The notes under the pieces: generated by a model | Databases searched by the model: none | Told to the model about the DNA's origin: nothing | The model's input: only the letters and a program-made list of their open reading frames with translations | Part shown: one piece after another, positions 1 through 41,570 of the stretch | Position numbering within the stretch: the stretch's first letter is position 1 | Layout: the number at the start of each line of letters is the position of its first letter | Made by a program: the position numbers and the translations under genes | Source: a virus | DNA length: 41,570 nucleotides | Direction: 5' to 3' (one strand) | IMG/VR virus record: IMGVR_UViG_3300025896_000052 | Span: 1-41,570 of that record

Positions 1-1
1 C

Positions 2-109
2 CCTAGAGCATCAATTGAAGATAAAACTTTTAGCATGGCGGAGTTAGCCGAAAAAATCCTCGAAGAAATAGACCAAACCATAAAGAAAATTAAAGGAGAG
101 ACTAAATGA
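2..109 (+). CDS. C-terminal part of a small acidic/basic helical protein, cut by window edge
   Basis: An open frame enters from the left edge and ends at a TGA whose first two bases lie inside the ATG of the next gene (ATGA overlap), which is the coupling seen throughout this genome. The visible 35 residues are charged and helix-forming, with a run of E, K and I such as AEKILEEIDQTIKKIKG. If the end of the window is joined to its beginning, the frame starts at an ATG at 41560 and the whole protein is 39 residues (MNANPRAS then the visible part). An internal ATG at 35 has no ribosome binding site. Function is not recognised. Confidence 0.55.
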   Translation, partial: PRASIEDKTFSMAELAEKILEEIDQTIKKIKGETK

Positions 110-366
110 AAACAAACGGGGATGATCCAATAAATCCTTGGCAAGAGTTTAATCAGAACTTTTGCAATACAGCAATGGTGCCAGGCCTCACAAAGCGTGA
201 ATACTTCGCGGCTCTTGCGATGCAGGGGTTGTGCGCGAATGAAAAGTTTTCTGATTTCTGTAACGATCAGGTGCCGTATGTGAGAGAGATACACCAAGAA
301 GCAGTGAAACAGGCGGATTACTTAATCACTGAGCTTAATAAGAAAATTAAAGGAGATGTGGGATGA
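106..366 (+). CDS. hypothetical protein, 86 aa
   Basis: The ATG follows AAAGGAGAG with good spacing and overlaps the stop of the preceding frame. The product is soluble, with no membrane segment, and has an acidic N-terminus, two cysteines (Cys43, Cys52) and a lysine-rich tail ending KGDVG. I do not recognise a family. The last 18 bases of the gene (349-366) recur exactly at 1123-1140, on the far side of the methyltransferase gene. This suggests that the gene was once followed directly by the small gene now at 1137. Confidence 0.75.
   Translation: MKTNGDDPINPWQEFNQNFCNTAMVPGLTKREYFAALAMQGLCANEKFSDFCNDQVPYVREIHQEAVKQADYLITELNKKIKGDVG
349..366 (+). repeat. 18-bp direct repeat, left copy (flanks methyltransferase cassette)
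   Basis: AAAGGAGATGTGGGATGA is identical to 1123-1140. It contains a Shine-Dalgarno sequence and an ATGA stop/start overlap. Here the ATG at 363 opens only a six-codon frame (MSKESN), whereas at the right copy the ATG opens a real 48-codon gene. Confidence 0.8.
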
Positions 367-379
367 GTAAGGAGTCAAA

Positions 380-1111
380 TTGAATGGCTTGGATTTATTT
401 AGCGGAATCGGAGGACTCTCACTTGCCTTGGCACCGTGGGTCCGACCAATCGCCTATTGTGAAAACGACAGATACGCTCAATCCGTCCTACTGGCTCGAA
501 TGGCCGACGGCCTATTGGTTAATGCGCCTATCTGGGACGACATTTGTACGCTCACAGCACGAGAAGTCCCACCGGTCGATTTTCTCTACGGTGGCTTTCC
601 CTGCCAGGATATCAGCGTTGCTGGTCACGGCAAAGGCCTTTCAGGATCACGTAGTGGACTGTATTGGGAGATGCACCGCCTCATCAAAGAAATCAAACCG
701 ACGTTCGTCTTTCTCGAAAACGTCCCAGCCATTCGGACCCGTGGAGCTATCGAAGTGGCAAGGTCACTTGACGAGCTCGGGTATTATCAAAACTGGGATG
801 TTATATCCGCGCGCGAAGTCGGCGCGCCCTTCATTGGCGAACGCTGGTTTCTTCTTGCCGCGGCCGACAGCGAAACATTACGGGAGCAACAAGGGTGGTG
901 GGAGCGGGAGGGTTGGGAAGCCCCGACATTCAATCCATCAATTAGCAACCTTGGGCTTACTCCCTGGACACCAAAAGGGGGCTTTGAACCGAGAGTATTT
1001 GGAGCTGGTAATGGGATACCCTTCGCTGTGGACAGAGATCGCGCCCTGGGCAATGCAGTGGTTCCTCTCCAGGCGCAAATCGCGTTCAAAAGATTGGCGG
1101 GTATAAAATGA
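380..1111 (+). CDS. C5-cytosine-specific DNA methyltransferase
   Basis: The product transfers methyl from S-adenosylmethionine to carbon 5 of cytosine in DNA. Visible family motifs are motif I DLFSGIGG (residues about 5-12), motif IV GGFPCQDIS with the catalytic Cys (about 71-79), motif VI LENV (about 114-117), a motif VIII-like GAPFIGERWFLLA segment, and motif X GNAVVP near the end. At 243 residues it is short for the family, and the target-recognition region between motifs VIII and X is small. The start is a TTG at 380 behind AAGGAG with 5-base spacing; a nearby ATG at 384 is in another frame. No cognate restriction gene is seen, so protection from host restriction is the likely role. Flanking 18-bp repeats suggest insertion as a unit. 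Confidence 0.95.
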   Translation: MNGLDLFSGIGGLSLALAPWVRPIAYCENDRYAQSVLLARMADGLLVNAPIWDDICTLTAREVPPVDFLYGGFPCQDISVAGHGKGLSGSRSGLYWEMHRLIKEIKPTFVFLENVPAIRTRGAIEVARSLDELGYYQNWDVISAREVGAPFIGERWFLLAAADSETLREQQGWWEREGWEAPTFNPSISNLGLTPWTPKGGFEPRVFGAGNGIPFAVDRDRALGNAVVPLQAQIAFKRLAGIK

Positions 1112-1140
1112 CCCCCCGACTGAAAGGAGATGTGGGATGA
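1108..1140 (+). other. 10-codon chimeric mini-ORF
   Basis: ATG at 1108 overlaps the methyltransferase stop and encodes MTPRLKGDVG before a TGA that overlaps the next ATG. Its first five codons match the beginning of the gene at 1280 (MTPRLQK) and its last codons match the end of the gene at 106-366 (KGDVG). It looks like a recombination scar that now serves translational coupling, not a functional peptide. Confidence 0.5.
1123..1140 (+). repeat. 18-bp direct repeat, right copy
   Basis: AAAGGAGATGTGGGATGA is identical to 349-366. It supplies the ribosome binding site (AAAGGAGA) for the 48-codon gene starting at 1137. Confidence 0.8.
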
Positions 1141-1283
1141 AACTAAATATGGATATTAGAGTTACGTTTATATTCGCATGGTACGATATATGGGTTGGGA
1201 TTTTTATTGATAGAAAAAAACATTGTTTTTATGTGTTTCCATTGCCGATGCTTGGCCTTAAAGTAGAATGGAGGAAATCATGA
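1137..1283 (+). CDS. small hydrophobic phage protein, 48 aa
   Basis: The ATG at 1137 follows AAAGGAGA and overlaps the stop of the mini-ORF. The TGA stop overlaps the ATG of the next gene at 1280. The product is rich in aromatic and aliphatic residues (RVTFIFAWYDIWVGIF, then DRKKHCFYVFPLPML), with an alternating pattern that looks like beta strands, not a clean membrane helix. Proteins of this look (FAWYDLWVG followed by RKK and YVxPLP) are familiar small phage proteins of unknown function, and I base the recognition on that resemblance. Confidence 0.75.
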   Translation: MKLNMDIRVTFIFAWYDIWVGIFIDRKKHCFYVFPLPMLGLKVEWRKS

Positions 1284-1999
1284 CCCCCCGCCTGCAAAAA
1301 ACAATGGAGGAGATGGCTGAGAAGTTTGTACACGCGAAGATCTGTTTTGGTGGCCTTGAATATTCCCTATCGGGCAATACGGCCAAAGAGTGCCGTTTGG
1401 CTTATTTAGAGGGTGCAACCAAAGCCGTCACCGAGCGCGATAAGGAACTCTTGGAGGGTGTGGGGGAGTTTCAATTTCCTATACCAAACTACAAAATAGA
1501 CAGCTGGGGTATGGACACCGCCACGGCCCCTGTTTGGCCCGATAAAATTACTGGATGTGATGAGTTTAATAAGGCCATTCACGACCCGCTTTGCGACATA
1601 CTTGAGGCTAAAGGCTACAGTGAAAATGATGTTTGTACGGCGAGTGTTGGAATGTGGGGAGCAATCAACGTAACGCGGGATTACTTCGAAAAACAATTCG
1701 ACCAACTCAAGCTTAAACTCGCGGCTTTGGTTGTTGACCGAAACGATCAACTTAGAAGCGTTCGCGACGTATTTCGCACCTTGAGAGAAACAGAGAAAGA
1801 ACTCGCCTCATTGCGTGAGGAAAACGAGCGGCTGAAGGCTGGGGTTGATAATGGATTTAAGTGTGCGCAGATAGTACGCGAACAGGACGCTTTGCTTAGA
1901 GAGTGTTTGGAACTTGTAAAACATTTAGATTCTACCTCTATTTTATCCGCCGATATATTACAGCTAAAACAAAAACTCACCGCGCATTTGAAAGGATAG
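1280..1999 (+). CDS. hypothetical protein with C-terminal coiled coil, 239 aa
   Basis: I place the start at ATG 1280, preceded by GGAGG with 5-base spacing and overlapping the previous stop; an in-frame ATG at 1268 lacks these features. The N-terminal two thirds look globular and mixed alpha/beta. Residues about 140-190 form a long charged coiled coil (ETEKELASLREENERLK), followed by another helical segment rich in leucine. No catalytic motif is evident. Leu/Glu/Arg-rich C-termini of this type are common in small phage proteins encoded in early accessory operons, but no function follows from that. Confidence 0.7.
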   Translation: MTPRLQKTMEEMAEKFVHAKICFGGLEYSLSGNTAKECRLAYLEGATKAVTERDKELLEGVGEFQFPIPNYKIDSWGMDTATAPVWPDKITGCDEFNKAIHDPLCDILEAKGYSENDVCTASVGMWGAINVTRDYFEKQFDQLKLKLAALVVDRNDQLRSVRDVFRTLRETEKELASLREENERLKAGVDNGFKCAQIVREQDALLRECLELVKHLDSTSILSADILQLKQKLTAHLKG

Positions 2000-2003
2000 G
2001 CTT

Positions 2004-2279
2004 ATGAAGTACGCTGATTTCGGAGAAGGACCGTATTGCAAGTCGTGCGGGCAAAGGCCAACGGGGTGTAAGTGTCCGCTTGCCCCTCTGGGCTATGTAC
2101 CCCCGAACGAGGGCACCGCGCTCGGCGTGAAATCCGCCGCTGCCAATTACCGAGGGGCGCTCATTCGCATTCAGTCACGAGTGCGCAACTTCCAAGCCCT
2201 GCACCCTCAAGGACAGGGCCACGTTGCCGTAGATGTTATCGAGCAGATTGATAAGATTATATCTGGGGTTCTAAAATAA
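2004..2279 (+). CDS. small protein with N-terminal zinc-binding cysteines, 91 aa
   Basis: The ATG is preceded by AAAGGATAG. The first 26 residues hold four cysteines in the arrangement YCKSCGQRPTGCKCP (CxxC-x6-CxC), which could bind one zinc ion. The rest is a helical domain (RGALIRIQSRVRNFQALHP, then DVIEQIDKIISGV). I do not recognise the family. A role in nucleic-acid binding is possible but unproven. Confidence 0.7.
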   Translation: MKYADFGEGPYCKSCGQRPTGCKCPLAPLGYVPPNEGTALGVKSAAANYRGALIRIQSRVRNFQALHPQGQGHVAVDVIEQIDKIISGVLK

Positions 2280-2348
2280 CTTAAACTAAAATTTTCGCTA
2301 CCGAAGTTATTAAAATGGATTAACCATGCAGTATATAGAGCCCAAAAA

Positions 2349-2441
2349 ATGAATCGACGTGATGTGTTATTTTATGTGGTTTTTTATTTTGCAATCATAG
2401 GCGCGAACGCCTTACTATTATATCTACACAACGTATTTTAA
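2349..2441 (+). CDS. possible 30-aa single-span membrane peptide
   Basis: The ATG at 2349 opens a 30-codon frame whose product is almost entirely hydrophobic after a short basic start (MNRRDVLFYVVFYFAIIG, then ANALLLYLHNVF). This fits one membrane span with a positive-inside N-terminus. The ribosome binding site is weak. It sits in an otherwise empty 173-base gap between two convincing genes, and the next gene's Shine-Dalgarno follows its stop immediately. Confidence 0.4.
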   Translation: MNRRDVLFYVVFYFAIIGANALLLYLHNVF

Positions 2442-2452
2442 TAGGAGGCTAC

Positions 2453-2758
2453 ATGGACGTAGTTCTAAAATTCGCAGCATTTGAGACAGAAGATAACCGC
2501 TGGGTTCCAGCTATTATCGTTGAAACGGGACTTACGCAACCGCCAGTGACGTTTGGATGTGACATGAGTTTGCCCGATAGAGGGCAAGTGAACAGTTATT
2601 TCAAGATGTTTATTGAAGCGGTGAAGAGTGCAGAGATGTATGATTTTGGTGACGGCGTACCGTCGAACACCAACGAGCGTGGTCTTCACCCTGCGACACC
2701 GCAAAAAGATATACCCGTCACCGATACCACTAAAAAGAAAAAAGAAGATCTTAATTAA
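2453..2758 (+). CDS. hypothetical protein, 101 aa
   Basis: The ATG has a strong AGGAGG eight bases or less upstream. The N-terminal 65 residues look folded (VVLKFAAFETEDNRWVPAII and then a strand-rich segment). The last 35 residues are disordered and end in KKKKEDLN. The stop overlaps the stop of the convergent leftward gene by a few bases. No family recognised. Confidence 0.7.
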   Translation: MDVVLKFAAFETEDNRWVPAIIVETGLTQPPVTFGCDMSLPDRGQVNSYFKMFIEAVKSAEMYDFGDGVPSNTNERGLHPATPQKDIPVTDTTKKKKEDLN

Positions 2759-3135
2759 CGATACATCTCTTTATCACGGCGTACTTTCTGTGCGCCTGAG
2801 ATTTTCTGCTTGTAACTTGGAATTAAGCAAGTGATGCACTTGTTTTTAAAAGCTTGTACGAGCGGCAAATCTAATTTTGCATTGCACATTTCTCGTGTAA
2901 TGAGCCCGTGGTCAGACCACTTCTCAAAAATAAATGTGATTGTTGAAGGCTTTGGCGTCCTAGCGCTTAACGGAACGTCGAGCATGAAGTAAGAGCAGAG
3001 CTTAAACGCTGCGATGATTTCACTGCGTTTCTCGAGCCACGGGGCTTCGACTTCAGCCCAGTCCCCCGGCACTCCGGTCCCATGCATTCCATTCTTCACA
3101 CTCTTAAGTCTTCCCGACCCTGCAAATACTGACAT
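2755..3135 (-). CDS. hypothetical protein downstream of the primase-helicase, 126 aa
   Basis: This is the second gene of the leftward primase operon, starting 11 bases after the primase stop behind AGGAAGGA. It has a central helical region (EKRSEIIAAFKLCSYFMLDV), two C-terminal cysteines and a strongly basic end. No membrane segment is obvious. The tight spacing suggests a replication-linked role, but I do not recognise the family. It converges on the gene at 2453-2758 with a 4-base overlap. Confidence 0.75.
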   Translation of the reverse strand: MSVFAGSGRLKSVKNGMHGTGVPGDWAEVEAPWLEKRSEIIAAFKLCSYFMLDVPLSARTPKPSTITFIFEKWSDHGLITREMCNAKLDLPLVQAFKNKCITCLIPSYKQKISGAQKVRRDKEMYR

Positions 3136-3146
3136 AAAATTCCTTC

Positions 3147-5492
3147 CTAGAATTCCTCGCCGTCAAGCGATAGGCCTTCAATGGCCGCAACGTTTCTGTT
3201 GTTTAGTTTTTTCTGTGGATGATAATTAAATTCTATTTTCTTATCCTTGCACCACGCAAGCAAGCGTTTTGTGAATTGATTTATCGCGACAGGCACTTCG
3301 CCGTCTTCGCGCACGTAGGTTTCATAGTGCTTGCGCAGGTCGCGCACAGAGACAATTCTAGCTTCCCCCTGCTTCACATGCGCGGTACACCAACGGGCGA
3401 CGTTGTCGTTTTCTTCTTTGTACTTATTGAGTTCGCTTGATGTCACTGCAGTTTCAGGGAAGTTGAACCCCCGCGCCCTTAAGCGATAGTAGCCATCAAG
3501 AACCATGTTCATAATTCCTGGGAGTTCCTCAGCAATGATTTTTTCTGCTAAGAACTTATCGGCCCCCGCGCCTTCAAATGTCGCATCAAACGGAACTATA
3601 AGGAATCGTCTATATAAACCCTTGTTAGGCGTTGCACCTTTGGGTATCTCGTTAACCAGCAGAATAAACTTCGCTGTATTTTTAAATTCAATGGCGTCTT
3701 TAAATTTGTAACTTCCTGAAACGAGCCCCCCAGCAACCATATCCTTAAGCGTTTCGAATTGACGTTTTTCCAAATAAATCTCAGATTCGTCCATGATGTT
3801 AAACAATTTATTGAACAAGCGAATATTAGAAAATTCTTGTCCGAGTGAATGGAAGGGTACTGTACTAAACGCCTTACCACGCGTTCCGCCGACAAGTGCC
3901 TGCAATATCTGCATGAGAGTTGATTTTCCATTGGCCCCCGTTCCCGTGCAAACGAGGAACTTGTGTGCTCTTGAGTCGTCTCCTGAGATTGCATAGCCCA
4001 TGTACTCCAATAAAATATTTTTTAATTCTTCTCTACCTACCGTGATATCGTCAAGGAACTTTTCAAAAAGCGGCGCCCTTGCAATGGGGTCGTAGCCGTA
4101 GTTTAGTGTCTGAGTAAAAAATAGTTCCGGGGAATGGTCGAGTAAGGTCCCGGATGTAAGATCAAGTACACCATTTTGGAAGTTGATCTTTCTTGCCCCT
4201 GATTCACGAACTGTATCGGCGTCGTAGGCCCGATTATACATTTCAACCTTTGCAGCGAACTCACTTCTTTGCGAAGCAACGGGCTTTGGTGACATAGTGT
4301 TTTCCGCAAACATTTTTGCGTATTCCAAGTCCACAAGCTCAAAGTGCGAATCCTTGTAAATGTAATGCAGGTCTTTAAGATTAATGAAAGCGTGTTTGTT
4401 TTCATATTCCTTAAGAAGCCCTTCGTAGTCGGGTTTTGTAGGCTTGCCATTTTTATCGTAGTACCAAAAGCCTGCATCCCGTGTGGCAATAAAATCTTTC
4501 CCTTTAAGGGAAATTGGAGACGTAACCTTCCCGTTGTGAGGGCATGTATTGCACTTTCCCCACAGAGCGTTAACATTCTTGCAGGTTCTAGGCCCTGCGT
4601 TTGTTTTTGCGTAGAGAATTTTTCTCTCGACTTCATTCGGGCGATATCCTTTATAGTCTTTAGAATATTCGTGAGCGAGTGCGCCATCGTCGTCTAGCCT
4701 TGACACGATTGTAAGCATCGCGTACCACTCAGGCTCAGTCACGGCGTTCTGGTTTTGCTTGGCCCATTTCAAAAATTCGCACGTTTGTATTTCGTGAACG
4801 TCGAGACTGAGCTTAGAGACTTGTTTGATGGGGAGTTCATCGGCTTCGCTAACATCCGGGAGCCCTGAACACTTCACCAAATTCCAATCTGGTGCGGTTT
4901 TAGGTAGGCCATTTATAAGAACCGCATTTCTATCGGGGCGTCCTTCCTTACGGTTTATGGTGCCAGGAAGTCTGTGAAGACGATTGGCTTCAAAAGCCGA
5001 TGGGTCGGGCGTCCCCGCTAGCTTTGCCTCAAGAAGGGCGTCTTTAATTTTCTGCAGAACGATGGAGTAATGCAGTTTATGCTTTTCAAAAAAAGATTTT
5101 TCAGTGATGGGCTTAGCAAGGGGAATGAGGAGTTGAACCCCGTACCCCGTGGCAACGAGACAGTATTCACTCGTGCCCAGCGCCTCATTGAAAGCTTTGA
5201 CATAGCCGGGGGCAAGTCTCCCCTCGGCGGTGTAAGTACAATGGTCAATGTCGAACGAAATCACATCCTGGGACTGCCAAGTGCGACCCGGTCCCTCGTG
5301 ATTTTGCTTAGCGTGGCCCAGCGTATAATACAAATTGACCTTATCGTCGATATTGACGAGAAAGTCCTTGAGATTCGCGAATAATTCGTAGATAGAACCG
5401 ACATAAAGTCTTGGTTCTAGGCCTTTTTCGAATTTTTTAGCGGTTCCCGTTTCTCTCTCAGCAACCATGCTGATGCGGCGTACTTCAATCAT
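3147..5492 (-). CDS. bifunctional AEP-type primase / SF3 (D5-like) helicase
   Basis: This 781-residue replication enzyme should make primers and unwind the origin or fork. The N-terminal part shows archaeo-eukaryotic primase hallmarks: FDID (about residues 78-83) as metal ligands and RLHRLPGTIN (about 170-180). A cysteine cluster (CKNVNALWGKCNTCPHNG) follows at about 305-325. The C-terminal third is a superfamily 3 helicase of the phage/plasmid P4-D5 type, with Walker A GTGANGKST (about 515), Walker B LFNIMDE, and a sensor segment LLVNEIP followed by RRFLIVPF. The start is ATG 5492 behind AAGGGA; Met9 is an alternative. It is the first gene of a leftward two-gene operon inside the rightward half, with an operator-like inverted repeat just upstream. 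Confidence 0.93.
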   Translation of the reverse strand: MIEVRRISMVAERETGTAKKFEKGLEPRLYVGSIYELFANLKDFLVNIDDKVNLYYTLGHAKQNHEGPGRTWQSQDVISFDIDHCTYTAEGRLAPGYVKAFNEALGTSEYCLVATGYGVQLLIPLAKPITEKSFFEKHKLHYSIVLQKIKDALLEAKLAGTPDPSAFEANRLHRLPGTINRKEGRPDRNAVLINGLPKTAPDWNLVKCSGLPDVSEADELPIKQVSKLSLDVHEIQTCEFLKWAKQNQNAVTEPEWYAMLTIVSRLDDDGALAHEYSKDYKGYRPNEVERKILYAKTNAGPRTCKNVNALWGKCNTCPHNGKVTSPISLKGKDFIATRDAGFWYYDKNGKPTKPDYEGLLKEYENKHAFINLKDLHYIYKDSHFELVDLEYAKMFAENTMSPKPVASQRSEFAAKVEMYNRAYDADTVRESGARKINFQNGVLDLTSGTLLDHSPELFFTQTLNYGYDPIARAPLFEKFLDDITVGREELKNILLEYMGYAISGDDSRAHKFLVCTGTGANGKSTLMQILQALVGGTRGKAFSTVPFHSLGQEFSNIRLFNKLFNIMDESEIYLEKRQFETLKDMVAGGLVSGSYKFKDAIEFKNTAKFILLVNEIPKGATPNKGLYRRFLIVPFDATFEGAGADKFLAEKIIAEELPGIMNMVLDGYYRLRARGFNFPETAVTSSELNKYKEENDNVARWCTAHVKQGEARIVSVRDLRKHYETYVREDGEVPVAINQFTKRLLAWCKDKKIEFNYHPQKKLNNRNVAAIEGLSLDGEEF

Positions 5493-5539
5493 TGAATTCC
5501 CTTGTTGATAAATCGTGGCGGGTAAGATTATTTGAAATG

Positions 5540-5561
5540 ATCTTGTAAAAAATTACAAGAT
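5540..5561. promoter_or_regulatory. operator-like perfect inverted repeat between divergent genes
   Basis: ATCTTGTAA (5540-5548) and TTACAAGAT (5553-5561) form a perfect 9-bp inverted repeat with a 4-base A spacer. It lies in the roughly 100-base gap from which the primase operon leaves leftward and the gene at 5596 rightward. A dyad of this size fits a dimeric repressor or activator site. It has no T-tract use as a terminator, because both flanking genes start there. A TTACAA (5553-5558) spaced 17 bases from TATTTG (5576-5581) is a possible rightward promoter, but it is weak. Confidence 0.5.
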
Positions 5562-5595
5562 TGTGTTTTCGTGACTATTTGTGTCACAATATTAT

Positions 5596-5826
5596 ATGGG
5601 CAAATCTGACGACGATGACGACATCAAGATTGTACATTTTAAAACTTTCGAGAACGACGATGAGCTTCATCTGATTCCCTCAAAGGACACGATTAAGCAT
5701 GTGCCGGAAAGCACCTGTGAGTGCCAGCCATTGCTTCAAAAAGATCTAGAGGGATTGGAAGATACGGAATACATCGATAAGCTTATATATCTACATCAAG
5801 ATGCAGACTTACGAGTTTACCATTAA
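5596..5826 (+). CDS. small acidic phage protein with CxC motif, 76 aa
   Basis: The start is uncertain: ATG 5596 gives MGKSDDDDDIKIVHF, and a GTG at 5581 would add MSQYY; neither has a clear Shine-Dalgarno. The protein has an acidic N-terminus, then LHLIPSKDTIKHVPESTCEC with a CxC pair, then an acidic helical tail. The pattern of a short strand pair, an H and then STCxC resembles a widespread family of small phage and bacterial proteins of unknown function. It is encoded divergently from the primase and its end overlaps the convergent GNAT gene by 18 bases. Confidence 0.65.
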   Translation: MGKSDDDDDIKIVHFKTFENDDELHLIPSKDTIKHVPESTCECQPLLQKDLEGLEDTEYIDKLIYLHQDADLRVYH

Positions 5827-6231
5827 ATACGTTGTACACATAGGTCTAAAGCCGATTTTTTCGTGAAGTTTTATACTCGCAGCGTTTTTCAAAAAAACGT
5901 TTGATGATACTTTTTTTCCTTGATTTTCTTTCAAAATCCATTTAAGGACAGCAGTTGCAATTCCCCTCCCCCGCTGCAGGGGGTGAATGTACAAAAATCC
6001 TAGGTCGAGACTGACCTGCGTTTCTCTATAAATAATAAAACCTAAATTTTCGCGCTCGTGGTATATGTCGCACATCTTTGATGTCAGCATATTTGATTGA
6101 ATAATCTGCCGGGCTTCGGCTTTCGTGTAACCAAAATCCTTGATTTCTTCGTAGTAGTTTTCCGCTGCAGTTTGAATAAGATAGCCTGCAACGACGGTCC
6201 CCTGTTCAATTGGTGATAAGCGTATTTCCAT
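5809..6231 (-). CDS. GNAT-family N-acetyltransferase
   Basis: A 140-residue acetyl-CoA-dependent transferase. The acetyl-CoA loop is seen as LQRGRGIATAVLKWIL (Q/R-x-x-G-x-G/A type, about residues 84-99), preceded by the beta-4 strand LDLGFLYIHP. It is followed by FLKNAASIKLHEKIGFR, the typical motif B with N, A and a final GF. The length is normal for a single-domain GNAT. The substrate cannot be read from sequence; phage GNATs may modify host proteins, tRNA or small molecules. It is a single leftward gene divergent from the HTH-like gene at 6312. Confidence 0.88.
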   Translation of the reverse strand: MEIRLSPIEQGTVVAGYLIQTAAENYYEEIKDFGYTKAEARQIIQSNMLTSKMCDIYHERENLGFIIYRETQVSLDLGFLYIHPLQRGRGIATAVLKWILKENQGKKVSSNVFLKNAASIKLHEKIGFRPMCTTYLMVNS

Positions 6232-6259
6232 GGGGGTAAACTAGGCTCTAGGATTTTAC

Positions 6260-6287
6260 TTGTCAAAACAATACTATGTGTTATTTT
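6260..6287 (+). promoter_or_regulatory. possible sigma70-like promoter for the 6312 gene
   Basis: TTGTCA (6260-6265) and TATTTT (6282-6287) have a 16-base spacer and lie 24 bases before the ATG at 6312, in an 80-base divergent gap. The match is 5/6 and 4/6 to the sigma70 consensus, so this is only a candidate. Confidence 0.35.
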
Positions 6288-6311
6288 CTCCAAACTTTAA
6301 AAGGATGTGTT

Positions 6312-6494
6312 ATGGAAAAAATTAAATACAAACGCTCGAAGCCTAATTCCTATGAAAAGGTGATGGCTCTTAAACAAAAGTTCCCTGATAAAAAATGGAC
6401 TACAAAAGAATGGTGCAAAAAGCTAGAGTCACTGTTGGTGCATTCTATGCAACGAAACCAGAAGGTGTATCGGCGTCGAAAGCCCTTGCTATAG
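6312..6494 (+). CDS. N-terminal part of a possible HTH protein, frame broken after residue 37
   Basis: The ATG at 6312 follows AAAAGGATG. Residues 1-37 (basic, then KFPDKKWTTKEWCKK) look like the beginning of a DNA-binding domain, but the following 23 residues look like out-of-frame translation. Changing to the -1 frame inside the A run at 6417-6421 continues as KKARVTVGAFY, giving a helix-turn-helix of TTKEWCKKA / RVT / VGAFYATK. The intact protein would be 108 residues, ending at 6637. Either a one-base deletion has broken the gene, the sequence has an error, or slippage on the A run makes the full protein. Confidence 0.6.
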   Translation: MEKIKYKRSKPNSYEKVMALKQKFPDKKWTTKEWCKKLESLLVHSMQRNQKVYRRRKPLL

Positions 6495-6637
6495 TACCTG
6501 AAATTGTACAGCCCGTGCATAGAATGGAAACTCATGTCTATAATGGCCCCATGGGTGCAGGCACGGGCAAAGCTGTTATTATGGTGATCGAATCAAGTGA
6601 TGCGAAAGATTTACTTCAACAAATGATGGGGGTTTAA
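6395..6637 (+). CDS. C-terminal part of the possible HTH protein, -1 frame
   Basis: This frame is open from ATG 6395, but that ATG has no ribosome binding site and lies inside the preceding frame; its first residues (MDYKRMVQ) look like shadow sequence. From residue 9 on it reads as the natural continuation of the gene starting at 6312 (ARVTVGAFYATKPEG, then HVYNGPMGAGTGKAVIMVIE). The C-terminal part has a glycine-rich turn and a strand, possibly for ligand binding or dimerisation. It may also be expressed separately from an unusual start. The stop lies one base before the next gene. Confidence 0.55.
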   Translation: MDYKRMVQKARVTVGAFYATKPEGVSASKALAIVPEIVQPVHRMETHVYNGPMGAGTGKAVIMVIESSDAKDLLQQMMGV

Positions 6638-6638
6638 A

Positions 6639-7040
6639 ATGGTACATGCTGAAAGAGCATTGATGCTAAAAAGATTAGATGACAGAGCTTCACAGAAAGT
6701 AGTTCGTCTTATATTTGATGTGAACATGCAGAATTCACATCCGGGCCTCGCAGAAATTGCAGGGAAGCAAGGAATTGACGTGAATCGCTTAAAGGTGGGT
6801 GAATATGTTGTGTTTATCAACACGCCTCGAACGGCTCTAAAGATGTTCTCGACTGGCAACATGATTGCCTATCTTAAGATGCCAGGAAATCAGAAACTTG
6901 ATTTCAATATTGTGCGCCAGATACCTAGATTCTTTAACGGCACAGCGATCAACTATAATGATGCTATGAAAGAGAAGATCATCAAGGAATTTGCAAAGAA
7001 AAATATGCGTGTGAAGGTTGTCGTAAATGGCGACAAGTGA
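6639..7040 (+). CDS. hypothetical protein, 133 aa
   Basis: The ATG follows ATGGGGG and sits immediately after the previous stop, so the two are probably co-translated. The product is a mixed alpha/beta soluble protein with hydrophobic strands (GEYVVFINT, NMIAYLKMP) and a basic C-terminal helix (KEKIIKEFAKKNMRVKVVV). No active-site motif is recognised. Its position right after the HTH-like gene suggests a two-gene regulatory unit, which is inference only. Confidence 0.7.
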   Translation: MVHAERALMLKRLDDRASQKVVRLIFDVNMQNSHPGLAEIAGKQGIDVNRLKVGEYVVFINTPRTALKMFSTGNMIAYLKMPGNQKLDFNIVRQIPRFFNGTAINYNDAMKEKIIKEFAKKNMRVKVVVNGDK

Positions 7041-7266
7041 ACAACGGATTGCCACTGAATGTACAATAGAAGAAGCTAGAACTAGACTAACGTACTGGCG
7101 CAACGGTGGTAACTCGTTTGCGTGTAAGCTTTTTGATTTGTTTCAGAAAGCCGACAATGGCAACTTTGTCCGTCTCACTGCCGCGTTCCCTGTACATAGT
7201 ATGGTTTACTGCGAATGGCTTGAATCGGAGCACGACAACCTGCAACAATCTGAAAGAAAAACTTGA
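7027..7266 (+). CDS. hypothetical protein, 79 aa
   Basis: It starts at ATG 7027, 14 bases inside the end of the preceding gene. It is a small soluble protein with a helix (TIEEARTRLTYWRNGG) and a second helical segment (SFACKLFDLFQKADNG), tryptophan-containing at both ends. The family is not recognised. Confidence 0.65.
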   Translation: MATSEQRIATECTIEEARTRLTYWRNGGNSFACKLFDLFQKADNGNFVRLTAAFPVHSMVYCEWLESEHDNLQQSERKT

Positions 7267-7281
7267 ATCTTTTATAAAAGT

Positions 7282-7312
7282 CCCCTCAAATAGTGTTATA
7301 CAGCATGAGGGG
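7282..7312 (+). promoter_or_regulatory. hairpin that can hide the ribosome binding site of the lipoprotein gene
   Basis: CCCCTCA (7282-7288) pairs perfectly with TGAGGGG (7306-7312). The 3' arm contains most of the GAGGGGG Shine-Dalgarno for the TTG start at 7318, so folding would block initiation. It has no following T-tract, which argues against a terminator. Confidence 0.4.
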
Positions 7313-7317
7313 GCAGC

Positions 7318-7602
7318 TTGAAATATTTGTACCTAATCTATTTTTCACTCCTACCTATTGTAGTTGCCTGCGGTACGACACCGAAGCGACACTTCGTTAA
7401 AGAGAAACCCGGCGGCTATGTATGTTTGCCGCGAACTTTTGTGGAGGCATTGTATTATGACAATTCAACACTTTTTTACCAGCGTAATTTCTGGCGCGAA
7501 CAAACTGCTGAAGCTCTTGAACGTGAAGAGAATAGTGGCGTTTGGCAGCAAGAAGATGACTCTCAACTTGAATTTGAACAAAAGTTTTATGACGTTGATT
7601 AA
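7318..7602 (+). CDS. predicted lipoprotein, 94 aa
   Basis: It begins with TTG at 7318 behind GAGGGGG. The first 18 residues form a lipoprotein signal peptide (MKYLYLIYFSLLPIVVAC) ending in a lipobox IVVAC, with Cys18 the likely acylated residue. The mature part is short, polar and acidic, with a C-terminal run of E and Q. It should sit in the host envelope. Early-region phage lipoproteins are often superinfection-exclusion factors, but nothing here proves that. Confidence 0.65.
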   Translation: MKYLYLIYFSLLPIVVACGTTPKRHFVKEKPGGYVCLPRTFVEALYYDNSTLFYQRNFWREQTAEALEREENSGVWQQEDDSQLEFEQKFYDVD

Positions 7603-7690
7603 CCCACCAAGTTGTTTTTGGTGCGATACGCCCATGCAGCCCTCGGGCGGCCTGTGGCGCTGCCCAAGCTGTAAGCACGTTCAGCGTTAA
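7589..7690 (+). CDS. 33-aa zinc-ribbon microprotein
   Basis: The ATG at 7589 lies 14 bases inside the end of the lipoprotein gene. The 33 codons end at a TAA at 7688. The product has two CxxC pairs separated by twelve residues (CFWCDTP, then WRCPSCKHV), a compact zinc ribbon in which nearly every residue belongs to the metal site. The same frame is open further upstream, but that part lacks the character of a protein. Confidence 0.5.
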   Translation: MTLINPPSCFWCDTPMQPSGGLWRCPSCKHVQR

Positions 7691-7759
7691 GAATTTTTTA
7701 CTTGCAAAGATATTTTTAAAAATAAAGACTGTCGATACCAACCAACGAAAGGAAATACA

Positions 7760-8389
7760 ATGGAAGGTAATAATAATGCAGCACTAGAGAATCGCGATTA
7801 CGTAATCGTGTTGGATAAATCAGGATCTATGGGTGATACAGATACACCTACAGGCCAAAGCCGTTGGGCTTACGCTCAAGAATCTACAGAAGCTATCGCA
7901 AGAGAAGTTTCTAAGATCGATAAAGACGGTATCACAGTTATTCCGTTTTCTAGCAGCTTCAAAGTCTATGAAAATCAGACTGAGTCAAAGTTGAAAGAAA
8001 TCTGGAAAGAACAAAGTCCAGGCGGCGGTACTACGCTTGCACCAGTGTTGAAGCAAGTTTTTGCTGACTACATGAAGCGCAAAAAAGCTGGTCAAACAAA
8101 ACCGAACGGCGAAGTTCTTCTCGTAGTCACTGATGGTCAGCCATCAGATGAAAAAGAAGTAGCGCAAGAAATTATTCGTTTCGGAAATCAACTTGATAAC
8201 GCCGATAGCGAATACGGTATCAGCTTCATCCAAGTTGGTAAAGATCCGGGCGCAACTCAGTTCTTGAAAAAGCTTGACGACAATTTGACTAGCCAAGGTG
8301 CTAAGTACGATATCGTCGATACTAAGACTATGGACGAAGTTGAACAAATCGGTCTCACTGAGACTTTGATGGCAGCTTTGAACGACTAA
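7760..8389 (+). CDS. stand-alone von Willebrand factor A domain protein
   Basis: A 209-residue protein that is almost exactly one VWA fold. The metal-ion-dependent adhesion site is complete: DKSGS (Asp19, Ser21, Ser23), Thr91/Thr92 in GGGTTL, and Asp125 in VVTDGQPSD. Such domains bind Mg and a partner acidic residue and usually mediate protein-protein contacts with AAA ATPases, chelatases or tellurite/stress systems. There is no signal peptide, so it is cytoplasmic. The ribosome binding site AAAGGAAA is strong. No MoxR-type ATPase partner is encoded here, so the partner may be a host protein. Confidence 0.9.
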   Translation: MEGNNNAALENRDYVIVLDKSGSMGDTDTPTGQSRWAYAQESTEAIAREVSKIDKDGITVIPFSSSFKVYENQTESKLKEIWKEQSPGGGTTLAPVLKQVFADYMKRKKAGQTKPNGEVLLVVTDGQPSDEKEVAQEIIRFGNQLDNADSEYGISFIQVGKDPGATQFLKKLDDNLTSQGAKYDIVDTKTMDEVEQIGLTETLMAALND

Positions 8390-8395
8390 AAATTC

Positions 8396-8501
8396 TTCCC
8401 CTCGCCCGGTGGGGAAACAAAGTTGACCGGGCATCATTACGCCCCGAAGTCCCGCACGTAACACCCCCTAGGTGCCGGGCGTTCCAAGCTTCGGGGCACC
8501 A
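8396..8501 (+). ncRNA. candidate structured RNA: pseudoknot followed by long bulged hairpin
   Basis: This 140-base gap holds no open frame but strong pairing. TTCCCC (8396-8401) pairs with GGGGAA (8411-8416), and its 9-base loop contains GCCCGGT (8404-8410), which pairs perfectly with ACCGGGC (8426-8432), making an H-type pseudoknot. Next, GCCCCGAAG (8441-8449) pairs perfectly with CTTCGGGGC (8489-8497), enclosing CCCGCAC (8451-8457) paired with GTGCCGGG (8472-8479) with one bulged base. The last stem is followed by ACCA. The element ends 28 bases before the ATG at 8530. It could be a leader RNA controlling that gene, a processed 3' UTR, or a free small RNA. There is no T-tract. Confidence 0.55.
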
Positions 8502-8529
8502 TTTAAAACAACATAACAAGGAAGTATTT

Positions 8530-8658
8530 ATGTTTACACTTTTATTCGGCATCGGCGTAGGATACACTATCTGTTACATTCAAACTCGTTTCGGAAGCGC
8601 TTTGAAAGTTGCTAAAGAAAAGTTTGAAAAGAAAATTGAAACTGAATTGAAAAAATAA
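8530..8658 (+). CDS. 42-aa membrane-anchored peptide
   Basis: The ATG follows AAGGAAG. The N-terminal 18 residues are hydrophobic with a glycine spacing (LLFGIGVGYTICYI), fitting one membrane span. The remainder is a lysine/glutamate-rich helix (KVAKEKFEKKIETELKK). The protein is likely an inner-membrane peptide with a cytoplasmic coiled tail. Its function is unknown. The structured RNA directly upstream may control it. Confidence 0.65.
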   Translation: MFTLLFGIGVGYTICYIQTRFGSALKVAKEKFEKKIETELKK

Positions 8659-8661
8659 AAG

Positions 8662-8689
8662 TGACTATTAGCGTATACGCTAATAGTCA
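8662..8689. repeat. 28-bp perfect palindrome
   Basis: TGACTATTAGCGTA (8662-8675) is followed immediately by its exact reverse complement (8676-8689). It sits three bases after the stop of the 42-codon gene. On the upper strand it is not followed by a T-tract; on the lower strand it is followed by CTTTTATTTTTT, so it would terminate leftward transcription better than rightward. An operator or a transcript-end stabilising hairpin is also possible. Confidence 0.6.
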
Positions 8690-8732
8690 AATTTAGCATA
8701 CTTTTCACACAAACACAACTAGGAGTGACAGC

Positions 8733-8795
8733 ATGGAAGCTATTCTCTGGATTCTTTTATTTCTCTTTTTACTTGGGTATTTTTCTGAAGATTGA
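8733..8795 (+). CDS. possible 20-aa hydrophobic peptide
   Basis: The ATG at 8733 follows a good AGGAGTG site and encodes MEAILWILLFLFLLGYFSED, which is a membrane span with acidic ends. Its stop overlaps the upstream TTG start option of the next gene. Very short, but the ribosome binding site and composition favour real translation. Confidence 0.45.
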   Translation: MEAILWILLFLFLLGYFSED

Positions 8796-8803
8796 GTTCA
8801 GTC

Positions 8804-8974
8804 ATGCAGAAGTATCCGCAACCCAAGAAGACAAGCCCTACGCGCTGTCTTCGCAAACAACAATTTCATTCTAAAACAGCGGCTCTTGAGAGTGCGAAAA
8901 CCGCACCCTTTAAACTGTACCCATATACTTGCAATTTCTGCAAGCAATGGCACTTAACGAGCGAAAAACCATAG
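8804..8974 (+). CDS. small zinc-finger-like phage protein, 56 aa
   Basis: The likely start is ATG 8804; a TTG at 8792 overlapping the previous stop would add four residues. The product has a Cys near residue 15, then KTAALESAKT, and ends in YTCNFCKQWHLTSEKP. The C-terminal CxxCxxWHLT motif is typical of a small zinc-binding protein family frequent in phages and bacteria. It directly precedes the SNF2-type helicase by 10 bases and is probably co-transcribed with it. Confidence 0.7.
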   Translation: MQKYPQPKKTSPTRCLRKQQFHSKTAALESAKTAPFKLYPYTCNFCKQWHLTSEKP

Positions 8975-8984
8975 GATTTGGTTC

Positions 8985-10406
8985 ATGCAACTTTGGAAAC
9001 ATCAGCAGGTAGCGGTTGAAAAATCGCTTTCAAAGGATTTCTTAGCGCTCTTTTTTGACCCCGGTACGGGGAAAACGGGCACCACCATTAGAATCCTGCT
9101 AAAAAAATTCGTGCAGCACGCAGGGCAATTTCCTGTGCTCATCTTCTGCCCCCCGGTCGTGATTCCCAACTGGGCCGCCGAGTGGAAGAAATTCGCAGAC
9201 ATTACAAATGTTGTGCAGTTGACAGGGAGCCAGAAAAAACGAGTCGAGCTTTTCAAGAAAGCAAAACCTAATTCTATTTTTGTAACAAACTATGAAGCCC
9301 TGCTTATGAAAGACCTAATGTCTCTTATGATGCAGTATTTTTCCCAAAAACAAATTTCAGCATTGGTGCTAGATGAATCACATAAAGTTAAAGACATCAA
9401 ATCAAAAAGAACAAAATACGCTATCAATATATCAGATAATTTCACTTATCGTTATATCCTTACTGGTACTCCGCTGCTCCGAAACTACCTCGACTTATTC
9501 ACGCAGTTCCGGGTTCTATCGAAAAACATCTTCGGCACGAACTACTTCGTGTTCAGGTCCCGTTTCTTCCGCGATAAAAACGCCGGGATGCCCTCACACA
9601 AGCACTTCCCCGACTTCGTCCTACTACCGGGTGCCGAGAATGAGATTAAGCGTATCGTCGACGAGCATACAAGCTTTGCAAAAAAATCAGACTGCCTCGA
9701 TCTTCCGCCGCTCATCCGTAAAAAAATCTCGATCCCACTAGGGCCTGAGCAGAAACGCCTCTATGAAGCGATGAAGAAAGACTTCGTCGCTACGGTACTG
9801 GACCAACACGGTAAAGTTCGTGCCTCTGTAGCAGAGCTTGTGATTACAAAAGCTCTTCGCTTGCAGCAGATTGTTTCGGGCCACCTGCGAGTGGCAAATG
9901 AAGATGGCACAACGAGCGCTTTACAAATCAAGGATAATCCGAGAAAATTAGCTCTAAGGGAAATTTTAGAAGACCTTGCCCCCCATCACAAAGTCATTGT
10001 GTGGGCCGTGTTTAAGGATAACTACGTCGACATTCGAGAAGTGTGCGACGCTATAGGAGTCGAGTATGTTGAAATCACAGGTGAGACGACTGACAAACAG
10101 CGGAGTGTTGATCGCTTTAATAATGACGACAGTGTTCGTGTGTGTATTGGCAATCCTGCTGCGGGAGGTATCGGAATCAATCTCGTTTCTGCGGGATATT
10201 CTGTCTACTATTCAAGAACTTTTTCGTTAGAGCATGACATACAAAGTGAAGCAAGAAATTATCGTGGAGGCTCAGAGATTCACGATAAGGTTACACGCAT
10301 CGATCTTGTTGCCGAGGGAACAATCGACGAACTTGTGCTCGAATCACTAGCAGAAAAACAAGAAATGTCGGAAACTATTTTACGACAAGCGTTAGAAAAA
10401 ATTTAA
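8985..10406 (+). CDS. SNF2-family (SF2) DNA helicase/translocase
   Basis: A 473-residue ATP-dependent DNA translocase. Helicase motifs appear in order: the Q-like LWKHQQVAVE at the start, Walker A DPGTGKT (residues 25-31), Ia-type CPPVVIPNWAAEW, the DEAH-box variant DESH with KVK after it, motif III LTGTPLLRN, and motif VI in QSEARNYRGG. The two RecA-like halves are complete and the length is minimal for a phage SNF2 protein. It probably remodels replication or recombination intermediates. The start ATG lies 10 bases after the preceding gene, whose end supplies a weak ribosome binding site. Confidence 0.92.
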   Translation: MQLWKHQQVAVEKSLSKDFLALFFDPGTGKTGTTIRILLKKFVQHAGQFPVLIFCPPVVIPNWAAEWKKFADITNVVQLTGSQKKRVELFKKAKPNSIFVTNYEALLMKDLMSLMMQYFSQKQISALVLDESHKVKDIKSKRTKYAINISDNFTYRYILTGTPLLRNYLDLFTQFRVLSKNIFGTNYFVFRSRFFRDKNAGMPSHKHFPDFVLLPGAENEIKRIVDEHTSFAKKSDCLDLPPLIRKKISIPLGPEQKRLYEAMKKDFVATVLDQHGKVRASVAELVITKALRLQQIVSGHLRVANEDGTTSALQIKDNPRKLALREILEDLAPHHKVIVWAVFKDNYVDIREVCDAIGVEYVEITGETTDKQRSVDRFNNDDSVRVCIGNPAAGGIGINLVSAGYSVYYSRTFSLEHDIQSEARNYRGGSEIHDKVTRIDLVAEGTIDELVLESLAEKQEMSETILRQALEKI

Positions 10407-10442
10407 TTGTTGTCGAGAAGTGATTTTCTTGTGACAATTTTT
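10405..10442 (+). terminator. weak terminator-like hairpin after the helicase gene
   Basis: TTGTC (10410-10414) can pair with GACAA (10433-10437), extended inside by AGAA/TTCT, and five T follow directly. AATTGT/ACAATT is a competing pairing. The stem is AT-rich, so termination would be partial at best. Confidence 0.3.
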
Positions 10443-10462
10443 ATATATCTCATGGAGTAGAG

Positions 10463-10735
10463 ATGGCGATAAAGGGTGAACCAATTTTAAAGTTGGAAAA
10501 TATTGGCGGCAAGGACGCTAAGTTCGTTCCGATAGAGCAGGTCACACAGGGTGTTGACTTGTTTTGGCAGGAGCATCAGCGACAAACTGTCTGGTACTAC
10601 CCCTTCTTCAATCTTCTATTCTATAAGACAAACGAGTTTTTAGTTACACTTCTTGACGACGGCAACGACCACGTCATCGAGTTACCTAATTCGCTCGTGA
10701 TTCCAGAGAAACTCGTTTTTATAGGGGAGTTGTGA
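10463..10735 (+). CDS. hypothetical protein, 90 aa
   Basis: The ATG follows TGGAGTAGAG. The product is a small beta-rich protein with aromatic residues in the middle (WYYPFFNLLFYKTNEF). It has no membrane segment long enough to span and no recognised motif. Its TGA overlaps the start of the next gene (TGATG). Confidence 0.65.
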   Translation: MAIKGEPILKLENIGGKDAKFVPIEQVTQGVDLFWQEHQRQTVWYYPFFNLLFYKTNEFLVTLLDDGNDHVIELPNSLVIPEKLVFIGEL

Positions 10736-10929
10736 TGCAGCTTGAAATTTACAGAGTCGTTTCCGGTATTTTTATGCTTGTTTCGGCAGCGGGGCTTTGC
10801 CTTTTGTATGAAATCTGGCGCGCTCTTAAAAAGAAACCGCCGCTTGATTACATTGAAATCGGTAAGTTTCTTCTTGCCGCTCTGATGGTTGGGTTTGGGT
10901 ATTATCTTTTACTTCGAGGGTTATTCTAA
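10735..10929 (+). CDS. two-span membrane protein, 64 aa
   Basis: I take ATG 10735, which overlaps the previous stop, over the GTG at 10732; AGGGGAG lies upstream. Two hydrophobic segments (about residues 9-27 and 43-61) are separated by a basic loop (RALKKKPP), which places both ends on the same side. It is holin-sized, but the lysis genes are elsewhere, so it may be an early membrane protein. The stop abuts the next ATG. Confidence 0.65.
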   Translation: MQLEIYRVVSGIFMLVSAAGLCLLYEIWRALKKKPPLDYIEIGKFLLAALMVGFGYYLLLRGLF

Positions 10930-11372
10930 TGGATTTCTTTGACGATGAAGCGCCAAGCGAAGTGACGCTTGAGCAAATGAATCAGCTTACAGAGCACATT
11001 GTGAAGCTCAGAGCCGAGAAAGAACAACTCGATGCGCAGGTCTCGCTTACAAATGAAGCGATTAAGAAAGCGGAGAATCAGTTTATTCAGTACCTCAAGG
11101 AAGCAGGTATGAAAAACTTTAAGAACGAGCAGGGCAATTTTTCTATCACCAAGCGCATCACTGTAAATCAGCCTGCAGATAGAGACGCCTTTATCAACTA
11201 CCTGAAAGAGAAGGGTGAGTTTGAAGAAATGGTCACGTTCAACTCAAACAAACTTAAGAGTTATGTGATGGCAGAAATTGAAGAGAAGGCGCGTGAGGGC
11301 GAAGTGGGATGGCTACCCCCTGGAATTACGAAGCCCAGTGAATTTGAAACAATAAGCTTTAGAAAAAAGTAA
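10929..11372 (+). CDS. coiled-coil protein resembling phage Gp157-type proteins, 147 aa
   Basis: The N-terminal 60 residues form a coiled coil (MNQLTEHIVKLRAEKEQLDA onward). A G-N-F-x-I-T-K strand follows, then a helical region and a C-terminal PPGITKPSEFETISFRKK. The layout (coiled coil, then a small domain starting KNFKNEQGNFSI) resembles Gp157-like proteins of phage replication or recombination modules. I cannot confirm this without a profile search. The start overlaps the preceding stop by one base, so it is translationally coupled. Confidence 0.65.
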   Translation: MDFFDDEAPSEVTLEQMNQLTEHIVKLRAEKEQLDAQVSLTNEAIKKAENQFIQYLKEAGMKNFKNEQGNFSITKRITVNQPADRDAFINYLKEKGEFEEMVTFNSNKLKSYVMAEIEEKAREGEVGWLPPGITKPSEFETISFRKK

Positions 11373-11381
11373 GGAGATAAA

Positions 11382-11555
11382 ATGAATTTATTTAACTGCT
11401 ATCAGGCGGTAGGATTTTACACCATGTTACCCTTTGCGATTCAGTGGTTATTTGCGAATAACTATAATACATGGGGATATATCCTAGCGGCGGTGCTCTT
11501 TATCGGATTTTGTATGCTGGGTATCGCAGTAAATATCGCATCAGAAAAAATGTAA
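11382..11555 (+). CDS. 57-aa membrane protein
   Basis: The ATG at 11382 follows AAGGAGATAAA, a strong site. The 57-residue product has two hydrophobic stretches (GFYTMLPFAIQWLF and YILAAVLFIGFCMLGIAV) around a short polar loop NNYNTW. It lies in the early operon between the coiled-coil protein and the gene at 11565. Function unknown. Confidence 0.7.
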   Translation: MNLFNCYQAVGFYTMLPFAIQWLFANNYNTWGYILAAVLFIGFCMLGIAVNIASEKM

Positions 11556-11564
11556 GGGGACGCC

Positions 11565-11834
11565 ATGGAAGGCAAAAGGGATGGGCTAAAATACCGGCAG
11601 TCAATTATTATTGAATACGACGCTACACTGAGAAGCGTACCCACGTTCTGCCGAATCGATACGTACACACCAAGCCTTCACTTAGAAGAGAAGTACACGG
11701 TGACAGTGGAGATTGTCGACGAATTAACGAAGCTAGTAAAAGAGATGCAAAAAAGATTAAACGAACTAAACAAACTGAAACGACAGGAGAAGGCATATGA
11801 AAAAAGAAGTAACGACGACACAACAAAAAAATAA
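11565..11834 (+). CDS. hypothetical protein with C-terminal coiled coil, 89 aa
   Basis: The ATG follows AAGGGGACG. The first half is strand-rich (KYRQSIIIEYDATLRSVP). The second half is a basic coiled coil (DELTKLVKEMQKRLNELNKL) running into a lysine-rich tail. Its last 38 bases overlap the following gene. No family recognised. Confidence 0.65.
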   Translation: MEGKRDGLKYRQSIIIEYDATLRSVPTFCRIDTYTPSLHLEEKYTVTVEIVDELTKLVKEMQKRLNELNKLKRQEKAYEKRSNDDTTKK

Positions 11835-12528
11835 TGCGATGGCTTTGCCCCAAGACTTGCAGGGTGCCTGGGGTGCTGAAGAAGCAACTGCGACCGATTT
11901 CACCATTCCCCGCCTACGTCTGATGCAGGGTCTTTCTGACGAAGTAGGCTCTGGTGAAAAGGGTATGGGCGAAGTCATCAAGTCTACGACTAAAGAAACC
12001 CTTGCTAAAAAAGGCGATTTGATTCGTCTCATTCCATTTAAAATGGAAAAAACCTGGGGCATCTATGATGTATCAAACCCCGGTCAACCGAAATGGGTTC
12101 GCACTGAACCATGGAATGCTTCAAACGACAATCTCGAGTGGGATTTTATGGAAGACGGTAAGAAAATGCGTCGTGATAAAACGTACTCTTTCTACGCGCT
12201 CCTTGAAAACGAAGTCACTGCGAAAATCACAGCACTTCCAATTTTGATTTCTTTCTCTCGCTCGAGCTTCAAAGCAGGGAAGGTTTTAGCTAATCACTTT
12301 GCTGAGTGCTTAGCTGAGAAAACTCCGCCATGTGCGAAGATGTTCGATGTTAAGAGCGAATACGTCAACGAAGGCGACAAGAAGTATTACGTCTACGAAG
12401 TGAAGCACACTGACAGCAAAACAAGCATTGAATTTATCAAAGCTTGCAAACAGTGGTTTGACCTTATTAAGATCGGTAAAGCGAAAACTGCGGCGGAAGT
12501 CGCAGACGAAGCGACCGCAGAGTACTAA
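11797..12528 (+). CDS. probable single-stranded DNA-binding protein, 243 aa
   Basis: The ATG at 11797 follows ACAGGAGAAGG. The N-terminus contains FTIPRLRLMQGLSDEV, and residues 70-190 look like an OB-fold-like beta-rich domain. The C-terminal tail is acidic and alanine-rich (AAEVADEATAEY). A PRLxLxQ start with a strand-rich core and acidic tip is a pattern I associate with phage proteins in replication modules that act as ssDNA-binding proteins. The neighbours (helicase, exonuclease, polymerase) agree. Assignment is by resemblance and context, not by a diagnostic motif. Confidence 0.6.
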   Translation: MKKEVTTTQQKNNAMALPQDLQGAWGAEEATATDFTIPRLRLMQGLSDEVGSGEKGMGEVIKSTTKETLAKKGDLIRLIPFKMEKTWGIYDVSNPGQPKWVRTEPWNASNDNLEWDFMEDGKKMRRDKTYSFYALLENEVTAKITALPILISFSRSSFKAGKVLANHFAECLAEKTPPCAKMFDVKSEYVNEGDKKYYVYEVKHTDSKTSIEFIKACKQWFDLIKIGKAKTAAEVADEATAEY

Positions 12529-12710
12529 TGCCGTTCAAATCGAAAGCACAGATGCGTAAACTTGCCCAACTCGTTGACGAGGGCAAGTTTTCTAAGGAGA
12601 AGTTCGACGAGTTTGCGAAAGCGACCGAAGAGCAAAAAAAGAAACTACCAGACCGAGTGGAAGCTAAGCCGGGGGGCTTGCTCCGCAGAGCACGAAGGGA
12701 TCGCAAGTGA
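12528..12710 (+). CDS. small basic phage protein, 60 aa
   Basis: It starts at TAATG with the preceding gene. The product opens MPFKSKAQMRKLAQL, a start common among small phage proteins, and is helical and strongly basic, ending in RRARRDRK. It probably binds nucleic acid or a protein of the replication complex. Its end overlaps the GTG start of the exonuclease gene. Confidence 0.7.
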   Translation: MPFKSKAQMRKLAQLVDEGKFSKEKFDEFAKATEEQKKKLPDRVEAKPGGLLRRARRDRK

Positions 12711-13432
12711 AAGAGTACATTTTGGGGATTGACGTTGAGACAACGGGGTTAGATCCGGCAACTGCAGAAATGACAGAAATTGCTTGGGCCATCTATGAAG
12801 TCAACGACATGCAAAAGCCGCACGTTGCGCGTTCCTACTTGGTCGGCATAGACGCTGAAGAAGTGCCTGCTGAAATCGTAGAACTCACGGGCATCACAAC
12901 CGGTCACTGTGAGATGGGTGACGAGCCTGCAGAGGCTCTTCAGAAATTATTTGATGACATTCAAAAGTTTAGAGTGCGCTTCGTCGTTGCGCACAACGGG
13001 GCCTTCGATATTGGCTTTCTTACCGCTGGTTTCACCAAGGTAGGAATTCCAATTCCGGCTTTGGAATTAATCGACACGGCCAAGGATGTGCCGTATCCGA
13101 AAGAGATCTCGACAAGGACGTTGAGATTTCTTGCGGTTGAACATGGCTTTATGAATCCATTCCCGCACTCGGCTTTGTTTGACGTCTTCTGCATGATGCG
13201 CGTTTTTAGCTGCTATGCGTGGCAAGATGTTCTTGATTATAAAAACGAACCTGAGATTATTGTTAAAGCGCATTGCGATTTCCATACAAAAGAGAAAGCA
13301 AAAGCGGCAAGATTTTGGTGGGAGAAAGCCGGAGACAAGACGTTTCCGAAAACATGGGTCAAGGTGGTAAAACAACGTGAATTGGCTGAACAGTCAAAAA
13401 CGTGGGATTTCACCTACGAGGTCATCGGATGA
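12707..13432 (+). CDS. DnaQ-like 3'-5' exonuclease with C-terminal extra domain
   Basis: A 241-residue DEDDh-type exonuclease. Visible motifs are Exo I DVETTG (Asp9, Glu11), Exo II VAHNGAFDIGFL, and Exo III HSALFDV with the catalytic His. Residues about 190-241 form an extra module (KAKAARFWWEKAG then KTWVKVV) like the small domain found after exonuclease X-type proteins. The start is a GTG at 12707 inside the previous gene. It probably degrades DNA ends or proofreads. The polymerase next door has its own exonuclease domain, so this enzyme likely has a separate task. Confidence 0.9.
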   Translation: MKEYILGIDVETTGLDPATAEMTEIAWAIYEVNDMQKPHVARSYLVGIDAEEVPAEIVELTGITTGHCEMGDEPAEALQKLFDDIQKFRVRFVVAHNGAFDIGFLTAGFTKVGIPIPALELIDTAKDVPYPKEISTRTLRFLAVEHGFMNPFPHSALFDVFCMMRVFSCYAWQDVLDYKNEPEIIVKAHCDFHTKEKAKAARFWWEKAGDKTFPKTWVKVVKQRELAEQSKTWDFTYEVIG

Positions 13433-15246
13433 AAATTCCAGTACGAGCGGAAAATTTAAGCAACATCTGTGATTATCTTACAAAAGAAAAAGTTCTTTCG
13501 GTAGATACAGAAACAACGGGCCTTCATGCTTACAAGGGGGACCGTGCATTTGCGCTCATCATTGCAACGGCACGAGAGGCCTTCTACTTTAATCTCCATA
13601 ACTGCGAAATACCAGCTCTTCCTATGGAAGAGCTACGCCGAGCCCTTGCGCCTATTTTTTTAGATGAGTCGAAAACTTTGTTTTTCCACAACGCAAAATT
13701 CGATATGGCGATGATTGCAAAGACAATTGGCTTACCTATTCGTGGCAGGATTTTAGATCTTTGGACGCTCGACCGGCTTCACGACAATGAACACATGAGC
13801 TACGAACTTTCAGAAGTGGCGAAGCGCCATGGCTTTGAGAAGTCTGAGGCAGTGGAAGAGTATATTAAAAAACATAGGCTCTATGACGAAACTAAAAATA
13901 AGCGTTTTGATAAAGTGCCTTACAACATCATGTTCGACTACGCCTGCCGAGATGCGCGTATCACATTTGATGCAGGGCTAGCAATTCTCTCTAAGCTTGA
14001 TAAATTTTTCCATGAAAAAAGTTGGCCCTCTGTTACCCGTGTCTGCGCACAAGAGAGTGTTCTGACCCCGGTGCTGTTCGACATGGAAGCCGTTGGCGTG
14101 AAATGCGACGCTAAGTTTATCGAGCAGGGCATTATATACTACACGCAATTGATTCAAGATAAAGAAAGAGAATTTGAACACGTCACTGGCAAGCCATACG
14201 TGAAGGGTGCGAACACTTTTAAAGAAGTTTTTGCCGGTGAAAAATGGGCGATGACCGACAAGGGAAATCCGAAATTTGACGCGAAGGCCATGAAAGGATT
14301 TTCGCACCCAGCCGCTAAAATTGTCGTCGAGGTTTCGGAAGCCAAAAAGCAACTTGACTATTTCTCAAATTTTTACAAACTCATGGACGGTGAAGATGTC
14401 ATTCACACGAATCTCTGCCAAGCTGGGACTGCTACTGGACGGCTTTCATCACGCAATCCTAACTTACAAAATCTTACGAAGCCAGAGAAGTATAGCAAAG
14501 GCGTGGTCGATACTTACGCCGTCAGAAAAGCGTTCGTCCCCCGTGACGGTTTTTTCTTTGCCGCACTTGATTATGAGCAAATTGAATATCGGGTTATGCT
14601 GGATATGGCGCGTGCGTTTGGACTTATCGAGCGCGTTAAGGGCGGCCTGGACGTTCACGAAGCAACTGCACAGGTTGCAGGAATTACAAGACAGCAAGCG
14701 AAAACAGTTAACTTCCTTACTCTCTATGGAGGGGGAATTAAAAAGCTTGCCGAAGGGCTATCGTGCAGTGAAAACGATGCACGCCGAATACAACAATCGA
14801 TTTTTGATTCGGCCCCCGAGATTAAGTCTTTTATTAGAACTGTTATTGGAACTGCAGAGCGACGAGGATATATTTTTAATCAATGGGGACGTCGTTATTG
14901 GTTCAAAGATTCCCGATTTGCTTACAAGGCTCCCAACTACTTAGTACAAGGGACATGCGCCGATATTTTGAAAGCGGCGATGATCGCCTGCCATAAATTT
15001 TTACACGAAAACAAACTACAGAGCCGCATGATTTTAACGATTCACGATGAATTGATTTTTGAAATCGCAGACGACGAAGCGCATATTGTACCTGTTCTTG
15101 CAGAAATAATGACATCAAGTTACGAACACAGATACCTGCCACTGCTCGTCGATATCGAGTGGTCTCGCAAGAATTTAGCTGAAAAACAACCATGGACGAC
15201 ATTCAATGAAAAAACCAGAGACGAAGTTCAAAGAAGCCTTTCTTAA
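13429..15246 (+). CDS. family A DNA polymerase with 3'-5' exonuclease domain
   Basis: The replicative polymerase, 605 residues from ATG 13429, which overlaps the previous stop (ATGA); an upstream GTG at 13402 is less likely. The N-terminal DEDDy proofreading domain shows SVDTETTG (Asp26, Glu28), FFHNAKFD and YACRDARITFDA. The polymerase domain has motif A LDYEQIEYRVM, motif B RQQAKTVNFLTLYGG and motif C LTIHDELIFE. No 5'-3' exonuclease domain is present. The residue equivalent to E. coli Pol I Phe762 is Phe, a state reported mostly for virulent phages. The 3' end overlaps the VRR-NUC gene by 41 bases. Confidence 0.97.
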   Translation: MKIPVRAENLSNICDYLTKEKVLSVDTETTGLHAYKGDRAFALIIATAREAFYFNLHNCEIPALPMEELRRALAPIFLDESKTLFFHNAKFDMAMIAKTIGLPIRGRILDLWTLDRLHDNEHMSYELSEVAKRHGFEKSEAVEEYIKKHRLYDETKNKRFDKVPYNIMFDYACRDARITFDAGLAILSKLDKFFHEKSWPSVTRVCAQESVLTPVLFDMEAVGVKCDAKFIEQGIIYYTQLIQDKEREFEHVTGKPYVKGANTFKEVFAGEKWAMTDKGNPKFDAKAMKGFSHPAAKIVVEVSEAKKQLDYFSNFYKLMDGEDVIHTNLCQAGTATGRLSSRNPNLQNLTKPEKYSKGVVDTYAVRKAFVPRDGFFFAALDYEQIEYRVMLDMARAFGLIERVKGGLDVHEATAQVAGITRQQAKTVNFLTLYGGGIKKLAEGLSCSENDARRIQQSIFDSAPEIKSFIRTVIGTAERRGYIFNQWGRRYWFKDSRFAYKAPNYLVQGTCADILKAAMIACHKFLHENKLQSRMILTIHDELIFEIADDEAHIVPVLAEIMTSSYEHRYLPLLVDIEWSRKNLAEKQPWTTFNEKTRDEVQRSLS

Positions 15247-15520
15247 AAAGCTTAGATCAATTCCACTTGTATGGGCAGAGAAGATTCAGCAAGTTGCCTT
15301 AAGGGGAACGCCTGATATTCTTTGCTGCGTGGCAGGTATTTTTGTTGCTATCGAATTAAAAGATTTGGGTGAGGAAATGGACCCCCTTCAGACGTACAAG
15401 TGCGAACTGATTCGCAACGCCGGGGGCTACTATTTCGTCGCTACCAAAGAAAACTGTTTTCAAGTTTTAAGTGAAATCAAAAAAATTGTAGAATCAAACG
15501 AAGGGAATATGCGATGTTAG
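15206..15520 (+). CDS. VRR-NUC domain nuclease
   Basis: A 104-residue stand-alone nuclease of the PD-(D/E)xK superfamily. The signature is RGTPDILCCVAGIFVAIELK (GxPD, then ExK), followed by DPLQTYKCELIRNAGG, as in VRR-NUC proteins that cleave branched DNA. It probably resolves replication or recombination intermediates. The gene starts 41 bases inside the polymerase gene and ends overlapping the next one by 7 bases. Confidence 0.9.
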   Translation: MKKPETKFKEAFLKKLRSIPLVWAEKIQQVALRGTPDILCCVAGIFVAIELKDLGEEMDPLQTYKCELIRNAGGYYFVATKENCFQVLSEIKKIVESNEGNMRC

Positions 15521-15948
15521 AAGCACCGACAGCGATCACAGAAAAAATCACACTTAGATACTCACACCTTTTTCACAAACAATTTGTGATGTGCTTAGAG
15601 GCACTTAAAAAGACGCGCTTTAGAGACTACCGGTCTCCCCGGAATGCGCTTAAGATCTTAAAAGAAGTTGACAAGTATATCATGCAATCGCGTGAAGAGT
15701 ATGCACAAAAACTCGAGCCCTTCTTTGCGAAAGATGAAAATGGCGAATTCATCAATAAGCCGACTGATATTTCGCAGTACCAGTTAATCGAAGGCAAGGA
15801 AAATGAGTACCGGCAGGCACTTGCTGACTTTTTAAATACCGAATTTGTCATCGATTGTGATAAAGTAAATCCTGATATGATAATGGAAGCGCGTCTTACG
15901 CCTACAATGGTTGCAATCCTTGCAGATATCTTTGACGACAAAATTTAA
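15514..15948 (+). CDS. hypothetical protein, 144 aa
   Basis: It starts at ATG 15514 within the end of the nuclease gene, behind GAAGGGAA. It is a helical protein with an N-terminal basic region (ALKKTRFRDYRSPRNALKIL) and an acidic C-terminus ending ILADIFDDKI. The outline resembles DUF1617-type phage proteins of unknown function. It closes the nuclease-polymerase block before the structured gap. Confidence 0.6.
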   Translation: MLEAPTAITEKITLRYSHLFHKQFVMCLEALKKTRFRDYRSPRNALKILKEVDKYIMQSREEYAQKLEPFFAKDENGEFINKPTDISQYQLIEGKENEYRQALADFLNTEFVIDCDKVNPDMIMEARLTPTMVAILADIFDDKI

Positions 15949-15954
15949 TCTTAT

Positions 15955-16020
15955 GCCCCCGTGCCTTGCCGACGTGTTTACGACAGCTTGATTGCTATGG
16001 GACTTGGTGCGGGGGCTCCA
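15955..16020 (+). ncRNA. candidate structured element with tRNA-like ends
   Basis: GCCCCCG (15955-15961) pairs perfectly with CGGGGGC (16010-16016), and the stem continues inward through TGCC/GGTG with two G-T pairs to 11 pairs. The 3' arm is followed by T and then CCA (16018-16020), like a 7-bp acceptor stem, discriminator base and encoded CCA. The 48-base interior lacks convincing D and T arms and a T loop, so it is not a normal tRNA. There is no T-tract, so it is not a standard terminator. It lies in the 87-base gap before the exonuclease gene at 16036. Confidence 0.4.
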
Positions 16021-16035
16021 ACTTGAGGGAACATC

Positions 16036-16818
16036 TTGAGGAAGAAGCCTAATATTATCCTGTGGGACTTAGAAGTTCTAGCTGACATGAATAAGGTGCG
16101 AGAGGTTTTTTTCTCGATTGGTGACTTCCCTGGCCGCACCATGAAGTCTTCGATCAATTCAATTATTTGTTTTGGTTGGAAGCGCTTAGGTGAAGCCGTT
16201 ACATTCTGCGAAAATGCTTGGGATTACCCCGCGTGGAAAAAAGACATCAACGACGATTATGCTGTATGCGAAATCGCAAGACGAATCCTGCAGGATGCTG
16301 ACGGTATTGTCACACATAACGGTAAACGTTTTGATCTTCCCTTCTTAAATGGTAGACTCGTGGCAAATGGTTTAAAACCATTACCACCAATTCTTCACGT
16401 CGACACATACCAGGCCGCAAAAAAACTTTTTTTATATTCAAATTCGCTTAAAAACGTAGGAAAATTTCTCAAGTGTAAGAATCAAAAACTTGACACAGGT
16501 GACGGCCCGTCGCTTTGGGCAGAGGTTGCGAAGAAAAACCCCGATGCCATGGCAAAAATGACAAAGTATTGTAAAGGTGACGTGCGCCTGCTCGAAGAAG
16601 TTTACAAAAAGCTTCTACCATTCGCGAAAGACATACCAAACTACAACTTTTTTAAAGAATACAATTCTGGCCCTGTTTGCCCCCGTTGCGGATCACATAA
16701 AATCCATAAATACGGGCAGCGCGTTTCCACTACTGGACTTGTTCAGCGCTACCACTGCCAAGGGTGCGGAGGCTTTTGCCAAGACGGTACAAAGAAAACA
16801 TTGAGAAAGAGTGCATAA
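16036..16818 (+). CDS. RNase H-fold 3'-5' exonuclease with C-terminal zinc ribbon
   Basis: A 260-residue protein starting at TTG 16036 behind TTGAGGGA. The nuclease part resembles the PolB-type exonuclease family: ILWDLEV at the start (Asp, Glu), VTHNGKRFDLPFLNGRL in the middle and YCKGDVRLLEEVY (Asp) near residue 190. Residues about 214-250 form a zinc ribbon (CPRCGS, then YHCQGCGGFC), a likely DNA- or RNA-contact module. With the DnaQ-like enzyme and the polymerase domain this is the third 3'-5' exonuclease of the genome. Its stop overlaps the next ATG (TAATG). Confidence 0.85.
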   Translation: MRKKPNIILWDLEVLADMNKVREVFFSIGDFPGRTMKSSINSIICFGWKRLGEAVTFCENAWDYPAWKKDINDDYAVCEIARRILQDADGIVTHNGKRFDLPFLNGRLVANGLKPLPPILHVDTYQAAKKLFLYSNSLKNVGKFLKCKNQKLDTGDGPSLWAEVAKKNPDAMAKMTKYCKGDVRLLEEVYKKLLPFAKDIPNYNFFKEYNSGPVCPRCGSHKIHKYGQRVSTTGLVQRYHCQGCGGFCQDGTKKTLRKSA

Positions 16819-17060
16819 TGGCAAAGAAGAGAAAACCGCAAAAAGTCATTGTTACCTGGAAAGATTCCCAGTCTTTTGACGAATGGGAACATCTCGAAGA
16901 CGTAGTTTTCTCACCACTGCCCGTGATCGAATCGCATGGCTTTCTTATCTATGAAGATAAAGAGCAAATCTACCTTGCGCAGAATATGTCAGAAGACCAC
17001 GCGATCAGTATGCTGATGCAAATTCCAAAAGGTTGCATTGTAAAAATAAGAAAAGCTTAG
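16818..17060 (+). CDS. small basic hypothetical protein, 80 aa
   Basis: The last gene of the rightward block starts at ATG 16818, which shares a base with the preceding stop; the same frame is open upstream, but that is inside the exonuclease gene. The protein has a basic N-terminus (MAKKRKPQKVIVTWKDS) and a compact alpha/beta remainder ending VKIRKA. Its stop overlaps the stop of the convergent ejection-protein gene by four bases. Family not recognised. Confidence 0.7.
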   Translation: MAKKRKPQKVIVTWKDSQSFDEWEHLEDVVFSPLPVIESHGFLIYEDKEQIYLAQNMSEDHAISMLMQIPKGCIVKIRKA

Positions 17061-18964
17061 CGATTTCCATTTTTCGCGGCGTTTATTCCGATATACGGCA
17101 ACCACTGTTGCATAGCCACACCGGGTGCGGTGACTGGCGCACGTCTTGCAGCGCGATTCGCTGTCATTATCGCACGAAGTGCCGCAGGAGATGCAGCTTT
17201 TGAGCCTGCAAAAGAACCCGCTGCAGCGGCCAGATATGGCGAGTATTCGCCGCCAGAATTCTGACCAGCATAATATCCAAGTGCGCCCCCGGCAAGTGCT
17301 AAGGGAACAGTGCGGCTCGTAGAGGTACCGCCACGAATGCTAACAGCATCGGGACTTGGCTTTCTAAACGTGCGCAGGGCTTGAACTTCACGACTTACTT
17401 TTGGAAGATCGACACCGGAAATATTTTTAAGATTCTTAACAAGCTTCTCTGTAGGCGCGTCGTTGTTTGATTTTGCAAGCAAGCGCTGAAACGCTTCTTC
17501 AGATGAAGATGCCTTCTGGAAGTCTGATTTAAACCCCTGTAAAATTGAATATTGTGAATGCAGATTGTCGAATTCCTGCCCAAGTTTCGGGTCAGTATCA
17601 CGCGCAAGCTGTTTTACAGAGTTTTTTGCCTCTGTCATCGCCTTTAAAAGGGCATTTGCAGTGCGAGAATCGTTCACATTTACACCGGAAACCGCGCCTT
17701 TTGCGGTACCTAAGTTATTAAAATTCACACCAGCACTGTCAGACAGTCCTTTAAGATCGAAATAAAGTTGGTTAGCGTTTGATGCATTGATCGCTTCAGG
17801 CATCTGTGTGACGACTTTCGGAGCAGGTGGTTTTTCCGCTCCGATTTTAACCATAAGAGATTGCACGGGGTTCAGTTCGACAGGCACTTCTGTCTTTACT
17901 TTAAAATGTTTGTCGATAAGACCCTGCAATTGGTCGATAAGTTCTTTGTTACTTTCCGTGCCCATGCCGTCAGATTTTAATTTCTGAATAGCGTCTTCAA
18001 GTGGCTTCACAATCGGCGCAGTTTTAATCACAGCACCTTGTGCATCGAGCGTTTTTACGGTGTTCTCGATGCCTTTACCAGCCTCATCACTCATGTTGCG
18101 AATAGCGCCAGTCACAGCTTGCGAAGCATCGTCAAGACGTTGCGTGATAGGTTCAGGAGAAATGTCTGCGACTTTCAATTCGTCAGTCATACCTGCAGCG
18201 GTTTTCAAAAGCTTCGAATCTTGCCCAGAAAGAAGTGAACCAATTTTAGGCCCAACGTAGCCTGCAACGGCGTCGTACCCACGCCCCAAAAGACCACGCT
18301 GAGAAGCTTCAATCGCTTTTTGATCGAGACCACTTTTGATCGCAGATTTCGCGATATCTTTAGCACCGGCTCCGGTACCAAATAATAGTGGGCTCAACGC
18401 AGAAGTCCCTGCGGTCAGAGCCAAATCTTTACCACTCACTTCATCGTTGATTCCAAAATATTTTCCTAAACCCTGACGAATAGCTTCAAGGCCAGTGCCC
18501 GAAGCCGCAGAACCCGCCATGGCAGCGGGGATTGCGCCGACACCACCAGCGGGGGCGCCCAAAAGACCAGCCCCTGCAGTTGCCACACCCTGTGCGACAC
18601 CGGCAGGAATATCCCAAGCAAGGTCGGCGATGTCTTGAAGATCTAATTTCGATGGGTCAAGTTTTCGCCATTGCTGTTCGTCTGGTTTTTTTGCTTGAAT
18701 GTCACCGTCAACATTTCTAAATTGCAGATTAGGATTTTGCTTTTGCAAATACCGCAGACTGGAATCAGTGTCGTTACCCAAAGCCTTAACAGCTAAGCGG
18801 TCAGTGAACTTGATATCAGGGTGCATTTCATCAATAGTATCTGACTGCGCAGCTTGTGGAGAAGCGCCTGTTTCGTGAAGATATTGCTGATATAGCGCTT
18901 CTTCAGAGGGCTTCGTCCCCGTTTCCTTAAGATACTGCTGATAAAGTTCCTGTTCAGATGCCAT
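17057..18964 (-). CDS. probable DNA-ejection (internal virion) protein, 635 aa
   Basis: Last gene of the leftward structural block. The N-terminus carries two copies of a helical motif (ELYQQYLKETG at about 6-16 and ALYQQYLHETG at about 23-33). Residues 120-165 are an Ala/Gly-rich hydrophobic segment (GVAQGVATAGAGLLGAPAGG). The middle is long-helical, and the C-terminus has another Ala/Gly-rich hydrophobic part (ALAGGALGYYAGQ). Size, composition and place at the end of a podovirus late operon match proteins ejected with the genome to form a channel, but no enzymatic motif is seen. The start ATG directly follows the previous stop, with AAAGG upstream. Confidence 0.65.
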   Translation of the reverse strand: MASEQELYQQYLKETGTKPSEEALYQQYLHETGASPQAAQSDTIDEMHPDIKFTDRLAVKALGNDTDSSLRYLQKQNPNLQFRNVDGDIQAKKPDEQQWRKLDPSKLDLQDIADLAWDIPAGVAQGVATAGAGLLGAPAGGVGAIPAAMAGSAASGTGLEAIRQGLGKYFGINDEVSGKDLALTAGTSALSPLLFGTGAGAKDIAKSAIKSGLDQKAIEASQRGLLGRGYDAVAGYVGPKIGSLLSGQDSKLLKTAAGMTDELKVADISPEPITQRLDDASQAVTGAIRNMSDEAGKGIENTVKTLDAQGAVIKTAPIVKPLEDAIQKLKSDGMGTESNKELIDQLQGLIDKHFKVKTEVPVELNPVQSLMVKIGAEKPPAPKVVTQMPEAINASNANQLYFDLKGLSDSAGVNFNNLGTAKGAVSGVNVNDSRTANALLKAMTEAKNSVKQLARDTDPKLGQEFDNLHSQYSILQGFKSDFQKASSSEEAFQRLLAKSNNDAPTEKLVKNLKNISGVDLPKVSREVQALRTFRKPSPDAVSIRGGTSTSRTVPLALAGGALGYYAGQNSGGEYSPYLAAAAGSFAGSKAASPAALRAIMTANRAARRAPVTAPGVAMQQWLPYIGINAAKNGNR

Positions 18965-20299
18965 CTATAAACCTTTTGATTTTTTCCAAGCTTCGAAGCC
19001 GGGGTCATTGATCGGTGACGCAGAGACAAGTGGGGTCGCGGCCCATGCAGGACCTGCGGCAACTTTCATACTTTCCATAGCCTGCTGACGATTCGCAGCT
19101 TTCTGTGCAAGAACTGCGTCGGTGTCACCGGGGCGCGGGAAATATTGTTGCTTAGCTGATTCAAATTCCGAGTTAGAAATCGCCGCACCAGATTCACGTC
19201 TCAAAACAGCGTTAACGAAATTTCGCTCCGCTTGGTCTTGACGTTTAAGATCCTCACTTTGTGCTGCACCTGGAAGCCATGCCTTCGCACTTTCTGTAAT
19301 CGAAGCTCTATTGTAACCCTTTTTTGTAAGGTCGGCAAATGTTTGTTCCGCAAGTTGCATACGCTTACCAAACCCTGCGGCCTGCGCCTGCGCGTCTTTA
19401 ATTTCAGGCGGTTTTTCAGTCTTAAGCTGCGCACGTTTATTTTCTTGCTCTTCTTTGAAACGTGCGGTGCCAGCGATAGAATCAGTATTGTACTTCTGCT
19501 GCGCGATTTCTTTGTTGCGCAACTCTTGTTCAATTTTCTGCTTCTGCTCCGCTGTTCCGTTCTGCCACTGAGTTTTAAGAAGATCGAGTTCTTTATCAGT
19601 GACGTTGTTTCGCGCCCCTTGAATTTTCTCCGCAAGCGCCAAAGCTTGTTGCTTCTTCGCTTCTTCACGCTGAGCATAATTCTGTACGTAATTTGTACCT
19701 GCGACGGTGTCTGAAAGGCCCAATAAAGCCTGCATAAAAGGGTTTGAACCCTGACCTTTCAGTTCATTTAACTGGTCTTCAAGCGACTTGATTCCAGAAC
19801 GCTGATTATCAAGCCCTTCAGTAGAACGTTTTAAATATTCAGAAAGCATGTCGCTTACGGAATTATTCCCCTGCGGATTGACCATATCTAAAATTGGTTG
19901 CGCAGCATTTGCAGATTGTTTTTTCTGCATGGGGGGAGCCATCGGCATGGGGGCCGGTTGTGGCGGTGGTGTTTGCGAAGCTGCGAGCTTACCATACTCT
20001 TGCTGAAGCTCAGGTGTCATAATAGGAGAATTGACGTTAGTGGTCGGTAAACCTGGAATGGCAGTGAGATAATTCATCACATCCATATCGGCTTGTGAAG
20101 GTTGATTAGGCTTTTGTGGAGGTAAAAGTACACCGCTTCCAGGAGTTTGCTGAAGACCAGGAATAGACAAAATGCTATCGAGAATATCTTGCTCTTTTTT
20201 CTTCGGCATCATTGGTTGCTGCGGAAGCATCACACCGGAACCCGGCGCCTGCTGAGATTGCGAAAAAATATTTGCAAGAAGGTCGTAATTGCTAGCCAT
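18965..20299 (-). CDS. probable internal virion/ejection protein, 444 aa
   Basis: A Gln-, Pro- and Ala-rich protein. The N-terminus repeats PGSGVMLPQQP (about 20-30) and PGSGVLLPPQKP (about 54-65), separated by similar ILDSILSIPGL-type helices. The middle is a long charged coiled coil (about 195-310). It starts at ATG 20299, sharing a base with the preceding stop, as in tightly coupled virion operons. Low-complexity coiled-coil proteins at this position in podoviruses are usually ejected with DNA. No domain is recognised directly. Confidence 0.6.
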   Translation of the reverse strand: MASNYDLLANIFSQSQQAPGSGVMLPQQPMMPKKKEQDILDSILSIPGLQQTPGSGVLLPPQKPNQPSQADMDVMNYLTAIPGLPTTNVNSPIMTPELQQEYGKLAASQTPPPQPAPMPMAPPMQKKQSANAAQPILDMVNPQGNNSVSDMLSEYLKRSTEGLDNQRSGIKSLEDQLNELKGQGSNPFMQALLGLSDTVAGTNYVQNYAQREEAKKQQALALAEKIQGARNNVTDKELDLLKTQWQNGTAEQKQKIEQELRNKEIAQQKYNTDSIAGTARFKEEQENKRAQLKTEKPPEIKDAQAQAAGFGKRMQLAEQTFADLTKKGYNRASITESAKAWLPGAAQSEDLKRQDQAERNFVNAVLRRESGAAISNSEFESAKQQYFPRPGDTDAVLAQKAANRQQAMESMKVAAGPAWAATPLVSASPINDPGFEAWKKSKGL

Positions 20300-20769
20300 T
20301 AGTAGCTCCCAGTTTTCTTCTTAATCATAGACCACTGACCCATAGCACCGGGGCTTCCTTTTTGCGCTAACATTTGCGGCGGTTGGAAACCGTCAGCAGC
20401 TTGTGTGACAGCTTGGCTCATGTCAGTTTGTTGCATCTGAGCCAATTGTGGAGTTTCGAATTTATAATTTCCGAGGGCACCTTGTGCAGCATTTTCAGTT
20501 GCAGCGGTATTGATACTACCTGCGCCGGGTGTTCCGCCGCCTGAACCACCACCGAAACCTGCACCACCTGTGATACTCATACCACCAGCGGCACCTTTGA
20601 TGGCGCCTTCAAGAGCGCCCGGAAGTTGTTGAGCCCCCGGATCACCCATATTAGTCCACGGGGAATATTGAATTGATGCCTTTCTAAAAGCATCGTTTTG
20701 TTTCATTTTCTTCTGGTTATTTGCACCTTGAAGTGCCCCAGCGGCACCTAAAACGATTGGAACCCACAT
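20299..20769 (-). CDS. glycine-rich probable ejection protein, 156 aa
   Basis: The ATG follows AAGGGGAAATAATA. The N-terminus is hydrophobic (MWVPIVLGAAGALQGANNQKK), followed by a Gly-rich centre (GGAGFGGGSGGGTPGAG) and a Gln-rich C-terminus. The opening with a short hydrophobic A/G segment and QGxNNQKK is typical of small DNA-transfer proteins in the P22/T7-like groups. Role in genome ejection is inferred from composition and neighbours. Confidence 0.6.
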   Translation of the reverse strand: MWVPIVLGAAGALQGANNQKKMKQNDAFRKASIQYSPWTNMGDPGAQQLPGALEGAIKGAAGGMSITGGAGFGGGSGGGTPGAGSINTAATENAAQGALGNYKFETPQLAQMQQTDMSQAVTQAADGFQPPQMLAQKGSPGAMGQWSMIKKKTGSY

Positions 20770-20771
20770 TA

Positions 20772-20987
20772 TTATTTCCCCTTATTTTGGCCATAAAAGC
20801 CTAGGCTTTTATCCAAACTCTTTTCAAATTCTTTTGTTTTTTTCGGATCAAGATAAATCTTTCTTTCAGGTTGCAGTTGCGGCTGAGTCATCGTATCGGC
20901 AACACTCGGAGCAATTGTATACGTAGGTTGCGCCGCAACCGGTGCTTGCTGTTGTTGGCCTAATGCTTTTAATATTGCTTCCCACAT
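20772..20987 (-). CDS. small Gln/Pro-rich virion-operon protein, 71 aa
   Basis: It starts directly after the stop of the GNAT gene (TAA then ATG). It has a short hydrophobic start (MWEAILKALG), a run of Gln and Pro, and a basic tail (KEFEKSLDKSLGFYGQNKGK). It resembles its two downstream neighbours in composition, so it may be a minor internal virion protein. Confidence 0.6.
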   Translation of the reverse strand: MWEAILKALGQQQQAPVAAQPTYTIAPSVADTMTQPQLQPERKIYLDPKKTKEFEKSLDKSLGFYGQNKGK

Positions 20988-21398
20988 TTAAAACTCGTTT
21001 AGAAGTTCACAAAAAACTTCGTTTTGAAAAAGTCTCACGCCGATGATTCTGAACCCACAATGCATTGCCATTTTTAACATCGGCAAATTTGTGTTCTGAA
21101 TATACGTCGAAATACGTTTATAACCCGCTTCTTTACAAAAATTAATATAACCCTGATAGTGTTTCAGTACTTTCACAGATTTTTCGCAAGACTTAAACGC
21201 CCCGCCGTACTGCCAATAGACCGATTCACTATCAAGTTCTCGCACAGTCACATATCCAAAGGGAACTTCATCCTCGAAACTTGCAATTGCAAAAGAGATT
21301 CTGTCCATATCTGCAGGGCGAATCTCACTGAAGCAATAACGGTGCGCATTCTCCGCCATCACTGCCCATTCCGTTGGGCTAAACTTTCGTACAATCAT
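20988..21398 (-). CDS. GNAT-like acetyltransferase within the virion operon
   Basis: A 136-residue protein with the GNAT outline: a strand-rich N-terminal half (FGYVTVRELDSESVYWQYGGAF), a helix in place of the acetyl-CoA loop (SCEKSVKVLKHYQGYINFC), then KRISTYIQNTNLPMLKMAMHCGFRIIG, which matches GNAT motif B (N-x-x-M-L-x-x-x-x-x-x-GF). The acetyl-CoA loop lacks the usual Q/R-x-x-G-x-G/A glycines, so activity is uncertain. The start overlaps the preceding stop (ATGA). Its position between ejection-protein genes suggests a virion or late role. Confidence 0.75.
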   Translation of the reverse strand: MIVRKFSPTEWAVMAENAHRYCFSEIRPADMDRISFAIASFEDEVPFGYVTVRELDSESVYWQYGGAFKSCEKSVKVLKHYQGYINFCKEAGYKRISTYIQNTNLPMLKMAMHCGFRIIGVRLFQNEVFCELLNEF

Positions 21399-22120
21399 TT
21401 TTTTCCTGACTTAGGTGTCGCTGCCGCAGTTCTTTGCGCGGCCCACGCACGCATTTGTTCGTTGTAGTTGTTTGTGTCGAACATACGTTTCTGAGTCGTG
21501 TCGTTAATAAGTGTCCCGATGTTCGCTTGATCGGTGTCACGGTTAAAGCCTGACAGAGCAAGCTCTTGACCCGGCAACTGCTGAAGAGCATTCATACGTT
21601 TTTGTTCGTCGGCAACGGCGATATCACGGCTCGATTGCTGACCCTGCAGTAATTGATTGGCCTGCGCATTCTGAAAAATTCTCTCTCGAGAACCACCAGA
21701 TAACCCGCCTGTACGCATACCGGTGAGTGCTTGATTTGTTGCCCCAGCACCACGCGCTGCAATTTCATCGGCTTGCGATGCTTTCTGCAGAGTTGCCCAC
21801 TGTGAAGGCCCTGTGCGAAGAGCTTCTTGTCTCATCGCCTCCATGCCGCGCATGTCGACAGGGGCGCTGAGTTTGTATTTACTTTGCAGGTTTCCATTTA
21901 CATCTGTAAGTGGGTCGAACGTAGGTCTCAGAGGTTGCCCAGTTGCGGGGTCAATCGGCATCGCCGCCTGATATTGCCCTGATTTAATTGCTTTCGCATA
22001 ATCAGGGTTCATATTCCGCAGCATTTTATCGCGATATTGTGGGTCGTTTGGGTCCAGACCTTTTGCGTAAATCGGGCCTTGTGTTCTAAGTTGTTCGTTA
22101 ACTTGTGATTTCATTCCCAT
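21395..22120 (-). CDS. probable internal virion protein, 241 aa
   Basis: The start ATG 22120 is preceded by AAAGG; Met3 is an alternative. The protein is Ala-, Gln- and Arg-rich with long helices (residues 90-200) and ends in PKSGKK. The segment GATNQALTGMRTGGLSGGSR is typical of small ejection proteins in podoviruses, in which a helical body surrounds short Gly turns. No catalytic motif. It follows the adaptor gene and precedes the GNAT gene with ATGA coupling. Confidence 0.6.
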   Translation of the reverse strand: MGMKSQVNEQLRTQGPIYAKGLDPNDPQYRDKMLRNMNPDYAKAIKSGQYQAAMPIDPATGQPLRPTFDPLTDVNGNLQSKYKLSAPVDMRGMEAMRQEALRTGPSQWATLQKASQADEIAARGAGATNQALTGMRTGGLSGGSRERIFQNAQANQLLQGQQSSRDIAVADEQKRMNALQQLPGQELALSGFNRDTDQANIGTLINDTTQKRMFDTNNYNEQMRAWAAQRTAAATPKSGKK

Positions 22121-22129
22121 AAACTACCT

Positions 22130-22831
22130 TTACGTCTGTTCGTCGTAATAAGTGTAATCAGCGTCGATTTGGTTTTCGTCATCTGGAACCATAGATTGAA
22201 GAGTTCCAATCATGCGCTGCCGTTCCATTTCGAGTTCGTTTTGTGCATCAGCCAAACCAGGATGACCTTCCTTGCTGTACACTCCGACTTTCATTCTAGC
22301 AAAAATAAAATTGATAAATTCTGGTATATCGCAAACATCTGTGTCTACATAAAGACGGTTTGCGTTTCGCAGGTACCACACGCGCATTACACCCGCGACT
22401 TGGATCTTAGGTGTGAACATAATCTGCGGCGCACCAGCAGTGCGGTTTATCGGAAAAAACTGGTAAATATTTCCTGTGGTACCGGGGATTGCATCGTTTT
22501 GCGCCTTTTCCTCAAACTTCCTAGAGTCAGGCAGACGATGCACACGGTGATAGGTCGTACTACCGACCGAACCTTGGTAAAAGAAAATACGGCGAATTTT
22601 CATGCCGTAAATATCTACCGGAATATTTATAGTTTCCGCATTTTGTGCAACGTTTGTATCTGCATAATTCAGAAAATAATCTTCGTAAAGACCATGAATC
22701 TCAGCCTCGGCTTCATCAATCGCGATATTCGCAAGCTTTAAAAGTTCCGAGCGCGAAATAAAAGTCTCTTCCTGTAAATCACAGTCTTCTTCGATCTTTT
22801 CTTTAATTTCAGCCCAAGTCCAAAATCTCAT
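22130..22831 (-). CDS. head-to-tail adaptor (connector) protein, 233 aa
   Basis: It begins MRFWTWAEIKEKIEEDCDLQ, followed by SELLKLANIAIDEAEAEIHG, a helical start typical of adaptor proteins that dock below the portal (T7 gp11 / P22 gp4-like group). A beta-rich middle (about 70-150) follows, then a long C-terminal helix with a flexible acidic tail. The size fits the T7-type adaptor. The assignment rests on this layout and the podovirus context. Confidence 0.65.
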   Translation of the reverse strand: MRFWTWAEIKEKIEEDCDLQEETFISRSELLKLANIAIDEAEAEIHGLYEDYFLNYADTNVAQNAETINIPVDIYGMKIRRIFFYQGSVGSTTYHRVHRLPDSRKFEEKAQNDAIPGTTGNIYQFFPINRTAGAPQIMFTPKIQVAGVMRVWYLRNANRLYVDTDVCDIPEFINFIFARMKVGVYSKEGHPGLADAQNELEMERQRMIGTLQSMVPDDENQIDADYTYYDEQT

Positions 22832-22834
22832 TTT

Positions 22835-24082
22835 TTACTCGTTGATTGCGATATCTGGGCAATCGATTGTGTACAGAATTCCAGAGCTTTGCGAGTTCGG
22901 TGCGTTGTTTGCAACATCATTCCACGTATTAGATGACGCTGAATCTCTGTAATAAACCGCCAAAGTGTTGACGTTGCTAGCTTTGGGCGCGGCCATAGTA
23001 TCGTAAGCCGTGCTCGAGCCGTAAGAATAAACACCACTGCAGAGTTTAAGAAACTTCGAAGTCCCGGCGTTCGGGTAGCCCGTAGCACCAGTGTCAAGCG
23101 TATATCCGTTTGGAAGATCTAGGACGAGAGAACTTCCACCGCCCCCACCGCCCGTTGTGATCCCTTCATAATGAACACGAAGGTGATTTGCAGTGTAGCA
23201 ATAGAGCCCTGTCCATGTGATATTCGTCGAGTAACTCGCATTCGGTGTGAAAGTAGCGCAAGTTTCTCCGCCGCCCCCACCGCCTGCGGCCTCAAACACA
23301 AGTTGGTTATTCGGACCTAATTTTACAACATCGCCTTCGCTACCACCAGCACCAAACCAACGTACTGATAAATTTCCAGTAAGCGTTTCTGGGGGCAAAA
23401 TAGAAACTACAAAATTGCTTCCTTGGTCATACCAACGAATACCGCGATCTTCATTATGCCTAAATTGTAAGCCGTTATTTCCCCACAAAGTAATCCATTG
23501 ATCTTGATCTTTATCTTGAAGGACAACATTTCCTATACCATTCGTAACACTAAACCCAGGTGTCAAAATAATGTCGCCTGCGTTGTCATCCTGCGAATCA
23601 CCAGATACAAGTTGTACGTGACCACCAGGGCCAGTGGCGTTATTATTCCAACCGAAAATTCCATACGAGGGGCTATTAGATGAAATCCCCTGCCCATTTC
23701 CGACAAAACTCGAAAGAACGTTTCCACTATCATTGACGAATTGAATATAATCGTCATTGTTGCCTTGACTTAAAAGCTTCAGTGTCCCGTTGTCATTCAT
23801 TTTAGCAATGACGTCGTTACCACTCTTGAAAACCATACCTTCGCCGTCGTTCGTTGGATTCCAACGAAGCACAGGATTCACAGTAGCGTCGTTATCAATA
23901 TAATAGGCGTCGACTTCACCGGTACCGCTTACCGTATTTGAAAACGTACCTGATGTGTTGTCGACTGAAAGTTGCGGGGGAAGAGAACCTTCACCGCCCC
24001 CACCACCTACGACGCTACCAACTGCAAATGCATGTGCGCCCAGAAAAAAACTAAGAATGAATGCCGAAAATAATTTTTTCAT
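22835..24082 (-). CDS. fibre-like protein with Sec signal peptide, 415 aa
   Basis: The start ATG follows AAGAGGT. Residues 1-20 form a classical Sec signal peptide (MKKLFSAFILSFFLGAHAFA) with an AFA cleavage site. The mature protein is Gly/Ser/Asn-rich and beta-rich, with three glycine clusters (about 26-30, 265 and 305) and short repeats like those of trimeric phage fibres. Residues 60-130 resemble fibre-shaft sequence (VLRWNPTNDGEGMVFKSG) and the C-terminus has four cysteines. A virion tail protein should not be exported, so this may be a host-surface adhesin-like protein, a captured host gene, or a fibre with an unusual route. Confidence 0.75.
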   Translation of the reverse strand: MKKLFSAFILSFFLGAHAFAVGSVVGGGGGEGSLPPQLSVDNTSGTFSNTVSGTGEVDAYYIDNDATVNPVLRWNPTNDGEGMVFKSGNDVIAKMNDNGTLKLLSQGNNDDYIQFVNDSGNVLSSFVGNGQGISSNSPSYGIFGWNNNATGPGGHVQLVSGDSQDDNAGDIILTPGFSVTNGIGNVVLQDKDQDQWITLWGNNGLQFRHNEDRGIRWYDQGSNFVVSILPPETLTGNLSVRWFGAGGSEGDVVKLGPNNQLVFEAAGGGGGGETCATFTPNASYSTNITWTGLYCYTANHLRVHYEGITTGGGGGGSSLVLDLPNGYTLDTGATGYPNAGTSKFLKLCSGVYSYGSSTAYDTMAAPKASNVNTLAVYYRDSASSNTWNDVANNAPNSQSSGILYTIDCPDIAINE

Positions 24083-24091
24083 TTTTACCTC

Positions 24092-24502
24092 TTATCGACG
24101 TACACGTTTGCAAGTGACGTCGGCGTTGAGAATCTGACCAGTACCTGCGGTACCAGCTTGCACTTGAATTTTTCCGTATGGAATAACACCGCTTAAAGTG
24201 AACGGGATCATAATTTTTTGATCTACGTCGTTATCAAGAGTGAAATTTTCTGGGGTAATTTTAACAGTTGTACTTGTTGCGGCGGCAATTGGCGTACTAT
24301 AGAAATCAGTGGCGGTCGCAGACTTCATCGGCACAATTCTAAATTGTACATCGGCAGCGCCGTTTACATCTAGATTGATCCAAAGATTTAAAATTTCAAC
24401 GTCGCCAAGATTCATTACTTCACCAAGGTCAGCCCATGAGGTTGTAATGTTTTGTGCGGTTTTAATTGCAGGTTGCGGGTCGTTATCGATAAGTTTAAGC
24501 AT
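24092..24502 (-). CDS. virion-operon structural protein, 136 aa
   Basis: The ATG follows AAGGGGAATA. It is a beta-rich small protein (TTSWADLGEVMNLGDVEIL, then NLWINLDVNGAADVQFRIV) with the look of a jelly-roll or decoration/fibre-adaptor domain. It sits between the fibre gene at 24908 and the signal-peptide fibre-like gene, so an accessory tail or capsid role is likely. Not recognised further. Confidence 0.6.
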   Translation of the reverse strand: MLKLIDNDPQPAIKTAQNITTSWADLGEVMNLGDVEILNLWINLDVNGAADVQFRIVPMKSATATDFYSTPIAAATSTTVKITPENFTLDNDVDQKIMIPFTLSGVIPYGKIQVQAGTAGTGQILNADVTCKRVRR

Positions 24503-24511
24503 TTATTCCCC

Positions 24512-24907
24512 TTAGAGTTGGCTTGCAGCTTCCCAAAGCTGGTCGAGTTGTTCGTCGGTGTAATTTAAAAACTGAGCTATTTGTAAAACAAGCGGATAAT
24601 CTCTCTCGAATGCTAAAGCATGATTCCATTCAATTATCGCTTTATGATTATAAGGCTCTGGCAGGCCATTTAAGGTGTCAAGAATTAACTGGTCAGTGAT
24701 ACCAATGTTTAAAAGCGCCAAACGAATTTGCTGTGGACTAACAGGTTTTAACTTTTGCTGGGCTTGAAAACTGTCAACTAACGCTTGAATCTCTTCTTGA
24801 TTATCTAAACTTATATCCCAACATGGATTTTGATTTTCGTCAAGCCACATGCTAACCACATCTGGTCTTTGCTGGAAAATATAGGTGTGTAAAGCCATTA
24901 AGTCCAT
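24512..24907 (-). CDS. hypothetical tail-region protein, 131 aa
   Basis: It starts at ATG 24907 right after the stop of the fibre gene; Met4 is an alternative start. The N-terminus is compact (MALHTYIFQQRPDVVSMWLD). Residues 45-100 hold QQIRLALLNIGITDQLILDTL, a helical motif seen in small proteins encoded next to tail-fibre genes. The C-terminus is helical and acidic. It may be a fibre chaperone or assembly factor, by context only. Confidence 0.6.
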   Translation of the reverse strand: MDLMALHTYIFQQRPDVVSMWLDENQNPCWDISLDNQEEIQALVDSFQAQQKLKPVSPQQIRLALLNIGITDQLILDTLNGLPEPYNHKAIIEWNHALAFERDYPLVLQIAQFLNYTDEQLDQLWEAASQL

Positions 24908-26170
24908 TTAAGCAATCCTTATAATCTGTAAATGTCTATTAGAAGCCGTTGCAGTACCCGCTGCTCTTCGCCATCTTCCCTCAATGGCTTGCGATCCGTT
25001 AACGGTTGTAATGCAAAAACAGGTAACATTACTCGTCGTGGTATTCGGGTCAGCGATACCGCCGGATACGTTAGCAACAACTGGACTTTCTGAGCCAGTT
25101 TCCAACGTGCCGCCAGAGTAAATCGACGCTGTGATTGCAGAGTCATTGTTTCCGCCAGATAATGTAGATTTAAACAAAACCATATAAGTCCCCGCTGGGG
25201 GTGTGATTGTCATGCCCGTCATAAGAACAGCCGAAGCACTTGTCGTAGTTATCGTATTCGTAGCGGAAACTTCGTCTGTAGTAAGAGAAACGGCGAAAGC
25301 TCTATCGGCGGTCAGATTTCCGCCCCCAGTAAGGCCATAGCCTGCTGTGAGCACTCTATTAAATAAAACGGTAATCTGTGCTTGCAGGTAGCCCATAGCC
25401 TGTAGAACAGTGTCTGTGGCAGCGATTGTTTGTGATGTTACGAGAGACAAGCCTGTAAGAGCAGTTGATCTTACTGCGCTTGCAAAATCCGAAACGGCTG
25501 CAGCTAAAATAGAAATCGCTGTGGCTGTTACGCCTGAAATGTGCCCGGTTGCTTCTGTAGTAAACACAGGAACCGTTGATGCTGAGCCGTAAGTACCAGC
25601 CGTCCCAAATGCGTTATGGTTTATAGTTCTTGTGGCGGTAATGTCTCCACCACCATTTAAACTTGTACCAGCGTTAATTGACACAGTCGCATGATCGACG
25701 TGCGTTGTGCCGCCGCCGTTTAAGAGCGAGTTATGGTTTACCCCACCAGGAATAACCGCCGCCGTGATTGTGTTACCAGCATCGTTATAAGTAAAATCAA
25801 TTGAAGCAGAGTCTGTTAAAGATCCGCCAACGGCATCCTGAGCAGCTTCGGTGAAATCTGAAATAGTGCTCGCAGTTTGTGTACCTGTGTGATTGGCTCT
25901 TTGAATTGCAGCGGCTTGCGCAGCGGCGGCACTTCCAGTCGGGTCAGCCCCTACTTGTGAGGCAGTCGTTGCGTGAGGATTGTCCGTTCTATTCGCGTGC
26001 GTATTTACCAAAGCTTGCGCATCAGTAGTTGTCGTGTACTTTCTCGTAGTTCCTGTGCTATCTTTCGTGTAAAGATAATTATCGGCGGAATCAACACCAA
26101 CATAAGAGTGCGATGAATCGGGATTACCCGCAGGGGGGCTTGCTTTTTTTACATTTATTAAGCCAGCCAT
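24908..26170 (-). CDS. tail fibre protein, 420 aa
   Basis: A low-complexity beta-rich fibre. Shaft features are HANRTDNPHATTASQVGAD, HTGTQTASTISDFTEAAQDA and TTHVDHATVSINAG, all of types seen widely in phage tail fibres and collar-related fibres. The C-terminal 130 residues are beta-sandwich-like (TYMVLFKSTLSGG, GRWRRAAGT) and could be the receptor-binding tip. The start ATG follows GGAGACC and overlaps the preceding gene by 13 bases. It presumably forms a trimer. Confidence 0.8.
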   Translation of the reverse strand: MAGLINVKKASPPAGNPDSSHSYVGVDSADNYLYTKDSTGTTRKYTTTTDAQALVNTHANRTDNPHATTASQVGADPTGSAAAAQAAAIQRANHTGTQTASTISDFTEAAQDAVGGSLTDSASIDFTYNDAGNTITAAVIPGGVNHNSLLNGGGTTHVDHATVSINAGTSLNGGGDITATRTINHNAFGTAGTYGSASTVPVFTTEATGHISGVTATAISILAAAVSDFASAVRSTALTGLSLVTSQTIAATDTVLQAMGYLQAQITVLFNRVLTAGYGLTGGGNLTADRAFAVSLTTDEVSATNTITTTSASAVLMTGMTITPPAGTYMVLFKSTLSGGNNDSAITASIYSGGTLETGSESPVVANVSGGIADPNTTTSNVTCFCITTVNGSQAIEGRWRRAAGTATASNRHLQIIRIA

Positions 26171-26373
26171 AGGTCTCCATCGAGGTTTAAAGTACCGTCC
26201 AAAATAAATTCATTGAATACTGTCATTTGCTTATACTGCGAAACAACAAGTAATTTTCCAGTCGGGACATACGACGTACCCGAACAATAATCTGCACTAC
26301 TGTCGAATACGTCGCCATCTTTTAGCTGGGAAACCTTGCCGCCATCTAATACAAGCGGCTTTAATTCAGCCAC
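26158..26373 (-). CDS. small fibre-associated protein, 71 aa
   Basis: It starts with GTG three bases after the preceding stop. It begins with a KPLVLDGGKVSQLKDGD segment closely resembling the start of the upstream gene product (KPLQLINGKVTQVE), suggesting a shared attachment module. It is otherwise beta-rich, and its C-terminus (FILDGTLNLDGDLWLA) resembles a short fibre cap. Probable virion fibre subunit. Confidence 0.65.
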   Translation of the reverse strand: MAELKPLVLDGGKVSQLKDGDVFDSSADYCSGTSYVPTGKLLVVSQYKQMTVFNEFILDGTLNLDGDLWLA

Positions 26374-26376
26374 AAA

Positions 26377-26886
26377 TTACGCCAATACGATTGGGTCTTC
26401 AATATCGGTGTTGATTGTCGTCGCGTTGATTGCTACGCCAACAAGTTGCGAAATCTGCGCACCACCACCAAAAGTGGGGGGAGTTGCAGTAGCGCCGCCT
26501 GCGGTACCAAGAAACTGACGAGCACCGGTAGTCAAACCTGAAAGGTCATCGTTACCACCTTCAAAATAAATCGTTGCGTTGTTACCAGAAGTAACTGCAT
26601 CTTTAACAAAACCGTGAGCTTCGCGGCTGTTAGAGTTGTCAGCAAGACGAGCTTTGGCAGTGCCTGAGTCATTCCAAATGTTAACATATTTACCTGCACC
26701 GATGTTTTCTGATGCTTCGATAACTGTTACGTCTGGGCCTACGCCAATCGGTAATACGCTTACATCAAGCTTACCGCTTGAATCAAGGGCAACGAGTTCG
26801 CCTGCATCGCCTGCACCTGCAGAGGTGACAGTAGCTTCTACTTGTGTGACTTTTCCGTTTATTAGTTGTAGGGGTTTTTGTGCCAT
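26377..26886 (-). CDS. virion fibre/decoration-type protein, 169 aa
   Basis: The ATG follows AAGGAGACC. The N-terminus (KPLQLINGKVTQVEATVTSA) repeats the module of the next small gene. The remainder is beta-rich and Gly/Ala-rich (VIEASENIGAGKYVNIWND, ATPPTFGGGAQISQLVGVAI), as in capsid-decoration and fibre-head proteins of phages. The exact place in the virion cannot be read from sequence. Confidence 0.65.
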   Translation of the reverse strand: MAQKPLQLINGKVTQVEATVTSAGAGDAGELVALDSSGKLDVSVLPIGVGPDVTVIEASENIGAGKYVNIWNDSGTAKARLADNSNSREAHGFVKDAVTSGNNATIYFEGGNDDLSGLTTGARQFLGTAGGATATPPTFGGGAQISQLVGVAINATTINTDIEDPIVLA

Positions 26887-26896
26887 TATGGTCTCC

Positions 26897-27412
26897 TTAT
26901 AAATCTACAATTATGGTTGGATTAACAAAAATTGAACCAGGAGCGTTACAAAATCCAACTGTCACAGAGAAACCCGTGACCGGTGCAGTTTGCGTGAGCG
27001 CCCCAGAAATTCCTAAAAAAACAGGCTGATTAATTACGTAACTATTGAAAGCTGCGTCTTTAATTTCGCCGAACGTAACTACTTCCACATCGACACCTGC
27101 ACCACCTGCAGCGGTCTTTGATACACCAAGCACTTGCGCATCTTGGTAGGTACCGTTGTTGGTCGCAGTGGTTATCTCATCGTCGTCGAGTTGTTGCACT
27201 GCTCGCAATGCTGACAACGCACCAATGCTTTTCTTTGTCATTGTGACTACAGTTTGCGTATTGAAAGCCACATTGCTTGATGATTCTACATTGATCGAAT
27301 CAATTTGCTTCTGAAAATCAACTAACCACTGGCGCAACTTCAGAAAGTTTTCTTGTGTATACCGATCAGGTATTTCTTTAATCAAAAAATCAAACCGCTT
27401 CTGCTTCATCAT
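26897..27412 (-). CDS. tail-region structural protein, 171 aa
   Basis: It starts at ATG 27412 overlapping the previous stop (ATGA); Met2 is an alternative. The first 35 residues are helical and basic (KRFDFLIKEIPDRYTQEN). The rest is beta-rich with turns (VLGVSKTAAGGAGVDVEVVT, GFSVTVGFCNAPGSIFVNP) resembling fibre-adaptor or hub-type virion proteins. It lies next to the nozzle-like protein, which suggests a place at the tail tip or as fibre anchor. Confidence 0.65.
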   Translation of the reverse strand: MMKQKRFDFLIKEIPDRYTQENFLKLRQWLVDFQKQIDSINVESSSNVAFNTQTVVTMTKKSIGALSALRAVQQLDDDEITTATNNGTYQDAQVLGVSKTAAGGAGVDVEVVTFGEIKDAAFNSYVINQPVFLGISGALTQTAPVTGFSVTVGFCNAPGSIFVNPTIIVDL

Positions 27413-29658
27413 GGCGTGCTACCTTGAGAACTCGACGTGTACGGCGTGTGCGACTTAGAGATAAACGCCCAGTGAATCACATAACCTGTAAGCTCAAGCA
27501 CTTGGCCTTTAGGCTTGCCACGAATAACATATTTCAAAGTTGCGTTCGCAGAGGGTCCTAGATTTTCGCCATCTTTATATGTGAAAGTCGTTGCGGTTGA
27601 ATCAGTAATCAAAAATTCTCTCGTGTAAGAATCATTTTCAAACGCGATGTAGTAATCTTCAAGGCCCGATGGCACCTTTGTAAGTGTCACAGTCTTAGCT
27701 GCAACATCAACGGTACCAGAGCCCAGCACGTCACTTGTAACAATCTGCGTGTGTGCGTTCGTAAGTTTAATTTGTTTGTAGTTGCACCGGAGGCCCCCGG
27801 CGGGAAATCTACGCCATTCTTCAACAACTCCGGGGAAATTCCAAACTGCGTTGGCATCGCCCCAAAGCGGAAATTCGTCACCCCAAGTTATGCTTGAAAC
27901 ATAACGAATTGGCTTCAAATCACCCAATACTCTATCTTTATCGTTTGACGACGAAATTGCAAGCGAAAGATTGGTAGAATTGGTCGCGGAAATCAAGATT
28001 CGGGGTACAAACTTACGATAAAATTTTGACCCAAAATCAACAAAACACGACTCGTAATCGTAAATAATCGTTTGATTGAGCCAATTTGATGGATCTTTCG
28101 TCTCATCAACCTTAACGTCGGCAAGTAATCCTGGTCTGTGGCGAAGAATGTAGCCACGGCTATCACCGCGATAAAGATTTTCACCTATCTGTAGTACGGC
28201 AGTGGGTCGGAAAGAAAGACCGCCGCTCATGGAAGTAAAACACGCATGACCGGGGTCACTCATCGCCTGCTGATAAAATTTAAGATCCAAAACGAAGAAA
28301 GCATCGGCTTCAGTTGTTTCAGTGAGCGAGACTGTCCAAATAACTCGGTTTTCAATCTTATCAAAAGTTCCTTTAATTCGTTTTTGGAAAGCCTCATTTT
28401 GCGTTAAAGCCTTGTACGTTGTCGGCAAGTGCTCGGAAATATTTCTTACGTTTAACCCATCTGACCAATAAAATCCGCCAGTACCGGCCCAAAAGATCCC
28501 AATAGGTGTACGAACGATAGAAAGTTGGCTAACTATACCCGCGTTGTCATCAATACGACGAAGAGCCATACCACCTGAACCGTCAACGTCATAAAAGTTG
28601 TCAATACGATAAACATAAGATGTACAGAAAACAAGTGGTCTATCATAAATGGAAGAAAGTCCGCGAATTGGTTGTTCTGTATTTCCGTAGTTTGCAGGGG
28701 GAACAGCGTCCACAATGCCGGGGGAAGACTGTACAACTTTTGTTTCATCGATGTTGCCGTCAGTTTCTTTTATGTTCGCATAGTAACCAACGTCGTTCAC
28801 TGCGTGAACGTATTTACATTTTGGCACTGTACCATAGCTTAGTACACCACCAGTTGTATAAAGTTGCTCGTTTAAAGCAAGATCGCCGTCTTCAGTTTCG
28901 TCGTTATAGCTCGAAGTTCCGAACGGAACACTTGTAATTTTATAGAAGACATCTCCGCCATCTTGCGTGCGATAAATTTCAAGTACAAAGTTAGCAGTGT
29001 CAAAATTTTCAGCGCCAGAAATTGTAGTAGGAAGCGTGATCGCGGCACCATTACCTGTCGTAATTACGCCGCCTGTTACTGCCTGCGGGTAAAGATAGGT
29101 CGGTCCCAGCGAAGTGTACTCAAGTTCACGATTCGTATAATCATAGCGTAAAACAAACGTATAAAGATAAGTCGCGCCACTGCCAGTCGGATTTGTGATC
29201 GCCACACCCGCAGGGATTTCTGGCATTCCGGCATTTCTAACTTGATAATTGCCAGAGCCGTCGACAAAAAGTTTTTGTACGCTCGTATATTCTTCAGTCG
29301 AAAGCAACAAATGTCTGCGCCATTCGGTGTCGGTGATAACAGGGTCATCCAATTCCAGGCCGAAAAAATCACCTGCAGTGGGGCCTAAAATTTCCGTTCG
29401 CGTAGTGTCGGTGTAAAAGTAGCCATGTCCATTTTGAAAGGCGAGCAAAACCGATTCAAGCTGCGTGAGCTTGATAATTTTGTCTGCGGTTGGAAAACGG
29501 TCTCCAAAGGCTTCAGAACCGTAGCGTGTCCGCATTTTTTTATTTTTGGTAATGATGAGATTGTCAATCGTCTTCGCTTCGCGAGGATCGCCATCAAGCC
29601 AAAAATCTGTAAGGCCAAAGGAAAAATCTTCGACCGCAAGTGGTTGTGTTTCGATCAT
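27409..29658 (-). CDS. tail nozzle / tail stabilisation-like protein, 749 aa
   Basis: The largest beta-rich virion protein. It opens ETQPLAVEDFSFGLTDFWLD followed by an NLIITKNKKMRTRYGSE segment, a beginning typical of podovirus nozzle proteins (T7 gp12-like and P22 gp10-like groups). The length is close to T7 gp12. Repeating strand blocks with WSDGLNVRNIS, YRGDSRGYI and RRFPAGGLRCNY fit a beta-propeller. It would form the hexameric end of the short tail below the adaptor. The start is ATG 29658, overlapping the previous stop (ATGA). Confidence 0.75.
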   Translation of the reverse strand: MIETQPLAVEDFSFGLTDFWLDGDPREAKTIDNLIITKNKKMRTRYGSEAFGDRFPTADKIIKLTQLESVLLAFQNGHGYFYTDTTRTEILGPTAGDFFGLELDDPVITDTEWRRHLLLSTEEYTSVQKLFVDGSGNYQVRNAGMPEIPAGVAITNPTGSGATYLYTFVLRYDYTNRELEYTSLGPTYLYPQAVTGGVITTGNGAAITLPTTISGAENFDTANFVLEIYRTQDGGDVFYKITSVPFGTSSYNDETEDGDLALNEQLYTTGGVLSYGTVPKCKYVHAVNDVGYYANIKETDGNIDETKVVQSSPGIVDAVPPANYGNTEQPIRGLSSIYDRPLVFCTSYVYRIDNFYDVDGSGGMALRRIDDNAGIVSQLSIVRTPIGIFWAGTGGFYWSDGLNVRNISEHLPTTYKALTQNEAFQKRIKGTFDKIENRVIWTVSLTETTEADAFFVLDLKFYQQAMSDPGHACFTSMSGGLSFRPTAVLQIGENLYRGDSRGYILRHRPGLLADVKVDETKDPSNWLNQTIIYDYESCFVDFGSKFYRKFVPRILISATNSTNLSLAISSSNDKDRVLGDLKPIRYVSSITWGDEFPLWGDANAVWNFPGVVEEWRRFPAGGLRCNYKQIKLTNAHTQIVTSDVLGSGTVDVAAKTVTLTKVPSGLEDYYIAFENDSYTREFLITDSTATTFTYKDGENLGPSANATLKYVIRGKPKGQVLELTGYVIHWAFISKSHTPYTSSSQGSTP

Positions 29659-30032
29659 ACGCCGAAAACTACCTCTACGTTTTGTACCGTGTTGGTGTAA
29701 ATATAAATGCTTGTCGCCGATGCTATGGCGGTTTTCATGTGAATTGTTTCTTTAGTTGTAGGGTCCCGAACAGTAGCCACGAAAGTATTTGCGGCAGCGG
29801 CATTTGGTGTGTTTACCGTCGCACGATAATACCCATCTCCCTGAGACGCAAAAGATCCAGAAGAAACGGAAACAACACTTGCAACAAGTGAGCTTGAATT
29901 GATCTTTGCGCTATCGGTACCGTTGTGAGAATGGTCATTTAGGCGCTGAATATTAAATTCCATTGCCGGAAACCAAACGTCGCCAAAATCACCTGTCTGC
30001 GGTTTTTTAAAACCATAGCTTAAAATTACCAT
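29655..30032 (-). CDS. small tail/fibre-associated virion protein, 125 aa
   Basis: The ATG follows AAAGGATAAAA. The N-terminus (YGFKKPQTGDFGDVWFPAME) leads to NDHSHNGTDSAKINSSSL, an HSHNGTDS motif common in phage tail-fibre attachment proteins. The C-terminus is a beta sandwich. It is coupled to the nozzle-like gene by ATGA, so the products probably assemble together. Confidence 0.75.
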   Translation of the reverse strand: MVILSYGFKKPQTGDFGDVWFPAMEFNIQRLNDHSHNGTDSAKINSSSLVASVVSVSSGSFASQGDGYYRATVNTPNAAAANTFVATVRDPTTKETIHMKTAIASATSIYIYTNTVQNVEVVFGV

Positions 30033-30034
30033 TT

Positions 30035-31207
30035 TTATCCTTTGAGACTATCGTCCCATGCAAACAGCAAACATCCGCCGATTAAATCCTTGAGCTTTGC
30101 AGCGGTGGGTTCACTCATCGCGAAACAACCCCAAGAATCGCCAATTGGTTGCCCCTCAGTATCATTCACATAAGCCGAAGAGTGCCACACAATTGCGCGT
30201 GCTCGGACATGGTCATTGAGACCCTTTTGAAGGCCATCAATCCGTCTGCAGGTTTTAAACTTCGTAGAAGCATAAGCTTCCGCGATAACCATGGCACCCA
30301 ATGAGCTTTCGTGTGAACCGTCGTCGTTTGAAAATTTCTCTGGAAGCCCGTCTTTATTTTTATCTGAGTTGGCGCCGTGTGAAACTTTATAGTCTGTCGA
30401 CTTCAAAGTCTCCATGTCAATCATGTGGAAGCGCTTTAATTTTTCGTTTTTATTAAAATCAACCAGTAAAATATATTTTTTGTTTTTAACCGCAGGGTTA
30501 TCCTTCCATGTTAACGCAGCTTTGAGTGCAAGCGAAGGAATTTGCGGGTTAATCGCCAAAATTTTGGCATCGAGCGTATCTTCTTTAGGAGTAGGTGTAG
30601 TAATGGCGGGTTCTGATTTACTTGGAGTGAATAACCAATCCAAGAACTTCTTGAACATCGTCAAAAGCCAATTCTGCTGTTCTACAGGCGTAACGGGCGC
30701 TGGTGCCGGAGTAGGAGCTACCACACCTACCGGCGTAGAAAATAGCTTCTGCTCGGCTAAGCGTCTGCGTGTAAGACCTGGCAAAACTTTACCTTCAGCC
30801 TTATTCCATTTGGGAAATTCTGCAAGCGCACCGGCAAAGTCACCTGCGTTGAGTTTTTTAAGCAGGGTAGAGTCACCAAGACCTTCAGCGATTGTGTCGC
30901 TATCGATGTCAGAGCCTACATTGTAAGCAAAAGACACAAGTGCGCCGAATTGGTTATCGTTAAGTGTAACTTTGAGGAGCTTTTCAACATCTGTAATAAA
31001 GTTTTCAAGATCTTTACGCAGGTATTCTTCAGCTTGCGCCTGCGTGATTTTATCACCCTTTTTTACAGGAGTGCCGTTCGGATATCTTATTGTACCGTAG
31101 CCAATAGTCCAAATTGGATTATTGGGGCGGGGGTCAGGATATGCTTCAAGACGAAGACCTTCGAACTCTTTTATAAGATCAATTGTTGCCTGGTTTAATT
31201 TACGCAT
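30035..31207 (-). CDS. bifunctional endolysin: GH24 muramidase plus L,D-transpeptidase-like domain
   Basis: A 390-residue peptidoglycan enzyme. The N-terminal T4-lysozyme-type domain (about 1-155) has the triad Glu16, Asp25 and Thr34 in EFEGLRLEAYPD and WTIGYGT, and cuts the glycan strand. A Pro-rich linker (about 158-200, including TPAPAPVTP) follows. The C-terminal domain (about 215-390) shows VSHGANS, HSSAYV and SWGCF, the His and Cys motif of the YkuD_2-type L,D-transpeptidase family, which acts on the third residue of stem peptides. No signal peptide is seen, so holin-dependent release is expected. The start ATG overlaps the preceding gene by 8 bases. Confidence 0.9.
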   Translation of the reverse strand: MRKLNQATIDLIKEFEGLRLEAYPDPRPNNPIWTIGYGTIRYPNGTPVKKGDKITQAQAEEYLRKDLENFITDVEKLLKVTLNDNQFGALVSFAYNVGSDIDSDTIAEGLGDSTLLKKLNAGDFAGALAEFPKWNKAEGKVLPGLTRRRLAEQKLFSTPVGVVAPTPAPAPVTPVEQQNWLLTMFKKFLDWLFTPSKSEPAITTPTPKEDTLDAKILAINPQIPSLALKAALTWKDNPAVKNKKYILLVDFNKNEKLKRFHMIDMETLKSTDYKVSHGANSDKNKDGLPEKFSNDDGSHESSLGAMVIAEAYASTKFKTCRRIDGLQKGLNDHVRARAIVWHSSAYVNDTEGQPIGDSWGCFAMSEPTAAKLKDLIGGCLLFAWDDSLKG

Positions 31208-31670
31208 CTTTGAGTCCTTTCAAAAAATTATGTACAACGACCGGGTCAACCCAATCGAAGCCTGCTACTTCCATTCGCAGTGATGTGAGATATGTGATGC
31301 AGTACATGGCCGCTTCGGAGCATACTTGTTTCGAAATACCGTCTGCTAAATAGCCGCGCAAAACTGGAATAAGAAATCCGGCAAGCTGTCTGTACGCATA
31401 CGGAGTTCCAATTCTGCCCTCGAGAAATCCGATACCTTCGGCATCAGATACGCGCTGATATTTAGAGATATCGATTATGTCGGCGAAAATATGTTCAGCA
31501 AGGAACGAATCTTTGTCGGTTTTTCTAAAACCTTCGTCAACGCAATCGTAAATTACTTCGTCGTTAATCAAAAGACCAACGTGAGAAAATGGTGCCCTCA
31601 TTACGCGCATAATTATGCGTGAAAATAAATCAGGATTTTTTTCTGCGGCGAAAAAAACTTCAATCTTCAC
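31200..31670 (-). CDS. permuted NlpC/P60 (YiiX-like) papain-fold enzyme
   Basis: I take GTG 31670 as start: it overlaps the stop of the preceding lipoprotein gene (GTGA) and gives a 156-residue product. The frame is open to 31757, but that part belongs to the neighbour. The order of catalytic residues is circularly permuted: His first, in APFSHVGLLIN, and Cys later, in SKQVCSEAAMYC, with EGRIGTPYAYRQLAG between them. Such proteins hydrolyse amide bonds in peptidoglycan or lipid/peptide substrates. Its place in the lysis cassette suggests a second wall-degrading activity. Confidence 0.8.
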   Translation of the reverse strand: MKIEVFFAAEKNPDLFSRIIMRVMRAPFSHVGLLINDEVIYDCVDEGFRKTDKDSFLAEHIFADIIDISKYQRVSDAEGIGFLEGRIGTPYAYRQLAGFLIPVLRGYLADGISKQVCSEAAMYCITYLTSLRMEVAGFDWVDPVVVHNFLKGLKDA

Positions 31671-31996
31671 TTCTTTTTCGTTCCTTCTTGCGTCAAAATT
31701 GTCAAAAGCTCTTTGACCCAAGCGACAGAATCGACAAATTGCTGCCCAGGCATACAAATCTGTTTATCAAAACCTCGGTCGCCATCTTTACCGGTGCCTG
31801 CGTCTGTAAATTTAATCTCATATTCAGTGCCGTAACCATTCACACAGTAGGCTGTTTGCTCTTTCACGTTCGTAATGCAACGAGAAACCTTCGGCATAGG
31901 CCGAAGAGTCGCGCAGTTACTTAAACTTACCAAGATCGTTGGCAAAAGAATCAATTTTGCGCAAGATAGCCTTATATTCTGAAATACTTTGTGCAT
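31667..31996 (-). CDS. lipoprotein, possible outer-membrane spanin component, 109 aa
   Basis: The ATG follows AAGGGGA. Residues 1-28 form a lipoprotein signal (basic MHKVFQNIRLSCAK, hydrophobic LILLPTILVSLSNC) with lipobox LSNC, Cys28. The mature part has three cysteines (Cys40, Cys51, Cys81) and a C-terminal helix. It overlaps the preceding gene by 80 bases in another frame, a nested arrangement reminiscent of Rz/Rz1. It lacks the Pro-richness usual for Rz1, so the spanin role is tentative. Confidence 0.65.
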   Translation of the reverse strand: MHKVFQNIRLSCAKLILLPTILVSLSNCATLRPMPKVSRCITNVKEQTAYCVNGYGTEYEIKFTDAGTGKDGDRGFDKQICMPGQQFVDSVAWVKELLTILTQEGTKKK

Positions 31997-32147
31997 TATT
32001 GAGTTCCCCTTGCAAATCTCCGGCTTGCTTTCCGATTTCGGTTAACGCCGCTTTCGTATGAAAATACTGCGTTAGTTTCTCATCAATCTTGTCGATGAGA
32101 ACTGAGGCAACTTTTTCTACAATGGCGGCAATTATACCTTCAAACAT
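31917..32147 (-). CDS. small amphipathic/coiled-coil lysis-cassette protein, 76 aa
   Basis: It starts at TAATG with the preceding gene. The N-terminal 25 residues are amphipathic (MFEGIIAAIVEKVASVLIDK), too charged for a clean span. A helical, coiled region follows (TKAALTEIGKQAGDLQGEL). It could be a membrane-associated partner of the lipoprotein, for example an inner spanin-like or antiholin protein, but there is no direct evidence. Confidence 0.6.
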   Translation of the reverse strand: MFEGIIAAIVEKVASVLIDKIDEKLTQYFHTKAALTEIGKQAGDLQGELNNAQSISEYKAILRKIDSFANDLGKFK

Positions 32148-32368
32148 TATTTCAAGAGCGCTGCTTTCAAAGCGTCAATGATATAATCGTCGATTTTGCC
32201 GGGGATCAAAGTTTTCAATTGGTCAACTAAGACATCGCTTGAAAGATCGGCAGAAAGAGTAGCGCCGCCGTATTTACCTTTGTAAACGAACTTAAGGGAA
32301 ACTACACCCGCGACCAAAGTTGCAACTACAGAGAGTTCGCTTGAAAGTTGTTTGTTAAAAAGTTCCAT
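32147..32368 (-). CDS. small hydrophobic lysis-cassette protein, 73 aa
   Basis: I place the start at ATG 32368, right behind GGAGGA; the open frame upstream lies in the holin-like gene. The product has one hydrophobic segment (SVVATLVAGVVSLKFVY) near the N-terminus, then a polar helical part (LVDQLKTLIPGKIDDYIIDA). It sits between the holin-like gene and the amphipathic protein, so a lysis-timing role is plausible. Confidence 0.65.
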   Translation of the reverse strand: MELFNKQLSSELSVVATLVAGVVSLKFVYKGKYGGATLSADLSSDVLVDQLKTLIPGKIDDYIIDALKAALLK

Positions 32369-32376
32369 GATTCCTC

Positions 32377-32577
32377 CTAGGAATATAATGCAGATACTAC
32401 CTGTACTGCTATTGTGATTAATCCGGTAACTACGAGCGAACCGCCCATCAGTTGCCACTTAAATTGTAAAATCGCATCTAATTTATCGTTTTGTTCTTTA
32501 TTATAACGGTCGATTTTGTGATCCAAATCTCGAACTCGTTTATCTAGCATCGCTATTCGTTGGTCGTATCCTGACAT
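32377..32577 (-). CDS. XhlA-like holin, 66 aa
   Basis: I choose ATG 32577, two bases after the fibre gene stop, with GGTGG upstream; ATG 32589 would overlap that gene. The product has an N-terminal heptad-type coiled coil (DQRIAMLDKRVRDLDHKIDR) and one C-terminal membrane span (GGSLVVTGLITIAVQVVSAL). This is the layout of hemolysin XhlA-type phage holins. It would open the inner membrane for the endolysin encoded downstream. Confidence 0.75.
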   Translation of the reverse strand: MSGYDQRIAMLDKRVRDLDHKIDRYNKEQNDKLDAILQFKWQLMGGSLVVTGLITIAVQVVSALYS

Positions 32578-32579
32578 AG

Positions 32580-33716
32580 CTACCACCAATCAGTAATCGG
32601 AATTTGGCCCGTTAAATGAATTCGCTCATCTCCGCCAATCGTAACTGGGTTTGTTCTACTGACCGGCGACAAAGGACCTATAAAAACCGGGTTAGTTCCT
32701 GCAAAAGTATCATCAACATAAATTAATAATGTCGTAGAAGTACTATAGACAGCGGAAAGTTTAGCATATCCTGCGCCGCCAAGCCCCGGGTCGTAAAAGT
32801 GCCCCTGCCCAAGCATCGGTAAAGTTTCTCCGCCTGTATGCAGTACTGCGGTCGTATCAATGGTCAAATTAGTGGGAACACTTACGTTTAAACTCGTGTT
32901 TGTTGGTACGCCCGTATACTGTATGTTATTTATAAAAAGAAAATTTGCGCCAACACGCATCCAATAACCAGTATAAGTTGTATTAGCCGTGTGCGACCCA
33001 GTAGGAGTATAAGAACTCCATCCTTGAAAATAAGTATGTTCAATCACATGCCAATTACTGCCATCGCAAAGCAGTGTTACAGTGTCTCCCGTAGAAACGA
33101 GTTTTCTTGTTGTAAAACCGTCGATTGTTTCCGAACTATTTCCATCAATCGTAACGGTAAGGAAAGTTGTATCGGTTTTTTTTATTCTAACAGTCTTTCC
33201 GCTATTCGAAGCCGCCGGATAAAGTGTAATCGTAAAAGCACCGCCCGAAGCATCACATAAAATAACATTATCACTAGGGTCTACGGTGTAGTTAGCAGTT
33301 TTACTGGTAATGGATAGGGTTCCGCTCGCAGGTGTTACCCAAGAAAGCGCGTCAACGCCATTAGTGGTAAGAACCTGCCCGTTAGCGCCAACACCATTCG
33401 GTAATTCTAATGTTTTATCAGCAGACAGAGCTGCCGGGGCTTTAAAGCCAAGATAGTTTGAATTATCTGAGTCAAAAAATTTCAATGTTCCCGCTGCGCG
33501 CATTTGCGCTTCAGTCGTAAACTTCGGGCTCGCGAGCGTTTTATTGGAAACTGTCTGCACAATGTCTTCTGTCACAAGCTCTTTCATAGCCGTGCCATTA
33601 GATACTTTTGGAATATTCTGGTCAGTACGGTAAGTAACCATACCCGCCGCTAAACTTCCAGTATCAGAAGTCGTATTTTCCAATTGCGCTTTTTCAAGCT
33701 GGGAGTAAACTTTCAT
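32580..33716 (-). CDS. tail fibre / head-fibre type protein, 378 aa
   Basis: It opens MKVYSQLEKAQLENTTSDTG, a start typical of phage head-fibre or tail-fibre proteins that begin with a K-x-LEKAQ segment. It continues with NKTLASPKFT, LELPNGVGANGQVLTTNG and a C-terminal beta sandwich with aromatic loops (YFQGWSSYTPTGSHTANTTY). These repeat types are common in receptor-binding fibres. It is located right after the capsid terminator, ahead of the lysis cassette, and its stop is two bases before the holin ATG. Confidence 0.8.
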   Translation of the reverse strand: MKVYSQLEKAQLENTTSDTGSLAAGMVTYRTDQNIPKVSNGTAMKELVTEDIVQTVSNKTLASPKFTTEAQMRAAGTLKFFDSDNSNYLGFKAPAALSADKTLELPNGVGANGQVLTTNGVDALSWVTPASGTLSITSKTANYTVDPSDNVILCDASGGAFTITLYPAASNSGKTVRIKKTDTTFLTVTIDGNSSETIDGFTTRKLVSTGDTVTLLCDGSNWHVIEHTYFQGWSSYTPTGSHTANTTYTGYWMRVGANFLFINNIQYTGVPTNTSLNVSVPTNLTIDTTAVLHTGGETLPMLGQGHFYDPGLGGAGYAKLSAVYSTSTTLLIYVDDTFAGTNPVFIGPLSPVSRTNPVTIGGDERIHLTGQIPITDWW

Positions 33717-33731
33717 CGGAACTCCGCTGCG

Positions 33732-33902
33732 CTATTTTTTCTTGCGCAGTTTTTTCTTGCCATTGGCAAGTGATTTTAAATCGTCAATAGATTTAACTTC
33801 GTCAATTTGCTCTGCAGGATATTCTGAATCTGGTTTTGGTTCCGCTTTCTCTGCCTGCATGAGTTGTTTTTTCTTTTTCTTAAGATTTTCCATCAAAGAC
33901 AT
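33732..33902 (-). CDS. 56-aa very basic protein downstream of the capsid gene
   Basis: ATG 33902 follows AAGGGGG. The product has 18 lysines among 56 residues, in three clusters (NLKKKKKQL, NGKKKLRKKK and the middle), separated by an acidic, Pro-containing stretch (EPKPDSEYPAEQ). The composition suggests binding to DNA or to the acidic capsid interior, or disorder. The gene starts just behind the terminator of the capsid gene. Confidence 0.65.
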   Translation of the reverse strand: MSLMENLKKKKKQLMQAEKAEPKPDSEYPAEQIDEVKSIDDLKSLANGKKKLRKKK

Positions 33903-33913
33903 GAAACCCCCTT

Positions 33914-33956
33914 AAAGACAAAAGGCGCAGAGCCTTGGAAAAGGGACCCTGCGCCT
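33914..33956 (-). terminator. intrinsic terminator after the major capsid gene
   Basis: On the lower strand GGCGCAG (33955-33949) pairs with CTGCGCC (33930-33924), extended inside by four more pairs, two of them G-T, with a loop of about ten bases. TTTTGTCTTT follows. It lies 20 bases after the capsid stop and before the genes for the 56-aa protein and fibre. Confidence 0.85.
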
Positions 33957-33975
33957 ACATACTAAGATCGAATTC

Positions 33976-35223
33976 TTAGTAGCTGATACCGTAGATGATA
34001 CCGTTGTTGGTAGGCTTGGTGACTTCAAGTTCACCGAACAAGCTGACGTCAACGATGTATTGATAGCCAGAAGTATTACGAACTTCGAAGTATTCATTGC
34101 CGTCTGGAGATTTTCTCTTTTTGAACATTCCGTTTGAGCGGAAAGTCATAGAGTTCATATCCAAAATCGCGATAGTTGAATCTTCCCATTCTTGAATACC
34201 AACAAGCTTCAATGTGCCCTTGACAGATGTGATAGTGATTTCATCCCAACCATAAATGGAAGCAGATTTACCACCAGCACCAATTTGCCAGTTAGCAGCG
34301 CCGTTTGATTTCGCTTCAACAAGCTTCATGCAAGTAGCAAGGTGCTTGTAGCTCATCAAGAAAGTGTTCGCGTTACCACGAGCTTTCTGACGAACGGCTG
34401 TGTACGCATCAAACAATTTATCAAGCAAGTTGGAAGCAGAAATGCTCGCACCGTTGATGTTGATTGCTTGGAGGTATGGGGCAGACAATTTTGACACGTT
34501 ATGCAGAGTGGAAGAACCACCGTTTGCAGCGGACAAAAGAGCCGACTTGATCGAAGTGAAAGATGTGCCTTGGGCGCCATCAGTGTAGAACTTTGCGTTC
34601 TGACCAGTGGTGTAAGCAGACACGTCGGCAGCGGCGCCGCCACGAGTTGCAGACACAGTAACTTCGTTCGTGTTCAAGTTGATAGCTGTGATGTAAACGT
34701 CTGTAGGAGACGAGTTATCATCGTCGAGTTGAGCTTTTTGGCCCAATTCAAAGCGGTCAATACGATCAACAACGAGAACACCAGTGGCAGCGTTTGTGCC
34801 ATCAGTAACAGTTGCGAAAGAAGGACCAGTACCCAATTGAACAGAAACAACCATTTTCATGTAAGACATGAAATCTTCGATAGTATCAGGGAGAACTTTC
34901 AAGAAAGTGTCTTCAGTGATACGACCAGAGTGGTCTTGCAAATCGCGATGGTTGAAGATCATGGAACCCCATGCTTCTTTATAGTCGTCGATATAGCCAC
35001 GAACGAACGAGCTTTCTGAAATGTCGTTAGCAGCGGTAAGGCCGCCCATTTTCACAGAAGTCGCGCCAGAGGCTTTGAAAGGAACGATGATTTTACCACC
35101 TTTCCACGACTCATCGATATTGACGTTGGAAAGAATGTAATCCCGCTTAATCATCTCTTCTCTCAAGAGACGATTCGGCAGGTATTCATTTAGCATGTTA
35201 CTAAACGAGCGAGTAGTTGACAT
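33976..35223 (-). CDS. major capsid protein, 415 aa
   Basis: The ATG follows AGAGGAT. The product is a full-length coat subunit: N-terminal helix (FSNMLNEYLPNRLLREEMIK), a stretch SWKGGKIIVPFKASGATSVKM as in P22-type and N4-related coats, and a long alpha/beta body with a backbone helix (NLLDKLFDAYTAVRQKARGN) and MSYKHLATCMKLVEAK. It ends with EVRNTSGYQYIVDVSLFGELE and a short tail. It follows the scaffold gene and precedes the strong terminator. Its codons look regular and optimised, fitting high expression. Confidence 0.9.
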   Translation of the reverse strand: MSTTRSFSNMLNEYLPNRLLREEMIKRDYILSNVNIDESWKGGKIIVPFKASGATSVKMGGLTAANDISESSFVRGYIDDYKEAWGSMIFNHRDLQDHSGRITEDTFLKVLPDTIEDFMSYMKMVVSVQLGTGPSFATVTDGTNAATGVLVVDRIDRFELGQKAQLDDDNSSPTDVYITAINLNTNEVTVSATRGGAAADVSAYTTGQNAKFYTDGAQGTSFTSIKSALLSAANGGSSTLHNVSKLSAPYLQAININGASISASNLLDKLFDAYTAVRQKARGNANTFLMSYKHLATCMKLVEAKSNGAANWQIGAGGKSASIYGWDEITITSVKGTLKLVGIQEWEDSTIAILDMNSMTFRSNGMFKKRKSPDGNEYFEVRNTSGYQYIVDVSLFGELEVTKPTNNGIIYGISY

Positions 35224-35245
35224 AGTTGAAATCCTCTAAGTAGTC

Positions 35246-36202
35246 TTAGCTGTTATTCGCTGTAGTAATCTGCTGACGCAGTTTTCGTAAGTCATCAATA
35301 GATGTAACTTGCGATTTCACAGGGCTCGCATTTGACGAACTCTGGAATACAGGAATAGTTGGTTTTTGTTGATTCTTCGGTTGTGCTTGACCACTCTGAC
35401 TTTGAGCGGGATTTTGAGTCGAGGCCGGGTTTTGCGATCCCAGATTGTACATTTGCATTACTTCCTGCACGAGTGCAAACGCTGGCTTAGTTCCTTGTTG
35501 CGCAAGTTCGTAGAAAGCACCGCGATTGATAACTTCGTTCTGGAAAGCACCTTGACGACCGACTCGGGTATCAAAGTCTTTTGCGATTTGAGCAACGTCT
35601 GGCTTAGACAACTCAAATTCTAGTTGCTGCCTTCCCAGGTCGGCTAGTTGCTGTTCATGCAACTGTCGTTGGTACTCAAACTGTTCCTGTTCCATTTCGA
35701 GGGAACGTTGGCGATCAATCTGCGCACGTTGTTCTGGGGGTAGCTCTTTGTATTTTAACTTATTTATAGTCCATTGTAAAATCTTTTCTTCAGGAATCTG
35801 CAAAGCTTGGAAGAAACGGTCGTAATCCCCCTTGTTCGCATAGCCTGCGACCGTGCGCAAACTATTCTCAACACTCGAGTAACGTGTGTTCACGTCTTCA
35901 TACTTTGTCTTGAAATTATCGCGACTCGCTTTAACTTCATCGAGACCCATAGCGCGTTCGTACATTTCACGAGCTTTTTTCTCAACTTCGGGGTCCTTGA
36001 TTACGGGGCGCAACCACTCATCAAACTCATGTTCTTGGTCTTTGACCTTATATTTATAGTTTGGTGTGTACGCAGGTGCGGCGGCTTGCTGACCGGGGTC
36101 AGTGTTCGTCGCTGTATCCTGAATAGGTGCTGTGCTCGTGTCTACTTGTGCCGTCGATGCGGCGGCTTGCTGATTATTGTCGGGGCTTACCTGCTCTGAC
36201 AT
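35246..36202 (-). CDS. capsid scaffolding protein, 318 aa
   Basis: The ATG follows AAGGAAGG. The protein has an Ala/Gln/Thr-rich disordered start, then charged helices with long coiled coil (about 70-215), and a Gln/Pro/Ser-rich stretch (about 255-295) before a basic C-terminal helix (TSIDDLRKLRQQITT). A highly charged coiled coil between portal and capsid genes is the expected scaffold. The C-terminal basic helix is the likely coat-binding end. Confidence 0.85.
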   Translation of the reverse strand: MSEQVSPDNNQQAAASTAQVDTSTAPIQDTATNTDPGQQAAAPAYTPNYKYKVKDQEHEFDEWLRPVIKDPEVEKKAREMYERAMGLDEVKASRDNFKTKYEDVNTRYSSVENSLRTVAGYANKGDYDRFFQALQIPEEKILQWTINKLKYKELPPEQRAQIDRQRSLEMEQEQFEYQRQLHEQQLADLGRQQLEFELSKPDVAQIAKDFDTRVGRQGAFQNEVINRGAFYELAQQGTKPAFALVQEVMQMYNLGSQNPASTQNPAQSQSGQAQPKNQQKPTIPVFQSSSNASPVKSQVTSIDDLRKLRQQITTANNS

Positions 36203-36230
36203 TTATACCTTCCTTTGTTTGGTTTTCCGC

Positions 36231-38366
36231 CTATTGTTGAGGCGGCATCATTCCTTGTTGTGGGGGCGGCGCTTGCGGCGGGTTCATATCGGCCACTGCA
36301 CCGGGGTTCATTTGCTCGAGGGCATCAAGGCTTGAACCTTGCGCTTCAAGCTTCGTGATAAGATCCATGAGCGCTTCATACGGAACTCGTACTTGACGTG
36401 TGCCGGAATCTTTAGAAGGGTCAGCAACGTGCATACTGCAGGTGATAAGTGCTCCGCCCGTAGGGATGAAGCCGTCTTTCGCTTGCTGTAGGGCCGCTTC
36501 TTTACGCTTAATCTCATCTTCATGCTGCATCAGAACTTCCATATAAATTTGTTGGATAGGCTGAGCAAGCATACTGAAATCGGGTTGCTTCATCCGATTC
36601 GTAAAAGCATCTACATAAGTTTGATTGTCTGCATACGGAGAAATGTCTGGTGTTTGCCCACGCTCGATGGCGAGCATGTCATTTTCAACGTTATCGTAGT
36701 CAGATGTCATGTACTTGAACAAAGATTTATTGTTCAGGTATGGCATTTCCTTCATAATAAGGCCGATGTGCTTGGGTTGCAACTGCGAACCGACATACTG
36801 AAGGATTTGGTTAAGAGCTATTTGTTTTCCGAGTCGAGTGTCGATAGCTTCTGACTGCGCTTCTGCTTTAATCGTGAAACTGTTCGGCAAAGTGTTTCTA
36901 AACTCCGCGATGTTCACATATTCCGATTTTCCAACGATTTTGATGAATGTATCGTCGTCGTAATATTTTTTCGCCATCTCTAAAGCCAAAAGGCAGAGTT
37001 CTTTCTCCCATTCTTCGATTTTATCAACGTAATCTTTGAAAGCTTTCTGCTGAGATGCAGATTGGAATAGCAAAGCATACGGATCTTGAACGCCAACAGG
37101 TTTATCCGCGATCATTTCTTCGAGCATACATGCAGAGTACATTTCCTGAATCTGCGAATCGATATATGGTAGAAACTGGGAGCCATCGCGCCCAGGGAGT
37201 GTAATTGGTGCCACACCTTGATACTTAATCCCCCTGACACCGGGAAGTAATGCGCCACTTTCGAGCTTTGTGCCGCCTTGATAGAGAATTTTATCATCAC
37301 CAACGGTAATCTGGTGCATCGCCATCTGCGAAGATGCGCGATTGATTTCCGCTTGATAAGGTTTTGCCACTTCTAAGATAGAAGACGCACGCGGATTGTC
37401 GGCGTGCATGTCGAAACCCTGCCAAACGAGAGGAAAAAGACCAAAAGGAATTTCCCCCGACTCTAAAATGCCGCCTTTTACGCAAATGTAGAAATATCCG
37501 TTCGGATATTGTTTGCAGGGGCGGTAAAAGTGGTATCTGACGAGAATTTCGTCCTTAGCTTCTTCATAATTCTTTTTATTTGAATCGAAAACGTAGAATT
37601 GTTCGTCACCCGAGGCTTTTATGTAAGAAAGTTTTGCTGGATCTTGGCCATAGGTGCCTTCAAGATCTTTAACAGCGACCATTTCTCTAATAATCAGGTA
37701 AGGCGAGCCCTTCATGGTCTTTGCGCCGGGGGCTCTTAGCAAATTATATGCAGGAATATTTTTAAAAACGAAACCGCCCGACATAACAGGACGAGTTGGG
37801 TCTGGAATCGGTGAGCCCGATTCATCAAACTGCGGCATACCTTGTTCGTCGACTAGCTGTTCGAAACCTTTTGTGGGGCCGGAGTTGGGATCAAAGTATA
37901 GAAACGTACAAACTTCGCCGATAGTGACGTAGTTCGCAACGGAATCGCGCTTGTGCGCGTGAAGATTGTAGCGTTCACGCATATCTTTCCACACAGCTTC
38001 GTTAATCTCGGCAGATTTTTTATCCTGCATCTCGAGTTCGTTGTGTGGTGTGATTGTGACCCCAGGCATTTTTTCTAAGATCGAGTTTTTATACGTCTTA
38101 GAAATCTTTTGCATGTGGTTTTTTGTGAGCTTTAACTTCTGCGACTCAGGAACATTCTGCGAATTTCTAATTTGATTGAACAGCCGTTCATCAGAACCCT
38201 TTCGGTTCCAATGATTTCCAGCTTCAAGCAAAATGTTCGCACGCATTTTAGCAAACTGCTCTTTGTCTGCGTCGTTTGCCTTACGATAACATTCGTTGAG
38301 TTGCTCTATTGTATGCGGGGTCTTAGCTTTTGGCTGTTCAGCTTGCGCTTGTTGCTCTTCGATCAT
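36231..38366 (-). CDS. portal protein, 711 aa
   Basis: It forms the dodecameric DNA channel at the head vertex. Length is near the P22 portal (about 725). Recognisable features are the N-terminal helical part with FAKMRANILLEAGNHW, a core with YVTIGEVCTFLYFDPNSGP and YNLLRAPGAKTMKGSPYLI, the wing/stem region (PLVWQGFDMHADNPRASSIL, EINRASSQMAMHQITVG), and a Gln/Pro-rich C-terminal tail (PPQAPPPQQGMMPPQQ). It starts at ATG 38366, overlapping the preceding gene by 29 bases. Confidence 0.92.
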   Translation of the reverse strand: MIEEQQAQAEQPKAKTPHTIEQLNECYRKANDADKEQFAKMRANILLEAGNHWNRKGSDERLFNQIRNSQNVPESQKLKLTKNHMQKISKTYKNSILEKMPGVTITPHNELEMQDKKSAEINEAVWKDMRERYNLHAHKRDSVANYVTIGEVCTFLYFDPNSGPTKGFEQLVDEQGMPQFDESGSPIPDPTRPVMSGGFVFKNIPAYNLLRAPGAKTMKGSPYLIIREMVAVKDLEGTYGQDPAKLSYIKASGDEQFYVFDSNKKNYEEAKDEILVRYHFYRPCKQYPNGYFYICVKGGILESGEIPFGLFPLVWQGFDMHADNPRASSILEVAKPYQAEINRASSQMAMHQITVGDDKILYQGGTKLESGALLPGVRGIKYQGVAPITLPGRDGSQFLPYIDSQIQEMYSACMLEEMIADKPVGVQDPYALLFQSASQQKAFKDYVDKIEEWEKELCLLALEMAKKYYDDDTFIKIVGKSEYVNIAEFRNTLPNSFTIKAEAQSEAIDTRLGKQIALNQILQYVGSQLQPKHIGLIMKEMPYLNNKSLFKYMTSDYDNVENDMLAIERGQTPDISPYADNQTYVDAFTNRMKQPDFSMLAQPIQQIYMEVLMQHEDEIKRKEAALQQAKDGFIPTGGALITCSMHVADPSKDSGTRQVRVPYEALMDLITKLEAQGSSLDALEQMNPGAVADMNPPQAPPPQQGMMPPQQ

Positions 38367-38757
38367 TAGATGAATTTCCCTGTTCGCCTATGGCGAAATC
38401 CATACGAGACTGCTCATACGCGATAGCGTCGGTGAGTAGAAGATTGTCGTTGACGGCTTCCTCTAACGCAGTTTCTCTGGAAGTAGTAATGTCTGGTGAT
38501 GTATTAGGAGTCGTCGGACTGGTGTCCGCACCCTCAACCTGACTTGGGTTAGAGGCAACCGCAGGGCCTTGCGCTTGGTACTTTAAATGAAAATCGCCAT
38601 AGGAAATCTCTAAAGATCCCTGGCATTTTTCCAGAATAGCAATTATTTCATTCGCTGTAAAGTTGCCTTTACGCTTATTCGCACATTTTGTTGAATTCTT
38701 CGATATCGGCGTAGAACTCGGCCCATTCGTCTGAGGGGGCGTCGGGGTTTTTTCCAT
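38338..38757 (-). CDS. linker protein between terminase and portal, 139 aa
   Basis: I place the start at ATG 38757 (MEKTPTPPQ), behind GGAGAG; the frame is open further upstream, but that lies inside the large terminase gene, which this gene overlaps by 83 bases. The middle has a folded segment (NEIIAILEKCQGSLEISYGDFHLKY). The N- and C-termini are Thr/Pro/Ser-rich and disordered. Small genes with this folded segment occur between terminase and portal in podoviruses. Function unknown. Confidence 0.7.
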   Translation of the reverse strand: MEKTPTPPQTNGPSSTPISKNSTKCANKRKGNFTANEIIAILEKCQGSLEISYGDFHLKYQAQGPAVASNPSQVEGADTSPTTPNTSPDITTSRETALEEAVNDNLLLTDAIAYEQSRMDFAIGEQGNSSNDRRATSAS

Positions 38758-40255
38758 AAATACCACGTCTCTCCATGATTTGTTGTTCAAGCAATTCTTT
38801 TTCCGTAAGAATTTTTTTAACTGGCGGTGTTTTATCAGCAACGATTCTGCTCGGCAGTTTCGATGTGATGTGCTCGTAGTCCCAGGGGATCGAACACACG
38901 GTGTATCTGAGTGCGTCGGCAAGATCATCGCCTTCTTCTTGCCCCACCATGAGCATCGATAGCTCATCCATAAGCTTTAGCTGCTCGATATTCTCCGGCA
39001 CGTCACCGTAGTCTACAACTTTCAAAGCGCCCGATAAAAGAAGGGTGTTTAAAAGTTCGTCTCCGTAATCTTTCTGTTTGTTGGCTTTGTTGACTGCGAG
39101 CCCTGTTCGGGAGGCAATCGTTTCCAAATCTTTTGCAGAATGGTCGTAGACAACGTCGGTGAGGATAATGTTACGTCTGAGTTCGACAAATTTGTTAACA
39201 ACGTCGCCTGCAGTTGTTTGTATCCCATCTCCCCGCCAGCATCTAAACACAACACCCGATCTGTAGTCGGGGGCAACGGCGATGAACACAATCGCAGAGG
39301 GGTGCCCCGCTTCTCCGCCGGAACCATAATCCATACCGCCAAAGTAAAAGTGAAAACGCAAATCAATAGGGCTTGTAATATTACGGTTTTCGTCGAAGCC
39401 GTAGTAGAGACGTCCGCCCTCGGCGACGTGTTTTCCGTAAACTCTTCGTTGTCTTTCGGCTTCATTCTGACACCGTCCTTCAATTTCCTTGACTCTCTCT
39501 CGGGTGAACACCGTCGATGGCGACCCGTCTTCATATAATAGACAATCGTACATAGAAACTTCGCGAGTGAAAGCATCTTTCAAAGCTTTCTTCTGCATCA
39601 CGCGCTTCCAGAACATTTGGTTCAACGTGGGTGTGTAAAACATGTTGAACACACCGTAAGTGGAAATCATACGCATCATAAGTTCATCGTAGAACTTTAC
39701 GGGCATTTCTTCATCGCAGAAGATTTCGTGCGGGGAAGATGCCTGCACGTTCGCCACTTCCTTCGAGTAGTACATGAAATACGTGGTGATTCCACTGTTC
39801 CAGTTGATGCAGTAGGGGACCTTGCGGTCTCTATCGTTTGTGATATTCCAACCGTACTGCATGGAATTTTTCATCTCGCCCCGAGGCATGACGTCAATCC
39901 ACTTTGTGTTCCACTCACGCTCAAGCGTTTTACTATCAGGATAAAAGTACCACTGCATCCGATAGTTCTGCCACGTCTTCGGAAACAAACGCTTTCTGCG
40001 TTCAATGTCCGTAGCATTTGCAACTAAACGCTTCTGCCCCGTTGTCGACTTACCAATCTGGTTTGCAGCGCACACGACGTTGACAGGGTTCTTGGAATCA
40101 AAAAATTCCCGTTGCCATGGATAAAATTTATGTTGGTAAAGATGAGGCAACTCTTTGCGCAACTTCTCTTCAGCGGCAAGGAGTTCAAGCTTTCTCTTCT
40201 CAAGAAGTTGGGCCTGTCTCAGCTTTAATTGGTCTAGCCGGTTGATGTTCGACAT
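38675..40255 (-). CDS. terminase large subunit, 526 aa
   Basis: The ATP-driven packaging motor and nuclease. The ATPase has a Walker A variant AANQIGKS (residues 63-70), Walker B-type EIFCDEE (about 175-181), and a coupling segment FYTPTLNQMFW. The C-terminal RNase H-fold nuclease has MDYGSGGEAGHPSAI, VVYDHSAKDLE and DDLADALRYTVCS, which supply the acidic metal ligands. It cuts concatemers and fills heads via the portal. It starts inside the end of the small terminase gene and overlaps the next gene at its 3' end. Confidence 0.95.
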   Translation of the reverse strand: MSNINRLDQLKLRQAQLLEKRKLELLAAEEKLRKELPHLYQHKFYPWQREFFDSKNPVNVVCAANQIGKSTTGQKRLVANATDIERRKRLFPKTWQNYRMQWYFYPDSKTLEREWNTKWIDVMPRGEMKNSMQYGWNITNDRDRKVPYCINWNSGITTYFMYYSKEVANVQASSPHEIFCDEEMPVKFYDELMMRMISTYGVFNMFYTPTLNQMFWKRVMQKKALKDAFTREVSMYDCLLYEDGSPSTVFTRERVKEIEGRCQNEAERQRRVYGKHVAEGGRLYYGFDENRNITSPIDLRFHFYFGGMDYGSGGEAGHPSAIVFIAVAPDYRSGVVFRCWRGDGIQTTAGDVVNKFVELRRNIILTDVVYDHSAKDLETIASRTGLAVNKANKQKDYGDELLNTLLLSGALKVVDYGDVPENIEQLKLMDELSMLMVGQEEGDDLADALRYTVCSIPWDYEHITSKLPSRIVADKTPPVKKILTEKELLEQQIMERRGIYGKNPDAPSDEWAEFYADIEEFNKMCE

Positions 40256-41000
40256 TCACGTCCACGCTGATTGCGTCGATGATATCTGGTTGTGCAGTGG
40301 GGAGCGCTTGCATTCTTTCAATCTGATTTATTTCATTTTGAATTTTCTCAAGCTCGTTTGCTTGCGACGGCGAATTGCCAACGCGCTGTTCAATATTCAT
40401 ATTCAAATTCTTAGATTGCTGCTTCACATCGATCTTCTGAACAACGGAACCATGTACGCGGTTCTCAAGCATCTGCACGATTTTCACAATCTCACTGATG
40501 AGCTTGATGTTGGCAACATTCTTCCCGTCCTTAAGTGGCATCTCAAGAACTTGCCGCAGGCGTTTGTGACCCAGGTTTAGCAGTGATCGCATTCGGTAGG
40601 AATACTGCAGCGGGGGGCGCAGAACGTAGGCAAATTTCGGCGGAACTTCAACGATAGTTTTATAAAAATAATCGCGGGTGCAGAGGCGTGCGTAAACTCG
40701 CTTTATGTCAATCGTTTTCTTTGCATCGATGCAGGCAAAATATTCGTCCCAAAAACTTTCTCTTAGCATGTCGTCAAGTTCCGAGGGCTTGGCAATGGCT
40801 TCGAGATGTTTTTCATGCATACCGAAATATTGAGCCGGAATCTCTGCGAACTTTTCCTTAATTTTCCCTGTCAACATATTTTCAACGGACCAGGGGTTCC
40901 CGTCTTCTGAAAGAACGATTTCCTGGTCATATTGATTTGCGGAAGGGTCTATCATGCCCCCCTCTGCAGAGGTTTGTTGTATTGGGATCTTAGCGGCCAT
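40200..41000 (-). CDS. terminase small subunit, probable, 266 aa
   Basis: First gene of the leftward block and directly upstream of the large terminase, which it overlaps by 56 bases. The protein is helical with a C-terminal coiled coil (ANELEKIQNEINQIERMQ) suited to ring formation. Residues 130-175 (YSYRMRSLLNLGHKRLRQVL) are basic and could contact DNA. Two starts are possible: ATG 41000, with weak AAGAAG, and ATG 40955 (Met16), with strong GAGG spaced five bases away. The product by position is the pac/cos-recognition subunit. Confidence 0.75.
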   Translation of the reverse strand: MAAKIPIQQTSAEGGMIDPSANQYDQEIVLSEDGNPWSVENMLTGKIKEKFAEIPAQYFGMHEKHLEAIAKPSELDDMLRESFWDEYFACIDAKKTIDIKRVYARLCTRDYFYKTIVEVPPKFAYVLRPPLQYSYRMRSLLNLGHKRLRQVLEMPLKDGKNVANIKLISEIVKIVQMLENRVHGSVVQKIDVKQQSKNLNMNIEQRVGNSPSQANELEKIQNEINQIERMQALPTAQPDIIDAISVDVNVEHQPARPIKAETGPTS

Positions 41001-41241
41001 GGGCTTCTTTATATTAGAGATGGGATATAAATTAATGATGCGGGACGGCGGTCTTCAAAGTCAAGCAAAAAAAGTCGCGGGGGCGCTGGGGAGACTCAAG
41101 CTCAGGCTCGCGAGACCCCCCACCCCCCGGCTAGCGCGTTTCATCCTGGCACAGCCTATTCGTTCCTATGTTTATCTATATATATGTTTCACTCTTCTCA
41201 TGTGGTGCTCATACAAACTGTAGTGATATCACATACTTAAT

Positions 41242-41269
41242 ACTTACACTTATAGCTGAAAGTGTAAGT
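41242..41269. repeat. 10-bp perfect inverted repeat with 8-base loop
   Basis: ACTTACACTT (41242-41251) and AAGTGTAAGT (41260-41269) are exact reverse complements. No T-tract follows in either direction. An operator or an RNA hairpin in a leader is likely. Confidence 0.6.
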
Positions 41270-41290
41270 CGCATGGCATCAATGGTTGGC

Positions 41291-41324
41291 AGGACCGGGG
41301 ATCGGTCGACCTGGTAGTCTACCA
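41291..41324. repeat. cluster of three adjoining dyads
   Basis: GACCG/CGGTC (41293-41307), the perfect palindrome GGTCGACC (41304-41311) and TGGTAG-T-CTACCA (41312-41324) touch or overlap. The cluster can fold as consecutive hairpins or bind several dimers. Confidence 0.5.
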
Positions 41325-41348
41325 CATCTTGCGCGCCGCGTCCAGTCT

Positions 41349-41362
41349 TGCATAATTATGCA
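41349..41362. repeat. 14-bp perfect palindrome
   Basis: TGCATAATTATGCA reads identically on both strands; a second ATGCAT follows at 41370. Candidate operator. Confidence 0.45.
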
Positions 41363-41385
41363 CTGTTTATGCATTAGCCACTGAC

Positions 41386-41395
41386 TATAAGTTCG
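41386..41395 (+). repeat. TATAAGTTCG direct repeat, copy 1
   Basis: Identical to 41453-41462, 67 bases away. TATAAG is also a 5/6 match to a -10 box, without a good -35 at 16-18 bases. Confidence 0.4.
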
Positions 41396-41452
41396 TCACT
41401 CGAGATTGCTTTGAGATATCAGTAGCTTGCTCGTATTGATACATTCAGTGTT

Positions 41453-41462
41453 TATAAGTTCG
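41453..41462 (+). repeat. TATAAGTTCG direct repeat, copy 2
   Basis: Second copy of the element at 41386-41395. A related inverted ATAACTTATG lies at 41480-41489. The spacing suggests repeated regulator or promoter elements ahead of the rightward operon. Confidence 0.4.
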
Positions 41463-41515
41463 ACGTTTTCTCATAATGATAACTTATGACAAGTACTTGA
41501 AACCAAACGAGAACA

Positions 41516-41540
41516 GCTCCGAGCCGAGTTCGGCACGAGC
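41516..41540 (+). promoter_or_regulatory. leader hairpin just upstream of the start at 41560
   Basis: GCTC (41516-41519) and GAGC (41537-41540) enclose GCCGA-GT-TCGGC (41523-41534). The hairpin would lie in the transcript leader of the rightward operon, 20 bases before the ATG at 41560. Confidence 0.4.
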
Positions 41541-41559
41541 GATGCATTGATACTCTGGT

Positions 41560-41570
41560 ATGAACGCTAA
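41560..41570 (+). CDS. possible start of the gene that continues at position 2
   Basis: ATG AAC GCT and two further bases run to the right edge. Joined to the left edge they read in frame into the open frame ending at 109, giving a 39-residue protein. A TGA lies in frame at 41548, so this ATG would be the only start. No clear Shine-Dalgarno is present. Confidence 0.4.

Follow-up and report, generated by a model that had tools for sequence, protein, structure and literature searches.

In the phage genome studied here, the gene of a VWA-domain protein and the gene of a small membrane protein are separated by a gap with dense base pairing, which raises the question of what role an RNA structure could have at this place. 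The initial annotation had proposed a new phage RNA, such as a riboswitch or a protein-binding leader. We analysed the complete record of an uncultured phage from IMG/VR (41,570 bases, in the following the window). The terminase of the window found no phage in a tblastn search against the GenBank phage collection, which places this phage far from sequenced isolates.

Anatomy and stability of the structured gap

The intercistronic gap comprises 140 nt on the + strand (8390..8529). Its GC content locally reaches up to 70%, whereas the flanks have about 40% and 30%. The pairings that had been described for positions 8396-8501 are present at these coordinates and sit inside the gap. They start, 7 nt after the VWA stop codon, with an H-type pseudoknot on the + strand (8396-8432). 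The initial description of a 6-bp stem whose loop pairs through seven perfect bases with a downstream segment is exact: the 5' arm of stem 1 (S1; TTCCCC, 8396..8401) is fully complementary to its 3' arm (GGGGAA, 8411..8416), and the 5' arm of stem 2 (S2; GCCCGGT, 8404..8410) is fully complementary to ACCGGGC at 8426..8432, which gives two interlocked stems of 6 and 7 bp. From the stem positions, loop 1 is derived as 2 nt (TC, 8402..8403) and loop 2 as 0 nt; loop 3, which lies between the stem arms, has 9 nt and is A-rich (ACAAAGTTG, 8417..8425).

The pseudoknot is followed by a long hairpin (8441..8497, + strand), which was found by folding of 8439-8501. The 9-bp perfect stem described earlier is exact (8441-8449/8489-8497) and is extended by one T-G pair to an outer stem of 10 bp (8441-8450/8488-8497). 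In contrast, the enclosed stem is not a continuous 7-bp stem and consists of 4 + 3 bp (CCCG/CGGG and CAC/GTG, 8451-8457/8472-8479) with a bulged C at 8475. A one-sided bulge of 8 nt (8480-8487) separates the inner from the outer stem. The tail after the hairpin (ACCATTTA) contains no U-tract, and the combination of a GC-rich hairpin and a U run that characterises intrinsic terminators is thus absent.

Folding of the hairpin region (8439-8501) results in a minimum free energy (MFE) of -30.5 kcal/mol and in a pair probability above 0.999 for the outer stem. To estimate how much structure is expected by chance, the gap was compared to shuffled sequences. The nested MFE of the + strand has a z-score of -3.0 (2 of 200 shuffles were equally good); the fold of the minus strand is ordinary (z = -0.6). 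A 9-bp perfect stem was present in 90 of 3,000 dinucleotide shuffles. An H-type pseudoknot of 6/7 bp within the same loop limits occurred in one of the 3,000 (6/6 bp: in 6), as did stem and pseudoknot together, although these frequencies flatter the pseudoknot since the thresholds were chosen after the feature had been seen. Furthermore, the pseudoknot is the only H-type pseudoknot of 6/6 bp or better found on either strand of the 41.6-kb window. The claim that the gap is more structured than expected by chance thus holds.

A nested folding program is unable to represent S1 and S2 at the same time; for 8396-8432 it picks S2 alone (-14.1 kcal/mol). The duplex energies of the two pseudoknot stems, including duplex initiation, are -8.7 and -13.3 kcal/mol. 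Pseudoknots usually carry a penalty of around 10 kcal/mol. By this estimate, the knot should have an advantage of several kcal/mol, and it is predicted to form. A competing pairing of CGCCCGG (8403-8409) with CCGGGCG (8475-8481) was also considered and has a negligible ensemble probability.

The gene pair and its joint in related phages

The gene upstream of the gap (7760..8389, + strand) encodes a protein of 209 aa, which was assigned to the VWA domain by Pfam (VWA_2, E 7e-10; weakly vWA-TerF-like), by PHROG 5359 (E 3e-15) and by its relatives. These relatives are 28-61% identical and occur in phages and cyanobacteria; the cyanobacterial ones are found on plasmids as well as in genomes, and at least 80 loci in IMG/VR contain a relative. 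As stated in the initial annotation, the gap directly precedes a small membrane-protein gene (8530..8658, + strand). The encoded protein of 42 aa has a single helix (MFTLLFGIGVGYTICYIQTRFGSALKVAKEKFEKKIETELKK), and the probable ribosome-binding site of the gene, an AAGGAAG-like motif read from the sequence (8516..8522, + strand), lies outside the structure. Many viral VWA genes are followed by a gene for a protein of about 39-50 aa that has a single hydrophobic helix as well as two conserved glycines. The 42-aa protein of the window belongs to this group and is 45% identical to the protein that follows VWA in L034. No model in Pfam, PHROG or NCBIfam names the small protein; for the one in L061, there is a single weak match to a PHROG of unknown function. 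We conclude that VWA and the single-helix membrane protein of about 40 aa are a recurrent, unnamed pair in diverse uncultured phages and prophages (L016-L111).

Two further observations concern the surroundings of the pair. In L016, L018 and L019, the next gene after the pair is TerC-like, as read from the sequence. By eye, tRNA-like sequences were seen shortly downstream of VWA in L017, L021, L047 and L053.

The distance between the VWA stop and the next start falls into two main classes among the relatives, namely near zero (L032, L033, L034, L037, L050, L073, L082-L090 and others) and 33-67 nt. In the first five of these, the gap is at most 4 nt or the genes overlap and there is no structure; thus, the gene pair works without it. 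A different picture emerges for the 33-67-nt class. A hairpin of at least 6 bp was found in all 16 distinct gaps between VWA and the membrane-protein gene compared to 27 of 86 control gaps, which have equal length and stem from the same loci. Hairpins of at least 9 bp were present in 14 of the 16 gaps and in 10 of the 86 controls (Fisher p = 3e-9); the p-values for the hairpin excess range from about 1e-7 to this value and overstate the case, as the length class was picked post hoc and the 16 gaps include interrelated ones. Despite the post hoc choice and the kinship, 16 of 16 is a large difference from the controls, where hairpins occur in 12-31% of the gaps. This supports that some structure has been selected at the joint. 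When windows of 60 nt after the VWA stop were analysed instead, the excess of structure was modest: z was below -2 in 41% versus 25% of cases, as the two genes lie without a gap in many relatives. The signal is clear when only real gaps are considered.

The hairpins of the relatives start 4-16 nt past the VWA stop, close to the next ribosome-binding site. Their sequences are unrelated and include no terminator-grade U-tract. Within each of the sibling pairs L056/L068 and L064/L096, the stem has undergone base changes that preserve the pairing. With a lax criterion, the gaps of relatives contain a small possible pseudoknot in L069, another in L101, whose gap is longer, and no further one. The pair does not depend on the pseudoknot: where its two genes occur in relatives, they are separated by simple hairpins of unrelated sequence or are not separated at all.

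Proposed protection or insulation of the VWA message

Given that hairpins recur at the same site, the gap is best explained by an ordinary regulatory role. We propose, with a probability of roughly 50%, that the element is an intercistronic structure that stabilises or insulates the 3' end of the VWA message and to which a pseudoknot was added in this phage. The structure, probably transcribed together with both genes, would fold just behind the VWA stop codon and would most likely block 3'-5' exonucleases from attacking the VWA message at its 3' end. It would also separate this message from the membrane-protein cistron, whose ribosome-binding site would stay open, such that the two proteins could differ in amount although they come from one transcript. 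The pseudoknot may be an extra roadblock gained in this lineage.

Such structures are known from bacteria. In E. coli operons, hairpins without the U-tract of a terminator stop 3'-5' exonucleases (PMC5927463), and upstream operon segments are stabilised by such hairpins (Dar and Sorek, PMC5927463). The element of the window resembles these decay-protective stem-loops (malEFG, puf and menBCE type; PMC5927463) in that a stable hairpin lies between or behind the cistrons of one operon, the upstream gene ends just before it and no terminator uridine tract follows. It differs from them by the pseudoknot in front of a larger hairpin and by its location in a phage operon, where protection is putative. 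In addition, no terminator was called on the + strand at the structure.

In the most economical interpretation, these phages use the joint of the VWA and membrane-protein genes as a site for RNA structures, which separate the fates of the two messages. Phages seem to have repeatedly placed different hairpins at this joint, and the window would contain an elaborate natural variant. If the hairpins determine how much of each product is made relative to the other, the stoichiometry of the pair would matter for its function.

Alternative roles of the element

We first consider that the element is independent of its neighbours, either as a separate structured RNA (an sRNA or a member of an unknown class) or as an unselected GC-rich insertion. 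A GC content far above that of the flanks and the absence of the element from every relative searched are consistent with this. Nevertheless, we regard it as unlikely, as structure recurs at this very place in relatives, no promoter-like site was called on the + strand between VWA and the element, and there is no other copy in the window or in the collections searched. The searches covered several sources. The Rfam covariance models, whose use on the window had been suggested in the initial annotation, gave no match at the gathering score, and up to E = 10 all scores were at chance level. No match at the element was found by ARAGORN (tRNA and tmRNA). A nucleotide search of phages and plasmids with the element resulted in chance matches only (E about 5), and IMG/VR, scanned three times with exact patterns of the pseudoknot core and the hairpin top, yielded only unrelated, mostly apparently protein-coding sequence. 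In 14 related virus records, nothing beyond matches of 14-19 nt was detected. The helicase relatives L002, L003 and L024-L030 have no VWA gene in the stretches fetched and thus contribute no homologous gaps; one of them carries a tandem hexamer repeat array of the GGTCT(C/T) type (L003:4140-4300).

By eye, the element also fits none of several known RNA or DNA elements: Pistol and HDV-like ribozymes differ in arm order and by a P2 helix that is missing here, and in an integron attC site GTT...AAC would be in another order. A tRNA-like reading of the hairpin together with the ACCA after its stem was dropped, as it comprises 61 nt and its T and anticodon arms are not of normal size; the ACCA is taken as a coincidence.

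Alternatively, a phage protein might bind the pseudoknot and repress the small membrane-protein gene or VWA, in analogy to gp32 at gene 32 of T4. In T4, the operator pseudoknot lies 67 nt upstream, and behind it comes an A+U-rich stretch that is unstructured and contains UUAA(A) repeats (PMC3014915). The window shares with T4, T2 and RB69 (PMC3014915) a compact H-type pseudoknot in phage mRNA, here a predicted one with a 2-nt loop 1 and a 7-bp S2, and an A+U-rich stretch over the start region of the downstream gene (UUUAAAACAACAUAACAAGGAAGUAUUUAUG). However, its pseudoknot is further from the start (about 100 nt upstream, with a 57-nt hairpin intervening) and is located between two genes. The downstream gene encodes a 42-aa membrane protein rather than a DNA-binding protein, so that the pseudoknot is not in the leader of a single-stranded DNA-binding protein gene, and no gp32-like gene is adjacent. 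Furthermore, relatives of the gene pair have no pseudoknot of similar size. An operator of this kind thus appears quite unlikely.

A related possibility is that the 106 nt of pseudoknot and hairpin form a self-standing structured RNA from an undescribed class, which would bind a factor of the phage or the host and thereby control the gene pair; we regard this as improbable. As a homologue turned up in none of the collections that were searched, neither the riboswitch or protein-binding leader nor the new phage RNA of the initial annotation is supported; since the element is unique among all sequences searched, a new phage RNA family is unproven. If such a regulatory RNA existed, it would be the second pseudoknot in phage mRNA used as a regulator after that of T4 gene 32. 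The latter may be the only viral pseudoknot in translation autoregulation according to a review of T4 (PMC3014915), and a second one would therefore deserve probing.

A long hairpin with a one-sided bulge could also be a site where RNase III cuts the transcript to separate the two cistrons. The processing signals of T7 have the general shape of a bulged double-stem hairpin between genes, and the anatomy of the hairpin in the window agrees with it. The hairpin of the window differs by its shorter stems (only 10 bp below the bulge, and an inner stem of 7 bp that itself has a bulge), by the pseudoknot in front and by the lack of any shared sequence. The hairpins of the relatives are short, simple and probably too short for RNase III. 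Processing by this enzyme is therefore improbable as well.

That the structure acts as a leaky terminator or attenuator of transcription and reduces expression downstream is likewise improbable. Relatives do include a hairpin with six T at the VWA joint (L036) and terminator-like hairpins after VWA (L042 and L044), but in the window the structure is followed by ACCATTTAAAAC and has no terminator call on the + strand. Rho-dependent effects may act at the element. The least probable role is programmed -1 frameshifting, in which the pseudoknot would cause a fraction of the ribosomes to pass the VWA stop and make a fusion of VWA, linker and membrane protein: the pseudoknot is near the usual spacing from the stop, and the gap, described earlier as having no frame, indeed has no start codon before 8530 but is open in the -1 frame to VWA from 8386 into the small gene (8386-8658), whereas the last 90 nt of VWA (8300-8391 scanned) contain no slippery heptamer (X XXY YYZ, 5-9 nt before the structure), the -1 frame is equally open in about 22% of shuffled gaps, and by their gap lengths the two genes occur in all relative frames among the relatives, such that frameshifting at the VWA stop is unlikely.

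Directly past the stop of the membrane-protein gene, the window contains a perfect palindromic hairpin of 12-14 bp (TGACTATTAGCGTATACGCTAATAGTCA, 8662-8689), which was called as a terminator on the minus strand only.

Follow-up and report, generated by a model that had tools for sequence, protein, structure and literature searches.

We identified, in the genome of a tailed phage, a gene whose product fuses a GH24 muramidase domain to a YkuD_2 domain of modelled L,D-transpeptidase fold, and we consider it fairly probable that this protein is a bicatalytic endolysin, the GH24 domain of which would cut the glycan and the YkuD_2 domain the stem peptide. The window, that is, the whole stretch of DNA analysed, is a virus record of 41,570 bases, and the features discussed are collected in Table 1. 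The lysin ORF is complete from its ATG at 31207 to its stop at 30035, has an AAAGGA ribosome-binding site just 5' of the ATG, and overlaps with its start the 3' end of the upstream gene. A second contig, IMGVR_UViG_3300006805_000312, encodes an identical lysin protein and shows 99.97% identity across 13.2 kb; the identical lysin gene on two contigs argues against a chimeric assembly, which we ruled out on this ground. The GC contents of the GH24 and YkuD_2 parts are 0.438 and 0.439, respectively, and give no mark of a recent import of the YkuD_2 domain. The Pro-rich linker contains an aromatic amphipathic stretch, NWLLTMFKKFLDWLF (residues 179-193; 30629-30673, minus strand), which could touch membranes.

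Table 1. Features of the lysin gene and its upstream neighbours, with window coordinates.
Feature	Position	Strand	Basis
Endolysin gene, GH24 muramidase + YkuD_2, 390 aa	30035..31207	-	ORF, Pfam
GH24 (Phage_lysozyme) domain, residues 13-152	30752..31171	-	Pfam PF00959, PDB lysozymes
Pro-rich linker, residues 157-207	30587..30739	-	Sequence
YkuD_2 (L,D-transpeptidase fold) domain, residues 222-384	30056..30544	-	Pfam PF13645, family search, fold model, structural matches
Codon of His342, predicted catalytic His (HSSAYV)	30182..30184	-	Invariant column; weak profile comparison with LdtA
Codon of Asp357 at Cys-4, family departure	30137..30139	-	Arg in 110/111
Codon of Cys361, predicted nucleophile (GDSWGCFAM)	30125..30127	-	Invariant alignment column
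Upstream overlapping gene, 185 aa	31200..31757	-	ORF; no family above cut-off
109 aa protein, hydrophobic N-terminal stretch and LSNC	31667..31996	-	Sequence, hydropathy
103 aa ORF, one predicted membrane helix, holin-like candidate	32147..32458	-	Hydropathy
70 aa ORF, charged helix and C-terminal membrane helix, holin/XhlA-like candidate	32377..32589	-	Hydropathy 2.01; weak PHROG hemolysin match

Both halves of the protein are matched by Pfam profiles far above the respective cut-offs. The GH24 half covers the whole PF00959 profile (positions 1-125 of 125; E 8.4e-44, 149.3 bits, cut-off 22.3 bits) and is matched by PDB lysozymes with E values down to 8e-42; the predicted catalytic triad of Glu16, Asp25, and Thr34 lies in the region aligned with solved lysozymes. 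Its closest counterparts in architecture differ in one respect: the GH24 endolysins of Gifsy-2 and Acinetobacter phages are 51-55% identical to the N-terminal 156 residues but are without a YkuD_2 domain. The C-terminal half matches PF13645 (YkuD_2) over profile positions 8-169 of 169 (E 1.7e-32, 112.6 bits, gathering cut-off 27 bits), and contains the motifs VSHGANS from residue 275 (His277), HSSAYV from residue 342 (His342), and GDSWGCFAM at residues 356-364 (Cys361). Although the domain is only 30-37% identical to the 11 cellular YkuD_2 domains with which it was aligned, 20 columns are invariant across the 12 sequences, including those of His342 and Cys361, and Cys361, His342, and His277 are all intact in such columns. 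The sequence-only reading had named the GH24-type triad as well as the YkuD_2-type motifs with a retained catalytic Cys; the residues of both halves proved to be as it stated, and the HMM search that it proposed as a check of the latter indeed returned an L,D-transpeptidase profile.

The L,D-transpeptidase-like fold anticipated for the C-terminal half was likewise recovered by modelling. While prediction of the whole protein from one sequence gave an unusable model (pLDDT 35.5), AlphaFold2 with 31 aligned sequences modelled the C-terminal half with pLDDT 81.6 and pTM 0.81, and in this model the half has an L,D-transpeptidase fold. The model matches B. subtilis YkuD with a Z score of 11.4 (VIA; rmsd 2.8 over 113 residues to 4a1i), the LD-carboxypeptidases Pgp2, Bd1075, and Csd6 with 11.3, 10.8, and 10.7, respectively, and DpaA with 9.1; Ldtfm and LdtMt2 were matched as well. 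Foldseek gave 29 matches at E <= 0.001, and the listed ones were all L,D-transpeptidases or the LD-carboxypeptidase Pgp2. Z differences within 1 were treated as ties, so that carboxypeptidases and transpeptidases are not told apart by these matches. A weak profile alignment, which bears only indirectly on the proximity of His and Cys that the sequence-only reading proposed as a check, places His342 and Cys361 on the catalytic columns of E. coli LdtA, with His342 on the His of its IHG motif, and a search of PDB sequences with the YkuD_2 profile found no real relative.

For the position two residues after the Cys (Cys+2), published structural work gives Arg in the majority of LD-transpeptidases, whereas Csd6, Pgp2, and YafK-like hydrolases have Ala (PMC8938487; PMC10653827). 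Among the E. coli enzymes, LdtA, B, C, and E have Arg and the amidase DpaA has Ala. The phage domain has Ala363 in place of the Arg usual in cross-linking L,D-transpeptidases, in agreement with the Ala or non-Arg residue that characterizes LD-carboxypeptidases of the Csd6/Pgp2 kind (PMC8938487); across 111 distinct YkuD_2 domains, the phage copy included, 106 have Ala and none has Arg. The sequence thus favours hydrolysis over cross-linking, and from this one position and the lysis-gene setting we infer that the domain more probably hydrolyses the stem peptide, at residue 3. Ala363 and the hydrolases already published with this fold likewise favour the idea that the fold could run in reverse and show carboxypeptidase or endopeptidase activity; domains of this fold act as weapons or hydrolases in Tlde1a (PMC9638812) and DpaA (PMC8263019). 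In the proposed mechanism, the holin-like membrane proteins would let the endolysin reach the wall at the end of infection, and the GH24 domain would cut the glycan strands, presumably between MurNAc and GlcNAc. Cys361 of the YkuD_2 domain, activated by His342, would attack the stem peptide and form an acyl-enzyme at the L-centre of its third residue (meso-DAP or an equivalent). Resolved mainly by water, this intermediate would make the domain an L,D-carboxypeptidase or endopeptidase, not a cross-linking enzyme.

Some of the evidence points the other way. Ala at Cys+2 is common to nearly all of YkuD_2, a family whose chemistry was demonstrated in none of the papers found, and the modelled fold matches to carboxypeptidases are tied with those to transpeptidases. 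The one mutant studied, of Legionella lpg1697, behaved as would be expected if a cross-linking enzyme were missing, and its muropeptides were unchanged (PMC10117105). This phenotype fits a true transpeptidase, as do the name and fold of the family and the common dual activity of L,D-transpeptidase enzymes, such as the exchange by Tlde1a or the combined endopeptidase and transpeptidase activities of LDTBcn; the phage domain would then exchange D-amino acids or form cross-links and modify the wall rather than cut it, for example, by blocking the host's own repair or by holding the enzyme on the sacculus. With Ala rather than Arg at Cys+2, and with wall strengthening making little sense for a lysis enzyme, we regard this as unlikely.

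The phage domain also departs from its family. At Cys-4, 110 of the 111 distinct YkuD_2 domains have Arg, giving a GRSxGC motif that we counted here as a conserved feature and that lies outside the published family definition, and the phage copy alone has Asp (Asp357), which may alter its specificity or activity. In a tree, the branch leading to the phage domain lies on the side where sequences of Rhizobium and sphingomonads are placed (95/85), but it is long (2.53), which makes the exact origin of the domain unsure. Given the lost near-universal Arg and the long branch, the activity could be altered or lost. In endolysins the catalytic domain is often accompanied by one for binding, and a copy that is divergent and lacks the conserved Arg could serve chiefly to bind the wall and position the muramidase, its own catalysis being weak or absent. 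A pure binding function would have no need of Cys361, His342, and His277, all kept in invariant columns, and we find this reading rather improbable.

A related possibility is that the domain is a DpaA-like amidase, detaching outer-membrane proteins covalently bound to peptidoglycan. DpaA (YafK/LdtF), a hydrolase that acts on the Lpp-peptidoglycan bond, shares with the phage domain the SxGC[FY]AM[ST] motif with Ala at Cys+2 and a fold match (Z 9.1, as above), and the phage segment DSWGCFAMSEPTAAKLKDLI-GGCLLF aligns with VSIGCYAMTNQGIDEIFQFV-TGALVF of DpaA (26 aligned columns, 31% of them identical; E 0.005 by hhalign in this one pairwise comparison). Such enzymes are found in Alphaproteobacteria with peptidoglycan-attached outer-membrane proteins (PMC8263019). 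On the other hand, Ala at Cys+2 is common to LD-carboxypeptidases too, the Z score is lower than for these enzymes, the remaining domain does not align with DpaA, and the catalytic His and Cys are spaced by 19 residues in the phage protein vs. 8 in DpaA. We give this the lowest probability of the readings considered; if it held, one phage enzyme would both break the wall and free the outer membrane, taking over part of the usual spanin job.

The setting of the gene is that of a lysis cassette, and the GH24-YkuD_2 protein is very probably the endolysin of the phage, since its gene follows holin-like genes and occupies the slot of M15-like lysins in relatives; this bears out the endolysin assignment of the sequence-only reading. 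The holin-like ORFs upstream were recognized by hydropathy alone, the 70-residue one having a weak PHROG hemolysin match (E 0.027). Between them and the lysin, the 109-residue protein is a possible lipoprotein or outer-membrane spanin, and the 185-residue protein, possibly a permuted papain-like hydrolase as suggested by FSHVGLL...CSEA, may be a second lysis-related enzyme. The tailed phage is further represented by a terminase (38675-40255), a portal (36231-38366, minus strand), a putative capsid gene (33976-35223, minus strand), and a family A DNA polymerase. A VWA-domain protein (PF13519; 7760-8389, plus strand) is encoded near upstream of an SNF2-type helicase (8985-10406) in the nonstructural region.

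The putative capsid and the portal had no match among 50,697 phage records at E 1e-3, but, the sister contig aside, nine viral contigs encode a capsid that is 52-72% identical; these capsid/portal relatives (L062-L070) represent a phage group of which the same records contain no described member. Two of them, L063 and L065, have the gene order of lysin slot, homologue of 29655-30032, and homologue of 27409-29658, with the slot encoding a protein of 138-143 aa that carries an M15-like signature, SKHN...AVD...PHFEL. The lysis enzyme at this place thus differs between relatives. That the M15 assignments are below the Pfam cut-off, with a Pfam match in the L063 protein only (E 0.003), counts against the proposed reading. 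None of the nine capsid relatives showed YkuD_2, several being fragments without the lysis region, and we rejected the domain as a conserved feature of the group. A capsid search aimed at the host, which covered 385 genomes from the class to which Novosphingobium (G032) belongs, gave no match and was uninformative.

Domains of YkuD type in phage lysins are already known. The PhaLP collection lists ten phage lytic proteins with such domains (PF03734, cd16913, PF10908), PF13645 being absent (PMC8310338), and a survey of gut phages described one lysin that joins GH25 to thirteen choline-binding repeats and a YkuD domain (PMC13284279); BFVD contains a few phage proteins of YkuD-type fold, one named Tlde1 domain. 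The novelty that the sequence-only reading implied for an L,D-transpeptidase-type domain in a phage lysin was therefore overstated. These proteins resemble ours in placing an L,D-transpeptidase-fold domain in a phage lytic protein, the gut lysin also having a muramidase, but by their descriptions they are set apart by domains of the PF03734/cd16913 or PF10908 types and, in the gut lysin, by GH25 instead of GH24. Apart from this phage and its sister contig, neither a phage with a YkuD_2 domain of its own nor a pairing of this subfamily with GH24 was found in the collections and open-access papers searched, and the literature searched reported no GH24-YkuD_2 lysin.

The nearest comparisons outside phages lie in the YkuD_2 family itself (Legionella Lpg1697; sphingomonad and Pseudomonas proteins named "murein L,D-transpeptidase catalytic domain family protein"), which the phage domain joins by its whole-domain profile match, the invariant FSN, HxxxY, and SxGC columns, and Ala at Cys+2. 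The cellular members read are without GH24 and mostly have frames of 200-300 aa; the phage copy differs from them by its Asp357 and low identity. Tlde1a shares the fold and is an antibacterial, wall-damaging enzyme that can kill bacteria via carboxypeptidase and exchange activity (PMC9638812), but it is a T6SS-delivered effector of a different subfamily, without a muramidase and with an HGC motif and a second His (H129). Csd6, Pgp2, and Bd1075 resemble the phage domain in fold (Z 10.7-11.3), the first two also in Ala at Cys+2, where Bd1075 has Val; they are cell-shape enzymes with other accessory domains, and the profile shows no sequence relation to the phage domain. The presence of YkuD_2 in a phage lysis enzyme suggests that such a domain is able to hydrolyse the wall. 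An active one would give lysins a second, L,D-specific blade, of interest where the wall abounds in L,D-cross-links, since D,D-endopeptidases leave these uncut, and Asp357 and Ala363 offer testable handles on hydrolysis vs. transfer.

The YkuD_2 domain is rare among the viral sequences covered. A tblastn search of the 50,697 phages with the domain gave one match, a standalone gene flanking a Pf prophage: the record OQ658363.1 ("Pseudomonas phage sp."; L048) includes flanking bacterial genes, among them a 16S pseudouridine synthase and the YkuD_2 gene (4162-4899), which probably belongs to the host. In three different scans of 2.9 million viral contigs, which rely on short conserved patterns and can miss divergent copies, the domain came up only in the sister contig and in one encoding the same Pseudomonas protein; a motif scan of the viral contigs with profile checking added nothing further with YkuD_2, and no PHROGs family covers the domain. 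Within these limits, YkuD_2 is ruled out as a common phage domain. YkuD_2 is, by contrast, a widespread bacterial family, whose usual target is the bacterium's own wall; it was above the cut-off in 64 of 398 Pseudomonadota genomes (about 16%). None of the cellular YkuD_2 frames read, which include the strongly matching long frames (L163, L167-L171; up to 637 aa) but not the weakly matching ones of 332-391 aa, contained GH24, and within this scope a cellular GH24-YkuD_2 fusion was rejected. In several sphingomonads, the YkuD_2 gene adjoins a second L,D-transpeptidase gene, a pair that recurs on plasmids (L072, L073, and L075).
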